From contig JAPPNP010000052.1 of the NCBI GenBank assembly GCA_028873795.1, positions 1 to 50,412 on the forward strand: a stretch of 50,412 bases of DNA, in the 5' to 3' direction. The stretch comes from Chloroflexota bacterium (GTDB taxonomy: Bacteria > Chloroflexota > UBA11872). Of this stretch, positions 1-50,412 are shown in pieces; positions within the stretch are counted from its first letter, which is position 1; each line of letters starts with the position of its first letter. The position numbers and the translations under genes are program-made. The notes beneath the pieces are model-generated. The model was not told the DNA's origin and searched no databases. It saw only the letters and a list, made by a program, of their open reading frames with translations.

Positions 1-32
1 CGAACCTGGAGGTGCACCGGATGCTCGGCGTC

Positions 33-205
33 GGGCGGGTCTGAGACCCGCCCCTACCGGATTCTTCAAAGGTCTCCGAAGGCGGGAATCTAGCGGCCCT
101 CAACCTGTTTACCCACGGGGAAGGGCGGTTCGCGAACCGCCCCTACACCTTTTTCAAAGGTCTCCCCCGTATCGAGTACGGGGCAGGCTCTTCGCGGGAA
201 TGACG
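33..205. repeat. Intergenic palindromic repeat mosaic
   Basis: The first 282 bases hold no gene I can support. Three palindromes lie in a row. The first is at 33-53, with 10-bp arms (GGGCGGGTCT) around one base. The second, at 123-142, is a 20-bp perfect palindrome. The third, at 165-183, has arms CCCCGTA/TACGGGG. Bases 87-168 closely match 8440-8518, so this is a dispersed repeat of about 80 bp. Bases 165-205 are a degraded composite palindrome of the kind seen at 41266 and 48250. Confidence 0.75.
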
Positions 206-282
206 AGGGGTTACGCAAAGGTCTCAACCTGCCGGAGTCGTCCAGAACCGATGCGCGCCGCGATCACGGAGCGCGGAACGAT

Positions 283-954
283 TTAGGCCGGCGCGGGCTC
301 CTCCGGCGGCGCTTCCGCGACCTCGCCTTCCTCGCCCGGCTCGATTTCCACCTCGTCGAGGTCAATCTCTTCTTCCTCGACGTCTTCGGCCTGCGCCCGC
401 AGCACGTGGACCGCCACCACCGTCTCCGCGGGATCGCCTGCCGGCGTGTAGGCGCCGTCGACGGCGCGCAGGTCCGACACCACCACTTCGTCTCCAGGCA
501 CCTCCAGGCCCGAGATGTCGGCCACCAGCGCCGATGGAATCTCGGTCGGCAGCGCTTCGACCTCCAGCGAGGTGAGGGCTTGAATGACCGTCACGCCCAT
601 CACCGCGGCTGCCGGCGCCGTGCCCTGAAACTCGATCGCCACTTCAACCGATACCGGCTTGGTGAGATCCACGCGCCGGAAGGTGGCGTGCAAGAGCCGG
701 TCGGTGATGGCGTCCAACTCGTAGGCGTCGAAGAGCACGGCCTCCGTTTCGCCGTCGCACTCGAGGTCCAGCAGGCGACCGTCGGCGCCGGCCCGCACCA
801 GCGTGGCCAGCTCGCGCTCGTCGACCTGCACCGTCGTCGACGGCTGGTTCGGCGTGACGAGATTGGCCGGAATCACGCCCGACCGCCGGAGGCGCTTGAC
901 GGCCCGGCCCCGCACGGCGCGCGGGGAAGCCTGGAGGCGTGGACGTTCAGGCAC
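283..954 (-). CDS. rplY: 50S ribosomal protein bL25 (Ctc/TL5 long form)
   Basis: This is the 5S-rRNA-binding protein of the large ribosomal subunit, 223 residues. The length fits the long Ctc/TL5 form, which adds a beta-rich C-terminal domain to the short E. coli-type L25. The N-terminal part (about 1-90) has the family pattern of basic residues, then G-x-I-P-A in place of the usual G.vPavlYG. The second domain (about 95-185) has the typical V-x-V-x-I-E-F and P-G-D stretches. The last 35 residues are strongly acidic (runs of Glu and Asp), common in long-form L25. The start is GTG at 954, with GAGGA about 7 bases upstream. It is monocistronic here, convergent with nothing, and flanked by palindromic repeats on both sides. 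The family assignment is firm. Confidence 0.9.
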   Translation of the reverse strand: MPERPRLQASPRAVRGRAVKRLRRSGVIPANLVTPNQPSTTVQVDERELATLVRAGADGRLLDLECDGETEAVLFDAYELDAITDRLLHATFRRVDLTKPVSVEVAIEFQGTAPAAAVMGVTVIQALTSLEVEALPTEIPSALVADISGLEVPGDEVVVSDLRAVDGAYTPAGDPAETVVAVHVLRAQAEDVEEEEIDLDEVEIEPGEEGEVAEAPPEEPAPA

Positions 955-1302
955 TCAGCATTCCTCTGGGATGGGGTCGGCGATGTCGCCGCAAGTGGCG
1001 CACCCGGCGCCAGCGGCCCGCGCACGAGCCGCGCGCAGCACGAGTCTAGAAACGCCTTCCCCTCGCGTCAACGCCCGATCGGTTTGGTGGCGTCACTTTG
1101 AGTCCGGCATTCGCGCGAAGGGAAACCCCTGCGTAACCCTTCGTCATTCCGGCGAAAGCCGGAATCCAGTCCGGTCGAATCTGGAGATGCGCCGGATGGT
1201 CGGCGTCGGGCGGGTCTCAGACCCGCCCCTACCGGATTCTGCAAGGGTCTCCGAAGGTGGGAATCCATCCCCGTACGTCAACCGGCGAAGTGATGGCCTC
1301 GG
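955..1302. repeat. Intergenic gap with REP-like palindromes
   Basis: No gene is supported between rplY and the penicillin-binding protein gene. A GAAA-loop palindrome lies at 1142-1169 and is identical over 28 bases to the left palindromes of the GIY-YIG units at 13508 and 14016. A second hairpin at 1208-1228 repeats the one at 33-53 with a single change in the loop. The flank GCGTAACCCTTCGTCATTCC just before 1142 recurs at 48241 and, inverted, at 8386. Confidence 0.7.
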
Positions 1303-4299
1303 CTAGCGCACGGTGAACGTGACCGGGTCCGATGCCGTGAGGTTGCCGGCCCGATCCGTCGCGATCGCCCGCAGCGTGTAGGTGCCCGGTTCCGCCGTCC
1401 AGCGTAGGCGGTAGGGGGCGCGTTGGACCTCGCCGATCACTTCGCCGTTCATCTCGTAGGCCACGGCCGCCAGCCCGCCCGCGTCTTGCAATGCCGCCCG
1501 CAATTCAATCACCCCGGCCGAGCGCTCGTCACCGTTGGCCAGGCCGGCCACCGCAACCGCCGGCGGCGTGTTGTCCACCACGAAGCGCCGGAACACGACG
1601 TCCTCGCGCCCATTCGACGCGCGCACCACCAGACGCAGCGTGTAGGGGCCGTCGGGCAACTGACTCGTGTCGATGGCGCGCAGCGGGCCCTCCGTCACGG
1701 GAGATGTGCCTACCGTGTCGATGCGCACCCAGCTCCCCGGGGCCGGTCCGGCGCCGTAGCGCATCTCGAACTCCGCAAACAACGGTCCCGCCGCCGTTCC
1801 CTGGATTTCGAGCACGCTGCGCACGCGCTCCGTCGGCACCGGGCTGGTGATGGCGGCTCGCTCGGAGGCGCCGGTCGGCGCGGTCCCCGCCACGAAGGCT
1901 TCCGGCGGCAGTCGCAGCGGTGAGTCATCGGCCAGCGTCCGCTGCCACTCCTCGGCCTCGGTCGGCAGCACCACGAACACTTGCTCCTCGACCTCGTCGG
2001 GCGGGGTGTCCGGCGTGGCCAGCAGCCCCGTTGGCACGTGGATGGCGAATGGCTGATGCACCATGTCCCGCTGCACCGGGACGGTGCCCGGGAGAAAGAA
2101 CTCCTCCCGCGTCTCCGGCGTGAACGGTGAGGGCAACAGGCCCGACAGCGCGTCGATCTCCTGCACCGCGACGGTTGCCGGCTGGGGCCACTCCAGCGCC
2201 GGCCGGCCTTCGAGCGCGGCCGTCATGAACCGTTGCCAGATTGGCGCCGCTCCGCGCACGCCGGTCACATCGTCCATCGGCGTCCCGTCGGCATTGCCGA
2301 CCCACACGCCCGTCACCACTTGCGGCGTGTAGCCGACCGTCAGCGCGTCGCGCGTATCTTCAGTCGTTCCCGTCTTGGCGGCCGCCGGACGGTCGGGCAG
2401 CTGGAGGTTGCGGCGCGTGTCGCCGAATCCGAGCACCCGCGCCCGCTCGTCACTCAGGATCGAGGTCACCACGAACGCCAGACCGGGACTGATGACCTGG
2501 CTCGACGCAATGCGGGTCGGTGTTTCCGAGGCGTCGGCCAGCACGCGCGCGCTGCAGCCGTCGTCCCCGAGCTGCTCAACCACCCGGCCCTGCGCGTCCA
2601 GAATGCAGAGGATGCCCGTGGGCGCCACCGCCCGGCCCTCGTTGGCGAAGACGCCGTAGGCGCTCGTCAGCTCCAGCAGGCGCACCTCATTGGAGCCCAG
2701 CGCGAGGGCCGGCCCGATGCGGGAGGGGTCCGTCAGCGTCGTGATCCCCAGCCGCTCGGCCATGGCCACCGTGGGAGTGAGTCCGACGTTTTCGTCGATC
2801 TGCGTCCGCACCGCGGGGACGTTCAGCGAGCTTGCCAGCGCCGTGCGCAGGCTCACCGGGCCGCTGAACCGCTCGCTGTAGTTGCGCGGCGCGTAGGGCT
2901 CCTGTCCCACGATGGGCACGATCGTCGGGATATCCAGCAGCATGGTGGCGGGCGTGTAGCCCCGTTCGAGCGCGCTGGCGTACATGATCGGCTTGAACGC
3001 CGACCCCGGCTGCCGCGGCGCCAGCGTCACGTTCACCTGGCCGTCGATCGTGGCGTCGTTGAAGTCGAGGCTGCCGACCATGGCCAGGACCTCGCCGGTC
3101 CCCGGTCGCACCGCCACCAGGGCCGCGTTGGTCACCGTCTGGTCCGCCAGGGTGGCGACGTGCTCGCGCGCCGCCGTCTCGGCGTGCCGCTGCAGGTCCA
3201 GGTCCAGCGTGGTGATGATGCGCCAGCCCTGCCAGCTCACGTCCGGTCCGTAGCGGGCTTGCACTTCATCCAACACGTAGCGGAAGAAGTGGGGCGCGCG
3301 CACCTCGGCCGGCTGCGGCGGCATGATGGTGATGACCTCGCGCCGCGCCGCCTCCACCCGCGCCGGTGGCGCCAGCCCGGTTTCCTCCAGCCGGCCCAGC
3401 ACCCGCAGCTGCTCGCGCCGCGCCGCCGCCGGGTCGACGTGGGGGTTGTCCGTCGACGGTGATCGAAGCAGCCCCGCCAACAGCGCGGCTTCCGCCAGCG
3501 TCACCTCAGCCAGCGGCTTCCCGAAATACGTGCGCGCCGCCGCCGCCACCCCATAGCTCAGGCTGCCGTAGTAGTTCTGATTGAGGTAGAGGCCCAGGAT
3601 CTCGTCCTTCGAGAATCGCTCGCTGAGTCGCCAGGCCAGCACGGCCTCTTTGATCTTGCGCTCCACCGTCTCCTCGGGCGTGAGCAGCACGTTCTTGACC
3701 AGCTGCTGCGTGATCGTGCTGGCTCCCGAGACGACCTCGCCGCCCCTGACGTTCTGCCACAGCGCGCGAACGATGGCGCGCAGCTCGACCCCTGGGTTTT
3801 CGTAGAAGGTGGCGTCTTCCGCCGCGATCACCGCGGCCTTCACATCGGCGGGAATCGCCTCCGGCGGCACGAGCGTCCGCCGGCCCTGACCGAGCAGCTC
3901 GCCCAGCGGACGACCGCGCCGGTCGACGATGGTGGTGGTTTGGAAGAGGCCGGAGCCGACGTCGAGGATTTCCTCGATTTCGGGGATCTCCGTCCACAGC
4001 GTGTTCGCGGCCGCCGCGGCCGCTCCCACGCCGCTGGCCGCGACGACCGCAAACACCAGCGTGGCCGCGATGCCGGCCGCCGCCATGCCGGCCGCCAACA
4101 GCCATACCCACGCCGCGATCGGGGCGCGCGCGCCCCCCGGTCGCACGAGCGAACTCCGCGCAAGGCGCGCCCGCGCCTTCGGATCAATGGGGCGGCCGGC
4201 GGAGGGCCGCATCCGCGAGCTACGCACCCGCACCAGCCTTACTCTCGTAACACGCCATTCTAAGCGTGCGCTTTGGCATCCCTTGTTACGACGGCTCAC
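1303..4299 (-). CDS. Class A penicillin-binding protein (GT51 transglycosylase/transpeptidase)
   Basis: A bifunctional peptidoglycan synthase of 998 residues that polymerises and cross-links murein outside the membrane. A basic cytoplasmic N-terminus (1-58) is followed by one membrane anchor (about 60-90). The GT51 domain follows, with catalytic Glu161 in E-D-A-T-F-Y and the G-A-S-T-I-T-Q-Q motif at 192-199. The transpeptidase domain has nucleophile Ser433 in S-A-F-K, S-L-N at 491-493 and K-T-G at 642-644. After about residue 760 come linker sequence and two Ig/Fn3-like beta domains, the last (about 905-998) ending the protein, so it is longer than typical PBP1A. The start at 4299 is taken as the longest option; Met30 is an alternative. 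It stands alone on this strand, divergent from the membrane protein gene at 4376. All catalytic motifs are intact. Confidence 0.93.
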   Translation of the reverse strand: MSRRNKGCQSARLEWRVTRVRLVRVRSSRMRPSAGRPIDPKARARLARSSLVRPGGARAPIAAWVWLLAAGMAAAGIAATLVFAVVAASGVGAAAAAANTLWTEIPEIEEILDVGSGLFQTTTIVDRRGRPLGELLGQGRRTLVPPEAIPADVKAAVIAAEDATFYENPGVELRAIVRALWQNVRGGEVVSGASTITQQLVKNVLLTPEETVERKIKEAVLAWRLSERFSKDEILGLYLNQNYYGSLSYGVAAAARTYFGKPLAEVTLAEAALLAGLLRSPSTDNPHVDPAAARREQLRVLGRLEETGLAPPARVEAARREVITIMPPQPAEVRAPHFFRYVLDEVQARYGPDVSWQGWRIITTLDLDLQRHAETAAREHVATLADQTVTNAALVAVRPGTGEVLAMVGSLDFNDATIDGQVNVTLAPRQPGSAFKPIMYASALERGYTPATMLLDIPTIVPIVGQEPYAPRNYSERFSGPVSLRTALASSLNVPAVRTQIDENVGLTPTVAMAERLGITTLTDPSRIGPALALGSNEVRLLELTSAYGVFANEGRAVAPTGILCILDAQGRVVEQLGDDGCSARVLADASETPTRIASSQVISPGLAFVVTSILSDERARVLGFGDTRRNLQLPDRPAAAKTGTTEDTRDALTVGYTPQVVTGVWVGNADGTPMDDVTGVRGAAPIWQRFMTAALEGRPALEWPQPATVAVQEIDALSGLLPSPFTPETREEFFLPGTVPVQRDMVHQPFAIHVPTGLLATPDTPPDEVEEQVFVVLPTEAEEWQRTLADDSPLRLPPEAFVAGTAPTGASERAAITSPVPTERVRSVLEIQGTAAGPLFAEFEMRYGAGPAPGSWVRIDTVGTSPVTEGPLRAIDTSQLPDGPYTLRLVVRASNGREDVVFRRFVVDNTPPAVAVAGLANGDERSAGVIELRAALQDAGGLAAVAYEMNGEVIGEVQRAPYRLRWTAEPGTYTLRAIATDRAGNLTASDPVTFTVR

Positions 4300-4375
4300 C
4301 GCCGCTGGGCCTTAAGCTGGCAGTCGCCGTGGGCGGCGATCGAAGGGATCGGCTGCGTCAATTGAGGCCGCGTAA

Positions 4376-7177
4376 GTGACCGTGGACTGGGCGGTCACGC
4401 CGGGATTGCTGCTTCTGCTGGCGCAGGTCGTTTCGCTGGCCGCCGTGGGCTACGTCGTCGCGCGCACCGTGCTGCGGCAGGACGATGAGCGCCTGGCCCT
4501 GGCGCAGGGGCTGGTGGTTGGACTGGCGCTGTGGGGCTTCGTGGTCAACGTGGTGCTGTACGTCATCCCGGCGCCCGCGGGGGCGATCGCGTCCTGGGTG
4601 CTCACGCTCACGCTCGGCGTCGGCCTGGCCTGGCGCGCGCGCCGGCCTCTGCGGCCGTCGCTGCGGACGACGGCCGGCGTGCTGGTCGCGGCCCTGGCGC
4701 TCTTCTGGATCGCCCTGGCCAGCCGTCAGCTCCTGTCGATCGTCGAGGACTTCCTGCACCTGGGCCTGGCGGCTTCGATTCGCGCCGGTGGCTTTCATCC
4801 GCCGGCGTTTCCGTGGAGCCCGGACCTGCCCAGCGCCTACCACTACGGCGCCAATCTGCTGGTCGCCCTGATGACCCCGCCATTTGGACCCGACCTGGCA
4901 TTCGTGACGGAATTGCTGGGCGCCTACTTGTGGATGAGCTTCGCCCTGATCGTGGGCCTGCTCCTGCTGCAACGGGGATCGTGGATCGCGGTGCTGGCCC
5001 TCGCCCCGCTGTTGCTCACGGCCGGCGCGTGGACGCAACTGCACTACATCACGCCGCCGGGCATCGTGCAGATTCCCGCCGTTGGGGAGGTCCCGGCGCT
5101 CAGCGCCAGCGTCCGCACGTGGCTCACGCAGGTCTATTGGCCGTCGACGGACTTTCCCTGGGAGCGCGTGCTCGAGGCGTCGCCGCCGAATATCTGGAAA
5201 CCCTCGTTCACGCTGGCGTACGCCCTGACGCTCGTGGTGTTGGAGCGGGTGGTCGCCAGCGGGCGGCGGTCGTGGCCGTCGGCGGCGGTCCTGGCGGCAC
5301 TGGTCGGATTTCTGGGACTGGCCGACGAGACGGTCGCCGTGATGGTGCTGGTCCTATGGGCCTTGCTCGAGGCGGCGCAGTTTGCGGCGGCCGGACCGCC
5401 CGGCGGACAGCGCATGCGCGAGGCGTTGCGGGCGGCCGCGGGGCCGGCGATCGCCGCCCTGGTGCTGGCCGTCGGCGGCGGCGCCATCACCGGCGTCCTG
5501 ACCGGACCGTCCGGAAGCGGCCTGTCCCTGGCCTGGATCGACGATCCCGCGAGCCGCCGACCAATCGGCGCGTTCATCGACATGTCGGGCGGTCTGGGCG
5601 TGCTGGCGCTTGGCGTGGTCCCGGCTGCCGTCGTCGCCGTGCTGCTTGCGTGGCGCGACCGTCTGGTGCTCGCGCTGGCGCTTGGAAGCGGGATCTTCCT
5701 GCTCGCCGCGCTCACGCTGCAGTACGACTTCTCGCGTGACGTCGCGCGGCTGGACGGCCACGCGCGGAACTTCGCCCTGCTGGGGTTGATTGCCGCGCTG
5801 GGCCTCCGCTTGCCGGCGCTGCGTCCCCGCCGGCGCTACGTCGCCGGCGCCCTGCTCATCGCGCTCATCACTTGGCCCACCGTCGTGACGCCCCTGCGCA
5901 ACCTCGGGCCCGCGTTCAGCGCCGGCGTCGAGCTGGCGAACGCCGAGCCGGGCCGGAGGGAGCTCGATTCCGACTTCCTGGGGCGCGAGGTGTTGCGGCA
6001 CTCCATCCCCGACGGCGTCGTCGCCTATATCCGAGACCATACGCCGGCCGACGCACGCATTCTCTCGCCCAATCCGAGCGCAATGTCCATTGCGACGGGA
6101 CGCGCGAACGCCTCGGGATTTGCGGACTTCATTCAGTTTTCGGGCGTGCGCGGACCGGAGTACGTCGACGCCATCCGCCGGCTCGAACCGGCGGCTATCC
6201 GCCGGCTGGGCTTCGACTACCTGCACGCAACCGACGGGTGGCTGGACAGCCTGCCACCCCGCGCGACGGAGTGGATCCGGAACCCCAGTTTCTTTGAGCT
6301 GCTGGTGCGCGGCGGCGCCGAGGCCCTGTACCGCATCCGGCCCGAGTTTCTGGAGATCGACGCGGCGCCCCTTCCGGAATCGTTCGAGGCGCTGCGCCAG
6401 GCGGTGCCGGCGTCGGCGACCGTCTTCTTGTCGCCGTCGATCGACCATTTCGGGTCCGTGCGCGCGGCGTCGGTGCTCTCCCACACCCACCTGCTCGGCG
6501 CCGTGCGCGTATTCGCCGAGCACTTGCGCCCGGGCTTTCACACCGAGCCGCTCGGCGATCGCACGCCGGATCTCGTGGTCACCTCGGCGCGCCTGGCGCC
6601 ATCGGGGTTTCCGCCGGGTCAGCGAACCGCAATCTGGTCGAACGACGACTTTGCGGTCTATGCCCCGGGCGGAGCCGTGGCCCCGATCATGCCTGCCGCT
6701 AGGCCGCTCCTGAGCGTGCGGTTGTCGTCGGTGAGCATCGATGGCGGGCGGCTTGCCTTCACGGCGACGCTCGCGGATGACGCGGCGAAGCGTTGGTCCG
6801 GCCAGGACTGGCTGATCGTGGCGGCCGACGATTCGCCGTGGGCGTTTCCGCGCGACTTCAACAACGACGGCCGTCTGCACCGGTCCGCGCAGTGGTTTGG
6901 CGGCCAGTTCCACCCCGGTCAGGGCGTCATGAGCCACGCGTATCTGTTCGATGCCAACACCGGCAGCCTGGCCGTGCAGGGCCGCGACGGACGCTTCGTT
7001 CCCGCGCCGGCATCCGAAGGCGGCTTGGGCCCCGGCGTGTGGACGCTGGCGCTGCGTCTGCGACACGACTGGTGGGAGGCGGCCTTCATCCCAGTTGCGC
7101 GCATCGAGATCGCCGAGGACGGCACGGCGACCTTTACGGTCTACGAAGAAGCCCTCAGCGTAACGCCGATTCCGTAG
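4376..7177 (+). CDS. Large polytopic membrane protein, GT-C-like
   Basis: Unassigned membrane protein of 933 residues. Roughly a dozen hydrophobic segments fill residues 5-510, and the remaining 420 residues look soluble, probably extracytoplasmic. Between the second and third groups of helices is an aromatic loop with A-Y-H-Y-G-A-N, recalling the Y-H-Y region of GT-C-type glycosyltransferases (DUF2298/PMT-like). That suggests lipid-linked sugar transfer, but no catalytic residue can be assigned. The C-terminal part contains a D-F-N-N-D-G-R segment that could bind calcium. The start is GTG at 4376; a second GTG two codons on is also possible. The gene is divergent from the penicillin-binding protein, with about 75 bases between starts. 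The call as a membrane protein is firm; the function is inference. Confidence 0.6.
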   Translation: MTVDWAVTPGLLLLLAQVVSLAAVGYVVARTVLRQDDERLALAQGLVVGLALWGFVVNVVLYVIPAPAGAIASWVLTLTLGVGLAWRARRPLRPSLRTTAGVLVAALALFWIALASRQLLSIVEDFLHLGLAASIRAGGFHPPAFPWSPDLPSAYHYGANLLVALMTPPFGPDLAFVTELLGAYLWMSFALIVGLLLLQRGSWIAVLALAPLLLTAGAWTQLHYITPPGIVQIPAVGEVPALSASVRTWLTQVYWPSTDFPWERVLEASPPNIWKPSFTLAYALTLVVLERVVASGRRSWPSAAVLAALVGFLGLADETVAVMVLVLWALLEAAQFAAAGPPGGQRMREALRAAAGPAIAALVLAVGGGAITGVLTGPSGSGLSLAWIDDPASRRPIGAFIDMSGGLGVLALGVVPAAVVAVLLAWRDRLVLALALGSGIFLLAALTLQYDFSRDVARLDGHARNFALLGLIAALGLRLPALRPRRRYVAGALLIALITWPTVVTPLRNLGPAFSAGVELANAEPGRRELDSDFLGREVLRHSIPDGVVAYIRDHTPADARILSPNPSAMSIATGRANASGFADFIQFSGVRGPEYVDAIRRLEPAAIRRLGFDYLHATDGWLDSLPPRATEWIRNPSFFELLVRGGAEALYRIRPEFLEIDAAPLPESFEALRQAVPASATVFLSPSIDHFGSVRAASVLSHTHLLGAVRVFAEHLRPGFHTEPLGDRTPDLVVTSARLAPSGFPPGQRTAIWSNDDFAVYAPGGAVAPIMPAARPLLSVRLSSVSIDGGRLAFTATLADDAAKRWSGQDWLIVAADDSPWAFPRDFNNDGRLHRSAQWFGGQFHPGQGVMSHAYLFDANTGSLAVQGRDGRFVPAPASEGGLGPGVWTLALRLRHDWWEAAFIPVARIEIAEDGTATFTVYEEALSVTPIP

Positions 7178-7267
7178 GTCTCCGCGCGGCCGCGGCCGGC
7201 GCGCCTCCCCGTCCACCCTCCATCCTCAAGTACCCTCAGGCCGCAGGGTCGCAAGCGGGATGTCGTC

Positions 7268-8257
7268 GTGAGCAAGATTCGTGTCGGCCTCATCGGGTTC
7301 GGCGATTGGACGCGCAGCGCCTATGTCCCGGCGCTGCGGCTGGATGGCCGCGCCGAGGTTACGGCGGTGGCGGCGCCCAGCGCCGCGACGCGCGACCGCG
7401 CCCTTGCCGAGCTTGGGTCGGAGATCACCGTGTGTGCTTCGGCGTCTGAACTCCTGGCGGCAGCCGATCTCGATGCCGTGACGGTGGCCGTCCCCGATCT
7501 GGCGCACGAAGCGGTGCTGACTGAGGCGCTGGCGTCAGGCTTGCCGCTCTTGTTCGAGCCGCCCGTCGCCTCCGACCGGCCCGGCGTCGAACGCATGGTG
7601 GCCGCGCGCCGCGCCGCGCCGCAGCTCGTGCATCCCGACCTGGAGCTGTCGTATCTCCCGGTCGTCGCAAGACTGCGCGAGGCGCTGGACGCGGGCGCGA
7701 TCGGTCAGCCGCGCACCGCCCTGGTGCGGCTGCAAGCGGGGTGGGGCCATCCGCCGCGGCACAGCCTGAGCGTGGTGCACATGCTGGCCGGCTGGTACCT
7801 GGACATGCTGGACCGCGCCATCGGGCGCACGGCGCGCCGCGTGCTGGTGCTCAACGGCGACGACGAGCCGGGGCTGATGCAGACGCGCGCCACGGCCCAC
7901 CTCGATTATGGCGACGTGCAAGGCACGTTCCAGGTAAACATCGGCGCGGTTGGGCCGCTGCGCATCGACCTCGAAGTCAACGGAACCGAGGGCGATATCG
8001 TCTGCGACCCGCTGGCGGGCGCCTGGCGCCTGCGCACGCGGGAGTTTCCCCACTGGCGCCTGGCGCGGCACCCGGCCCTGGAACCGCCCGCCGGCTGGCC
8101 CGGCGTCCACGAGTGCCTGCGCGCGTTCCTGGACGCCGTCGAACAGGGCACGACGAACAACGAGATGCGCGACGCGATCATTCGCCAGCACGAGGTCGGC
8201 CTGGCCGCCGACCGGTCGTGCGACAGCGGGGCGTGGGAGGAAGTTCGGCCGGTCTGA
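7268..8257 (+). CDS. Gfo/Idh/MocA family NAD(P)-dependent oxidoreductase
   Basis: 329 residues, the usual size for this family, which oxidises or reduces sugars, inositols and similar alcohols with NAD(P). The N-terminal Rossmann fold starts at residue 5 with V-G-L-I-G-F-G-D-W; the third glycine of GxGxxG is not glycine here. A stretch near residue 80 matches the second half of the nucleotide fold (V-A-V-P-D-L-A-H). The usual E-K-P motif is replaced by F-E-P-P at about 97-100, so the common catalytic lysine is missing and substrate use may differ. The C-terminal half is the alpha/beta substrate domain. The start is GTG at 7268. It lies about 90 bases after the membrane protein gene on the same strand and may be co-transcribed. 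The substrate cannot be told from sequence. Confidence 0.85.
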   Translation: MSKIRVGLIGFGDWTRSAYVPALRLDGRAEVTAVAAPSAATRDRALAELGSEITVCASASELLAAADLDAVTVAVPDLAHEAVLTEALASGLPLLFEPPVASDRPGVERMVAARRAAPQLVHPDLELSYLPVVARLREALDAGAIGQPRTALVRLQAGWGHPPRHSLSVVHMLAGWYLDMLDRAIGRTARRVLVLNGDDEPGLMQTRATAHLDYGDVQGTFQVNIGAVGPLRIDLEVNGTEGDIVCDPLAGAWRLRTREFPHWRLARHPALEPPAGWPGVHECLRAFLDAVEQGTTNNEMRDAIIRQHEVGLAADRSCDSGAWEEVRPV

Positions 8258-8705
8258 TCACTTCCCCACCGTCATTCCCGAGGAGGGAGACCTTTGCGGA
8301 ATCCACCCGGGCTTGGGGGTGACCGGGCGCATCCTGTCCGCCGCCAGGTTCAATGAGGGGTGGATTCCCGCCTTCGCGGGAATGACGAAGGGTTACGTGA
8401 AGGTCTCCAAAGAGCCTGCCCTGTACTCGATACGGGGCGGGAACCTAGCGGCCCTCAACCTGTTAACCCTCGAGGAAGGGCGGTTCGCGAACCGCCCCTA
8501 CACCTTTTGCAAAGGTCTCTGGGGGCGGGAATCCGGGAACCGCTCAAACGGTGAGCCCACGAGTAGGGGCGGGTCTCAGATTCGCCCTTGCCCGGTGGCC
8601 CAGGCTGCGGGCAGCCTGGGAGATGCGACCCCGGGCCGGTCCCACGCTGCACGCAGCGCGGGCCACCGAGCCAACACCCTGAAGGGCCTTGACGGCCCCG
8701 CACGG
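8258..8705. repeat. Intergenic gap with modular palindromic repeats
   Basis: About 450 bases without a supportable gene. A REP-like palindrome with loop CTTC lies at 8362-8386. A degraded composite palindrome occupies about 8411-8447. A second copy of the roughly 80-bp repeat from the start of the window is at 8440-8518, including a 20-bp perfect palindrome at 8478-8497. A decayed GGGCGGGTCT hairpin lies near 8569-8587. Confidence 0.7.
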
Positions 8706-9311
8706 CTATCCCCGCGGCGCCTGATCCCCTGCCAGCGCCTGCTCCAGCGCCTCCCGCTCGTCGGACGGCAAGTCCAGCTCCAACGCCAGATCCCTGGCCG
8801 CCGGCGACATCTTGCGCCAGGTTTTCTGCACGATGTCGGCGATCTTTGCCACCGGATGCTGCGCGCGCAGGTCGGCGAACTGCGTTTCGAGGAAGACGAG
8901 GCAGAGCCCGTCCTCCAGCGTTTGCACCTCGGGGTCGCGCGTGAGGTTGTGCTTGCGCACCAACTGTTGGACGCGCGCGATCTCATCCGCCTCGTAGCCG
9001 GCATCCTGCAAGACGCGGCCGACCTCGGCGGCGTGCATGGCCTGCAGCGCCGTGCGCCACCGCAGATAGCCGCGCCGGCCGCCCGGATAGTCGCCGCGAG
9101 GAATGGTCCAGCGGCGGATGTGGTGCGCGCGCGCCGCCAGCAGCAGCGCCTCGCCGGCGTCGGGGCGCAGGCGCCGGACCCAGGCCGAGAGCATCGCGGC
9201 GTGGGTGAGCTCCTTGGGCCGGGGCTCGCCGTCCACGATCAGCGTGTGCGGATCGTCGGCGTTGGCCGCGTCGATGCGCCGGATGGCGTCGTGAAAGCGC
9301 TCGGATTCCAC
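8706..9311 (-). CDS. DUF4202 family protein
   Basis: 201 residues matching the whole length of DUF4202. The family hallmarks are visible: an N-terminal I-D-A-A-N motif (about 13-17), the R-P-K-E-L-T-H-A stretch (about 31-38), and the highly conserved A-R-A-H-H-I-R-R-W-T-I-P-R block (about 60-72) followed by G-G-R-R-G-Y-L-R-W-R. A Q-T-L-E-D-G-L-C-L-V-F-L-E block follows near 133-145. The paired histidines and later acidic residues resemble an HD-like metal site, but the biochemical role is unknown. The start is GTG at 9311, which fits the family N-terminus; no clear ribosome binding site is seen. It is convergent with the Gfo/Idh gene across a repeat-filled gap and divergent from the flavoenzyme gene. 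Family assignment is firm. Confidence 0.85.
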   Translation of the reverse strand: MESERFHDAIRRIDAANADDPHTLIVDGEPRPKELTHAAMLSAWVRRLRPDAGEALLLAARAHHIRRWTIPRGDYPGGRRGYLRWRTALQAMHAAEVGRVLQDAGYEADEIARVQQLVRKHNLTRDPEVQTLEDGLCLVFLETQFADLRAQHPVAKIADIVQKTWRKMSPAARDLALELDLPSDEREALEQALAGDQAPRG

Positions 9312-9450
9312 GTTGGGATTCTCGCACGGGCGACGTTTGCGTCACCCATTCGGCATGCCGGACTCCCCCTCATCCTAACCTTCTCCCCCCAGGGGAGAAG
9401 GAACTGGACCCGCGGACCGCCGCGCCGTGGCTCGGGTATGGTGCCGCTCG

Positions 9451-10542
9451 ATGAGACAGTCGACAGCGGATGTCGTGATTTGCGGCGGCGGCGTGATGGG
9501 CGCCGGTCTGGCCTACGAGCTCGCCGGGCGCGGCGCCCGGCCGCTGCTGATCGAGTCGCGGGCCATCGCGTCGGGCGCCAGCGGCAAAGCGGCGGGTCTT
9601 CTATCGCCGGCGTCGGACGCGCGCGCCGTCGGGCCGCTGGGACTGCTCTGGCGGGCGAGCTTGGCGCGGCATCATGAGCTTGCGGAGGAGTTGAAGGCCC
9701 TGGGCGCGCCGGGCTATGGGTTCGAGGAAAGCCCGTCGCTCCTCATTGCCGCCGACGCTGCCGAAGCACACACGCTGCGGCAGGCGGCGCCGTCCCGGTG
9801 GTTGGAGCCGGACGAGGTGCGCGCCCGCTGCGCCTGGATCGACGGCCCCATCGAAGGCGGCCTGCTGCGCGAAGCGAGCGCCGCGATCAATCCCGCCGCC
9901 TTCACCCAGGCGCTGATCCACGCCGCCCAAGCTCGTGGCGCGCGCATTGAGCATGGACGGGTGACCGGGCTGAGCCTGAACGGTCGAAGCGTCGCCGGGG
10001 TGCGGGTGGGTGGCGAGGTGATTAGCACCAACACCGTCGTGTTGGCCATGGGCCCCTGGACCAGCGAGATCGGATCATGGATTGGCAGCCGTGTGCCCGT
10101 GACTCCTCTAAAGGGCCAGATCCTGCGGCTGCGCCTGCCGCCCGCGCCGGCGGAAACCCGGTTCTCGGACATGGATGGCAACTACATGGCGCGTAAGAGC
10201 GACGGGCTGGTCTACGTCGGCACCACCGAAGAGCAGGTTGGGTTCGACGAAACGCCGACGGCTGCGGCCCGGCGTCAGATATTGCGGCAGGCCGGTCGCT
10301 TCGTTTCCGCCGTGTCGCAGGCCGAGGTCGTGGGACAGACGGCTTGTCTCCGCCCGCTCTCACCCGACGGCCTACCGATCCTGGGTGAGGCGCCGCGCCT
10401 GTCCGGCGTCTTCATCGCCACCGGCCACGGACGCGCCGGCTTGCTGTTGGCTCCCGGGAGCGCCGCCGCTTTGGCCGCTCACATCACCGGCGAGCCTCCG
10501 GCCATCGACCTGGCGCCCTTCGAGCCGGCGCGGTTCGCCTGA
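9451..10542 (+). CDS. FAD-dependent oxidoreductase, DAO family (ThiO/D-amino-acid oxidase-like)
   Basis: 363 residues. A flavoenzyme of the glycine/D-amino acid oxidase group, which oxidises secondary or primary amines and reduces oxygen or a quinone. The dinucleotide-binding motif G-G-G-V-M-G (12-17) follows a hydrophobic strand, and an acidic residue near 37 would bind the adenine ribose. The C-terminal second FAD contact is visible as T-G-H-G-R-A-G-L-L-L-A-P-G (about 322-334), typical of ThiO and related oxidases. I chose ATG at 9451 because the Rossmann strand begins seven codons later; an upstream in-frame extension to 9427 has no family similarity. No thiamine genes are nearby, so sarcosine, glycine or another amine is as likely as a ThiO role. 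Confidence 0.87.
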   Translation: MRQSTADVVICGGGVMGAGLAYELAGRGARPLLIESRAIASGASGKAAGLLSPASDARAVGPLGLLWRASLARHHELAEELKALGAPGYGFEESPSLLIAADAAEAHTLRQAAPSRWLEPDEVRARCAWIDGPIEGGLLREASAAINPAAFTQALIHAAQARGARIEHGRVTGLSLNGRSVAGVRVGGEVISTNTVVLAMGPWTSEIGSWIGSRVPVTPLKGQILRLRLPPAPAETRFSDMDGNYMARKSDGLVYVGTTEEQVGFDETPTAAARRQILRQAGRFVSAVSQAEVVGQTACLRPLSPDGLPILGEAPRLSGVFIATGHGRAGLLLAPGSAAALAAHITGEPPAIDLAPFEPARFA

Positions 10543-10601
10543 TCCACGCCGTCCCACGCAGCGTGGGCCACCGGACAGCGATCCCTCCGGTGTAGGGGGC
10601 G

Positions 10602-10979
10602 TCAGTAGGGCGGCTTGAGATTGGCGAACATCGGAAAGTGGCGCACGTTCGTTGTCAGGAGATCGGCCTCAAGCACAATCGCCGTGCCGGCGATGAGATA
10701 GTCGACGTCGTCAATGCCTCGGTACGCCCTGCGATATTGGCGTGCTAGCCCCGCTGCGGCTCGGACTACTGCCTCGTCGACGGGAACCCAGGCGAGCGCC
10801 GCGAAGAAGCTCTCGAGGATGTCGAGCTCGTGGGGGCGTACCCCGGCAAGCAGTTCAAAACGGACAACTTCGGTGGCGGCAATGGTATCCCCGGTGCTGA
10901 TCACCTCTTCCAAGAGATCGGTCGCCCGCTCGGCGCCCCGCAGGTAGTCGATGGCTACCGAGGTGTCCACAAGCTTCAT
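10602..10979 (-). CDS. vapC: PIN-domain ribonuclease toxin (VapC family)
   Basis: 125-residue toxin of a type II toxin-antitoxin pair; VapC enzymes cleave RNA in a Mg-dependent way. PIN acidic residues are all visible: Asp5 in V-D-T-S-V-A, Glu43 in V-R-F-E-L-L-A-G, and the later acidic cluster in [12 protein letters not shown] (about 90-101), followed by T-T-N-V-R-H-F near the end. The start ATG at 10979 overlaps the stop of the upstream antitoxin gene by four bases (ATGA), so translation is coupled. It is convergent with the flavoenzyme gene. The toxin looks intact. Confidence 0.9.
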
Positions 10980-11236
10980 TCCAAGCCGAGCTTGCGCAGT
11001 CGCTCATTCAGATCGCCGCGAACGGCGTCGACGTAGTCGGCGCCGGTGAAGGGGCGGTCGCTCCACAGACCGGCGCTCGCGCGGAGCGCACGCAACTTGT
11101 CCTCGGTCGACATCGCCCCAAACGTGCGCCGGACGGCGCGCCGGATCAATTCCGAGCGCGAGGCTCCGGTGGCGCGGGCGGCATGGTCGAGGAGCGCGAG
11201 CTCCTCGTCGCCAAGGTAGACCTGAGTTCGACCCAT
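10976..11236 (-). CDS. vapB: Ribbon-helix-helix antitoxin (VapB/CopG type)
   Basis: 86-residue partner of the downstream PIN toxin. The N-terminus M-G-R-T-Q-V-Y-L forms the DNA-binding beta strand of a ribbon-helix-helix fold, followed by two helices with [12 protein letters not shown] (about 25-36). The C-terminal half is the likely toxin-binding tail. I chose ATG at 11236 because the RHH strand begins directly after it; the longer frame adds six unrelated residues. It ends in a 4-bp overlap with vapC. A 14-bp palindrome (11248-11261) just upstream is the likely autoregulatory operator. A TATGGT box at 11243-11248 lies exactly six bases before the start, which predicts a leaderless transcript. 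Confidence 0.87.
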
Positions 11237-11242
11237 GGCACC

Positions 11243-11261
11243 ACCATACACCACATGGTGT
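11243..11261 (-). promoter_or_regulatory. vapBC operator palindrome and -10-like box
   Basis: ACACCA and TGGTGT arms separated by two bases form a palindrome at 11248-11261. The minus-strand hexamer TATGGT (11243-11248) touches it. It would place transcription start at 11236, the A of the vapB ATG. No good -35 box is seen. Autorepression by the antitoxin is inferred from family knowledge. Confidence 0.55.
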
Positions 11262-11319
11262 TAAGCGGAGCCGGATTCGCTGGCGCCTGCGGCGTCGGCC
11301 CGCCACAACTCGCGCCGGC

Positions 11320-11413
11320 GGAGGTGCATGGGAGTCGAACCCACCTAGGACGCTGACCAGCGCCCCACAACGGTTTTGAAGACCGCGAGAGCCACCCGGC
11401 CCCTTCCACCTCC
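11320..11413 (-). tRNA. selC: tRNA-Sec (anticodon TCA)
   Basis: 94 nucleotides on the minus strand. The acceptor strands GGAGGTG and CACCTCC pair, and the anticodon arm is GCGGT-CTTCAAA-ACCGT with TCA in the 34-36 position. A long variable arm includes GGCGCT...AGCGTC, and the T arm is GTGGG-TTCGACT-CCCAT. The unusual length, UCA anticodon and big variable arm are diagnostic of selenocysteine tRNA rather than serine tRNA. CCA is not encoded. It stands alone between the vapBC operon and an XRE regulator; no selA, selB or selD gene and no recognisable selenoprotein occurs in the window. Confidence 0.93.
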
Positions 11414-11494
11414 ACCGCCACGCTAGCAGGTTGGCCACGGGTAGCTCTTCGGAAATGTGCCCCGGCGGCTAAGATCGGCACCGGAGGGAGGCTT

Positions 11495-11842
11495 ATGGTC
11501 CGTGACGCAACCGTCACGCTGTCGCAGACGGCGTATGACGCCCTAATCGCGCGGAATGAAGAGCTTGAAGACCGGCTGGCCGCGATTGAAGCGGACGGCG
11601 GCAGCCGAATACCCCATGCCGTGGCGCTCGCCATCATGCGCGGCGAGCGCCCACTGGCTGCGTTTCGGAACCATCGCGGTCTCACGTTGCGGGCGCTGGC
11701 CGCAGAGACGGGCATCGCCGCGAGCTACCTTTCCGAAATCGAGCGAGGACGCAAGCCGGGCTCGGCCGCAGCGCTGATTCGCATCGCCGCCGCGCTGGGC
11801 ACGACGGTCGACGTTCTGCTGAGCGACGTGGCGTCGGGTTAA
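11495..11842 (+). CDS. XRE-family DNA-binding protein, orphan antitoxin-like
   Basis: 115 residues. An N-terminal helical segment (about 10-35, rich in Leu and Glu, coiled-coil-like) is followed by a Cro/C1-type helix-turn-helix (about 60-110: L-A-A-E-T-G-I-A-A-S-Y-L-S-E-I-E-R-G). The same arrangement occurs in antitoxins of RelE/ParE pairs, but no toxin gene flanks it: upstream is the tRNA-Sec gene and downstream, 15 bases away, a sulfatase. It may be an orphan antitoxin or a regulator of the sulfatase. A strong ribosome binding site (GGAGGGAGG) ends five bases before ATG 11495, and a TAAGAT box lies around 11470. The fold is certain; the role is open. Confidence 0.8.
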   Translation: MVRDATVTLSQTAYDALIARNEELEDRLAAIEADGGSRIPHAVALAIMRGERPLAAFRNHRGLTLRALAAETGIAASYLSEIERGRKPGSAAALIRIAAALGTTVDVLLSDVASG

Positions 11843-11857
11843 AGCCCCTCGGTCACC

Positions 11858-13303
11858 ATGACCCCCGACCGACCCAACATCCTCTGGTACTGCACCGACC
11901 AGCAGCGCTTCGACACCATCGGCGCGCTGGGGAATCCGCACGTCCGCACGCCGAATCTCGACCGCTTCGTGGCGCAGTCGGTGGCGTTCACGCATGCGTA
12001 TTGCCAGAGCCCCATCTGCACGCCCAGCCGCGCCAGCTTCCTCACCGGCATGTATCCCAGCCGTATCCACAACGCGCGTAACGGCAACGCCGTCGTGCCG
12101 CCCGAGACTGCCGATCACCTGGTCACCCGCGCGCTGGCGGACGCCGGCTACGACGGCGGGCTGGTGGGCAAGCTGCATCTGGCGGGCGCGGCGTCGGCCC
12201 AGGAGCCCCGCGTGAACGACGGCTACCGCGTGTTCGAGTACAGCCACGCGCCGCGCGACAACTGGCCACTGGCCGAGCACGACTACGCCCGCTGGCTGCA
12301 CGAAAAGGGTCACGATCCGGCCGAACTGCTGCACGTCTCGCCCGGCTACGGCGGCCTCATGCCCCCCACGCCCGAACGTGACAACGTCCCGCCGGAGCTG
12401 CACCAAACGACCTGGTGCACCGAGCGCGCCATCGCCTTCATCAGCGACGAGCGACGCGGCGATGCGCCCTGGTTCCTCTCCGTAAATCCCTACGACCCGC
12501 ACCCGCCCTACAACCCGCCCTGGGAGTACTACCGCCGCTTCGATCCGTCGGCAATGCCGGGCCCGCTGTTTCGTCCGAGCGATATCGAGACCCAGGGCCG
12601 CCTGACCCGCGCCGGCGTGGGCTTTCAGAGCGAGTCGCAGCATCCCGACGACTTCCGCGCGCGCGAGGTCCAGGCCGCCTACTACGCCATGATCGAGCAG
12701 ATCGACGCGCAGTTCGGGCGGCTGCTCGACGCGCTGGAGGCGGCGGGCCAGGCCGACCGCACGGTGATCGTCTTCACCAGCGACCACGGGGAGTCGGCGG
12801 GCGACCACGGCCTGCTCCAGAAGGGCTGCCGCTTTTTCGACGGCCTCTCGCGCGTGCCGCTGATCTGGCGCTGGCCGGGCCGCTTCGTCGCCGGGCTGCG
12901 CAGCGACGCGCTGGTGGAGCTGACGGACATCGCGCCCACTCTGCTGGAGATCGCGGGGCTGCCCGTGCCCGAGGAGACGCAGGGCCGCTCGCTGCTGCCG
13001 ATCCTGCGCGGCGCGGCGCCATCGGATGAACATCGGGACTACGTGCGCTGCGAGTTCCTCGACGCCGTGGACTTTCCCAACCACACCCGCGCCACGATGT
13101 ATCGCAACCGCCGCTGGAAGCTGAACGTCTACCACAATCACGGGCTGGGCGAGCTCTACGACATGCAGGCCGATCCGCACGAGTTCGACAACTTGTGGGA
13201 CAGCCCGGACCACCGCGACGTGCGCGACGAGCTGCTGCAGGCCAGCTTCAACGCCACCGTCATGGCCCTGGACCCGGGCCCGCGGAGGACGTCGGGCTAC
13301 TAG
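11858..13303 (+). CDS. Sulfatase (arylsulfatase/choline-sulfatase-like)
   Basis: 481 residues of the alkaline-phosphatase superfamily; hydrolyses sulfate esters. The active-site signature C-T-P-S-R (54-58) is intact, so Cys54 should be converted to formylglycine. The N-terminal P-N-I-L-W-Y-C-T-D-Q-Q metal-binding segment begins at residue 6, and the second metal site is in T-S-D-H-G-E-S-A-G-D-H (about 305-315). The C-terminal E-L-Y-D-M-Q-A-D-P-H-E-F-D-N-L motif is typical of this family. No signal peptide is seen, which points to a cytoplasmic enzyme. No formylglycine-generating enzyme is in the window. The gene follows the XRE regulator by 15 bases and may be in its operon. The substrate is unknown. 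Confidence 0.93.
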   Translation: MTPDRPNILWYCTDQQRFDTIGALGNPHVRTPNLDRFVAQSVAFTHAYCQSPICTPSRASFLTGMYPSRIHNARNGNAVVPPETADHLVTRALADAGYDGGLVGKLHLAGAASAQEPRVNDGYRVFEYSHAPRDNWPLAEHDYARWLHEKGHDPAELLHVSPGYGGLMPPTPERDNVPPELHQTTWCTERAIAFISDERRGDAPWFLSVNPYDPHPPYNPPWEYYRRFDPSAMPGPLFRPSDIETQGRLTRAGVGFQSESQHPDDFRAREVQAAYYAMIEQIDAQFGRLLDALEAAGQADRTVIVFTSDHGESAGDHGLLQKGCRFFDGLSRVPLIWRWPGRFVAGLRSDALVELTDIAPTLLEIAGLPVPEETQGRSLLPILRGAAPSDEHRDYVRCEFLDAVDFPNHTRATMYRNRRWKLNVYHNHGLGELYDMQADPHEFDNLWDSPDHRDVRDELLQASFNATVMALDPGPRRTSGY

Positions 13304-13340
13304 GCGGCTCCACGTATACACGGCAGACGGGGATGGTTGG

Positions 13341-13438
13341 ATTTGTACGAGGACGTCGCCGTGATTGGTTGCTCGCGGCCTGGACCCCGGCTTTCGCCGG
13401 GGTGACGGTTGCACGACTGGTGCCGAGTTGCACTTAGG
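13341..13438 (+). pseudogene. Decayed right end of a GIY-YIG repeat unit
   Basis: Bases 13343-13380 resemble the last codons and 3' flank of the GIY-YIG genes (TTGTACGAGGA, then TTGCTCGCGG). The right palindrome follows at 13380-13407, and an outer box TTGCACTTAGG at 13428-13438 matches that of the intact unit at 13899. The body of the gene is missing. This is evidence of an older insertion beside the two intact copies. Confidence 0.6.
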
Positions 13439-13484
13439 CAGCGTTGCGCCGCATGCACAGGTAGTGGGGCTGAAGATCGCTAGC

Positions 13485-13910
13485 TCCCAAGTGCAATGCT
13501 GGCATTTCGTCATTCCGGCGAAAGCCGGAATCCAGCGGACTGAAGCGTGAAGCTCCCCTGCGTATACCTGATGGCCAGCAGGCGCAATGGAACGTTGTAC
13601 ATCGGCGTGACATCAAACCTCGTGCAGCGTGTCTGGCAGCACAAGCACGATGTCGTGGACGGATTCACGAGTCAATACGGCGTGCACCGTCTTGTCTGGT
13701 ATGAGCAGCATGAAACGATGGCAAGCGCCATTGCGCGCGAACGGGCCCTCAAGGAGTGGAGGCGGGCGTGGAAGCTCGTGCTGATTGAGGAGAGCAATTC
13801 GGAGTGGCGGGACTTGTACGAGGAAATCGTCTGACCTGGATGCTCGCGGCCTGGACCCCGGCTTTCGCCGGGGTGGCGGTTGCGTGACTTGGCGGCGGTT
13901 GCATTTGGGA
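13485..13910 (+). mobile_element. Candidate mobile unit 1: GIY-YIG gene with inverted-repeat ends
   Basis: A unit of about 426 bases. The outer ends are TCCCAAGTGCAA (13485-13496) and, inverted, TCCCAAATGCAA (13899-13910), matching at 11 of 12 positions. Inside each end lies a palindrome, at 13508-13535 and 13851-13878. Read in the same inward orientation they differ at five of 28 positions, four of which are paired substitutions that keep the stem. The left stem is ATTCCGGC, the right stem ACCCCGGC, both with a GAAA loop. The only gene inside is a 95-residue GIY-YIG nuclease. No clear target duplication is visible. Mobility is inferred. Confidence 0.55.
13547..13834 (+). CDS. Small GIY-YIG nuclease, copy 1
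   Basis: 95 residues, a stand-alone GIY-YIG endonuclease domain of the UvrC/URI type. The two beta strands are C-V-Y-L (5-8) and L-Y-I-G (17-20). Candidate catalytic residues are Tyr7, Tyr18, Arg28, His32 and Glu65 in R-E-R. The C-terminus W-R-D-L-Y-E-E-I is the usual one for this subfamily, which is very common beside palindromic repeats in environmental genomes. It starts 11 bases after the left palindrome and stops 17 bases before the right one. Copy 2, 508 bases downstream, differs by one residue (Ser85 here, Pro85 there). No targeting domain is attached, so specificity may come from the palindromes. Nuclease identity is firm; the role in moving the repeats is inference. Confidence 0.88.
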   Translation: MKLPCVYLMASRRNGTLYIGVTSNLVQRVWQHKHDVVDGFTSQYGVHRLVWYEQHETMASAIARERALKEWRRAWKLVLIEESNSEWRDLYEEIV

Positions 13911-14054
13911 TGCCGCGCTATCTCCGGGTCGTGATGGCCGACGCGTATACGGTCAGTGGCATGCGCTACCGGCAATGCCACCAGTCTTGATCTCCCAAAC
14001 GTGAAGCCGCCACCTCGTCATTCCGGCGAAAGCCGGAATCCAGCGGACTGAAGC

Positions 14055-14342
14055 GTGAAGCTCCCCTGCGTATACCTGATGGCCAGCAGGCGCAATGGAA
14101 CGTTGTACATCGGCGTGACATCAAACCTCGTGCAGCGTGTCTGGCAGCACAAGCACGATGTCGTGGACGGATTCACGAGTCAATACGGCGTGCACCGTCT
14201 TGTCTGGTATGAGCAGCATGAAACGATGGCAAGCGCCATTGCGCGCGAACGGGCCCTCAAGGAGTGGAGGCGGGCGTGGAAGCTCGTTTTGATCGAGGAG
14301 AGCAATCCGGAGTGGCGAGACTTGTACGAGGAAATCGTCTGA
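14055..14342 (+). CDS. Small GIY-YIG nuclease, copy 2
   Basis: 95 residues, identical to copy 1 except Pro85 for Ser85, with very few silent differences in the DNA. All candidate active-site residues (Tyr7, Tyr18, Arg28, His32, Glu65) are kept. Near-identity means the duplication is recent, or that gene conversion keeps the copies alike. It lies between a left palindrome ending 11 bases before its ATG and a right palindrome starting 17 bases after its stop, the same geometry as copy 1. No ribosome binding site is obvious for either copy; expression may be low or depend on flanking promoters. Confidence 0.88.
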   Translation: MKLPCVYLMASRRNGTLYIGVTSNLVQRVWQHKHDVVDGFTSQYGVHRLVWYEQHETMASAIARERALKEWRRAWKLVLIEESNPEWRDLYEEIV

Positions 14343-14403
14343 CCTGGTTGCTCGCGGCCTGGACCCCGGCTTTCGCCGGGGTGACGGATGCGTGACTTGG
14401 CGG

Positions 14404-14471
14404 GGGATGTACGACGACATCGTCTGACAGCGGTGCTTGCGGCCTGGACCCCGGCTTTCGCCGGGGTGACG
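14404..14471 (+). pseudogene. Second decayed GIY-YIG gene tail with right palindrome
   Basis: Bases 14407-14430 (ATGTACGACGACATCGTCTGAC) correspond to the last codons of the intact genes with several changes. They are followed by TGCTTGCGGC and a right palindrome at 14444-14471. Only about eight codons of the gene remain. With the remnant at 13341 this makes four right ends for two left ends in 1.2 kb. Confidence 0.6.
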
Positions 14472-14552
14472 GTTGCGTGACTTGGCGGCGGTTGCACGTG
14501 GGATGCCGCGCTTCCTCGCGGTAGCGCCAGGCCGCGGCGACCGGGCCTCGGG

Positions 14553-14870
14553 CTACGGCCGCGGCGCCATGACCACCAGCAGCCGCGCGCGGTCACCGGA
14601 CTCGTTTGCTACGCCGTGGTCGGAGCCCGCCGGTGCCCACACGGCGTTTCCGGGACCCAGGGACTGCCGCTCGCCGTCTACCTCGAACGTCGGCGCGCCC
14701 TCGATCACGTAATAGACCTTGTCGGACGCGGCGTGGGCGTGGACGCGCTGCGCCTGCCCCGGCTCCAGGCAGTAAACGTCGCAGAACATCCGCTCCGACT
14801 CGAACAGGTTGTTCTTGGCCATCTTGGCGGCGGCAAAGTCGCTGTGGCGACCAACATGGTGGACGTGCAT
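14553..14870 (-). CDS. Cupin-domain protein
   Basis: 105-residue single-domain cupin. Motif 1 is recognisable as G-Q-A-Q-R-V-H-A-H-A-A-S-D-K-V-Y-Y-V-I-E-G (about 39-59), with the two histidines as metal ligands. Motif 2 is P-G-N-A-V-W-A-P-A-G-S-D-H-G (about 75-88). Such small cupins act as dioxygenases, isomerases or sensors, and nothing here decides which. I chose ATG at 14870 because GGGAG lies six bases upstream; ATG at 14894 would add eight residues. It is separated from the M16 gene downstream by about 60 bases on the same strand. Confidence 0.82.
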   Translation of the reverse strand: MHVHHVGRHSDFAAAKMAKNNLFESERMFCDVYCLEPGQAQRVHAHAASDKVYYVIEGAPTFEVDGERQSLGPGNAVWAPAGSDHGVANESGDRARLLVVMAPRP

Positions 14871-14932
14871 GGCGTCTCCCGACAGACGGGGCATCGGGCG
14901 TCAGCGTAGCGCCGGCGGCGCATCCTCGCCGT

Positions 14933-16234
14933 TTAGTCGGGCAACTCCGGGCCGGCCGTCACCAGGGTGGTGGCCTCGGGATCGAGGAACCGCGCCGCCG
15001 CCTGTTGCACGTCGTCCGCCGTCACCGCCTCGACGATGTCCGGATAACGCTCGAGATAGTCGAGCCCCAGGCCGTAGTTCTCGATCGTCAGCAGCATGCC
15101 GGCGATGCCGCCGTTGCGCTCCAGCCGCAGCGGCAGCGAGCCGATCATGGCTTGCTTGGTGAGCCGCAGCTCCTCGTCGGTCGGCGGCTCGTCCATCAGC
15201 CGACGCGCCTCTGTCAGTCCGCTGGTGACGGCCTTGGCCACGTTCACCGGGTTGACCCCCGCGCGAATCGTCCAGGGCATGCGCGCGTGGCCGGCCTCGG
15301 CGTGGCTTGTCGCGTGATAGGCCAGTCCCTGCGCGTCGCGCACGTTGGCGCCGATGCGCCCGCCGAGCCCCAGCTGCCCCAGGATGTAGTTGCCGATCAT
15401 GACGGCGAAATACTCGGCATCGAGCCGTCGCACGCCGGGCCAGCCGAGCGTGAACTCGGTTTGCGTCTTGCCCGCCATGCTCAGGTCCTCGCGCACGCCG
15501 CCGGCCGTGGTCGCGGCGGTGTCGAATTCGCGGATGGCTTGGCGCTGACGTTGGGCGGCGCCCGAGCCGGGTCCTTGCCAGTCCTCGAAGTAGCGGGCCG
15601 CCAGGTCTTGCACGGCGTCGGGCGTCACCGCGCCGACGACCGCGAGCACCAGCGATTCCGGGTCGTAGGAGGCGGCGTGGAAGGCGCGCACGTCGTCCGG
15701 CGTGAGGTCGCGCATGGTTTCGGCATAGCCCTCGTCGGGACGGCCGTACGGGTTGTCGCGGCCAAACAGCAGCTCGCGGAAGCGGCGATCGGCCAGCGCG
15801 CCGGGATTGTTTTCGACGTGCGCGATTCCGGTGAGCGCCTGGTCGCGCAGGCGCTGGACTTCATCGTCCGGGAAGGTGGCATGGCGCACGCCGTCCGCCG
15901 CCAGCCGCAACAGCACGTCCAGGTCCTCGGCCAGCGCGCGCCCGCTGAAGCTGCCGTACTCGATGCCGGCGCCGAAGTTCAGCGCCGCGCCCACGTCGTC
16001 GAGCTCGGCGCTGAATTCCATGAAGGACCGCGTCGGCGTGCCGCGGTTCAGGCCGTCGGCGGTGAGGCCCGCAAGGCCGCAATCGTCCTCGGATTCCAGG
16101 ATGGCTCCCGCGGCGTGCTGCGCGGCGATGGCCACCGACGGCGACGACGGGTTGGGATAGACCAACAGCACGATGCCGTTGGCCAGGGTGGACCGCGCCA
16201 CCGTGTCGGGGCCGAGCGACCGACCGCCGGTCAC
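14933..16234 (-). CDS. M16 family peptidase-like protein, zinc motif lost
   Basis: 433 residues with two M16-type halves. The position of the HxxEH zinc site is occupied by D-C-G-L-A-G-L-T-A-D (about 50-59), so metal and catalysis are lost. This matches the non-catalytic partner of two-gene M16B proteases. R-R-F-R-E-L-L-F-G-R-D-N-P-Y-G-R-P (about 130-146) is the conserved second segment, and P-D-D-V-R-A-F-H-A-A-S-Y-D-P-E follows. The GTG start at 16234 overlaps the stop of the upstream M16 gene by four bases (GTGA), which fixes the start; a longer frame exists but runs inside that gene. The product probably forms a heterodimer with the upstream protease. Confidence 0.88.
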   Translation of the reverse strand: MTGGRSLGPDTVARSTLANGIVLLVYPNPSSPSVAIAAQHAAGAILESEDDCGLAGLTADGLNRGTPTRSFMEFSAELDDVGAALNFGAGIEYGSFSGRALAEDLDVLLRLAADGVRHATFPDDEVQRLRDQALTGIAHVENNPGALADRRFRELLFGRDNPYGRPDEGYAETMRDLTPDDVRAFHAASYDPESLVLAVVGAVTPDAVQDLAARYFEDWQGPGSGAAQRQRQAIREFDTAATTAGGVREDLSMAGKTQTEFTLGWPGVRRLDAEYFAVMIGNYILGQLGLGGRIGANVRDAQGLAYHATSHAEAGHARMPWTIRAGVNPVNVAKAVTSGLTEARRLMDEPPTDEELRLTKQAMIGSLPLRLERNGGIAGMLLTIENYGLGLDYLERYPDIVEAVTADDVQQAAARFLDPEATTLVTAGPELPD

Positions 16235-17511
16235 GCCCGCGCCGGACCCTCGGGAATGAACCAGCCGGTGGTTCGCCGCTCCGGACGCAGATAGGTTTGC
16301 GCCGCGCGCTGCACGTCCGGCGGCGTGACCTCGGTGAGCCGGTCGGTGAAGGTCTGCGCCGCGCGCCACGTATGCGCGATATCCAGGAAGCCCAGCCACA
16401 TCGCCTGCGCCGTCACGCCCTCCAGGCCGATGGCCTGCTTGGCGCGTGCCTGGCGCACGGCCCGGGCCAGCTCGTCCGCGTCGGGCGGGGCGTCCTGCAG
16501 GGCTTGGATCTCGGCCGCCACCGCCTCGGCGACCGGCTCGCGGTCGCCGTTGGGCTTCAGCACCACGGTGATGCGGTGCAGGGTCGGGTCGATGTTGAAT
16601 CCGAGATCCGTGCCCACGGCGGCGGCCAGCCCCGACGCCACGAATCGCCGATAGAGGCGCGACGTGCGGACGATTCCACCCCCGCCGAACGGCCCGCTCT
16701 TGGGTCCGGTGAGCAGCGCGTCCAGCACCAGCAGCGCGGGAAGGTCCGGATGCGCGAATTCCGGAATCCGGTGGCCCACGGTGAGAATGGGAAAGGGTCC
16801 CGGATGCCGCACGTCCACCTCGCGCGGGCTCGTTTGCTCGGGTTCGCGCGCGTCGAGCGGCGGTGGCAGCGTCCGGGCGGGAATGTGTCCAAAGGCCGCT
16901 TCGAGCCGGTCGAGCGCGTCGGCCTCGTCGAAATCCCCGGCCATCACCGCCAAGGCGTTGTTGGGGGCGTAGAAGGACTGATAGTGCTCGTACAGCTCGT
17001 CGCGAGTCATGCGGTTGAGGTCGGCCTTGCTGCCGATCACCCCGTGGCCATAGGGATGGGTCGTGAAGACGGCGGCCTCCAGCGCCTCGGCGAGCAGGAA
17101 CATGGGCTCCGCCTCATGGCCCTCGCGCTCCGAGATGATGACGGTGCGCTCGCTGGCCACGTCGTCGGGATCGAACACGGCGTTGGCCATGCGGTCGGAT
17201 TCGATCCGCAACGGCAGGTCCAAATGCTGTGAGGGCACCGTCTCGAAATAGGCCGTCGTATCCTCGGTGGTGAACCCGTTCCAGGTACCGCCCACGCCGT
17301 TGACCAGCCGCCCGATGTCGCCGGGGTTGAGCGTCTCGGTACGCTTGAAGAGCATGTGCTCGACCCAGTGGGAGGCGCCGCTCATGCCCGGCGGCTCGTT
17401 GCGCGCGCCCACGCGGTACCACATGACGAAGCTGACCAGGGAGACGGCGTGACTCTCGCGCAGCAGGACTTGCAGTCCGTTGGAGAGGGTGTGTTCGGCG
17501 ACGTCGTCCAT
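16231..17511 (-). CDS. M16 family zinc protease, catalytic subunit
   Basis: 426 residues. The inverted zinc motif H-W-V-E-H (48-52) is intact, with Glu51 as catalytic base. The downstream glutamate ligand lies in the S-E-R-E-G-H-E-A-E-P segment about 75 residues on. N-P-Y-G-H equivalents appear as T-H-P-Y-G-H-G-V-I-G near 145-155. M16B enzymes degrade peptides or process precursors; many bacterial pairs have one active and one inactive chain, as here. No signal peptide is seen in this frame. The start at 17511 is GTG/ATG-type, close to the family N-terminus (A-E-H-T-L-S-N-G-L). It is translationally coupled to the inactive subunit. Divergent from the zincin gene at 17574. Confidence 0.92.
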   Translation of the reverse strand: MDDVAEHTLSNGLQVLLRESHAVSLVSFVMWYRVGARNEPPGMSGASHWVEHMLFKRTETLNPGDIGRLVNGVGGTWNGFTTEDTTAYFETVPSQHLDLPLRIESDRMANAVFDPDDVASERTVIISEREGHEAEPMFLLAEALEAAVFTTHPYGHGVIGSKADLNRMTRDELYEHYQSFYAPNNALAVMAGDFDEADALDRLEAAFGHIPARTLPPPLDAREPEQTSPREVDVRHPGPFPILTVGHRIPEFAHPDLPALLVLDALLTGPKSGPFGGGGIVRTSRLYRRFVASGLAAAVGTDLGFNIDPTLHRITVVLKPNGDREPVAEAVAAEIQALQDAPPDADELARAVRQARAKQAIGLEGVTAQAMWLGFLDIAHTWRAAQTFTDRLTEVTPPDVQRAAQTYLRPERRTTGWFIPEGPARA

Positions 17512-17573
17512 GGGGTGCGATTACCGCCGACGGCGGGCCGACGGGATGCTAGCACAGCGGTCGGCGTCGGCCC

Positions 17574-17942
17574 ATGACCCCCGCCGAGTTCGAAGAGCAC
17601 GTGCGCGAGGCCATCGCCGCCATTCCCGCGGGCTTGCGGGACCGTCTCGAAAACGTCGAGGTCGTGGTTGCCGATTGGCCTACGGAGGACGAGCTGGAGA
17701 GCGCGGAGGTGCCGCCGGGGTACACGCTCTTCGGCCTCTACAGCGGCGTCCCGCTCACCGAGCGCACCTCGGGCTATCACATGGTGCTGCCGGACCGCAT
17801 CACCATCTTCCAGGGCCCGCTCGAGGAAGCCTGCCACCATCCCGACGACCTGCGTGAAGAAATCCGATCCACGGTGATCCACGAGTTTGCCCACCACTTC
17901 GGCCTCAGCGACGACGACCTCCGACGGCTGGGAGTTGCCTGA
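17574..17942 (+). CDS. Metallopeptidase-family protein (zincin, PF06262/DUF1025-like)
   Basis: 122 residues, typical length for this minimal metzincin-like family. The zinc-binding H-E-F-A-H is at 103-107 and is followed by H-F-G-L-S-D-D-D, as in other members. The P-P-G-Y-T-L-F-G-L-Y-S-G-V-P-L stretch (47-61) is the second family hallmark. Substrates of this family are unknown. The start is ATG at 17574 and no signal peptide is visible, so it is cytoplasmic. Its stop TGA is directly followed by the ATG of the PLP enzyme gene (TGAATG), so the two are almost certainly one operon. Confidence 0.88.
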   Translation: MTPAEFEEHVREAIAAIPAGLRDRLENVEVVVADWPTEDELESAEVPPGYTLFGLYSGVPLTERTSGYHMVLPDRITIFQGPLEEACHHPDDLREEIRSTVIHEFAHHFGLSDDDLRRLGVA

Positions 17943-19010
17943 ATGGCCGCGTTGAAGCTGCCGAGGCTGAGCGACGACATCCGGGCGCTCGTCGACGAGG
18001 GCGCGCCGGGCGTCTGGCGCTACCGACCCGCGTTGGACCTGCCCGGCGACGTGCCCCCCCTATCGCTTGGCGAGGGACGCACGCCGGTGGTGGAGCTTGA
18101 CGCCTGGGGCGGCGGCCATGGACTGCGCCAATGCCGCGCCAAGCTGGAGTTCATGGCCCCGACCGGGTCGTTCAAGGACCGCGGCGCGGCGCCCGTGATC
18201 GCCTCGCTCACGGCCCAGGGCGTCGCCAAGATCGTCGAGGACTCGTCGGGCAACGCGGGCGCCGCCATGGCGGCCTACGCCGCGCGCGCCGGGCTGGCCG
18301 CCGACATCTACGTGCCCGCCGCGGCGCCGTCGGCGAAGCTGGCGCAGATCGCCCAGTACGGCGCCACGGTGATTCCCGTAGAAGGCACCCGCGAGGACGT
18401 GGCCGACGCCGCGGCTGCCGCCGCGAAGGCGCCCGGCGCCGCCTACGCCTCGCACAGCCGCCATCCGGCATTCGTCGAAGGCGCCAAAACGTACGTGCTG
18501 GAGTTGCTCGAGGACGGTGTGGATGCGCTGCCGCAACACCTCGTCTTCCCGGTGGGCAACGGCGGCCTGATCCTCGGCGCGCACAAGGCGCTGACCGAGC
18601 TGCGGCAAGCGGGCCTGGAGTTTTCGATGCCGCGCCTGCACATCGCCCAGGCGGCGGCCTGCCAGCCGCTCGTTCGGGCGTTCAACACGGGCGCCGCCGC
18701 GCCGGTTGCCGTCGAACGCCGCCCGACCATTGCCGGCGGGATAGACGTGGCCGTCCCGGCCCGCGGCGCCGAGGTGCTTCGAGCCGCCCGCGACACCGGC
18801 GGCAGCGCCGTGGCGGTCGGCGAAGAAGAGATCGCGGCGACCCGCTCCGCCCTGGCTCGCGACGAGGGCCTGTTCGTCGAGGCCACCTCGGCCGCCGCTT
18901 TCGCCGCCGCCGCGAAGCTGAGTGCGCAGGGTGCAATTGCCGCCGAAGACTCCGTGCTCATCGCCGCCACCGGCAGCGGTCTCAAGGATCCGCCGCAGCC
19001 GGCGGACTAA
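17943..19010 (+). CDS. Threonine-synthase-like PLP-dependent enzyme
   Basis: 355 residues, fold type II PLP enzyme. Lys78 in G-S-F-K-D-R-G forms the Schiff base, and the phosphate-binding G-N-G-G-L loop (about 201-205) is present. S-S-G-N-A-G-A-A (about 101-108) binds the substrate carboxylate as in threonine synthase and threonine dehydratase. The usual N-terminal cysteine-rich ribbon of bacterial long threonine synthases is absent, so threonine synthase is the best guess but a diaminopropionate lyase or dehydratase activity is possible. It begins immediately after the zincin gene. No homoserine pathway genes are nearby. Confidence 0.82.
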   Translation: MAALKLPRLSDDIRALVDEGAPGVWRYRPALDLPGDVPPLSLGEGRTPVVELDAWGGGHGLRQCRAKLEFMAPTGSFKDRGAAPVIASLTAQGVAKIVEDSSGNAGAAMAAYAARAGLAADIYVPAAAPSAKLAQIAQYGATVIPVEGTREDVADAAAAAAKAPGAAYASHSRHPAFVEGAKTYVLELLEDGVDALPQHLVFPVGNGGLILGAHKALTELRQAGLEFSMPRLHIAQAAACQPLVRAFNTGAAAPVAVERRPTIAGGIDVAVPARGAEVLRAARDTGGSAVAVGEEEIAATRSALARDEGLFVEATSAAAFAAAAKLSAQGAIAAEDSVLIAATGSGLKDPPQPAD

Positions 19011-19032
19011 GCCGCTCGCGTCCGCCCTGGAA

Positions 19033-19527
19033 TCAGGAGGCGCGTTGCTTCGCCCGCGCCGCGCGCTGCGCTTGCTTGGCCTCGGGGCTGTGCACCGCCT
19101 CGTGCGCCGCGATGAGGTCGTCGGGCGTCACTCGCGCCACGATCTCGCCGATCACGTCCAGCGCCGCGTCGTCGGCGCGCCGAAAGCGCACGCACGACTT
19201 GCCCATGTTCAGCTTCTTGCCCGATTCCGCGTAGGCCGCCAGGAACCAGTCCGTGAGCTCAGGGCTGGCGTAGAGCCCGTGCAGATAGACCGAGATGTGC
19301 CGCTTCTGCGCCGCCAATGCAACCGAGACCAGCGCCTGGCCGTTGTAGGTGTTGGGAAACCGCTCCAGCGGGATCGCGTAGGCGATCATGCCGTACTGCA
19401 TGGTCTCCTTGAGCCCGTCGGGCAGGTTGGCCAGGATCACCTCGCGCACCCGCGCCACGTCCGCCCGCCGATCGTCCGGCAACTCGGCCAGGTATTGCTC
19501 AACGGTCGTCGCGTTGCTGGACACCAT
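19033..19527 (-). CDS. DUF1801 (YdhG-like) protein
   Basis: 164 residues. The N-terminal V-E-Q-Y-L-A-E-L-P, then L-K-E-T-M-Q-Y-G-M-I-A-Y (about 39-50) and the beta-rich section with V-A-L-A-A-Q-K-R-H-I-S-V-Y-L are the DUF1801 pattern. G-K-K-L-N-M-G-K-S-C-V-R-F (about 103-115) is the other conserved block. The fold is related to iron-chaperone-like frataxin-fold proteins, but the function is not known. The C-terminus is rich in Ala, Arg and Lys. The start ATG at 19527 has GGAGGAAA eight bases upstream. It is convergent with the PLP enzyme gene. Confidence 0.85.
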   Translation of the reverse strand: MVSSNATTVEQYLAELPDDRRADVARVREVILANLPDGLKETMQYGMIAYAIPLERFPNTYNGQALVSVALAAQKRHISVYLHGLYASPELTDWFLAAYAESGKKLNMGKSCVRFRRADDAALDVIGEIVARVTPDDLIAAHEAVHSPEAKQAQRAARAKQRAS

Positions 19528-19750
19528 GCGTTCGTTTCCTCCGAGTCACGCGAGCGTTGCCCCGACCGTGTGGCCTGGATAGCGTAGCGCCCGCAGGTTC
19601 GGCAAGAGCCAAGCGCGGGGTCAAGACTCAGCTTGGGCGGCGCCGCGTTCACCTCTGTCCGGCAGACCGAGTGCGATACTACGTGGGTGCCGCTGACTTC
19701 CGCAGCAGCGCCATGCAACACATGATCCCACCCCGTGGACGGAGGACGCC

Positions 19751-21439
19751 TTGCCCCTAATGAGTGGCGGCGAGGCGCTGGTGGAGTCCCTCGTCCGCGA
19801 AGGCGTGGATGTCGTCTTTGGCATTCCCGGCATCCACATGTCCGGCATCATGGCCGCCCTGCGGGACGAGTCGCGCATCCGCATGATCACCACGCGACAC
19901 GAGCAGGCCTGCGCCCACATGGCCGATGGCTATGCCCGCGTCTCCGGCAAGCCGGGTGTGGTCCTCGTGGTGCCGGGCGCCGGGGTGTACAACGCCGCCA
20001 GCGGGCTGGCCACCGCCTACGCCCGCTCCTCGCCCGTCCTCGCCATTGCCGGCCAGATCCCGCGCGGCCAGATCGGAGGGGGCTCGGGCAGCTATCACGA
20101 GGTTCTGGACCAGGCATCCATCGTGCAGCCCGTCACCAAGTGGCGGCGGCAGGCGCTCACGCCGCGGGAAATCCCGGACGCCGTCGCCGAAGCGTTCCAC
20201 CAAATGCGCACCGGCCGTCCGCGCCCCACGCTGATCGAAATACCGCCTGAGGCCGGCGTCGAGCGCGACGACGTCGTGCTGTACGACCCGGCGCCGATTT
20301 CGCGTCTCGTGCCTGGCCCCGACCAGTTGCGCGAGGCCGCTCGCGTCATCGCGGAGTCTCGTCTGCCCCTCATCTACGCCGGCGGCGGCGTGGCCCTCTC
20401 GAATGCCGAATCCGCCCTCGTGGCCCTGGCCGAAGCCACCAATATCCCCGTCATCACCTCCGCGGGTGGGAAGGGCGTCATTTCCGACCGCCACCCACTC
20501 TCCTATGGCTCGTGCTTCGCCCCTTGGGGCGAGCAGGACGAGATGAACGAACTCTTTGAGGTGATGCAGGCCGCCGACGTCGTCATCGGCATCGGCGCTC
20601 GTTTCTCGCTGGGGAACCCCGCCGCCGAGAGTTCCAGCCTCATCAACATCAACATCGACGATGCCGAGATCGCAAGCGTGCACGCCAACACGCTTCCCCT
20701 CCACGGCGACGCCAAGGCCACGATCGAAGCCCTGCTTCCGTTCCTGCGCGAAGCCGGCGCCGGCGATCGTCCCTCGCCCGTCGAAGCCGTCGTCGCCGCC
20801 CGCCGCCTGATCGCCTATGCCGACATCCGGCGCCAGGAGCCGCAGTACCCGATCCTCGAATCCATCCAACGCGGCGTTCCCGAGGACGCCCACATCGTCT
20901 GGGACGTGACCCAGTTCGGCTACTACGCCCGCACCCACTATCAAGTGAATCACCCCAAGACCTACATCGACAGCGGCTACTCCTTCAACCTCGGGTTCGG
21001 CGTCCCCACTGCCCTGGGGGCAAAGGTGGCGCACCCCGACCGCCCGGTCCTCTGCGTCAGCGGCGACGGCGGCTTCCTGTTCAACGCGGTCGAACTCGCC
21101 ACTGCCGTGCAATACGGGATACACGTCGTCACCGTCGTATTCCGCGACGACGCGTATGGCAACGTCGGGCGCGATCTCGATGAGCTATTCGGCGGTACCT
21201 ACGAGACGGACTTGCACAATCCCGACTTCGTCGCGTTCACCGAGTCCTTCGGCGCCGTTGGACTGCGCGCCGGCGATCCCATGGAGCTCGAGACCCTGCT
21301 CCCGCGCGCCCTCGAATGCAAGTCCCCGGTGGTCATCGACGTCCCCATCGGAAACATGCCGCTTCCCCGCGGCAAGTTCATGTCGGTGGCCGTGGCACTC
21401 CCCTGGAATCGCCCCCAGGAAGGCCTGATTTCAGACTAA
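19751..21439 (+). CDS. TPP-dependent enzyme, acetolactate synthase/decarboxylase family
   Basis: 562 residues with the three-domain layout of acetohydroxyacid synthase, benzoylformate decarboxylase and relatives. The catalytic glutamate that activates thiamine is Glu51 in T-T-R-H-E-Q. The TPP/Mg motif starts with G-D-G-G at 438-441 and ends about 30 residues on with D-D-A-Y-G-N. The middle domain lacks clear FAD-binding features. No regulatory subunit or other branched-chain genes are near, so a decarboxylase or lyase on a 2-oxo acid is more likely than acetolactate synthesis. I chose TTG at 19751 because GGAGG lies five bases upstream; ATG at 19760 has poor spacing. Monocistronic. Confidence 0.88.
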   Translation: MPLMSGGEALVESLVREGVDVVFGIPGIHMSGIMAALRDESRIRMITTRHEQACAHMADGYARVSGKPGVVLVVPGAGVYNAASGLATAYARSSPVLAIAGQIPRGQIGGGSGSYHEVLDQASIVQPVTKWRRQALTPREIPDAVAEAFHQMRTGRPRPTLIEIPPEAGVERDDVVLYDPAPISRLVPGPDQLREAARVIAESRLPLIYAGGGVALSNAESALVALAEATNIPVITSAGGKGVISDRHPLSYGSCFAPWGEQDEMNELFEVMQAADVVIGIGARFSLGNPAAESSSLININIDDAEIASVHANTLPLHGDAKATIEALLPFLREAGAGDRPSPVEAVVAARRLIAYADIRRQEPQYPILESIQRGVPEDAHIVWDVTQFGYYARTHYQVNHPKTYIDSGYSFNLGFGVPTALGAKVAHPDRPVLCVSGDGGFLFNAVELATAVQYGIHVVTVVFRDDAYGNVGRDLDELFGGTYETDLHNPDFVAFTESFGAVGLRAGDPMELETLLPRALECKSPVVIDVPIGNMPLPRGKFMSVAVALPWNRPQEGLISD

Positions 21440-21478
21440 GCAAGCGGCGCGGCGCTGCCGTCCGACGGAGACCGGTGG

Positions 21479-22609
21479 CTAGCGCCGGGCGGTGGCAGCC
21501 TCTGGGAGCGGCAGCGGGTGGTGGTCTTCCTCGGGGTACTGCTGAAAGAGCTGCCCCCAGGGACCGCGCAGGGCTTCGGCGGCTCGGCGGCGGCCGTGGA
21601 CGTTCCACCAGTAGACGTCGTGATAGGCGCGGGACGCGGCGTAGGACCAGGGCGCGATCACGGTGCGCAGCAGCAGCCGCTCCAGGGGCTTGAGCGGACC
21701 CCAGTAGATGAGCTTTTGGCCCCGGCTGGCGAACGTTTCCCGCGCGGTGCGCGCCTGCCAGCGCACGGCATCGGGGTCGACGCCGACGACGTCGATCTCG
21801 CGCGCGTCGGCGGTGCCCAACCCGGCTTCGTGCGCCAGCCGCAGGAAGGGAATCTCGAACGGGTCCAGGCCCATCAGCCGGGCGATGGTGGCGTCCACCG
21901 CGACCTGATCGGCGCCGGCCAGCATGAGGCCGCGCTCGTGGACGTCCATGCAGCGAGGGCCGGGACCTTCGCCGATGAAGGTGCCGTCCACGACGGCGAA
22001 GACGCCCTGGTGGATCTCCTTCTGAATCGTCAGCAGGTCCACCAGCGTCTCGTGGATCGTGGCGTGGCAGAAGTGGCGCTTCTCGAAGAGCAGGCCGCCG
22101 AACGCGTTCTTCATGGCGCCGGTGATGGTGGTGAAGACATGCGTCTTCATGGTCGGCAGGTGGATGATGTTGGTGCCGATGAGGCGCTCGGGAATGCGCA
22201 CGCCCTCGGGGTACACGTCGTGCAGGGTGAGCATCCGGGCCTGCGGCTCATAGCGCACCCAGCGCTCGTCCTCGTAGAGATGCACGTTGCGCACGCCGTG
22301 CGCCGCCAGCACCGGTCGGTGCTTGTTGACGCGCTCGCCCACGCGGGCGCTGACCACCACGGTGCGGTTGTGCGCGCCAAAAAGGGATTCCACGGGGTAG
22401 CCGTCGGCCAGCAGCGTGCGGGCGACGCCGTCGAGCTGCCAGGGCGCGGTGGAGCATGCCGGGTACCAGTGGTGCCACGATATGTTGATCTTGATCGCGG
22501 TCTCCGCCGCGGGATCGATGTGTTCCCGGTACCCGGCACGGCGCATCGCGTCGGCGACGTCGTCGAGAACCGTTTTGGGCTGCGCGCGAACCAGGGCGAC
22601 GGTGCTCAC
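21479..22609 (-). CDS. DUF362 domain protein
   Basis: 376 residues. DUF362 features are clear: I-K-I-N-I-S-W near residue 43, N-I-I-H-L-P-T-M-K-T-H (about 150-160), then T-I-T-G-A-M-K-N-A-F-G (about 163-173) and D-G-T-F-I-G-E-G-P-G-P (about 208-218). The family is often fused to or next to ferredoxin domains, but no cysteine cluster is present here. The function is unknown; sulfur or metal handling has been suggested for relatives. The start is GTG at 22609, nine bases after the RibD-like gene stops, so it is the third gene of the enolase/RibD/DUF362 operon. Confidence 0.85.
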   Translation of the reverse strand: MSTVALVRAQPKTVLDDVADAMRRAGYREHIDPAAETAIKINISWHHWYPACSTAPWQLDGVARTLLADGYPVESLFGAHNRTVVVSARVGERVNKHRPVLAAHGVRNVHLYEDERWVRYEPQARMLTLHDVYPEGVRIPERLIGTNIIHLPTMKTHVFTTITGAMKNAFGGLLFEKRHFCHATIHETLVDLLTIQKEIHQGVFAVVDGTFIGEGPGPRCMDVHERGLMLAGADQVAVDATIARLMGLDPFEIPFLRLAHEAGLGTADAREIDVVGVDPDAVRWQARTARETFASRGQKLIYWGPLKPLERLLLRTVIAPWSYAASRAYHDVYWWNVHGRRRAAEALRGPWGQLFQQYPEEDHHPLPLPEAATARR

Positions 22610-22618
22610 GGCGAGTGG

Positions 22619-23371
22619 CTATCCGGTGTACGGCGTGGCGTTGGGTGCACGGTAGCGCAGGAATACCTCGCCCTGGCAGTGGGTCACGCTCAGCAATTCC
22701 AGCGAGAGGACGTCCTCCGGGGCCAGGGCGCGCTCGCCTTCGACGGCCGTGCGCGGACGCGGCTCGCCGATGATCGACGGCGTCACGGTGATGAAGAACT
22801 CGTCCACCAGGCCGGCGCGCAGCATGTGGGCGTTGAGAATCGCGCCGCCTTCGCACACCAGGCGCCGGACGCCCCGCTCCGCAGTCAGGTAAGCGGCCAG
22901 CGCCGGCAGATCGACCGCCGTGTCGCCCAGGCGCACGATCTCCGCCACATGGGCAAGGGCCGGCGAAACGTCGGCAGCCTCGTGCGTGGCCACGATGGGC
23001 CGCAGCGGGTAGCGCCGGCGCCGGAACACCCGATCCGCGGGGTCGATCCGGGCGGAGTTGGTCACGATCACGAACAGCGGGGGCTCCGTGAGGCCGCGCC
23101 GCCGGCGCATCTCCCGCAGCTCTCGGCTCCACAAGTACCGGTCCAGCCCCATCCCAAGGGTCCGCGCCCCGTGCAACACGGCGTCGAAGTGAATGCGGAA
23201 GCGGCGAAACGTGCGCAGGTCGGCCTCGCCGCTGATCGGCCAGTAGGCGTCGGTCGGCCCCTTGATGGCGCCGTCCAGCGTCATCACCATCTGAATGGCG
23301 GTGTACGGGCGGCGGGCGCCGATCGGCAACTCGAGGTCGTCGTAGACCCCGCCCAAATTCTCCGCCGGCAC
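22619..23371 (-). CDS. RibD C-terminal/dihydrofolate-reductase-like protein
   Basis: 250 residues of the RibD_C reductase fold. Visible motifs are T-L-D-G-A-I (31-36), the substrate and NADPH part V-L-H-G-A-R-T-L (about 64-71), and the hallmark C-E-G-G-A-I-L-N-A-H-M-L (about 164-175) followed by V-D-E-F-F-I-T-V-T-P-S-I-I-G. RibD reduces a ribosylaminopyrimidine in riboflavin synthesis, but members without a deaminase domain and away from rib genes often have other substrates. The GTG start at 23371 lies one base after the enolase-superfamily gene ends. Second gene of the operon. NADPH-dependent reduction is likely; the substrate is unknown. Confidence 0.83.
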   Translation of the reverse strand: MPAENLGGVYDDLELPIGARRPYTAIQMVMTLDGAIKGPTDAYWPISGEADLRTFRRFRIHFDAVLHGARTLGMGLDRYLWSRELREMRRRRGLTEPPLFVIVTNSARIDPADRVFRRRRYPLRPIVATHEAADVSPALAHVAEIVRLGDTAVDLPALAAYLTAERGVRRLVCEGGAILNAHMLRAGLVDEFFITVTPSIIGEPRPRTAVEGERALAPEDVLSLELLSVTHCQGEVFLRYRAPNATPYTG

Positions 23372-23372
23372 C

Positions 23373-24524
23373 TCAGATTTCTGCCGGCGCGCCGTCGGCG
23401 TAGCGCAGAAGATCGGGCGGGGCCGCCGGTCCGGCAGCCTCCAGTGCGCGCGCCGCGGCCTCGTCGAGCACGATGCCGAGTCCCGGCGACGTGGGCGGCA
23501 GGGCGTGGCCGTCCTCGATCGTCAGATCGCTCTCGAAGAGCACCTCGACCTCCGGCGCAAACGGCCAGATCACCTCCTGGATCGCCGCGTTGTGCAGCGC
23601 AAAGTCCAGGTGCAGGCTGGCCATGGTGTTGACCGGGCTCTGGGGATTGTGCGGCGCCAGCTTGATCAGGTGCGCGTCCGCGGCCACGCCCATCTTCCAC
23701 ACCTCGGTCAGACCGCCCGCGTGGGCGACGTCCGGCTGCAGATAGTCCACGAGCTCCTCGTCGATGACGGGTTGGGCGTCCCAGCGGTGCAGCAGGCGCT
23801 CGCCGGTGGCCAGCGGCACCCTCACCGTCCGACGGATGCGCCGCAGCGGCGCCACGGCTTCGGGCCGCGTGGGCTCCTCCAGGAAGTATGGATCGAACGG
23901 CTCCAGTCGCCGCGCCAGGTCGATGAACTCGTCGGGCCGCAACCGTCCGTGGGTCTCGATGAGCAGGTGAAACGCCTCGCCCACGAACTCGCGCGCGGCC
24001 CGCACGATGCGCTCTGCCTGGCGGATGGCAACCGGCACGTCCATGCCCCGCTCCTGCTCGTCCGCAGCAATCAGAGGCAGAAACTTGGCGGCGGTCCACC
24101 CCGCGTCGACCAACGGCCCGAAGGCGTCGGGAACCTCCTCGGGCGTGTTGGCGTGGCAGTGGGTATAGAGGGCCGCGCGATCCCGCACCGGACCTCCGAG
24201 CAACCGGTGAATCGGCAGCCCCAGGGCCTGACCGGCGATGTCCCACAAGGCCACGTCGATGCCGGCCAGCGCGCCCATCTGCACCGCGCCGCTGCGCCGC
24301 CGGTCGCTCAGGAACACCCGGTGCCAGAGATACTCGCGCCGCAGCGGGTCCTCGCCGATCACCAGCTCCGCGAAGTCCCGCAGCGCCTCGCGCACCGAGC
24401 GTTCGCGGCCCATCAGCGTCGCCTCGCCCAGACCGGTCAGCCCCGCGTCCGTGCGCACCAGCACATACACATAGCTCCGCCCCGCCTGCGGAACGATGAC
24501 GCTATCGACAGCCGTGATGCGCAT
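23373..24524 (-). CDS. Enolase-superfamily sugar-acid dehydratase (galactonate dehydratase-like)
   Basis: 383 residues of the mandelate racemase/muconate lactonizing group. Metal ligands are visible at Glu190, Glu216 and Glu242 (L-I-E-T-H-G, F-L-E-E-P, G-E-R). His192 and His291 (A-P-H-N-P) sit where E. coli galactonate dehydratase has its acid/base histidines, and D-V-A-H-A-G-G (265-271) is also shared. It should abstract the alpha proton of a sugar acid and expel water. I chose ATG at 24524, as the family begins M-R-I-T; an extension to 24557 adds only basic residues. First gene of an operon with the RibD-like and DUF362 genes. The exact acid substrate is uncertain. Confidence 0.9.
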   Translation of the reverse strand: MRITAVDSVIVPQAGRSYVYVLVRTDAGLTGLGEATLMGRERSVREALRDFAELVIGEDPLRREYLWHRVFLSDRRRSGAVQMGALAGIDVALWDIAGQALGLPIHRLLGGPVRDRAALYTHCHANTPEEVPDAFGPLVDAGWTAAKFLPLIAADEQERGMDVPVAIRQAERIVRAAREFVGEAFHLLIETHGRLRPDEFIDLARRLEPFDPYFLEEPTRPEAVAPLRRIRRTVRVPLATGERLLHRWDAQPVIDEELVDYLQPDVAHAGGLTEVWKMGVAADAHLIKLAPHNPQSPVNTMASLHLDFALHNAAIQEVIWPFAPEVEVLFESDLTIEDGHALPPTSPGLGIVLDEAAARALEAAGPAAPPDLLRYADGAPAEI

Positions 24525-24578
24525 GGTCAAGAGGCGGCGCGGTCGAGTAGCAGGCAATCGCTCAACCGAGTCCCTCCA

Positions 24579-24965
24579 TCACACAGCTTGGATGGGGACG
24601 GGATATTGGGCCAGTCTCTTGTCCGTGGTCAGCAGCATGATGTTCTCAACTTGGGCTTGCGCCATGAGGATCCGGTCGAAGGGGTCGTTGTGAATTGGTG
24701 GCAGGAGGCCGACCGCAAGTGCATGTTCCGAGCGAACTGAAAGCTCGCTGTAGCCGTGGTGAATGAGGCCGTCTCGCAATTGCCGCGGCTCAATGCGAAA
24801 GTCGCTCCTGCCGAGCGCGTTCTTGATGACGACCTCCCAGATGCTGGCCGTGCTGAACACCAGCTCCGCCGCGGGGTTGCCAAGAAGATCTCGAGTCTGC
24901 CGTGTCAACCGCGTCGGGTCGCCCGCCGCCCACAGCAACACCTGGGTATCCAGCAGGTACGTCAC
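24579..24965 (-). CDS. PIN-domain toxin (VapC-like)
   Basis: 128 residues. The PIN core is complete: Asp6 in L-L-D-T-Q-V-L-L-W, Glu44 in S-I-W-E-V-V-I-K, Asp94/Asp97 in N-D-P-F-D-R-I-L, and T-T-D-K near residue 114. It is of the subfamily usually paired with Phd/YefM-type antitoxins. Its GTG start overlaps the stop of the 287-residue upstream gene by four bases (GTGA). That is the usual toxin-antitoxin arrangement, except that the partner is about three times the usual antitoxin size. Probably an RNase that is neutralised by the tail of that partner. Confidence 0.88.
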   Translation of the reverse strand: MTYLLDTQVLLWAAGDPTRLTRQTRDLLGNPAAELVFSTASIWEVVIKNALGRSDFRIEPRQLRDGLIHHGYSELSVRSEHALAVGLLPPIHNDPFDRILMAQAQVENIMLLTTDKRLAQYPVPIQAV

Positions 24966-25825
24966 GCCACTGTCCCGAACATCTGCTCGATCTCGGGTCC
25001 GCCCATGCTGTCGAAGTCGTCGGGGACGTCGATTTGTCCGGCCATGAACCCCAGCCGCGCCGGCGCTGTTTCGTCGGAATCTTCAAAGCCAAACTCACGG
25101 CGCAGGCGGTCATACACGTCCCGCGCCTGTGAACCGCCCCGGGCGACGGCCTCCTCCAACTGCTTCAAGTCCGCCCCGCCGTAGAGCAGATCAACGGTAT
25201 CGACAATGAAGTCTTCGACAAGGGGATCGCTGACGTCGTGCTGCACGGCCCACCGCCAAAACCTCGCCATGCGCTCATCCGCGGGGTGGGGATAGTCTTG
25301 TGGTTGCATGCCCGCAACCGCCCACGGCCTGCCCAGGCGGAAGTAGGGATTGATCGAGTCCTGATAGGGCCACATTTGCAGCCCCGCCATGAGGGCCGCG
25401 CAAATGAACGCCCCGTTGGACGTATAGCGATTGGTCGGCGGCATCCCTGCGTCTCCCTCACGACGCCTACGACGCGCCCGAAAATACGACTCGACTTGGT
25501 GCTTGAGCCCGTAGCTCGAACGTTTCCGCGGGGCCGGCCCGTCGAAGTCACGTGCCCAGCCGCACCCGCGCAGCCGATAGCTCAGCGACACACGCGCCTC
25601 GGCAAAGTACTCGAGCGTGTGGCGAATGCCCGGCTCGCAGTCCCCGCCGGTCCGCAACTCATCACGCGCCGCATCCAAATCGATGGGCGTGGACTTCGAG
25701 AGTCCCAAGCCGTTCGCGTTGAGCAAGGGATGCTCCGCCAGCACCCGCTCGCGTTCCGAGTCAAACAACCCTGGGTCCGAAAGCAAGCGGGCCGCCCGCA
25801 ACCAAAATCGCTGGCTCTTGGTCAT
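24962..25825 (-). CDS. Unknown 287-residue protein with antitoxin-like C-terminus
   Basis: I cannot name this gene. Residues about 100-165 hold S-S-Y-G-L-K-H-Q-V-E and N-R-Y-T-S-N-G-A-F-I-C-A-A-L, a pattern I have seen in uncharacterised proteins, some phage- or plasmid-linked. After a charged helical stretch the last 30 residues (G-F-M-A-G-Q-I-D-V-P-D-D-F-D then G-G-P-E-I-E-Q-M-F) look like the toxin-binding tail of antitoxins that partner PIN toxins. Its stop overlaps the PIN toxin start by four bases. The simplest reading is a fused or oversized antitoxin; a chance tail similarity is possible. No DNA-binding motif was recognised. The start ATG at 25825 is the first in frame. Confidence 0.6.
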   Translation of the reverse strand: MTKSQRFWLRAARLLSDPGLFDSERERVLAEHPLLNANGLGLSKSTPIDLDAARDELRTGGDCEPGIRHTLEYFAEARVSLSYRLRGCGWARDFDGPAPRKRSSYGLKHQVESYFRARRRRREGDAGMPPTNRYTSNGAFICAALMAGLQMWPYQDSINPYFRLGRPWAVAGMQPQDYPHPADERMARFWRWAVQHDVSDPLVEDFIVDTVDLLYGGADLKQLEEAVARGGSQARDVYDRLRREFGFEDSDETAPARLGFMAGQIDVPDDFDSMGGPEIEQMFGTVA

Positions 25826-25943
25826 GATAAACCGCTAGGTGTTTGCGGAAATCCCTGCGGATTATAGATGACAACCAGCCCTTTACTCGAAGTCCCGGGG
25901 GTTATCGGCCTAGGCCGGTGTCGCCGGCCGCCAGAACGACGGT

Positions 25944-26219
25944 CTACCGCTTCTCGGTGAGACGTCCGGACAGGTATTTGTGGATCACGCTGGAGAGCAG
26001 CGTCTGATAGGGAATCCCTTCTTCGCGGGCCCGAGCGTGCGCGAGGTTGAAGTCGCGCTCGGTCACCCGCAAGTTCACGCGCTTGGTCTTGTTGAACGTC
26101 TGGCGCGCCGCCTGACGCGCCGCCTGGATTTCGTCGTCGAGGTTTGAGACCGAACGCCACTCGCCGCGCTCGAATTGGTCGAGGATCTCTCGCTCGTCGG
26201 CGCTCAGCTTGTCGGTCAC
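25944..26219 (-). CDS. BrnA/CopG-like antitoxin
   Basis: 91 residues. A charged N-terminal region is followed by R-V-N-L-R-V-T-E-R-D-F-N-L-A-H-A-R-A-R (about 47-65) and G-I-P-Y-Q-T-L-L-S-S-V-I-H-K-Y (about 69-83). That is the ribbon-helix-helix pattern of antitoxins found behind BrnT-type toxins. It is the second gene, overlapping the toxin stop by four bases (ATGA), in keeping with the toxin-first order of brnTA modules. It should bind the toxin and repress the shared promoter. Confidence 0.83.
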   Translation of the reverse strand: MTDKLSADEREILDQFERGEWRSVSNLDDEIQAARQAARQTFNKTKRVNLRVTERDFNLAHARAREEGIPYQTLLSSVIHKYLSGRLTEKR

Positions 26220-26503
26220 GATGGCTGCCTCCTCCCGTAGTCTCGCGTGGCCTTCCGGCTGGGGATAATCGTCTTCAGGAAGCGAGTGCCGTCGGCCTGC
26301 AGCACGAACGGCACGAGGTAGACGTACGCGTCGATGTCCACGACATACATCAACTGGCCCGGGTAGCGATCTTGGTTCGGGTGCTCCAGCACGTCCATCA
26401 ATCCACCTTGCTCGATGACGGCGACGACGATCTCGAAAGAGACGCCCCGCTGCTCAATCAGTTGTCGATTCTTCTCCGTGCTCCAGTCGAAGCCCGCGTC
26501 CAT
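26216..26503 (-). CDS. BrnT-like ribonuclease toxin
   Basis: 95 residues. F-D-W-S-T-E-K-N near the start, then R-G-V-S-F-E-I-V-V-A-V-I (about 19-30), L-E-H-P-N-Q-D-R-Y-P-G-Q, V-Y-L-V-P-F-V and F-L-K-T-I-I-P-S-R-K-A-T are family hallmarks of BrnT-related toxins with a RelE-like fold. I chose ATG at 26503, since the family begins just before F-D-W; longer frames to 26614 would start upstream of the predicted transcription start. A promoter with TTGACT and TAACGT boxes lies at 26616-26643. Toxin-first order with a coupled antitoxin supports an active module. All conserved blocks are intact. Confidence 0.83.
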   Translation of the reverse strand: MDAGFDWSTEKNRQLIEQRGVSFEIVVAVIEQGGLMDVLEHPNQDRYPGQLMYVVDIDAYVYLVPFVLQADGTRFLKTIIPSRKATRDYGRRQPS

Positions 26504-26615
26504 GCGACAATCATCGCACGATGTGTGCATTATGGCAACACCGCTGCTCGCCTCAGCCATCACCAGCCGCTGCGGATCCAAGGCGCCGTGCGCCACATCG
26601 CGGGTTGAATTCATA

Positions 26616-26643
26616 ACGTTAGAAAAAATGTTAGCTTAGTCAA
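26616..26643 (-). promoter_or_regulatory. Promoter of the BrnT/BrnA-like operon
   Basis: On the minus strand a TTGACT -35 box (26638-26643) and a TAACGT -10 box (26616-26621) are 16 bases apart in a locally AT-rich stretch. GTTAG is repeated at 26618-26622 and 26630-26634, and TAACGTTA at 26614-26621 is a palindrome; either could be a repressor site. Predicted transcription start is near 26609. Confidence 0.5.
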
Positions 26644-26673
26644 TACCGGCCATTCGCCTATGCTGAATACCCA

Positions 26674-28305
26674 GTGAACGACCCGCAGCAAGCCCCAGCC
26701 AGGTCCCCATCAGAGCGCCGCCAGCTTGTCCTGGTGCTGGTGGCGGTCGTGGTGGGCACGATGTTCTCCGCGCTCGATCAGCTCATCGTGATCACGGCCA
26801 TCCCGCGCGTGGTGGCCGACCTGGGCGGCCTGGCGGACTTCGCTTGGGTCTTCACGGCCTACACCCTGGTCTCGACGGTCAGCCTGCCCATGTGGGGCAA
26901 GCTCTCGGACACGCACGGCCGGCGGCGCCTGTGGATGACGGGGCTGGGGCTGTTCATGGTCGGCTCGGCCATCGCTGGCGCGAGCCAGGAAATGATCCAA
27001 CTCATCCTGTCGCGCGGCCTGCAGGGTCTGGGGGCGGGGGCCTTGATGGCGCTGGGCCCGGCGCTGATCGGCGATCTGTTTCCGCCCGCGGAGCGCCCCA
27101 AGTGGCAGGGCGCCCTGATGGCGCTGTTCGGGGTGGTGGTGATTGCCGGGCCCACGATCGGCGGCTGGATCACCGACACGCTGAGCTGGCGCTGGGTCTT
27201 CTACGTGAACCTGCCGTTCGGCGGCCTCGCGGTGCTCGCCGCGTGGTTCGGGCTGCCGTCGGTGCGGCGAGCCGGACGACGGTCGATCGACGTCGCCGGC
27301 GCCCTGGCGCTCGTTGGGGCCGTGGTGCCGCTGCTCTTGGCGTTTTCCTGGGCCGGCGGTCGCTACCCGTGGCTGTCGACGCCCATCGTCGCGTTGCTGC
27401 TGGGCGCCGCCGCCATGCTCGGCGTGCTCGTGGCCCTGGAGCGCCGCGCCCCAGACCCCATGATCAACCTGGGATTTCTGACCAATCGCGTCTACGTGGT
27501 GGCCATCCTCACCACCTTCCTGGGCAGCGCCGGAATGATCGGCGCGGTGCTCTACATCCCGCTGTTCGCCCAGGCCGTGATCGGGACCAGCGCGACCGGC
27601 TCCGGGGCGGTGCTGGTGCCGATGATGCTCGGCTTCATCGTCAGCGCGATTGCGTCCGGGCAGATCGTGTCCCGCACGGGTCGCTACAAGGCGCTGATCC
27701 TGGTGCTGTTCGCCGTGGGGATCGTGGGCGGGGTGCTGCTGGCCGGCATGGGCGCGGACACGACCGAGCTCGAGCTCGTGCGCAACATGGTGGTCATGGG
27801 TCTGGGCATCGGCGGGCCGTTCTCGGTGCTGGTCGTGGTGGCGCAGAACGCCTTTCCCGACCGCAACCTGGGCGAAGTGACGGCCGGGTCGCGCTTCTTC
27901 CGGTCGATGGGGTCCACGGTTGGCGCGCAACTCATGGGGTCGCTGCTGAGTCTGTGGTTCGCCGCCAACCTGCGCGAGCGGCTGCCGGCAGAGGTGCGCG
28001 AGGCGCTGGGCCCGGAGCGCCTGGCGGAGGCGGGCAATCCGGAGGCGCTGTTCGTGCCCGAAGCCACGGCATCGCTGCGGGAGGCGCTCGGCGACGCGGC
28101 GCCCGCCGTGACCGATCTGCTAATGGAGGCCCTGCGGCTGGGCCTGGCCGACGCGCTGCGCGGGCTCTTCGTGGTCACGGCCGGCCTCATGGTTGTCGGC
28201 TTTGCCATCGCGGTCTTCTTGCCCGAGATTCCGCTGCGCACCACGCGCGACGCCGATCTCCCCGCAGGCAAGAGCGACGCCGCGCCAGCCGTTCCCGGCG
28301 GTTAG
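26674..28305 (+). CDS. MFS drug exporter, DHA2 family (EmrB/QacA type)
   Basis: 543 residues with about 14 transmembrane segments, the DHA2 layout, in the cytoplasmic membrane; proton-driven efflux of drugs or lipophilic compounds. Motif A is G-K-L-S-D-T-H-G-R-R-R (about 73-83), motif B surrounds S-R-G-L-Q-G-L-G-A-G (about 111-120), and motif C is G-P-T-I-G-G (about 154-159). Asp34 in S-A-L-D-Q-L-I-V (motif D1) is present. The final 25 residues are charged and cytoplasmic. The start is GTG at 26674; a TATGCT box at 26659-26664 would start the transcript only three bases ahead, so it may be leaderless. Divergent from the BrnT-like operon. Confidence 0.92.
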   Translation: MNDPQQAPARSPSERRQLVLVLVAVVVGTMFSALDQLIVITAIPRVVADLGGLADFAWVFTAYTLVSTVSLPMWGKLSDTHGRRRLWMTGLGLFMVGSAIAGASQEMIQLILSRGLQGLGAGALMALGPALIGDLFPPAERPKWQGALMALFGVVVIAGPTIGGWITDTLSWRWVFYVNLPFGGLAVLAAWFGLPSVRRAGRRSIDVAGALALVGAVVPLLLAFSWAGGRYPWLSTPIVALLLGAAAMLGVLVALERRAPDPMINLGFLTNRVYVVAILTTFLGSAGMIGAVLYIPLFAQAVIGTSATGSGAVLVPMMLGFIVSAIASGQIVSRTGRYKALILVLFAVGIVGGVLLAGMGADTTELELVRNMVVMGLGIGGPFSVLVVVAQNAFPDRNLGEVTAGSRFFRSMGSTVGAQLMGSLLSLWFAANLRERLPAEVREALGPERLAEAGNPEALFVPEATASLREALGDAAPAVTDLLMEALRLGLADALRGLFVVTAGLMVVGFAIAVFLPEIPLRTTRDADLPAGKSDAAPAVPGG

Positions 28306-28314
28306 CGTTTCGAC

Positions 28315-28373
28315 CTAGGTCCGCCCCGTCACCGCCACCAGCAGAATCGCCAGGGCGAACGCCGCGATGCCGA
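28315..28373 (-). pseudogene. 3' remnant of a duplicated membrane-protein gene
   Basis: Bases 28321-28373 are identical over 53 bp to 29289-29341, the 3' end of the membrane protein gene at 29283-29564. The reading frame encodes the same last helix (A-F-A-L-A-I-L-L-V-A-V-T-G-R) and stops at 28315, but no in-frame start lies upstream and the rest of the gene is missing. The two copies flank the second vapBC module. Confidence 0.65.
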
Positions 28374-28455
28374 CTATCGCGATGGGCGCCGGGATCTTCT
28401 CTACCGGCTGCGTCGGCCGCGGATCATGGCCAGCGTTGCAGTTCCCATGGCCTGC

Positions 28456-28857
28456 TCAGCCGGCCTTCCCCGCGAGCTTGGCCCCGGCGGCGGCTAGGGC
28501 CTGGTCGAAGGTCATGATCTCTCGCACGCCACGCCGCCTGCAGCTTGCAAGATGGCAGAGGTCTCTGGCGCTCAGGGCGGGCAGCCGGTCATGGAGTTGG
28601 CGGGCGAGGATCACGTCCGCCTCTTCCAGGGGCCACACCTCAACTCCGGCCCTTTCCAACAGTTCCAACGCCGAGTCCAAGGTGTGCGGCCGCTGCATCC
28701 GCAGATAGACGTGCATCAGCTCTTGGATGACCTTGGTGGAGGTGAATAGCGGCTTGCGGTTGCGCAGCGACTCGTCAAAGAACTGCTGGGCGGGAGATTG
28801 CAGCGGGTGCGGCTTCCCGACCGCATACATGAAGACGCTGGTGTCGACGAAGATCAC
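28456..28857 (-). CDS. vapC: PIN-domain toxin (VapC family), second module
   Basis: 133 residues from the GTG at 28857, which overlaps the antitoxin stop by four bases (GTGA). Asp5 in F-V-D-T-S-V-F, Glu46 in V-I-Q-E-L-M-H, Asp98 in S-A-R-D-L-C-H-L and Asp117 in M-T-F-D are the PIN acidic residues. All are intact, so an active RNase toxin is expected. A longer frame from 28914 would run inside the antitoxin and is rejected. It sits between the two copies of a membrane-protein 3' end. Confidence 0.87.
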   Translation of the reverse strand: MIFVDTSVFMYAVGKPHPLQSPAQQFFDESLRNRKPLFTSTKVIQELMHVYLRMQRPHTLDSALELLERAGVEVWPLEEADVILARQLHDRLPALSARDLCHLASCRRRGVREIMTFDQALAAAGAKLAGKAG

Positions 28858-29129
28858 ACGCTGGGCAAGCCGTCGGTCATCGATTCGTGGAGTGTCTGGA
28901 GGTGCTCGTGCCAATCCGGTTCCACGCCGGGCCCTTCACGCGCCGCGCAGGTGTCGAAGAACCGCCGCAGGTCCTCCGGCGACTCGAACCGTTCCCTGCG
29001 TTGCCGCGCCTCGAGCCGCTCACGCGCGGCGGCCCTGAGCCACGCGCTGAACGTCAGGCCCTCCCGGCGGGCCTGGCGGACGAAGCGGTCGCGGTCCTCG
29101 TCCGGAATGATGAGCTGGACCCTCGCCAC
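28854..29129 (-). CDS. vapB: Ribbon-helix-helix antitoxin, second VapB
   Basis: 91 residues. The N-terminal strand A-R-V-Q-L-I-I-P, then the helix region D-R-D-R-F-V-R-Q-A-R-R-E-G-L-T-F-S-A-W-L (about 11-30) form an RHH DNA-binding fold. The C-terminal half, with D-W-H-E-H-L-Q, would bind the toxin. The start is GTG at 29129 with GAAGG upstream. It is coupled to the PIN toxin by a 4-bp overlap. An inverted repeat TGTGTA/TACACA at 29157-29175 upstream is the likely operator. Confidence 0.83.
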   Translation of the reverse strand: MARVQLIIPDEDRDRFVRQARREGLTFSAWLRAAARERLEARQRRERFESPEDLRRFFDTCAAREGPGVEPDWHEHLQTLHESMTDGLPSV

Positions 29130-29156
29130 GGCGACAGCCTTCGTCTACCCGTATCG

Positions 29157-29175
29157 TGTGTATTGACCCTACACA
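29157..29175. promoter_or_regulatory. Inverted repeat upstream of second vapBC
   Basis: TGTGTA (29157-29162) and TACACA (29170-29175) face each other across seven bases, about 30 bases before the vapB start. The position fits antitoxin autoregulation. The half-site TGTGTA also occurs in the hicAB operator at 47944, which may be coincidence. Confidence 0.4.
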
Positions 29176-29282
29176 TCGGATGGACCGACGTCAACGTCCG
29201 TGGTGAACTCGTCGGGCGCCCACAAGGAGAGCCCCTACTCGGGCTTGCGCGGCCGCGACGTAGACCTCGCACGCCCGCTTGT

Positions 29283-29564
29283 CTATGCCCGCCCCGTCAC
29301 CGCCACCAGCAGAATCGCCAGGGCGAACGCCGCGATGCCGATGGCCGTCGCCGCGGCCGTCCCGACGATGATGGGCCTGAGCGAGCCCCGCGACTCCGAT
29401 CCGACGCGAAGCCCCAGGAATCCGGCAAGCGCCACCACGACCGCGATGGTGACCGCGCCGGCGGCGCGCTGGTTGTCGATCAGGAAGTAGACCGCCACCG
29501 CCACGGCCGCGAAGGCCGCCGCGCAGACGACCGCGATGCGCGCCCGGCGCGCTTCGAAACGCAT
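29283..29564 (-). CDS. Small membrane protein, unknown
   Basis: 93 residues from ATG 29564, with basic residues at the start (R-F-E-A-R-R-A-R), which fits a cytoplasmic N-terminus. Three hydrophobic segments are seen (about 10-28, 35-52 and 68-90). No family is recognised. The last 53 coding bases are duplicated at 28321-28373. It is on the minus strand, divergent from the TPP enzyme gene at 29657, and lies upstream of the second vapBC module. Confidence 0.5.
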   Translation of the reverse strand: MRFEARRARIAVVCAAAFAAVAVAVYFLIDNQRAAGAVTIAVVVALAGFLGLRVGSESRGSLRPIIVGTAAATAIGIAAFALAILLVAVTGRA

Positions 29565-29656
29565 CGGCGCAGCATAAGCGACCGCCGTCCGGTTGCCGGA
29601 TGGCCGCGTACGTGCCAACGTTCCACCAGTTGATTGACTTTCCGAAGGACCTTGCC

Positions 29657-31312
29657 GTGACCGGAGCCGATGCGCTCGTCGCCATCCTCAAAGCCGAAGG
29701 CATCCAGCAGGCGTTCTGCTACCCCACGACGCCCATTCTCGAAGCGCTGGCCCGCGGCGGGGTTCGCACGCTGCTGGCGCGCCAGGAGCGCGTGGCCGGC
29801 AACATGGCCGACGGCGTGGCGCGCGCCACCAACGGACGCCAGTTGGGCGTTTTCACCGTGCAGCAATCCGCCGGCTCCGAGAATGCCTTCGCGCCGATCG
29901 CTCAGTCGTTCACCGACTCGTCGCCGCTGCTGTTCATTCCTGGCCACCCGGGCTTGCAGAAGGCCGGAATTCCGCCGGCGTTCGACGGCCTGCCGCACTA
30001 TGCCGCGACCACCAAGCTGGCCCTGCAGCCGACGTCAGCCGACCAGATTCCGCAGCGCGCCCGCATGGCCATCGCGGCGCTGCGCTCGGGCCGCCCGGGG
30101 CCGGTGATGTTCGAGATTCCCACGAACGTGGCCGCCGAGGATTTCGACGGCCCCGTCACGCATGCGCCGGTGCAACCGGTCAGGAGCGCCGCCGATCCCG
30201 GTGCCGTCGACGAGGCCGCCGAGCGCCTGCTGCGCGCCGAATCGCCGCTGATCTGGGCCGGCCAGGGCGTGCTTTACGCGGAGGCGACGGCCGAGCTGCA
30301 GGACGTGGCCGAGCTCTTGGGCGCGCCGGTCATGACCACGCTGCAGGGCAAGAGCGCCTTCAACGAGCGCCACGAGCTGTCGGCCGGCGTGGGCGCCTAC
30401 GTCGAGACCGGCATGGTGACGCACTACCTGGAGACCAGCGACACGCTGCTGGGCGTGGGCACGAGCCTCAGCATCAGCCCCTTCACGCCCAAGATCCCCG
30501 ACGGCAAGACGATCATCCACGCCACCAACGACCCCGCCGATTTGCACAAGGTCTACCCGGCGGACGTGGCCATCTGCGCCGACGCCAAGCTGTTTCTGGC
30601 GCAACTGGCCGAGGCCTTGCGCCTGCGCGTGGGCGAGTCGCAACAAGAGTCGCGCCGCAGTACGGCCGCCAATATCGCCGCATTGCGCAGCGCCTGGCGG
30701 GCGGACTTCGCCTCCGAGTTCACTGACGAGAGCGACCCCGTCAACGGCTACCGCCTCTTCGCCGAGCTGTGGAGCCTGCTGGACCCCGACACGTCGATGA
30801 TCACGCACGAGTCCGGCGCCACCCGCGACATCCAGTGCGTGTTCTACGAATCGACCGTGCCGCGCAGCTACCTGGGGTGGGGGCAGTCGTCGCAGCTCGG
30901 CTTCTCGCTGGGCCTGGCGATGGGCGCCAAGCTGGCCAATCCCGACAAGCTCGTCGTGAACGTGATGGGAGACGGCGCCGCCGGCATGACCGGCATGGAC
31001 TGGGAGACCGCCTCGCGGGAGAACATCCCCATCCTCAGCGTCATCAAGAACGACGCCATCTTCAGCGGCTACGACCGCAACATCCCGACCGCCATCGAGA
31101 AGTTCGGCGTGTCCTCGCTCTACGGCGACTACGCGGGAGTGGCCAGGGCGCTGGGCTGCCACGGGGAGAAGGTGGCCACGGTGGCCGAGCTGCGACCGGC
31201 GCTGCAGCGCGCCATCCGCGCCACGCAAGAGGGCCAGCCCGCCGTGGTCGACGTGTCCACCGCCGAAACCCGGCGGCTCTCGGTCCCGCCGCTCGAGCGG
31301 AAGACGGTCTAG
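29657..31312 (+). CDS. TPP-dependent enzyme, second paralogue
   Basis: 551 residues from GTG 29657, chosen because AAGGA lies seven bases upstream and the family begins with T-G-A-D-A-L; an ATG at 29600 would add 19 residues. A-R-Q-E-R-V (about 42-47) supplies the catalytic Glu. The TPP/Mg motif begins G-D-G-A-A-G at 438 and ends with K-N-D-A near 466. It belongs to the acetolactate synthase/oxo-acid decarboxylase family but differs much from the enzyme at 19751, e.g. in the Y-P-T-T-P loop near residue 23 that replaces the usual F-G-I-P-G. The reaction cannot be specified. Divergent from the small membrane protein. Confidence 0.85.
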   Translation: MTGADALVAILKAEGIQQAFCYPTTPILEALARGGVRTLLARQERVAGNMADGVARATNGRQLGVFTVQQSAGSENAFAPIAQSFTDSSPLLFIPGHPGLQKAGIPPAFDGLPHYAATTKLALQPTSADQIPQRARMAIAALRSGRPGPVMFEIPTNVAAEDFDGPVTHAPVQPVRSAADPGAVDEAAERLLRAESPLIWAGQGVLYAEATAELQDVAELLGAPVMTTLQGKSAFNERHELSAGVGAYVETGMVTHYLETSDTLLGVGTSLSISPFTPKIPDGKTIIHATNDPADLHKVYPADVAICADAKLFLAQLAEALRLRVGESQQESRRSTAANIAALRSAWRADFASEFTDESDPVNGYRLFAELWSLLDPDTSMITHESGATRDIQCVFYESTVPRSYLGWGQSSQLGFSLGLAMGAKLANPDKLVVNVMGDGAAGMTGMDWETASRENIPILSVIKNDAIFSGYDRNIPTAIEKFGVSSLYGDYAGVARALGCHGEKVATVAELRPALQRAIRATQEGQPAVVDVSTAETRRLSVPPLERKTV

Positions 31313-31431
31313 CGCAGTTTTCGAAGGACGCCAGGCGGTCCTTCCGTCCTTCGCCAGTCAGCGTGCTTCCAGGCGCGGAGGGCCGGGGATGATGGACGTG
31401 GCGCTATTATCCTGCGGCGTTACTATCAAGC

Positions 31432-31711
31432 ATGCAGCGGTTTGCCGATAGGCGCGCCGAACAGCTCTTCGACGGCCGCGGTGTACGTCGGCTGCCGGCA
31501 GACATCCAGCGGCGAGCCCGGATGCGGCTCCAGCGCGTGGTGGCGGCCACCCGGCGTTCTGACCTGCGGGCGCCCCCCGTCGCATCGCCTGGAAGCCTTT
31601 CGCTGCGACCGTGCCGGCCAATGCAGCATCAGGATCAATGACCGATGGCGCGTGTGCTTCCGCTAGACCGAGGTGGGGGCGATGGAGATCGAGATCGTGG
31701 ATTCTCACTAG
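31432..31711 (+). pseudogene. higB: Broken HigB-type toxin gene
   Basis: The sequence encodes a HigB/RelE-fold toxin in pieces. From ATG 31432 the frame reads the normal beginning (R-F-A-D-R-R-A-E-Q-L-F and V-R-R-L-P-A-D-I-Q-R-R-A) up to D-L-R-A-P-P. After a run of six C near 31572-31577 the match continues one base out of frame as R-L-E-A-F and S-I-R-I-N-D-R-W-R-V-C-F-R. There a TAG at 31664-31666 replaces the conserved Trp codon, after which E-I-E-I-V-D-S-H reaches the usual end at 31711. A frameshift plus a nonsense codon means the toxin is dead. The antitoxin follows 13 bases later. Confidence 0.8.
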
Positions 31712-31724
31712 AGGAGGACAGCAC

Positions 31725-32015
31725 ATGGACACCATGGCCCTGATCCATCCGGGAGTCCATCTGGCGGAGATGTTGGAAGAGCTGGGGATCACGCAGTATC
31801 GGCTGGCACGGACGATGGGCGTGTCGCCGCGGCGGATCAACGAGATCGTCCATGGCCGGCGGACCGTCACGGCTGATACGGCGCTGCGGATTGGCAAGGC
31901 GCTCGGAATGACGCCCGAGTACTGGCTGAACCTCCAGCGCGTGTATGACTTGGATATCGCGCGGGCATCGACTGACCTGAGCGTGATTGAGCCACTGGTT
32001 CCCGTGAAGGCGTAG
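31725..32015 (+). CDS. higA: HigA-type XRE antitoxin
   Basis: 96 residues. H-P-G-V-H-L-A-E-M-L-E-E-L (about 8-20) and the helix-turn-helix T-Q-Y-R-L-A-R-T-M-G-V-S-P-R-R-I-N-E-I-V (about 24-43) are the HigA signature, followed by G-M-T-P-E-Y-W-L-N-L-Q (about 63-73). ATG 31725 has GAGGAGG eight bases upstream. The frame is intact while the toxin upstream carries two lesions. It now either has no partner or acts on unlinked HigB copies, or serves as a plain repressor of its promoter. Confidence 0.9.
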   Translation: MDTMALIHPGVHLAEMLEELGITQYRLARTMGVSPRRINEIVHGRRTVTADTALRIGKALGMTPEYWLNLQRVYDLDIARASTDLSVIEPLVPVKA

Positions 32016-32038
32016 CCCCTCCGCGAGAGCGCGCGCCA

Positions 32039-32335
32039 TCACGTATAGGGCGATTCCTCACCCCCGGACATGGCCGGGAGGATCGTCAGGGTGTCGCCGC
32101 TGTTCATGGGCGAGGCCAGGCCGTCGAGCGTGGCGACGTCCTGCTCGTTGAGGAACAGATTGGTCGCCTCGAGCACGTTGCCGCTCGGCGGCGTGAGGGA
32201 TTCCCGCAGCGTCGGATAGACCGCGAAGAGCGCGTCGAGCGCCTCCCGCACCGCAGCCGCCTCAACCTCGACGCTGCGCGCCCCCGCCGTGTGGTGCCGC
32301 AGCACCTGGGGAATGCGGATGGTGACGGTGGGCAT
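32039..32335 (-). CDS. MoaD/ThiS-like ubiquitin-fold protein with C-terminal tail
   Basis: 98 residues from ATG 32335. The beta-grasp pattern is clear: V-T-I-R-I-P near the start, a helix around A-V-R-E-A-L-D-A-L (28-36), then N-L-F-L-N-E-Q-D-V, and the end G-D-T-L-T-I-L-P-A-M-S-G-G. MoaD and ThiS end exactly at Gly-Gly so that the terminus can be adenylated and carry sulfur. Here six more residues (E-E-S-P-Y-T) follow Gly91-Gly92, so a protease would have to trim it first. No JAMM protease or E1-like enzyme is nearby. Convergent with higA; divergent from the cupin gene at 32472. Confidence 0.8.
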   Translation of the reverse strand: MPTVTIRIPQVLRHHTAGARSVEVEAAAVREALDALFAVYPTLRESLTPPSGNVLEATNLFLNEQDVATLDGLASPMNSGDTLTILPAMSGGEESPYT

Positions 32336-32471
32336 GAGACGGCGGCGTGGATGCGGTGCGGCCCGGCATTTTCCGCGATGCGTCGCGCCGGTGGCAACGG
32401 GGCCGACCCACTTTCGGCGTCCCACGCCGCGACTTACGATGGGAGAGCGGATCCGCCACGTGAGAAACCCG

Positions 32472-32828
32472 ATGCAACCCAAGGTCATCGATCCCAGCGA
32501 GGTCGTCGCGGAGCACGTCTACCCGGATGCCCCGAGCAAGGTCGTCAAGCGCAACCTGGTGACCCACCGGGACGACGCGCCGAACTTCGGCATGCGGCTC
32601 TTCGAGGTCGAGGCCGGCGGCGCCACGGATCATCACCAGCACCCCTGGGAGCACGAGGTGTTCATCGTCAGCGGCAGCGGTCACCTGCTGACCGACGACG
32701 GCCTCAAGCCGTTCGCGCAAGGCCAGGCCGTCTTCGTGCCGCCCATGGCCATGCACCAGTTCCAGAACACGGGCGACGCGCCGCTGCAGTTCATCTGCAT
32801 GATCCCCAACAGCGGGGACTGCCAGTAG
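32472..32828 (+). CDS. Cupin-domain protein
   Basis: 118 residues from ATG 32472; ATG 32439 is an alternative. Motif 1 D-H-H-Q-H-P-W-E-H-E-V-F (53-64) provides His55, His57, His61 and Glu62 as likely metal ligands. Motif 2 F-V-P-P-M-A-M-H-Q-F (88-97) adds His95. Single-domain cupins of this form are often dioxygenases, isomerases or metal-dependent sensors; no substrate can be told. The stop is 17 bases before a minus-strand tRNA-Glu gene. Confidence 0.85.
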   Translation: MQPKVIDPSEVVAEHVYPDAPSKVVKRNLVTHRDDAPNFGMRLFEVEAGGATDHHQHPWEHEVFIVSGSGHLLTDDGLKPFAQGQAVFVPPMAMHQFQNTGDAPLQFICMIPNSGDCQ

Positions 32829-32845
32829 AGCGGACGCGCTGAGGC

Positions 32846-32917
32846 GCCCCCGAGGGAATTCGAATCCCTGTCGCCACCTTGAAAGGGTGGTGTCCTAGGC
32901 CTCTAGACGACGGGGGC
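32846..32917 (-). tRNA. tRNA-Glu (anticodon TTC)
   Basis: 72 nucleotides. The acceptor strands GCCCCCG and CGGGGGC pair perfectly. The anticodon arm CCACC-CTTTCAA-GGTGG shows TTC, and the T arm is built around GATTCGAATTC. CCA is not encoded. It stands alone on the minus strand. Confidence 0.95.
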
Positions 32918-33194
32918 CGTGGTGCGGGCGGATCACTCTAGCACCGAGATTGACGCCGCCAGCCGTAGATTCACTACGGCACGACGCTCGCGCCGGTTCT
33001 CGTAGGGGCGGGCCTTGTGCCCGCCCGCGACCGACACAGCCTGAAGCGACCTGTCATTCTGACGGAGCGTCGCCACCCGAAGCATCGCAAATGACCCCGC
33101 GCCTCCCAAGCGCTCGCTGCGCCGTGACCCTCGGTCAGGGCGCCCACCAGGGACGCCCCTACATGTCTTTGCGGCCTGATCGATGCGGCGCCCC

Positions 33195-33959
33195 ATGACT
33201 GATCCGCTTCGCGACAGTCCGAACGACCCCGCCCGCGTACTCCGCTCGCGGCTCGAAGCCGTCGCCGACCCGGTGCGCGCGGCGGGCGAGGCCAAATACC
33301 TGAAGCTCGAGCGGCGCCGGGTGATCGGCGCGTCGATGCCCGGCGCCGAGCGCGTGCTGACGGGCTGCGTGCAAGACTTCGGCCTGCCGTCGGATCTGAG
33401 CCTGTTTGCAGGGCTCTTCGAGGCATCGCTCGAAGAAGCGTGGTGCGCCATCTGGATGCTGGCGGCGCAGTCGGCGTTCGGCAGCGACACCTGGCGGCTC
33501 ACCGAGGCCTGGAGCGGCGACCCTGACACCTGGGCGCTGGCCGACCCAATCTCGCTGTTGCTCGTGGCGGGCCACCTCGACGCCGGTGTTATCGATGAGG
33601 ACGTCTTGCGCGCCTGGGCCGCGCGCGAGTCGCCGTTCTGGTACCGGCGCGTCGCCCTGGTGTCCACGGTGTCGCTCAACGACGGCCTGCACGGTCCAAC
33701 CCAGCGGCGGCTGCGGCGCATCGGGCGCGTACCGCCCATCGGCGCGTCGCCGCGCCCGGGCCTGAGCTTCGACCTGCTGGAGGCCAGCATCCACGATCGG
33801 CGGCACTTCATCCGCCTGGGCATTGGCTGGGCGCTGCGACCGTTGTCCGCGGTGGATCCCGACGGCGTGGCGGCGTTCGTTCAGCGCCATCGCGCCCAAA
33901 TCACCAAGGCCATGCTGCGCAAGGCGCGCCTGGACGACGCCGGCAGGCGGACGACGTGA
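33195..33959 (+). CDS. AlkD-like DNA alkylation repair glycosylase (HEAT repeats)
   Basis: 254 residues, the usual length of AlkD-family enzymes, which excise positively charged N3- and N7-alkylated purines. Residues match the AlkD active site: Trp113 and Asp117 in D-T-W-A-L-A-D with the same four-residue spacing as Trp109/Asp113 of the Bacillus enzyme, and P-F-W-Y-R-R (147-152) for the conserved tryptophan/arginine segment. The protein is helical throughout. The start is ATG 33195. Its last four bases (GTGA) are the start of the nucleoside hydrolase gene, so the two are translationally coupled. First gene of a three-gene operon. Confidence 0.88.
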   Translation: MTDPLRDSPNDPARVLRSRLEAVADPVRAAGEAKYLKLERRRVIGASMPGAERVLTGCVQDFGLPSDLSLFAGLFEASLEEAWCAIWMLAAQSAFGSDTWRLTEAWSGDPDTWALADPISLLLVAGHLDAGVIDEDVLRAWAARESPFWYRRVALVSTVSLNDGLHGPTQRRLRRIGRVPPIGASPRPGLSFDLLEASIHDRRHFIRLGIGWALRPLSAVDPDGVAAFVQRHRAQITKAMLRKARLDDAGRRTT

Positions 33960-34819
33960 TTTCGCTCATCCTCGACACCGACATCGGCGACGACGTGGAC
34001 GACGCCTTCGCGCTGGCATTCGCGGCGCGGCATCCCAGGATTCGCCTCTGCGCGGTAACCACCGTGCTGGGCGACACGCGCTGGCGGGCGGCGCTGACGC
34101 TGCGGCTGCTGGATGAGATGGGGGTCGACGACGTGCCCGTGGCGGCGGGCGAGCAGAGCGACGGCGTGCCGGGGATCACGCTTTCGGGTGACGTGGTGCT
34201 GCCGCCAAGGAGCGATGACCCGCGCCGCGATCCCAGGTCGGCCGTCGACCTCATGGCCGACGTGATCGCCGCCGCGCCGCAGCCGGTGTGGCTCGCAACC
34301 GTTGGTCCAGCCACCAACGCCGCTCGGCTGCTTGCCGAGCGGCCCGGGGCGCTGAATCGCCTGACTGGTGTGGTCATGATGGGCGGCCGGCACGATCCGA
34401 CAAACCCGCGCGAGCACAACTTCGGTACCGATCCCGCCGCCGCGGCCGCCGTGTGCAATAGCGGCCGGCGCGTGCGCGTGGGCGACTACCGCGTCACGTC
34501 CCAGGCTCGGCTGCGGCGGGACGACCTGCCCCGCCTGCGGCGCGCGCCAGGCATCGGACCCTCGCTGGGCCTGATGCTCGAAACCTATCTGGACCGGCGC
34601 GGCCGCGATTGGACCAGCATGTACGACCCCGCCGTGCTCACGTTGGCCCTCGGGGAGGATTTTCTGCGCCTCGGCCTGACGCCCCGGCGCGCCGAGGTTG
34701 CGGCCGGGCAGATTCGGTTTCGGGTCGCGGGCGAAGCTACCCAATTGCGCATCGCCGCGGCGATCGACGCGGCGGCCTTCCGCGGTGAGCTGCTCGACGT
34801 CATCGGCGTGCACGAGTGA
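33956..34819 (+). CDS. Nucleoside hydrolase (IunH family)
   Basis: 287 residues. The calcium-binding signature D-T-D-I-G-D-D-V-D-D (7-16) is intact, and a second conserved block T-V-G-P-A-T-N-A-A is near 117-125. M-M-G-G-R (about 139-143) follows as in ribonucleoside hydrolases. The enzyme cleaves the N-glycosidic bond of nucleosides to base and ribose. The histidine of the usual D-P-x-A-V-x-x-x region appears as Y-D-P-A-V-L near 222-227. GTG 33956 overlaps the AlkD-like gene by four bases, and its own stop overlaps the nucleotidyltransferase start in the same way. Middle gene of the trio. Confidence 0.9.
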   Translation: MISLILDTDIGDDVDDAFALAFAARHPRIRLCAVTTVLGDTRWRAALTLRLLDEMGVDDVPVAAGEQSDGVPGITLSGDVVLPPRSDDPRRDPRSAVDLMADVIAAAPQPVWLATVGPATNAARLLAERPGALNRLTGVVMMGGRHDPTNPREHNFGTDPAAAAAVCNSGRRVRVGDYRVTSQARLRRDDLPRLRRAPGIGPSLGLMLETYLDRRGRDWTSMYDPAVLTLALGEDFLRLGLTPRRAEVAAGQIRFRVAGEATQLRIAAAIDAAAFRGELLDVIGVHE

Positions 34820-36081
34820 ATCTGCCGAGCAGCCCCCGCTTGGCGCCCGACAGCCCGCAGCTTCACTTAATCGAAGCGGCGTGCGCGGTGCTGGGGCGGG
34901 ACCCAAGGGTGGTCGCGGCCTGGATTGGCGGCAGCATCGCCGCGGGAACCGCGGACCGCTGGTCGGACGTCGACCTTCGCCTCGCCGTGGAGGAATCCGA
35001 TCTAGCGGCCGTCGTGGACGCCATGCCCGAGACGCTGGCGGCGATCCATCCGGTGCTGGGATGGCTCGGGCGGCCCGTTCGCGGTGGACACCTCGTCGTC
35101 GTCACCTTCGAGGGGCCGCTGCGCGCGGACCTGGAACTCGCGTTGCCGGCGGCCCTGCGCGGCCCGCGGCACGAAGCGGTGGCGCCCCTGATCGACCCGC
35201 GCGGGCAGGTTGCGGAGTTTGCAGGCGCATCCCTCACGCCGCGCCTCCTAGCGCCGGCTGAGCTGATCGAGCGCGAGGCGGCGCGGATTCCGGCTGAGCT
35301 GGGACGGTTGCAGCGGGCCATTGAGGACCGCTCGATTCTGGCGGCGACCCATGCCCAGACCACCCTGCTGGAGTCGGCCCAGCGTCTGCTCCTGCTGCTG
35401 CGAGACCCGCGCGCCGCGGGCCTCGCCGGGCCGAAGCACGCGGCCGAGGCGCTCACGGCGGCCGATGTCGAGCCGCTCCTCGACCCGCTGCGCGCCTGGA
35501 GCACCGACTGGCCGGCCCCTGTCGTGGACTCGATCGACCCAACCCTCGAGCTCCTGCAACCGCTGGTGGCGGAGGTTCGGAATCGCCACGGAACAGCAAT
35601 GCCCCTGCATCCAGAGCCGCCCGATCCCGAGGGCCCCGCGGCCGGGTCGAGCGACTTCACCCGAAGCGCGTCGGCGGAAGCCGTTGAAGCCGCCCACAAC
35701 CTGCTGGTGCACGCCATGGTCGGCGCCGGCTACTACAACCGCGGGCTGTACACGGGGGTCTTGTGGGCCTATGCCATGGCGGGGCAACTCGCCGCCGAGC
35801 TTGCCCGTGTGCGTCCGAAGTCTCGGGAGATTTCGGCTCGACTCACCCCTGCCGACGCGGCCGCTCTCGAGTCCGCCCTGCGGCCGCTGCGGCGTGGGGG
35901 CGTCGAGGCCGTTCGCCTGATCGCGGCCAACGTGGCGGCGTTATACTCGCGCTACCTTGAACGCGCTTGCGACGCGCTGGGACTGACGTACCGGCGTCGG
36001 CTCGACCGCACGGTCAACGCCTACCTGTTCGGTGAAGGCGTGTTCGCCTACGACGTAACCGCCGCCAACCCTGCGCCGTAA
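34816..36081 (+). CDS. Nucleotidyltransferase-domain protein
   Basis: 421 residues. The N-terminal domain has the pol-beta-type signature G-G-S followed ten residues later by D-V-D (38-53: G-G-S-I-A-A-G-T-A-D-R-W-S-D-V-D), with Asp51 and Asp53 as metal ligands. The C-terminal two thirds is helical, with a second region around V-H-A-M-V-G-A-G-Y-Y-N-R-G (about 295-307), and resembles aminoglycoside-adenylyltransferase-like proteins only in layout. The GTG start at 34816 overlaps the nucleoside hydrolase stop by four bases. It transfers a nucleotide to an unknown acceptor: a small molecule, protein or RNA. Third gene of the operon. Confidence 0.78.
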   Translation: MNLPSSPRLAPDSPQLHLIEAACAVLGRDPRVVAAWIGGSIAAGTADRWSDVDLRLAVEESDLAAVVDAMPETLAAIHPVLGWLGRPVRGGHLVVVTFEGPLRADLELALPAALRGPRHEAVAPLIDPRGQVAEFAGASLTPRLLAPAELIEREAARIPAELGRLQRAIEDRSILAATHAQTTLLESAQRLLLLLRDPRAAGLAGPKHAAEALTAADVEPLLDPLRAWSTDWPAPVVDSIDPTLELLQPLVAEVRNRHGTAMPLHPEPPDPEGPAAGSSDFTRSASAEAVEAAHNLLVHAMVGAGYYNRGLYTGVLWAYAMAGQLAAELARVRPKSREISARLTPADAAALESALRPLRRGGVEAVRLIAANVAALYSRYLERACDALGLTYRRRLDRTVNAYLFGEGVFAYDVTAANPAP

Positions 36082-36091
36082 ACCCGGCGGC

Positions 36092-36655
36092 TCATTCCGG
36101 GCGGCCGCCTGCTCGCCGCCGCACCCACCCCAGCGCGACACACGCCCCCACCGCCGTCGTCCCGGCGAGCAGGTTGAAAAGGAGGTCTCGCGGGTCGAAG
36201 ACCCGGTTAGGCAGCACCGCCTGCACACCTTCGTCGAGCAGACCCAGCGACCCGGTCGCCAGGACGGCGATCAGGGGCGGCAGTGGGACGCGACGACCGT
36301 GGCGCGCGCGTTCGGCCAGCGCTTCGTAGACGAACACGCCCACCACGCCGTACTCCATCAGGTGGGTGCGCTCTTCCTGGCCAGCCATCAGCCGCGCGAC
36401 CAGCAGCAGGTAGGCGGCCGCGATGCCCAGCCCGACGGCGATCTCCACCCCGCCCGGCCGCACCTGCAGCCCCTGCGTGACGATGGTCAGGCCAACGAGC
36501 ACCAAGCCGCAGGCGACGGCGGCCGGCAGCCACCCGCGCTCGCGCAGGACCTCGGCCAGCATCGGCGCCAGGCCCAGGGTGGCGTAGATCGCCGTCAGGA
36601 CGACCAGCGTCCAGAGCCAAAGCCGCCGCTCCCGCTTCGAGGCGAAAATGCCCAT
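36092..36655 (-). CDS. VanZ-like membrane protein, paralogue A
   Basis: 187 residues from ATG 36655, with five or six hydrophobic segments. H-L-M-E-Y-G-V-V-G-V-F-V-Y-E-A-L (about 96-111), then D-E-G-V-Q-A-V-L-P-N-R-V-F-D-P-R-D-L-L-F-N-L (about 140-161) are the VanZ-family hallmark blocks. VanZ proteins affect glycopeptide sensitivity by an unclear route. A paralogue with the same gene length and near-identical blocks is at 48540. It lies 11 bases after the nucleotidyltransferase stop, convergent, and divergent from the aminotransferase gene. Confidence 0.82.
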   Translation of the reverse strand: MGIFASKRERRLWLWTLVVLTAIYATLGLAPMLAEVLRERGWLPAAVACGLVLVGLTIVTQGLQVRPGGVEIAVGLGIAAAYLLLVARLMAGQEERTHLMEYGVVGVFVYEALAERARHGRRVPLPPLIAVLATGSLGLLDEGVQAVLPNRVFDPRDLLFNLLAGTTAVGACVALGWVRRRAGGRPE

Positions 36656-36802
36656 GGCCGGCACTGTAGCGGCAGCGAGCGCCGGTTCCCGCGCAGTTGG
36701 CCGCACGGCGCGCTCACGCTCTTGCCTGTAGCCGTCTACCCCATGCCCCGCCGTCGCGTCAGGCACAATGAGCGCCGCCGACTCTTATCCGAAGGCTGGC
36801 CC

Positions 36803-37978
36803 GTGAAGATCTCGCAACGCGTTCAAGACTTGGCCGAATCGGGGACCATTGCCGTCAGCAACAAGGTCGCGGCGATGCGCGCCCAGGGCATCGACGTCGT
36901 GAGCCTGGGCGCCGGAGAGCCCGACTTCGACACGCCGGACCACATCAAGGCGGCCGCCGCCGAGGCCCTGGGCGGCGGCGAGACGAAGTACGCCAAGCCG
37001 GCCTCGGGGGTTCCCGAACTCAAGCAGGCCGTCGTCGCCAAGCTCCAGCGCGAGAATGGCCTCACGTACACCACGGACCAGGTCGTCGCCAGCGTTGGCG
37101 GCAAGGAGGCGCTCTACCTCGCCTTCGCCACCCTGCTCGATCCCGGCGACGAGGTCATCATCCCGGCGCCCTTCTGGGTGTCGTATCCCGAGCAGGTCAA
37201 GCTGGCCGGCGGCGTGCCGGTCTTCGTGGACGCGGGCGCGGACGCCGGATTCCGGATCACGCCGGAGCAGCTGCGCGACGCGCTCTCGCCGCGCACGCGC
37301 GTGCTCGTGTTCAACTCGCCCAGCAACCCCACCGGCGCCGCCTACTCCCCCGAGGAAACCGACGCGCTGGCGGAGGTGCTGGCGGACACCGACGTGGTGA
37401 CCTTCAGCGACGAGATGTACGACCGCTTGCTGTTCGGCGGGCGCACCTTCAAGAGCTTCGCCGCCACGTCGGCGCACGCCTACGACCACACCATCACCTT
37501 CAACGCGGGATCAAAGACCTACTCCATGACCGGCTGGCGCATCGGCTACGCCGCCGGTCCGGTGGATGTCATCAAGGGCATGGCCAAGCTCCAGTCCCAG
37601 ACCACCAGCGGCGCGGCTACCTTCACCATGCACGCGCTGGCCGCCGCCCTGGACGGCGACCAATCGTGCGTGGAAGTCATGCGCGCCGAGTTCGAGCGCC
37701 GAGGCCAGTTCCTCAGCGACCGCCTGAACGCCCTGGACGGCGTGGTCTGTCCCGAGCCGGGCGGCGCGTTCTATGCGTTCCCCGACGTCTCGGGCACGTT
37801 CGAGGCAAAGGGCGTGTCAGGCTCAACCGAGTGGGCCGGCCGCCTGCTGGAAGACGCCCACGTCGGAGTGGTTCCGGGCAGCGACTTTGGCGCCGACGCC
37901 TGCGTGCGGCTCAGCTTCGCCACCAGCATGGCAGCCCTCGAAACCGCCCTGGACCGGATCGAAGGCTTCCTGGGCTAG
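36803..37978 (+). CDS. aspC: Aspartate/tyrosine-type aminotransferase, class I
   Basis: 391 residues, PLP-dependent, the usual length for bacterial Ib aspartate aminotransferases. The PLP lysine is in G-S-K-T-Y-S-M-T-G-W-R-I-G-Y (about 235-248). N-S-P-S-N-P-T-G (about 170-177) and S-L-G-A-G-E-P-D-F (about 35-43) are the Ib signatures, and the C-terminal R-L-S-F-A-T binds the substrate carboxylate. Cytoplasmic; transfers amino groups between aspartate or another amino acid and 2-oxoglutarate. I chose GTG 36803, as GAAGG precedes it and the family starts M-K-I-S. The stop overlaps the convergent Ldh-family gene by four bases. Confidence 0.92.
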   Translation: MKISQRVQDLAESGTIAVSNKVAAMRAQGIDVVSLGAGEPDFDTPDHIKAAAAEALGGGETKYAKPASGVPELKQAVVAKLQRENGLTYTTDQVVASVGGKEALYLAFATLLDPGDEVIIPAPFWVSYPEQVKLAGGVPVFVDAGADAGFRITPEQLRDALSPRTRVLVFNSPSNPTGAAYSPEETDALAEVLADTDVVTFSDEMYDRLLFGGRTFKSFAATSAHAYDHTITFNAGSKTYSMTGWRIGYAAGPVDVIKGMAKLQSQTTSGAATFTMHALAAALDGDQSCVEVMRAEFERRGQFLSDRLNALDGVVCPEPGGAFYAFPDVSGTFEAKGVSGSTEWAGRLLEDAHVGVVPGSDFGADACVRLSFATSMAALETALDRIEGFLG

Positions 37979-39036
37979 GCTTCGGCCGCTTCGGTCCCCC
38001 GCGCCAAGGCGTCCAGCTCGGCTCGATCCAGCCCCAGGCTGTGGGCCGTGTCCAGGATCGCCGTCCACGTCGCGTCCGCCACCGGCAGGCCGGCGGTGCC
38101 GAGCTTCTCCCGCGAGCGCCGCTCGACGTCGCCGGGGATCAGCACGTCGTCGAATCCGGCCGCGGGACGCGTGTTCCGCATGCGATCGAACGTGTCGCGG
38201 GAAGCCGCGTCATAACCGTCACCGCGGTCGAAGGCGTTGGGATCGATGGCCATGGCAAACGTGCCGATGCGCACGTTGACCTCCGGGTTGATGGCGCCGG
38301 TGAGATTCGCGGCCAGAATCTCCGTCATCAGCGAGAGGCCGTAGCCCTTGTGCCCCGCCATGTGGAGCAGCACGCCGCCGTCGTAGAGGTCGCCGGGATT
38401 CGTTGAAGGCTGGCCGTCGCCGTCCAGGATCTGGCCGGGCGGCAGCTGCGTGCCCTTGGCCAGCGCCACGCGCACCTTGCCCTCGGCGGTGGCCGTGGTG
38501 GCGAAGTCGACGATCAGCGGATCGGCCCCGGCCGCCGGCGCGCCAAAGGCCATGGGATTGGTGCTGAGCCGTCCCTCGGCGCCGCCGAACGGCGCCGCCC
38601 GCATGGTGCCCGGCCCGCCCGCGACCATGAGGTAGACCACGCCCAGGTCGGCCCCCAGCTCGGCCCACTCGCCGAGGCGCCCGATGTGGTTGCAATGGAA
38701 GATGCCGCCGATGGCCACGCGCGAGGTCTTGGCTTTCGCCGCCAGGCGCCGCGTCAGGTCCTCCGCCGCCAGGTGGCCGAAGCCAAATTGCGCGTCCAGC
38801 AAGACCGTGGTGTCGGACTCCGATGCCACCACCGGGCCAACCGCGGGAATGAAGGCGCCTTGGCGAATGCGGTCGACGTAGTCGGGGATGCGGATCACGC
38901 CGTGCGAGGGATGCCCCGACAGATCGGCGCGCACCAGCCAGGTCGCGATCTTGGCGGACGCCTCCGCCGGCGTCCCCGCGGCTTCCAGAATCCGCGCCGT
39001 GGCGGCTGTCAAGGGTTCGGCGGAAAACGTCGGCAT
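37975..39036 (-). CDS. Ldh-family NAD(P)-dependent dehydrogenase, paralogue A
   Basis: 353 residues of the malate/L-lactate dehydrogenase type 2 (MDH2/Ldh) family, which oxidises 2-hydroxy acids such as lactate, malate, ureidoglycolate or sulfolactate. Family blocks visible: S-G-H-P-S-H-G (about 38-44), the catalytic-histidine segment C-N-H-I-G-R-L-G-E-W (about 114-123), P-F-G-G-A-E-G (about 146-152) and G-H-K-G-Y-G-L (about 226-232). ATG 39036 has GAGGA six bases upstream. The paralogue at 41421 lies on the same strand with the LRR gene between them. Substrate unknown. Confidence 0.88.
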   Translation of the reverse strand: MPTFSAEPLTAATARILEAAGTPAEASAKIATWLVRADLSGHPSHGVIRIPDYVDRIRQGAFIPAVGPVVASESDTTVLLDAQFGFGHLAAEDLTRRLAAKAKTSRVAIGGIFHCNHIGRLGEWAELGADLGVVYLMVAGGPGTMRAAPFGGAEGRLSTNPMAFGAPAAGADPLIVDFATTATAEGKVRVALAKGTQLPPGQILDGDGQPSTNPGDLYDGGVLLHMAGHKGYGLSLMTEILAANLTGAINPEVNVRIGTFAMAIDPNAFDRGDGYDAASRDTFDRMRNTRPAAGFDDVLIPGDVERRSREKLGTAGLPVADATWTAILDTAHSLGLDRAELDALARGTEAAEA

Positions 39037-39224
39037 GCGTTCCTCAGGTCGTTCAGAGCAGCGCCACCGGCGCAGCCGATCCGCATGATACGCAGCGGCC
39101 CATGGTTGCGCCCTGGAACCGACGGTCGAATACCCCTGCCAACTCTTGTCAACCGCACACCAGGCAGGCACAGTGAGCGCAGTTGGTCTGGCCGCGAGGC
39201 TCAGGTACAAAGGAACCCCTTTCC

Positions 39225-41075
39225 ATGACCATCCCGTTGCGTCCAGTGCGCTACGGCGCCCTGCTGTTCGCGGTGCTGCTCGCCGGCATCGCCTTCGCCG
39301 CGCCGACCGTTGCCGACTCGCACAGCAATCTGTCAGCGGTCGTGGTGCGAAGCGACTTCGCCGAACCCGACGCCCACCTGACACACAACATCCCGGATCT
39401 GCGCCTGACGGTTGGGGACGGAGAGGTTGACTGCAACTTCCTCTCGCACTACGAGTCGACCGGCGGGATCATCCGCTGGGGCTTCGCCACCTCCGAAGTC
39501 ATCGAGGAGAGTGCCGGCAGCCTGACGCAGTACTACCAGCGTGGCGTGGTGGACTGCCAGGAGCGGGACGGCGCCTGGCGCTTGGAGCGGCGGCTGGCGT
39601 GGGATTTCCTTGGCGGCGGCGTGGGCGACGCGCCCGATCTCGGCGTCGAGCCCGACCTGCTGAGCGAGCAGCCCGGCCGGCCGATGGGTCCATGGGGCCA
39701 CCGAATCTCCAACTTTGCCGTTGACGGCACGGCCACCGGCTTCCTGGACTTCTACCGCGAGTTTGGCGGCCTCCACGCCTTTGGCCTGCCCAAGACCGAC
39801 GCCCGCCTCGACGACGCGCCGGGCGCCATGCTCGGCATTGAGGGCGCACAGCCCGGCATCATCCGGCAGTATTTCCAGGCGGCGGTGTTCGAGTACCGGC
39901 CCGGCCGACTCCAGCCGGTGCAGTTGCGGCTGCTGGGCGACGCCGTGCGCGACCGCCTCTACCCCTATGCCAGCCACCAGGTATTCGCGAGCTTCCAGGC
40001 GGCCGGCCCCCTGACTGACGGCGAGGCCTACGCGCCCGAGACCGTCTCGCCCGCCGACGCGCTGGTCATGCTCTACGGAGCCACCAACGGCGACCACGAC
40101 GCCTACGTGGCGGGGCAGCGTGACGCACTGGTCGCGCTCTACCACGCTACCAATGGCGCCGACTGGAACAAGAACGGCAACTGGCTCAGCGATGCGCCGC
40201 TGGGCGAGTGGTACGGCGTCACCACGGACATTCACGACCGCGTCGTCGAATTGAACCTCTCACAGAACCAGTTGCGAGGCACGCTTCCGCCCGAGATTGG
40301 CCAGCTCGCCGACCTCGTGAACCTGGACGTCTACGGCAACCAGCTGCACGGCGAGATTCCTCCCGAGATCGGCAACCTGGACAGCCTGACCCATCTCTCC
40401 TTGTGGGCCAATCAGTTCCAGGGGTCGATTCCGCCCGAGATGGGCGATATGGCCAGCCTGGAGTGGGCCGCCCTGGGCATCAACGAATTGACCGGCGAGA
40501 TTCCGCGCGAGTTGGGCAACCTGACGACTGCCACTCACTTGGACTTCACCTTGAATCAGCTCAGCGGCGAGATTCCATCCGAGTTGGGCAACCTGACCAA
40601 CCTGGTCTGGCTGGCCTTCTGGAGCAACCGGCTGTCAGGGCCGATTCCACCGGAGTTGGGCAACCTCACCAACCTGGAACGGCTGGACCTGGACACCAAT
40701 CGGCTGACCGGCCCGATTCCGCCCGAACTGGGCAGCCTGGTCAACCTGGAACGCCTGTATCTGCACGCCAACCGGTTGACGGGTGAGATTCCGCCCGAAA
40801 TCGGCGGCCTCGAGAGCCTGCAAGTGCTGGCGCTCAACAGCAACATGCTGACCGGGGAGATTCCAGCCGAGATGGGCAACCTCGCCAACCTGCGCTGGGT
40901 GGCGCTTGTCGGCAATCAGTTCACCGGCTGTGTCCCCGCCGCGTTGGCGGCAGTTCCCAGCAACGATGTCGACGAGCTCGGCCTCCCGCTCTGTGAAGCC
41001 GAAGAGCCGGAGGACATGGAGGACATGGAAGACATGGAGGAGATGGAGGAATCGGCGGGCGCGACCGAGGCTTAG
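39225..41075 (+). CDS. Secreted plant-type LRR protein with Chloroflexota-type N-terminal domain
   Basis: 616 residues from ATG 39225 (AAAGGA 11 bases upstream). A signal peptide (basic start, hydrophobic 9-25, Ala-rich cleavage site near 26-31) leads to export. Residues about 160-270 carry G-G-L-H-A-F-G-L-P-K-T-D, V-F-E-Y-R-P-G and L-L-G-D-A-V, a pattern I know mainly from Chloroflexota surface proteins. A cap (D-A-L-V-A-L-Y-H-A-T-N-G) starts ten LRRs of 24 residues with the plant-type I-P-P-E-L-G-N-L consensus (about 345-590). The end is an acidic tail of repeated M-E-D and M-E-E. Ligand or adhesion role is inferred. Confidence 0.87.
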   Translation: MTIPLRPVRYGALLFAVLLAGIAFAAPTVADSHSNLSAVVVRSDFAEPDAHLTHNIPDLRLTVGDGEVDCNFLSHYESTGGIIRWGFATSEVIEESAGSLTQYYQRGVVDCQERDGAWRLERRLAWDFLGGGVGDAPDLGVEPDLLSEQPGRPMGPWGHRISNFAVDGTATGFLDFYREFGGLHAFGLPKTDARLDDAPGAMLGIEGAQPGIIRQYFQAAVFEYRPGRLQPVQLRLLGDAVRDRLYPYASHQVFASFQAAGPLTDGEAYAPETVSPADALVMLYGATNGDHDAYVAGQRDALVALYHATNGADWNKNGNWLSDAPLGEWYGVTTDIHDRVVELNLSQNQLRGTLPPEIGQLADLVNLDVYGNQLHGEIPPEIGNLDSLTHLSLWANQFQGSIPPEMGDMASLEWAALGINELTGEIPRELGNLTTATHLDFTLNQLSGEIPSELGNLTNLVWLAFWSNRLSGPIPPELGNLTNLERLDLDTNRLTGPIPPELGSLVNLERLYLHANRLTGEIPPEIGGLESLQVLALNSNMLTGEIPAEMGNLANLRWVALVGNQFTGCVPAALAAVPSNDVDELGLPLCEAEEPEDMEDMEDMEEMEESAGATEA

Positions 41076-41420
41076 ACCTGCCGCGAACGGGGCGGGCTCT
41101 GTCCCGCCCCGCGCGGCAGCCGATCCGGTTGCCGCGGTTCAGCCCGGTTCCCGCTCCCCCGTCCGGTCCCTTCACCCTCAGGAGACCGTTGCAAAACCCG
41201 GTAGAGAGGGGTCTGCGACCCGCCCGACGCCAAGCGTCCGCCGCGCCTCCAGATTCGACCGGACTGGATTCCGGCCCCGTATCAAGTACGGGGCAGGCTC
41301 TCCGCCGGAGTGACGGAGGGGTTATGCAAAGGTCTCCTCAGGGAGAGGGAGGGTGAGGGATCCGGCGTCCCAAACCTCCGCCCGCGTGGGGGCGTCCTGT
41401 GGGCGCCCGGCCCTTGGCCG
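41076..41420. repeat. Intergenic gap with a nested palindrome
   Basis: No gene is supported. A composite palindrome lies at 41266-41315: outer arms GGATTCCGG and CCGGAGTGACG enclose an inner palindrome CCCCGTA/TACGGGG (41275-41293) plus CAGGCTC. A GGGTCTGCGACCC hairpin is near 41207-41225. GGGAGAGGGAGGG follows near 41341. Confidence 0.65.
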
Positions 41421-42476
41421 CTACCCCGCCCCGCTCGCCAAGGCGTTGACCTCGTCGGCCGACACGCCCACCTTCTCGGCGCTGTCGAGGTAGAGCTCCC
41501 AGGTCGAGTCGGGAATGTCCAGCGGCTGTCCCGCCAGGGCGCGGCAGGAGGCGCGCTCGAAGTCGCCCGGCACCTGCACTTCGGTGAATCCCGGCGCGGG
41601 ACGCGTGTCGCGCAGGCGCTCCAGGTTGGCGCGGATGCCGCGCCGCACGTCCTCGGCGTCGCCGAAGGCGGCGGGGTCGATCGCCAGCGCGAATCCGCCG
41701 GCGGGGTTCTCGCCGCCCTCCACCGCGGTGCCCACCAGGTTGGCGCCCAGGAGCGACACCATCAGGCCAACGGCATAGCCCTTATGGCCGCCAAACGGCA
41801 CCAGCATCCCGCCCTCGTAGAGTTTCGCCGGGTCGTTGGTCGGTCGCCCGTCCTGGTCCAACAGCCAGCCGTCCGGCACGGGGAGGCCCTTGTCACGGTA
41901 GACCCGCACCTTGCCCTCGGCGGACGCCGTGGTCGCCATGTCGATCAGCATGCCGTCGTCCTCCGCCGCCGGCGCGCCGAAGGTGAATGGCAGCGTGCCC
42001 ACCCGCGGCTCCGCCCCGCCAAACGGGGCCGCGATGTCGGCCGCTCCCCCGGCCCAACCCATGCAGAGAAATGAGATCACGCCCAGCTCGTTGCCAAGCT
42101 CGCCCCACTCGCCCAGGCGGCCGATGTGGGTCACGTTGGTCATGCCGCCAATGGCCACCGACGACTCCTTGGCCTTGGCCGCCACCACGCGCGTGAGCAA
42201 CTCGGCGGCGAAGTGTCCAAAGCCTTGGTTGCCCTGGATGATGACCGTGGTCGCGGTCTCCGAGACGATAGTCGGCCGCTCGGCGGGCTTGATCTTGCCC
42301 TCCAGGATCAGCCCCACGTACTCCGGTACCCGCTGGAACCCGTGCGAGGGGTGCCCCGCCAGGTTCGAGTTGGCCAGCCATTGGGCCAGCTGGTCGGCAA
42401 TGTCGTCCGGCGCTCCGGCGGCCGCGAGGACGCGACTGGAGGCCTCGGTAAGTCCCTCGACAGGAAAGCTGGGCAT
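41421..42476 (-). CDS. Ldh-family NAD(P)-dependent dehydrogenase, paralogue B
   Basis: 351 residues, the same family and domain order as the enzyme at 37975, but clearly divergent. A-G-H-P-S-H-G (about 36-42), N-V-T-H-I-G-R-L-G-E-W (about 112-122), P-F-G-G-A-E-P and G-H-K-G-Y-A-V (about 227-233) are visible. ATG 42476 has AGAGGA nine bases upstream. It is divergent from the Fe-alcohol dehydrogenase gene, with 100 bases between starts. Two-hydroxy-acid oxidation is expected; the side-chain pocket differs from paralogue A, so the two probably use different acids. Confidence 0.88.
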   Translation of the reverse strand: MPSFPVEGLTEASSRVLAAAGAPDDIADQLAQWLANSNLAGHPSHGFQRVPEYVGLILEGKIKPAERPTIVSETATTVIIQGNQGFGHFAAELLTRVVAAKAKESSVAIGGMTNVTHIGRLGEWGELGNELGVISFLCMGWAGGAADIAAPFGGAEPRVGTLPFTFGAPAAEDDGMLIDMATTASAEGKVRVYRDKGLPVPDGWLLDQDGRPTNDPAKLYEGGMLVPFGGHKGYAVGLMVSLLGANLVGTAVEGGENPAGGFALAIDPAAFGDAEDVRRGIRANLERLRDTRPAPGFTEVQVPGDFERASCRALAGQPLDIPDSTWELYLDSAEKVGVSADEVNALASGAG

Positions 42477-42577
42477 GAATGCGGATCCTCTCGCACCGCC
42501 GTGCGTGAGCATGGTACGCGCCCGCCCGGTCATCGGCGCATAATGGCGAGCTTGCCGGCGCAGCGGGACTTGCGGCT

Positions 42578-43741
42578 ATGACATTCGGCCCTTCACCTTC
42601 GACCTTTCGCACTACCCCCACGCTCGTCTTCGGACGTGGGGCGATCCTCGAACTGCCGGATCAGCTGCGCCGCGCCGGCGCCGGTCGCGTCTTGATCGTC
42701 ACCGATCCCGGCGTTGCGGCGTGTGGCGTGCTGGCGCAGGTCGAGGAGCTGCTCAACGACACCGGAATCTCCTACGGCGTCTATACCGGCGTGGTGCCCG
42801 AACCGCCCAGCCCGAGCGTGGACGCCTGCGCCGAGGCCGTCGCGGCCGACGGCGCCGACGTGGTCGTGGGGCTTGGCGGCGGCAGCGCGATGGACACCTC
42901 GCAGATCGCCGCCTGCCTGGTGACCAACGGCGGCACGACGGAGGACTGGCTGGGCGTCGAGATCCTCGAGAAGCCGGGCATTCCCACCATCAGCGTGCCG
43001 ACCACCTCCGGCACCGCGTCGGAACTGACGGGCAACGCGGTCATCGTGCTGGCGGACCAGTCCAACAAGATGTCCGTCGTGAGCCCCTTCATCTACCCAA
43101 AGGCGGCGATCGTCGACCCGGCGCTCACTGACTCGGTGCCGCCGGACGTCACCGCCGCCACGGGAATGGACACCTTCTGCCACGCCACTGAATCGTTCAT
43201 TTCAGTCAGGGCCACGCCGCACACGCGCCTCTACGCCGCCGAGTCCATGCGGCGCGTCGTGGAGTACCTGCCGCGCGCGGTGGCCGACGGCAGCGACACC
43301 GAGGCCCGCGACGAGCTGGCCTACGCCTGCGTCATGGCCGGCTACACCCTGGCCAACGCCGGCACGATCATCGTCCACGCCATGGCGCACGCCATCGGCG
43401 CCTGGGCCAAGATCCCGCACGGCGTGGCCAACACCCTCTGCCTGCTGCCCGTGATGGCCTTCTGCGCCGAGCGCGTGCCCGCGCTCGTGGGCGGCATGGC
43501 CGGGCCGCTGGGCGCGCCGAACGGCGCCGGCGACGCGGACCGCGCTCAGGCGACGTTGGACGCCATGCGCGGGCTGATCGATGGCATCGGTCTGTCCACG
43601 CGCCTCGGCGAGGCCGGCGTGCAGCGCGACTGGCTGCCCGAGGTGGCCCGCGTCACCCACGGCAGCCGCCGCCTCATGGACCAAAGCCCCGCCCAACCCA
43701 CCGAGGCCGAGCTCCTGGCCATGCTCGAGGCGGCGTTCTAG
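42578..43741 (+). CDS. Iron-containing alcohol dehydrogenase
   Basis: 387 residues, group III alcohol dehydrogenase. NAD-binding G-G-G-S-A-M-D is at about 106-112, and P-T-T-S-G-T-A-S-E (about 147-155) follows. Metal ligands are in G-M-D-T-F-C-H-A-T-E, H-A-M-A-H-A-I-G (two histidines, about 270-277) and P-H-G (about 284-286). The T-F-R-T-T-P-T-L-V-F-G-R-G start is typical. Likely oxidises or reduces an alcohol or 2-oxo compound such as lactaldehyde, propanediol or maleylacetate type. The start ATG 42578 has no strong ribosome binding site. Three bases separate its stop from the end of the convergent Fic gene. Confidence 0.92.
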   Translation: MTFGPSPSTFRTTPTLVFGRGAILELPDQLRRAGAGRVLIVTDPGVAACGVLAQVEELLNDTGISYGVYTGVVPEPPSPSVDACAEAVAADGADVVVGLGGGSAMDTSQIAACLVTNGGTTEDWLGVEILEKPGIPTISVPTTSGTASELTGNAVIVLADQSNKMSVVSPFIYPKAAIVDPALTDSVPPDVTAATGMDTFCHATESFISVRATPHTRLYAAESMRRVVEYLPRAVADGSDTEARDELAYACVMAGYTLANAGTIIVHAMAHAIGAWAKIPHGVANTLCLLPVMAFCAERVPALVGGMAGPLGAPNGAGDADRAQATLDAMRGLIDGIGLSTRLGEAGVQRDWLPEVARVTHGSRRLMDQSPAQPTEAELLAMLEAAF

Positions 43742-43744
43742 GCG

Positions 43745-44884
43745 CTACGGCTCAGCGAACAAGGCCATGATCTCGACGTGAGGGACGAGTTGGCCATCGC
43801 GCTCTATGAGCAACTCGTGCTCTTGCAGCGTTCGAAGGTCTCGCTGCGTGGTCCTAACTCCCACGCGGCGATACACGCTGCCAATGATGTTGGGTGAATC
43901 CAAGCTGCCGTGGGGCGCTCTCGCGAGCTGCGCGCTCGTGAGGCGCCTGATGAGATCCAGCATCCGCGCCCGCCGCCGATCCCCAAGTCCGGGCACCTCG
44001 TCGAGCGTCTGGCGGGCGTACTCGTGGAAAGCGATGACTTGAATCATGGCCATCAACTCGCGCCGCACCTGCTCAAGCTCGCTTGCCAGGCCCTCGACTG
44101 CGAAGAGCGCGAAATCGGTAAGGTCGCCGCCTGACCGGAAACGCGCCGCCGTCAGGGCGTCCAAATATGCGTCTCGGTTCTGGTAGTAGAAATTCGCCAG
44201 CGAGTAGAACCCAAAGGCGTTGATGCCGGCGCGATAGAGCATGAAGCTTTCGACACCGCGTGATGCTCGCCCGTTTCCGTCGCCGAACGGGTGGATGCTC
44301 GCTACGTAGAAGTGCGCGATGGCCGCTCGGACAATCGGGTCCCAGGCGGCTGCTTCGCCTTGGTCGAACCAGTGGACGAAGTCGGTCATGAGTTGTCGGA
44401 CCTCGTCGCCGCTGGCCGGAGGACGATAGTCGCCGGCGGATACGGCGTGGTCCCGATATTGGCCCGGCTCGTTGCCTCGGTAGGGCACACCCTCAGTCGT
44501 AAGCCGATGGATTTCCCGGATGAGCGGTTCGTCAAGCCGCCGCTGAGGGTTATCGCCCAGTTCACGCCGTACGAATTCGAGCACCGCCTGGGCATTGCGC
44601 GTTTCGCGCTCGTCGCGTGACCGGTCGGCCGGCAAGACCTTGACATCTGCCGGAGCGTCCAGCACTTCGAGCGCCTCGGTCTCTGAGATACGCGTTCCCT
44701 CGATGGCCGCCGTGCCGCGAACGGCGCGTGCGATGTTGAGCGCGTTGAGGCGTCGTCGCACGCCAACCGTCACCGGGATGCCGCGAATGGTTTCGGCGAT
44801 CGCGCGCGACCGCTCAATCGCCCGCACGAGCCGCGGCTCATCGACACGAATGTGGACATTGAAGTGAACATCCCAACTCGGCAT
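43745..44884 (-). CDS. Fic-family AMP transferase with N-terminal inhibitory helix and winged HTH
   Basis: 379 residues. The Fic motif H-P-F-G-D-G-N-G-R-A-S-R begins at His198, so transferase catalysis is intact; most Fic proteins move AMP from ATP to a protein hydroxyl. Before it, T-A-A-I-E-G (58-63) is a perfect inhibitory (S/T)xxxE(G/N) motif, putting this in class II with built-in self-inhibition. The last 90 residues form a winged-helix region (S-P-N-I-I-G-S-V-Y-R-R-V-G-V). I chose ATG 44884; GTG 44893 and TTG 44896 are possible. Three CGCGACA half-sites just upstream (44908-44979) suggest that the wHTH regulates its own gene. Confidence 0.92.
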   Translation of the reverse strand: MPSWDVHFNVHIRVDEPRLVRAIERSRAIAETIRGIPVTVGVRRRLNALNIARAVRGTAAIEGTRISETEALEVLDAPADVKVLPADRSRDERETRNAQAVLEFVRRELGDNPQRRLDEPLIREIHRLTTEGVPYRGNEPGQYRDHAVSAGDYRPPASGDEVRQLMTDFVHWFDQGEAAAWDPIVRAAIAHFYVASIHPFGDGNGRASRGVESFMLYRAGINAFGFYSLANFYYQNRDAYLDALTAARFRSGGDLTDFALFAVEGLASELEQVRRELMAMIQVIAFHEYARQTLDEVPGLGDRRRARMLDLIRRLTSAQLARAPHGSLDSPNIIGSVYRRVGVRTTQRDLRTLQEHELLIERDGQLVPHVEIMALFAEP

Positions 44885-44907
44885 GCTGCTCACCAAGCGA
44901 CAAGGGA

Positions 44908-44979
44908 CGCGACAATGACGCGGTGACTGTCGCGTTATTCAAACCTGTTATTTGCTAGTTTTTCACGCGACAGTGTCGC
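44908..44979. promoter_or_regulatory. Palindromic operator cluster upstream of fic
   Basis: CGCGACA (44908-44914) faces TGTCGCG (44928-44934) across 13 bases. Then GCGACA-G-TGTCGC (44967-44979) is a 13-bp palindrome of the same half-site. They lie 25-95 bases before the fic start in a short AT-rich stretch. The same half-site in both palindromes points to one dimeric regulator, most simply the Fic protein's own winged helix. Confidence 0.6.
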
Positions 44980-45016
44980 CGTCAATATCGCGCGTAGATG
45001 CTTGGCGAAACCGCCC

Positions 45017-46123
45017 CTAGCCCCCACCACCCGTCACGAACGCCCTGATTTCGTCGCCCGTCAGGCCGTCGATGCCCAGGTCGGCCAGGGTGCGCCGGTT
45101 GGTGTCCAATGGCTCCTGCAGCACGGTCAGGCCCAGCGCCACCACGGCGTCGATGATCGGCGTTGGGACGCCCAGCGCGGCGCCCAGACCGGACCACGCG
45201 CGCAGGCCGTAGGGCACGTCCTCCGACAGCCAGCGCGTGTCGAGCTGGCCGGGGGCCTTCAGCGCGGTCAGCATCGCGCTGCCGTTGATGGTGGCCCAGA
45301 GATCGGGCGGCTCGGCGCGGGGACCGAACCCGGCGGCGTGGAAGGCCTCGGCGGCGTCCGGCAGGTCGTGGCCCAGCGCCGCGGCCACCGCGCGGCGCTC
45401 CGCGTCCAGCGCCATGATCGCCCGCACCACGCCCGGCGTGACGCCCTCGTCGTAGAAGTAGAACTCCCCGCGCGAGCGCTCGACGCGCCCGGCGTTGAGC
45501 AACACGCCCGGCGGGTGGACGACGGGGTTCATCGCGCTCAAGCCGCAGGCCAGCACGTCGGGAACGGGCGTGATGCCGGGGAACAGCCGGGCCAGTCGCT
45601 CATGAACTTGCGCCGTCGCCGAGGACGGAAACACGCCCAGGCCCATTGCCGGCACCACGCCCCAGATCGTGGCTCCATCGGGCTGCGTCTTGCGGCAGAC
45701 GTAGGGCGCGGTGTCGGTCTCCGCGATCGGAATTTCGGGCGCGCCGGCCTCGCGCAGCAGGCGCGCCACCTCCAGCGCCCCGAGCGTGCCGGGCATCAGC
45801 GTCAGGATGTGGCTCGGGCGAATGTGCGGGGCGAGCGCCCGCGCCCACGGCGCATGGCCATAGGCCGGCACGATGAGCAACAGGTCGTCCGACGCGGCGG
45901 CGGCGGCCCCGACGTCGTCGGTGATCATGTCGATGCGCGCCGCGCCCGTGTGCGCCGCGCCGTGCAACTCGATCACACGGTCATCTCGCACGGGATCGAG
46001 GGCTTCGCCGAATGCCGGCAGCTCGCCCAGGGTGACCGAGTGCCCGGCCAGCGTCAGGTTGGCCGCTGTGGCGAACCCGGTATTGCCGGCACCCAACACC
46101 ACCACCGATTCACCCGGCGCCAT
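45017..46123 (-). CDS. NAD/NADP octopine/nopaline dehydrogenase-family protein
   Basis: 368 residues. N-terminal Rossmann fold with V-V-V-L-G-A-G-N-T-G (7-16). The C-terminal helical domain has N-P-V-V-H-P-P-G-V-L-L-N-A-G (about 199-212) and the family's F-Y-D-E-G-V-T-P (about 222-230), as in opine dehydrogenases and related ketopantoate-type reductases. These reduce imines between an amino acid and a 2-oxo acid, or a keto group. ATG 46123 has GGGAGG five bases upstream, which fixes the start. Divergent from the D-2-hydroxyacid dehydrogenase gene. Substrate unknown. Confidence 0.86.
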   Translation of the reverse strand: MAPGESVVVLGAGNTGFATAANLTLAGHSVTLGELPAFGEALDPVRDDRVIELHGAAHTGAARIDMITDDVGAAAAASDDLLLIVPAYGHAPWARALAPHIRPSHILTLMPGTLGALEVARLLREAGAPEIPIAETDTAPYVCRKTQPDGATIWGVVPAMGLGVFPSSATAQVHERLARLFPGITPVPDVLACGLSAMNPVVHPPGVLLNAGRVERSRGEFYFYDEGVTPGVVRAIMALDAERRAVAAALGHDLPDAAEAFHAAGFGPRAEPPDLWATINGSAMLTALKAPGQLDTRWLSEDVPYGLRAWSGLGAALGVPTPIIDAVVALGLTVLQEPLDTNRRTLADLGIDGLTGDEIRAFVTGGGG

Positions 46124-46247
46124 CGCAGCCTCCCGACTCACGGCTCTCCAATTCGACGCGGCACAGTATGACGTCTATCGCTGCGCGTCCGCAGTCAGGG
46201 CGTGCGGTACGGTGCCCGCAGGCTCGTATCCAGGCGGGGGCCGTCGC

Positions 46248-47282
46248 ATGTCCGACAAGAAGTTTCGGGTCGCGCTGGCCGACGGGCTGCGCTACGCCTC
46301 GGTGCTCGACTTCACGCACCTGCTCGACGCCGTCGGCGCGACGCTGACGGTCGTCGACGCGCCCACCTCGGATGACGAGGCCGTGGAGCGGCTGGCGGGC
46401 TTCGACGGAATCATCTGGCCGCACGGCCCCTATCGACTGACGCCGTTCGACCGGCTCCCCGCCCTGCAGGGCGTCATAGCCCCCACGGTGGGTGTGGACC
46501 ACGTCGACCTGGACGCGGCCACCGCCGCCGGCGTGGTGGTGGGCAATCTCCCGGCCTTCGCCACCGAGCAGACGGCGGACGCGGCCATGTTCCTCATCAT
46601 CGGCTCGGTGCGGCGGGTGCCGCAGATGTGGGCGCAATGGCGCCAGGGAAACCGCGCCATCCCGGCCTGGGAGGCCCAAATCAGACCCATCGGCGATATG
46701 CGCGGGGCCACCCTGGCGCTGATCGGATTCGGTCGCATCGCGCGGGCGGTGGCGGTGCGGGCGCAGAGCTTCGGCATGCGCTGCATCGCCTACGGACCCA
46801 CGGTGTCGCCCTGGGAGGCCGCGTCGCTCGGCGTCGAGCTGGTCGACCTGGACACGGCCTTCACCACGGGTGACGTGGTGTCCGTGCACCTGCCGCTGAA
46901 CGCCGGCACGCATCACTTCGTGGACGGCGATCTCCTGGCCCGCATGAAGTCGTCCGCCGTGCTCATCAACGTCTCGCGCGGAGCGGTGGTCGACGAGGCG
47001 GCGCTGTTGGAAGCGCTGCAGACCGGTCGCATCGCCGGCGCCGGATTGGACGTCTTCGAGCAGGAGCCGGTGACGCCGGACAATCCGCTGGTGGACATGC
47101 CCAACGTGCTCTGGCTGCCGCACGCGGGTGGCTCGTCCGAGGAGGGCATCCGCCGCGTGGGCGAGGGCTCAGCCGAGCAAATGGCCTGGCTGGCCCAGGG
47201 CTACTGGCCGCGCCATGTGGCAAATCCTGGGGTCAGCCCCAGAGTTCCCCTGCGGCGCCGGGGCTATCCGGAGCGCGGCTGA
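46248..47282 (+). CDS. D-2-hydroxyacid dehydrogenase, NAD-dependent
   Basis: 344 residues of the phosphoglycerate/glycerate/hydroxypyruvate reductase family. G-F-G-R-I-A (160-165) is the NAD motif; catalytic residues are Arg244 (N-V-S-R-G), Glu273 (D-V-F-E-Q-E-P) and His292 (L-P-H-A-G-G). V-G-V-D-H-V-D-L (81-88) is the other signature. The C-terminus extends about 25 residues past the usual end, rich in Arg and Pro. The start is ATG 46248. No ACT domain, so serine-pathway PGDH regulation is absent. Reduces a 2-oxo acid or oxidises a D-2-hydroxy acid; the neighbouring dehydrogenases suggest hydroxy-acid catabolism. Confidence 0.9.
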   Translation: MSDKKFRVALADGLRYASVLDFTHLLDAVGATLTVVDAPTSDDEAVERLAGFDGIIWPHGPYRLTPFDRLPALQGVIAPTVGVDHVDLDAATAAGVVVGNLPAFATEQTADAAMFLIIGSVRRVPQMWAQWRQGNRAIPAWEAQIRPIGDMRGATLALIGFGRIARAVAVRAQSFGMRCIAYGPTVSPWEAASLGVELVDLDTAFTTGDVVSVHLPLNAGTHHFVDGDLLARMKSSAVLINVSRGAVVDEAALLEALQTGRIAGAGLDVFEQEPVTPDNPLVDMPNVLWLPHAGGSSEEGIRRVGEGSAEQMAWLAQGYWPRHVANPGVSPRVPLRRRGYPERG

Positions 47283-47338
47283 CCGAGCAGTTTGCGTAGT
47301 CGCGGAGAGTCTCGATGAGCAAGTCGAGCGAGACGGTC

Positions 47339-47749
47339 CTATGGCGCGTCGATTCTCCGATCCACGAATTGGAGGGCTGCGCGCGTGAGCAATCCCGAAC
47401 GCGACTCGCCTTCCCGACTCGCGGCCTCATCGACGATCGACAGCACGCGAGCCGGCATGGTGACGTTGACGCGGATGGTTTTGCTGGAGAGTCTTGAGAC
47501 GTCCACGTCTACCAGTGCCCAGATTCCATCCGCATAGTCGGCGTTGGCTTGATGGAGCTCTAGCCGGTCCCGCTCGGGAATGGGCTCGCCGTCCATGAGC
47601 AAGCCTTCGACGTGGCAAGCGATAGCTTCATGGGCTGACGCGATGGCTTCCTCGGGCGTATCGCCCGCCGAAAAGCAACCCGGCAGATCAGGCACCGTGA
47701 CTCCATAGCCGGTTCCGTCATCTTTGTGAAGGACTACTGGAAACTGCAT
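47339..47749 (-). CDS. hicB: HicB-type antitoxin with RHH domain
   Basis: 136 residues. The degraded RNase-H-like HicB domain is clear: F-P-V-V-L-H-K-D-D-G-T-G-Y-G-V-T-V-P-D-L-P-G-C (about 3-25), then G-D-T-P-E-E-A-I-A (about 29-37). The C-terminal part (about 90-136) starts R-V-N-V-T-M-P and has S-G-L-L-T-R-A-A-L, a ribbon-helix-helix DNA-binding domain. ATG 47749 overlaps the HicA stop by one base (TGATG). It neutralises HicA and represses the operon. Longer frames upstream lie inside hicA and are rejected. Confidence 0.92.
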   Translation of the reverse strand: MQFPVVLHKDDGTGYGVTVPDLPGCFSAGDTPEEAIASAHEAIACHVEGLLMDGEPIPERDRLELHQANADYADGIWALVDVDVSRLSSKTIRVNVTMPARVLSIVDEAASREGESRSGLLTRAALQFVDRRIDAP

Positions 47750-47943
47750 CAGCGGCTCTCCCATGGCCAGCCGGCTTGGCGGTAGATACTCCGCAGCGTG
47801 CCGATCGGAATGTCCTTGGTCGGATGCTTGACCGTGACCCGTCCGGGTCTCTCGGGATGCGTGTAGTGGTGGTGGCTTCCCCTCACGTTCCGACGTACCC
47901 AGCCGTCTCGACGCAGGCGGCGCAGGACTTCGCGGCTGTCCAC
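47749..47943 (-). CDS. hicA: HicA mRNA interferase toxin
   Basis: 64 residues from GTG 47943. The double-stranded-RNA-binding-like fold has the catalytic histidine in V-R-G-S-H-H-H-Y-T-H-P (His24), and the G-R-V-T-V-K-H-P and D-I-P-I-G-T-L-R-S-I blocks (about 34-57) are intact. The longer frame from 47961 would start inside the operator and promoter, so GTG 47943, one base from the predicted transcription start, is preferred: a leaderless mRNA. Coupled to hicB by a 1-base overlap. Toxin-first order is typical of hicAB. Confidence 0.9.
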   Translation of the reverse strand: MDSREVLRRLRRDGWVRRNVRGSHHHYTHPERPGRVTVKHPTKDIPIGTLRSIYRQAGWPWESR

Positions 47944-47978
47944 GGTGTGTAATATACACACCGCCTCGACAATTTCAA
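47944..47978 (-). promoter_or_regulatory. hicAB promoter and operator palindrome
   Basis: Minus-strand TTGAAA (47973-47978) and TATATT (47951-47956) are 16 bases apart, a good sigma-70-type promoter. An 8-bp-arm palindrome GGTGTGTA/TACACACC with a 3-base centre (47944-47962) covers the -10 box and the start, so a bound repressor would block transcription. Predicted +1 is 47944, directly next to the hicA GTG. Confidence 0.7.
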
Positions 47979-48019
47979 CCGTGCAGACCGCCCGGCGACG
48001 AGGCTGGAATCGATGAAAC

Positions 48020-48094
<75 letters not shown>

Positions 48095-48539
48095 CGTCAT
48101 TCTACCCGTTGGCGGTTCTGAAAACCCTAGTTCTCGGCGTTTGGCCGTGGGTGTGTTTGATTGGTGAGCCGCGAAACCCCTCACCCCAACCCTCTCCCCG
48201 TGGGAGAGGGAGAAGAGGGTCTCCCCGTGGAGACCTTTGCGTAACCCTTCGTCATTCCCGCGAAGAGCCTGCCCCGTACTCGATACGGGGCGGGAATCCA
48301 CCCTTCAGTGAACCTGGGGGCGGACAGGATGCGCCCGGTCATCCCCAATCCCGGCTGGATTCTGCAAAGGTCTCCCGTGGGAGAGGGAAAAGAAGGTCCC
48401 CCGTGGGAGAGGGAGAAGCTGGGGGCTCTCCTTCGGGGGAAAGGAAGCTGATCAAACTCGCCCACCAACCGGCGCATGAGCGGCCGCAGCAACCACGCCC
48501 GGTGTTGACAACCTGACGCCCACCCCGTTCGATGCGGCC
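48095..48539. repeat. Intergenic gap with a nested palindrome
   Basis: About 445 bases without a supportable gene. A composite palindrome at 48250-48299 has outer arms CGTCATTCCCG and CGGGAATCC around an inner palindrome CCCCGTA/TACGGGG (48272-48290). CCTCTCCCCGTGGGAGAGGG near 48192-48211 is a further hairpin and is echoed near 48375 and 48398. The flank GCGTAACCCTTCGTCATTCC is shared with the palindrome at 1142. Confidence 0.65.
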
Positions 48540-49115
48540 ATGACTCTGTTCTCTTCAACTCGCGAGCGGCGGCTCTGGGCCTGGACGCTGCTCGTGGTGG
48601 CGGCGATCTACTCCACCCTGGGTCTGGCGTCAACGCTGGCCGGGCTGCTGCGCGACAGCGGTGTTCTCACGCCTCAATTCGTCCTCGCCATGCTGCTGAT
48701 TGGCGCGGCCGTGGTTACCCGGGGCCTGACCTGGCGGCCGGGCGGTCTTGAGATCGCCGTGGCGTTGGGCGTCGCGGCCGTCTACGGGCTGGTGTTCGTG
48801 CGGATGGCGCTGGAGACGGAGCGCAGCCATCTCATCGAGTACGGCGTGGTGGCGCTCCTGATCTACGAAGCGCTCACGGAGCGCGCCAGTCAGGGCCGCC
48901 GCGTTCCCCTGCCCGCCGCGCTCGCCTTCCTGGCGGCGGTGGCGATCGGCGCGGCGGACGAGGGCATCCAGTGGTTCGTGCCCATCCGCGTGTTCGACCC
49001 GCTGGACATCCTGTTCAACGCGCTGGCGGCCTTCATGGCCGTGGCGGGCAGCGTGGCGCTGGCCTGGGCGCGGCGGCGGACCTGGCGATCACGCCGCGGG
49101 TCGTCGAATCCGTAG
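48540..49115 (+). CDS. VanZ-like membrane protein, paralogue B
   Basis: 191 residues, paralogue of the protein at 36092. E-R-R-L-W-A-W-T-L-L-V-V (9-20) is shared with it almost exactly. H-L-I-E-Y-G-V-V-A-L-L-I-Y-E-A-L (about 98-113) and D-E-G-I-Q-W-F-V-P-I-R-V-F-D-P (about 140-154) are the VanZ blocks. Five or six membrane helices. Here the glutamine-tryptophan pair typical of the family (E-G-I-Q-W) is kept, while paralogue A has E-G-V-Q-A. The start is ATG 48540 with no clear ribosome binding site. Confidence 0.82.
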   Translation: MTLFSSTRERRLWAWTLLVVAAIYSTLGLASTLAGLLRDSGVLTPQFVLAMLLIGAAVVTRGLTWRPGGLEIAVALGVAAVYGLVFVRMALETERSHLIEYGVVALLIYEALTERASQGRRVPLPAALAFLAAVAIGAADEGIQWFVPIRVFDPLDILFNALAAFMAVAGSVALAWARRRTWRSRRGSSNP

Positions 49116-49203
49116 GAACACCCGCGCAGCGTCAAGCGGGCAACCCCAAGGGTTGCCCCTACACCGGACGATCGATCAGACGTCGGGAGCGTCGAGACTC
49201 CCG

Positions 49204-49536
49204 TCAGGGTCCTTCACCGGTACCGAGCAGGTCTTCGGTTTCCCACTCGTCTTCGAATTCCATGATCTCGTCCCACCGTTCGAGGAGTGGTTTGTAGTCC
49301 TGCCACCAGGCCTGGTAGGAGCCGGAGCCTGTTGTCTCTTTCCAACGCTCACGGCTTTCCCAGAACTGCTGCGTCAGGTAGGACCTCGTGCCGTCAATGT
49401 GCAGGAGCCCCAGCCCGAGGCAGCCGGTTAGCTTCGCGTAGTGAGGCTGGAACTCGTCACGTACGAGCTTGACGAGTTCCGATTCCGTTCGCCCCTCTCT
49501 CAGCGACCAGCGTTTGAATGTGATGAACATGAACAT
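49204..49536 (-). CDS. Small dimeric alpha/beta-barrel-like protein
   Basis: 110 residues from ATG 49536 (ATG 49530 is an alternative). The pattern of short strands (M-F-I-T-F-K-R-W; C-L-G-L-G-L-L; S-Y-L-T-Q-Q-F-W-E-S) alternating with helices resembles the antibiotic-biosynthesis-monooxygenase (ABM) or stress-responsive barrel fold. The F-W-E-S-R-E-R-W-K-E motif (about 58-67) is typical of such proteins. Function unknown. It is on the same strand as the rnpB gene, about 100 bases downstream of it. Confidence 0.6.
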   Translation of the reverse strand: MFMFITFKRWSLREGRTESELVKLVRDEFQPHYAKLTGCLGLGLLHIDGTRSYLTQQFWESRERWKETTGSGSYQAWWQDYKPLLERWDEIMEFEDEWETEDLLGTGEGP

Positions 49537-49633
49537 GTTGACGCTGCCCGGTAGCCCAGCCTGGGAGACGTCACCGCAGCCCGTCCCGCGCTGCACGCAG
49601 CGCGGGCCACCGAAGAATGAGAGAGGCGGGCGC

Positions 49634-49983
49634 GCCGCCGAACCGGCCGATAAGCCGCATTCTGTCGTGGGCGGTCATCTATCTGGGACCGGCGTTGCCG
49701 CCGGCCTCGTGCGGCCTACCTGGGACTTGGCGAGCAGCCTGCAAACGTCCCGGCTTGGCCTTGCTCCCGGCAGAGGTTGGCCGTTTCACGCCTGGCGCGT
49801 ATACGTGCTTGTTCCCCGAGGGGGTGTCACAAGCGCCGGGCATCGTCACTGTGCCCCTGTTCCTGCCCTTCGTCGGACGAACCGACGTTGGACGACGGGC
49901 GTTACCCGCTGCCGTGCTCGGTGGAGTGCGGACTTTCCTCCCCGACGCGGTGGTGGGGCGACCGCCTGGCCGGCCCGGCGGCT
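49634..49983 (-). ncRNA. rnpB: RNase P RNA (bacterial type)
   Basis: The catalytic RNA of RNase P, which trims tRNA 5' ends. Minus-strand conserved blocks are GGAGGAAAGTCCGCACTCC near the 5' end (about 49924-49942), GGAGCAAGGCCAA (near 49757-49769), and the 3' segment AGATAGATGACCGCCCACG then ACAGAAT and GCGGCTTA. The ends were set by the P1 helix: GCCGCC/GGCGGC and CCGGCC/GGCCGG arms at 49968-49982 and 49634-49648. It lies about 185 bases after the 16S 3' end on the same strand, so it may be read from the rRNA transcript. Confidence 0.93.
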
Positions 49984-50168
49984 CCCGCCGCCGGTGCGTG
50001 ACGCACCTTAACGACGGGGAAGAGTGAGCGTGAGGTAGGCGGCCAAGGCCTGGGCTCGATAGCGTTGTGGTCCTCAGCGCGACAGCCGGGCGGCCCGAAG
50101 GCCGACCGATGCCGGTCGATCCTCAACCTAGGATCGTCGGGCAGGTTGACTGCCCAACAACTTCCCTA

Positions 50169-50412
<244 letters not shown>

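Follow-up and report, generated by a model that had tools for sequence, protein, structure and literature searches.

A PIN toxin gene coupled to an oversized partner with a Phd-type tail and a predicted winged-helix domain in Chloroflexota

In the window (the whole 50,412-nucleotide stretch of Chloroflexota DNA analysed here), a PIN toxin gene lies directly behind a gene for a much larger protein of which only the C-terminal end resembles an antitoxin, raising the question of what this partner is and what the rest of it does. The original prediction proposed a sensor-antitoxin fusion whose N-terminal domain detects a trigger, perhaps phage. We examined the two proteins, referred to here as the fusion and the PIN protein, together with their relatives in the phylum, in plasmids and in viral contigs.

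A two-gene cassette and its C-terminal tail

The ORF coordinates (Table 1) bear out the predicted overlap, with the 3´ end of the fusion gene and the start of the PIN gene sharing four bases. The identity of the 128-residue protein as a PIN protein comes from a Pfam scan (E 9e-13), and residues D6, E44, D94, D97 and D115 are invariant acidic positions in a comparison of seven relatives. Upstream of the fusion, the -10-like element is common to two relatives. The palindromes in front of the start codon were not significant as single sites when compared with shuffled sequence (P 0.05-0.46), and they were therefore left out of the evidence. The 287-residue protein had no match in Pfam, NCBIfam, PADLOC or PHROG, and neither it nor the PIN protein matched a PADLOC defence-system model.

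Table 1. Features of the fusion/PIN locus (window coordinates)
Feature	Position	Strand	Basis or remark
Antitoxin-like fusion protein, 287 aa, ATG start	24962-25825	minus	ORF list
PIN (VapC-type) toxin, 128 aa, GTG start	24579-24965	minus	ORF list, PF01850
Fusion residues 1-60: N-terminal helices including the LxxxPxLxxNGLGLS motif, common to stand-alone relatives	25646-25825	minus	
Fusion residues 61-165: predicted winged-helix-type domain, phage/plasmid SSYxLKH...SNGxFI family	25331-25645	minus	Homology; fold of 79-aa phage member, Foldseek
Fusion residues 166-256: helical linker, low model confidence, partly disordered	25058-25330	minus	AlphaFold model
Fusion residues 257-287: Phd/YefM-type toxin-neutralising tail, RLGFMAGQIDVPDDFDSMGGPEIEQMFGTVA	24965-25057	minus	Tail homology
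TATAAT, -10-like element, 41-36 bases before the fusion ATG	25861-25866	minus	Consensus match only
Two imperfect palindromes AAWCCC..GGGWTT, candidate operator	25850-25863, 25829-25844	minus	Just 5´ of start codon
Presence/absence unit: fusion and PIN, nothing else	24532-25942		Cleanly missing in same-genus genome G001

The last ~30 residues had been called antitoxin-like on account of a VPDDFD motif (residues 267-272), and this assignment held up: residues 257-287 correspond to the C-terminal end of Phd antitoxins whose genes adjoin those of VapC, and they are homologous to the Phd/YefM tails that accompany VapC/PIN toxins. A tblastn search of 72,556 plasmids returned 124 records; among the matches listed, the alignments covered the C-terminal region, and those with an annotation were Phd/YefM-type antitoxins. 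The match on Novosphingobium plasmid pSA3 is an 81-residue Phd followed by a VapC toxin gene, again with a four-base overlap. In a blastp alignment of the fusion with this Phd, 22 of 29 tail residues were identical (RLGFMAGQIDVPDDFDSMGGPEIEQMFGT versus RLGFMSGQFTVPDDFDRMGGDEIEQLFGS), while similarity on the N-terminal side of the tail was marginal. The AlphaFold model of the fusion has a disordered stretch at residues 248-265 (pLDDT < 50) and a terminal helix at 276-284, as expected for a free antitoxin tail.

The body of a Phd antitoxin is another matter. The Phd/YefM fold normally dimerises and binds the operator, and Phd represses with the toxin bound. Pfam gave no match to this fold (PF02604) in the 287-residue protein at E <= 1, and 12 Phd matches above the cut-off were found elsewhere in the genome. 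A degenerate Phd body may survive in residues 217-256, in which case the tail would not be a pure graft.

A phage and plasmid domain family at the N-terminus

The SYGLKH (residues 104-109) and SNGAFI (136-141) motifs, singled out in the original prediction, are real and form the signature of the family to which the N-terminal domain belongs. When residues 58-206 were used as a tblastn query against plasmids, hypothetical proteins with the same motifs were found in Janthinobacterium (7e-4), Streptomyces, Mycolicibacterium and Flavobacterium, and wider relatives occur in Actinobacteria, Proteobacteria, Bacteroidota, Bacillota and Cyanobacteria. Viral contigs scanned with an alignment of six diverse family members yielded at least 173 relatives, of which 80 were retained; scans of the viral contigs with an alignment of the fusions alone or with a single protein (P0001) yielded none. 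Among the ORFs of the retrieved loci, a profile built from viral members only recovers the fusion copies at 1.6e-10 to 1.1e-6. A PDB sequence search returned no relative, and a literature search for the motif SYGLKH found no paper. A match in G096 (E 0.0037, L009) and weak matches in the phylum were not counted as relatives, as no motif was seen in those read.

In alignments, the family core consists of (R)KTIN, SSYxLKHxxE, Y(I/V/T)xNGxFIxAAxxxGF and NxxFN. The fusion contains SSYxLKHxxE, Yx(S/T)NGxFIxAA and NxxFN in order, the last one reading NPYFR, and retains the family's invariant residues; an upstream LxxxPxLxxxG motif is present in the longer members, the fusion included. The shortest stand-alone members are 77 residues long, and several stand-alone relatives match PHROG 9576 or 17839, both of unknown function. 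Some members are larger, at 375-426 residues (L063:471-1751 and L052:2713-3840), and come from a viral contig and from a plasmid of Azospirillum. Their N-terminal (VKSSHRVEAMARGFGW-like) and C-terminal regions are conserved and of unknown function; the L063 protein had no Pfam match. No PIN of the kind in the window and no such tail were found at 93 loci with a non-fusion member.

The neighbourhoods of the viral members point to phage replication. Among 105 neighbour proteins of 33 non-redundant viral members, 14 matched an exonuclease PHROG, two DNA helicase PHROGs were matched nine and eight times, and several DNA polymerase PHROGs seven times each, all as raw counts. Because of these exonuclease, helicase and polymerase genes nearby, we place the family in phage replication modules.

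The fold was approached through a 79-residue phage member (L132), for which a model was predicted with a pLDDT of 93. Its order of helices at 3-15, 28-39 and 45-55 and strands at 16-27, 59-61 and 68-74 corresponds to a winged-helix topology. PDB neighbours of this model in Foldseek were mostly winged-helix proteins (Fur, RosR, PerR, PadR, AspA and BlaI), at weak E-values (best 0.03), and matches among viral models included phage and giant-virus primases and helicases. The model of the full 287-residue protein is of medium confidence (mean pLDDT of 67), with values below 50 at residues 78-97 and 166-180, and has helices at the places corresponding to L132; used as a Foldseek query it gave weak matches only. 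The N-terminal core of the fusion is a putative winged helix. The idea that this half is an enzyme was rejected, since the conserved K, H and E residues would fall within the second helix of a small winged-helix fold.

Pairing with PIN across the phylum and the chromosomal site

With the PIN protein as query, 400 genomes of the phylum yielded 32 places at E <= 1e-22, spread over 29 genomes, and the gene 5´ of PIN was read at 30 of these places. The partner was an ordinary Phd in 23 cases, the fusion in six and a decayed fusion remnant in one. The two unread places hold paralogues resembling the copy in genome G005 (45% identity to the query) and for this reason were taken as Phd-linked, so that 25 of the 32 PINs probably accompany an ~80-residue Phd. 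All six intact fusions, including the window copy, belong to one Chloroflexota family (genera g1 and g2), and three of them have a 19-residue insertion after residue ~43. Every one of these full-length relatives adjoins a PIN gene, and the four-base overlap is kept in all six genomes; the possibility named in the original prediction as a refutation, that homologues of the large protein never lie next to PIN genes, thus does not hold. An assembly artefact was ruled out, given that six separate genome assemblies agree.

The closest PINs outside the family, in G204 and G046 (53% PIN identity), have classical ~80-residue Phds with the same tail ending. Because these nearest outsiders carry such Phds, we conclude from the sequence comparison that the toxin lineage was originally partnered with Phd and that one clade swapped the Phd body and kept the tail. 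Values of dN/dS were 0.15-0.24 for the fusion, 0.14-0.29 for its residues 61-165 and 0.21-0.34 for PIN, low enough to indicate that both genes are maintained by purifying selection. With the pair and its overlap intact in six genomes in addition, the arrangement is not due to chance. The remnant, in G012 (L007, G012:C167), has a tail that runs out of frame into the PIN gene, whose start is lost; ORFs that by eye are DUF4160-like and DUF2442-like stand in front of it.

The pair occupies an identical chromosomal place in four genomes of genus g1. In G001, of the same genus, both flanks are contiguous and only the fusion and PIN are missing. The two genes are present or absent together, as one cassette. 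In G003 the same point is filled by ~11 kb of sequence (L174:2338-13567) carrying HsdR and HsdS of a type I restriction-modification system, along with PIN genes and an HNH gene. In genus g2 the pair is at another chromosomal site, and in one genome of that genus (G018) a PemK/MazF toxin and a PD-(D/E)XK nuclease are near it. From its contents in G003, the place occupied in genus g1 resembles a hotspot at which defence and toxin-antitoxin genes are exchanged.

The window contains other features as well. Directly upstream of the cassette is a second toxin-antitoxin pair (25944-26614, minus strand). Its toxin, at 26216-26614, is BrnT-like (PF04365 below cut-off), and the partner at 25944-26219 is a ribbon-helix-helix protein; G001, which is missing the fusion and PIN, retains sequence that matches this region. 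A third pair (28456-29129, minus strand) has a PIN toxin (28456-28914) that overlaps a ribbon-helix-helix antitoxin (28854-29129), and in G008 a region homologous to it is no more than ~0.5 kb away from the fusion cassette. Repeats with a length of ~60-130 bases are dispersed over the window (119-225, 1103-1273, 8410-8534, 28312-28391, 29255-29358, 41215-41338 and 48220-48320) and occur in both orientations and also in G003 DNA, possibly as a family of short repeat elements.

Proposed mechanism, alternatives and known systems

We consider it probable (roughly 70%) that the pair is a Phd-VapC-like type II toxin-antitoxin module whose antitoxin has had its DNA-binding half replaced by a winged-helix domain. 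The PIN protein would be the toxin, presumably a metal-dependent RNase, and the last ~30 residues of the fusion would be a flexible tail of the Phd type, which folds onto the toxin to obstruct the active site. The Phd/YefM fold would be gone, its place taken by a winged helix embedded in extra helices; this domain would most likely bind the operon's own promoter and repress with the toxin bound, as Phd does. The GTG start and the four-base overlap would couple translation of the toxin to that of the antitoxin. More speculatively, the additional domain could provide a further input, such as competition by phage DNA or by a homologue from a phage. With a winged helix predicted for the core, binding DNA and controlling the operon would be a simpler role than that of a sensor; a phage-sensing role for the N-terminal domain is possible. 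What stands of the original prediction is thus an antitoxin tail on a large, unrelated N-terminal domain paired with PIN, while the suspected link to phage was found in another form, namely that the domain's family is phage- and plasmid-encoded.

These observations can be read in other ways. The winged-helix half could mainly mimic or contact a phage replication component and not regulate the operon, in which case, during infection, the phage homologue, phage DNA or a phage nuclease or helicase partner would displace or destabilise the fusion and free the PIN RNase, with abortive infection as the result. The abundance of the domain in viral contigs beside phage exonuclease, helicase and polymerase genes agrees with this, as do the preservation of the family's invariant residues in the fused protein and the variable, toxin-antitoxin-rich site, where one genome holds a type I restriction-modification system and another nothing. 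A plain winged-helix regulator, however, covers the same data in fewer steps, and we regard this alternative as rather unlikely. We find it decidedly unlikely that the antitoxin captured a winged-helix protein of a phage replication module as bait, such that the phage copy or replicating DNA engages or displaces the domain, the tail frees the PIN RNase and infection is stopped; if true, the sensor of this toxin-antitoxin system would be related to a protein from viral replication modules.

The C-terminal end leaves room for two further readings. The last ~80 residues could be a whole, diverged Phd, making the fusion a two-module protein composed of an ordinary Phd and an extra N-terminal DNA-binding domain. 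By blastp, residues 208-285 do align to a full Phd (41% over 79 residues), including ADLKQLEEAVARG against THLSRLIERAAKG. Nearly all of the identity is confined to the tail, however, and along with the missing PF02604 match the AlphaFold model, at low confidence, has helices over residues 181-245 and not the Phd beta-sheet, which makes a complete Phd very improbable. Alternatively, a phage/plasmid-family regulator acquired a Phd tail by chance, a different Phd of the genome neutralises PIN, and the fusion is a decaying relic. The out-of-frame remnant in G012 and the wealth of Phd antitoxins in the genome (~12) would fit such decay, but the fusion is intact in six genomes of two genera, the overlap is conserved and dN/dS is low in the N-terminal part, the tail and PIN alike; we hold this account to be extremely doubtful.

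If the pair is indeed a Phd-VapC-like module with a replaced DNA-binding half, it would be a natural case of antitoxin domain swapping, in which one clade retained only the tail and exchanged the DNA-binding half. The analysis also attaches a structural label, a predicted winged helix found beside phage replication genes, to a large unnamed family of phage and plasmid proteins, and makes it directly testable whether domains borrowed in this way bind operators or sense phage.

The fusion/PIN pair shares with Phd/YefM-VapC modules the PIN subfamily, the upstream antitoxin gene with a four-base overlap and the C-terminal tail. Antitoxins of those modules have ~80 residues, whereas the fusions have 287-306 and contain a winged-helix-type domain instead of a Phd/YefM match. 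A Phd-type tail on a folded accessory domain has a precedent in PanA-DocD6 of Corynebacterium doosanense, where the Phd-C tail borne by Panacea neutralises Doc and suffices for this when placed on SUMO, and where it was argued that an antitoxin needs no more than a linear neutralising motif joined to a DNA-binding domain (Ernits et al., 2023, PMC10440598). The accessory domain, the proposed sensor in that study, is Panacea and the toxin Doc, whereas here the toxin is a PIN protein and the domain, of winged-helix type, comes from a phage family that has no name; Pfam found no Panacea domain in the fusion. Oversized antitoxins that include a winged-HTH part and are encoded next to a PIN toxin are also known, as COG2442 and winged-HTH fusions adjoining PIN were described in a 2009 comparative analysis (PMC2701414) and Rv2018 (VapB45) was shown experimentally to neutralise Rv2019 (VapC45) (PMC5175181). 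The antitoxin domain of those proteins is COG2442/DUF433, for which Pfam gave no match in the fusion. PHROG 9576 and 17839 are matched by stand-alone relatives of the N-terminal domain and not by the fusion itself, and those relatives are without an antitoxin tail or such a PIN neighbour. The fusion would work in a similar manner to these proteins. Lacking Panacea, COG2442 and a Phd fold match, it belongs to neither the PanA nor the COG2442 type, and the fusion/PIN pair is a new arrangement of known parts.
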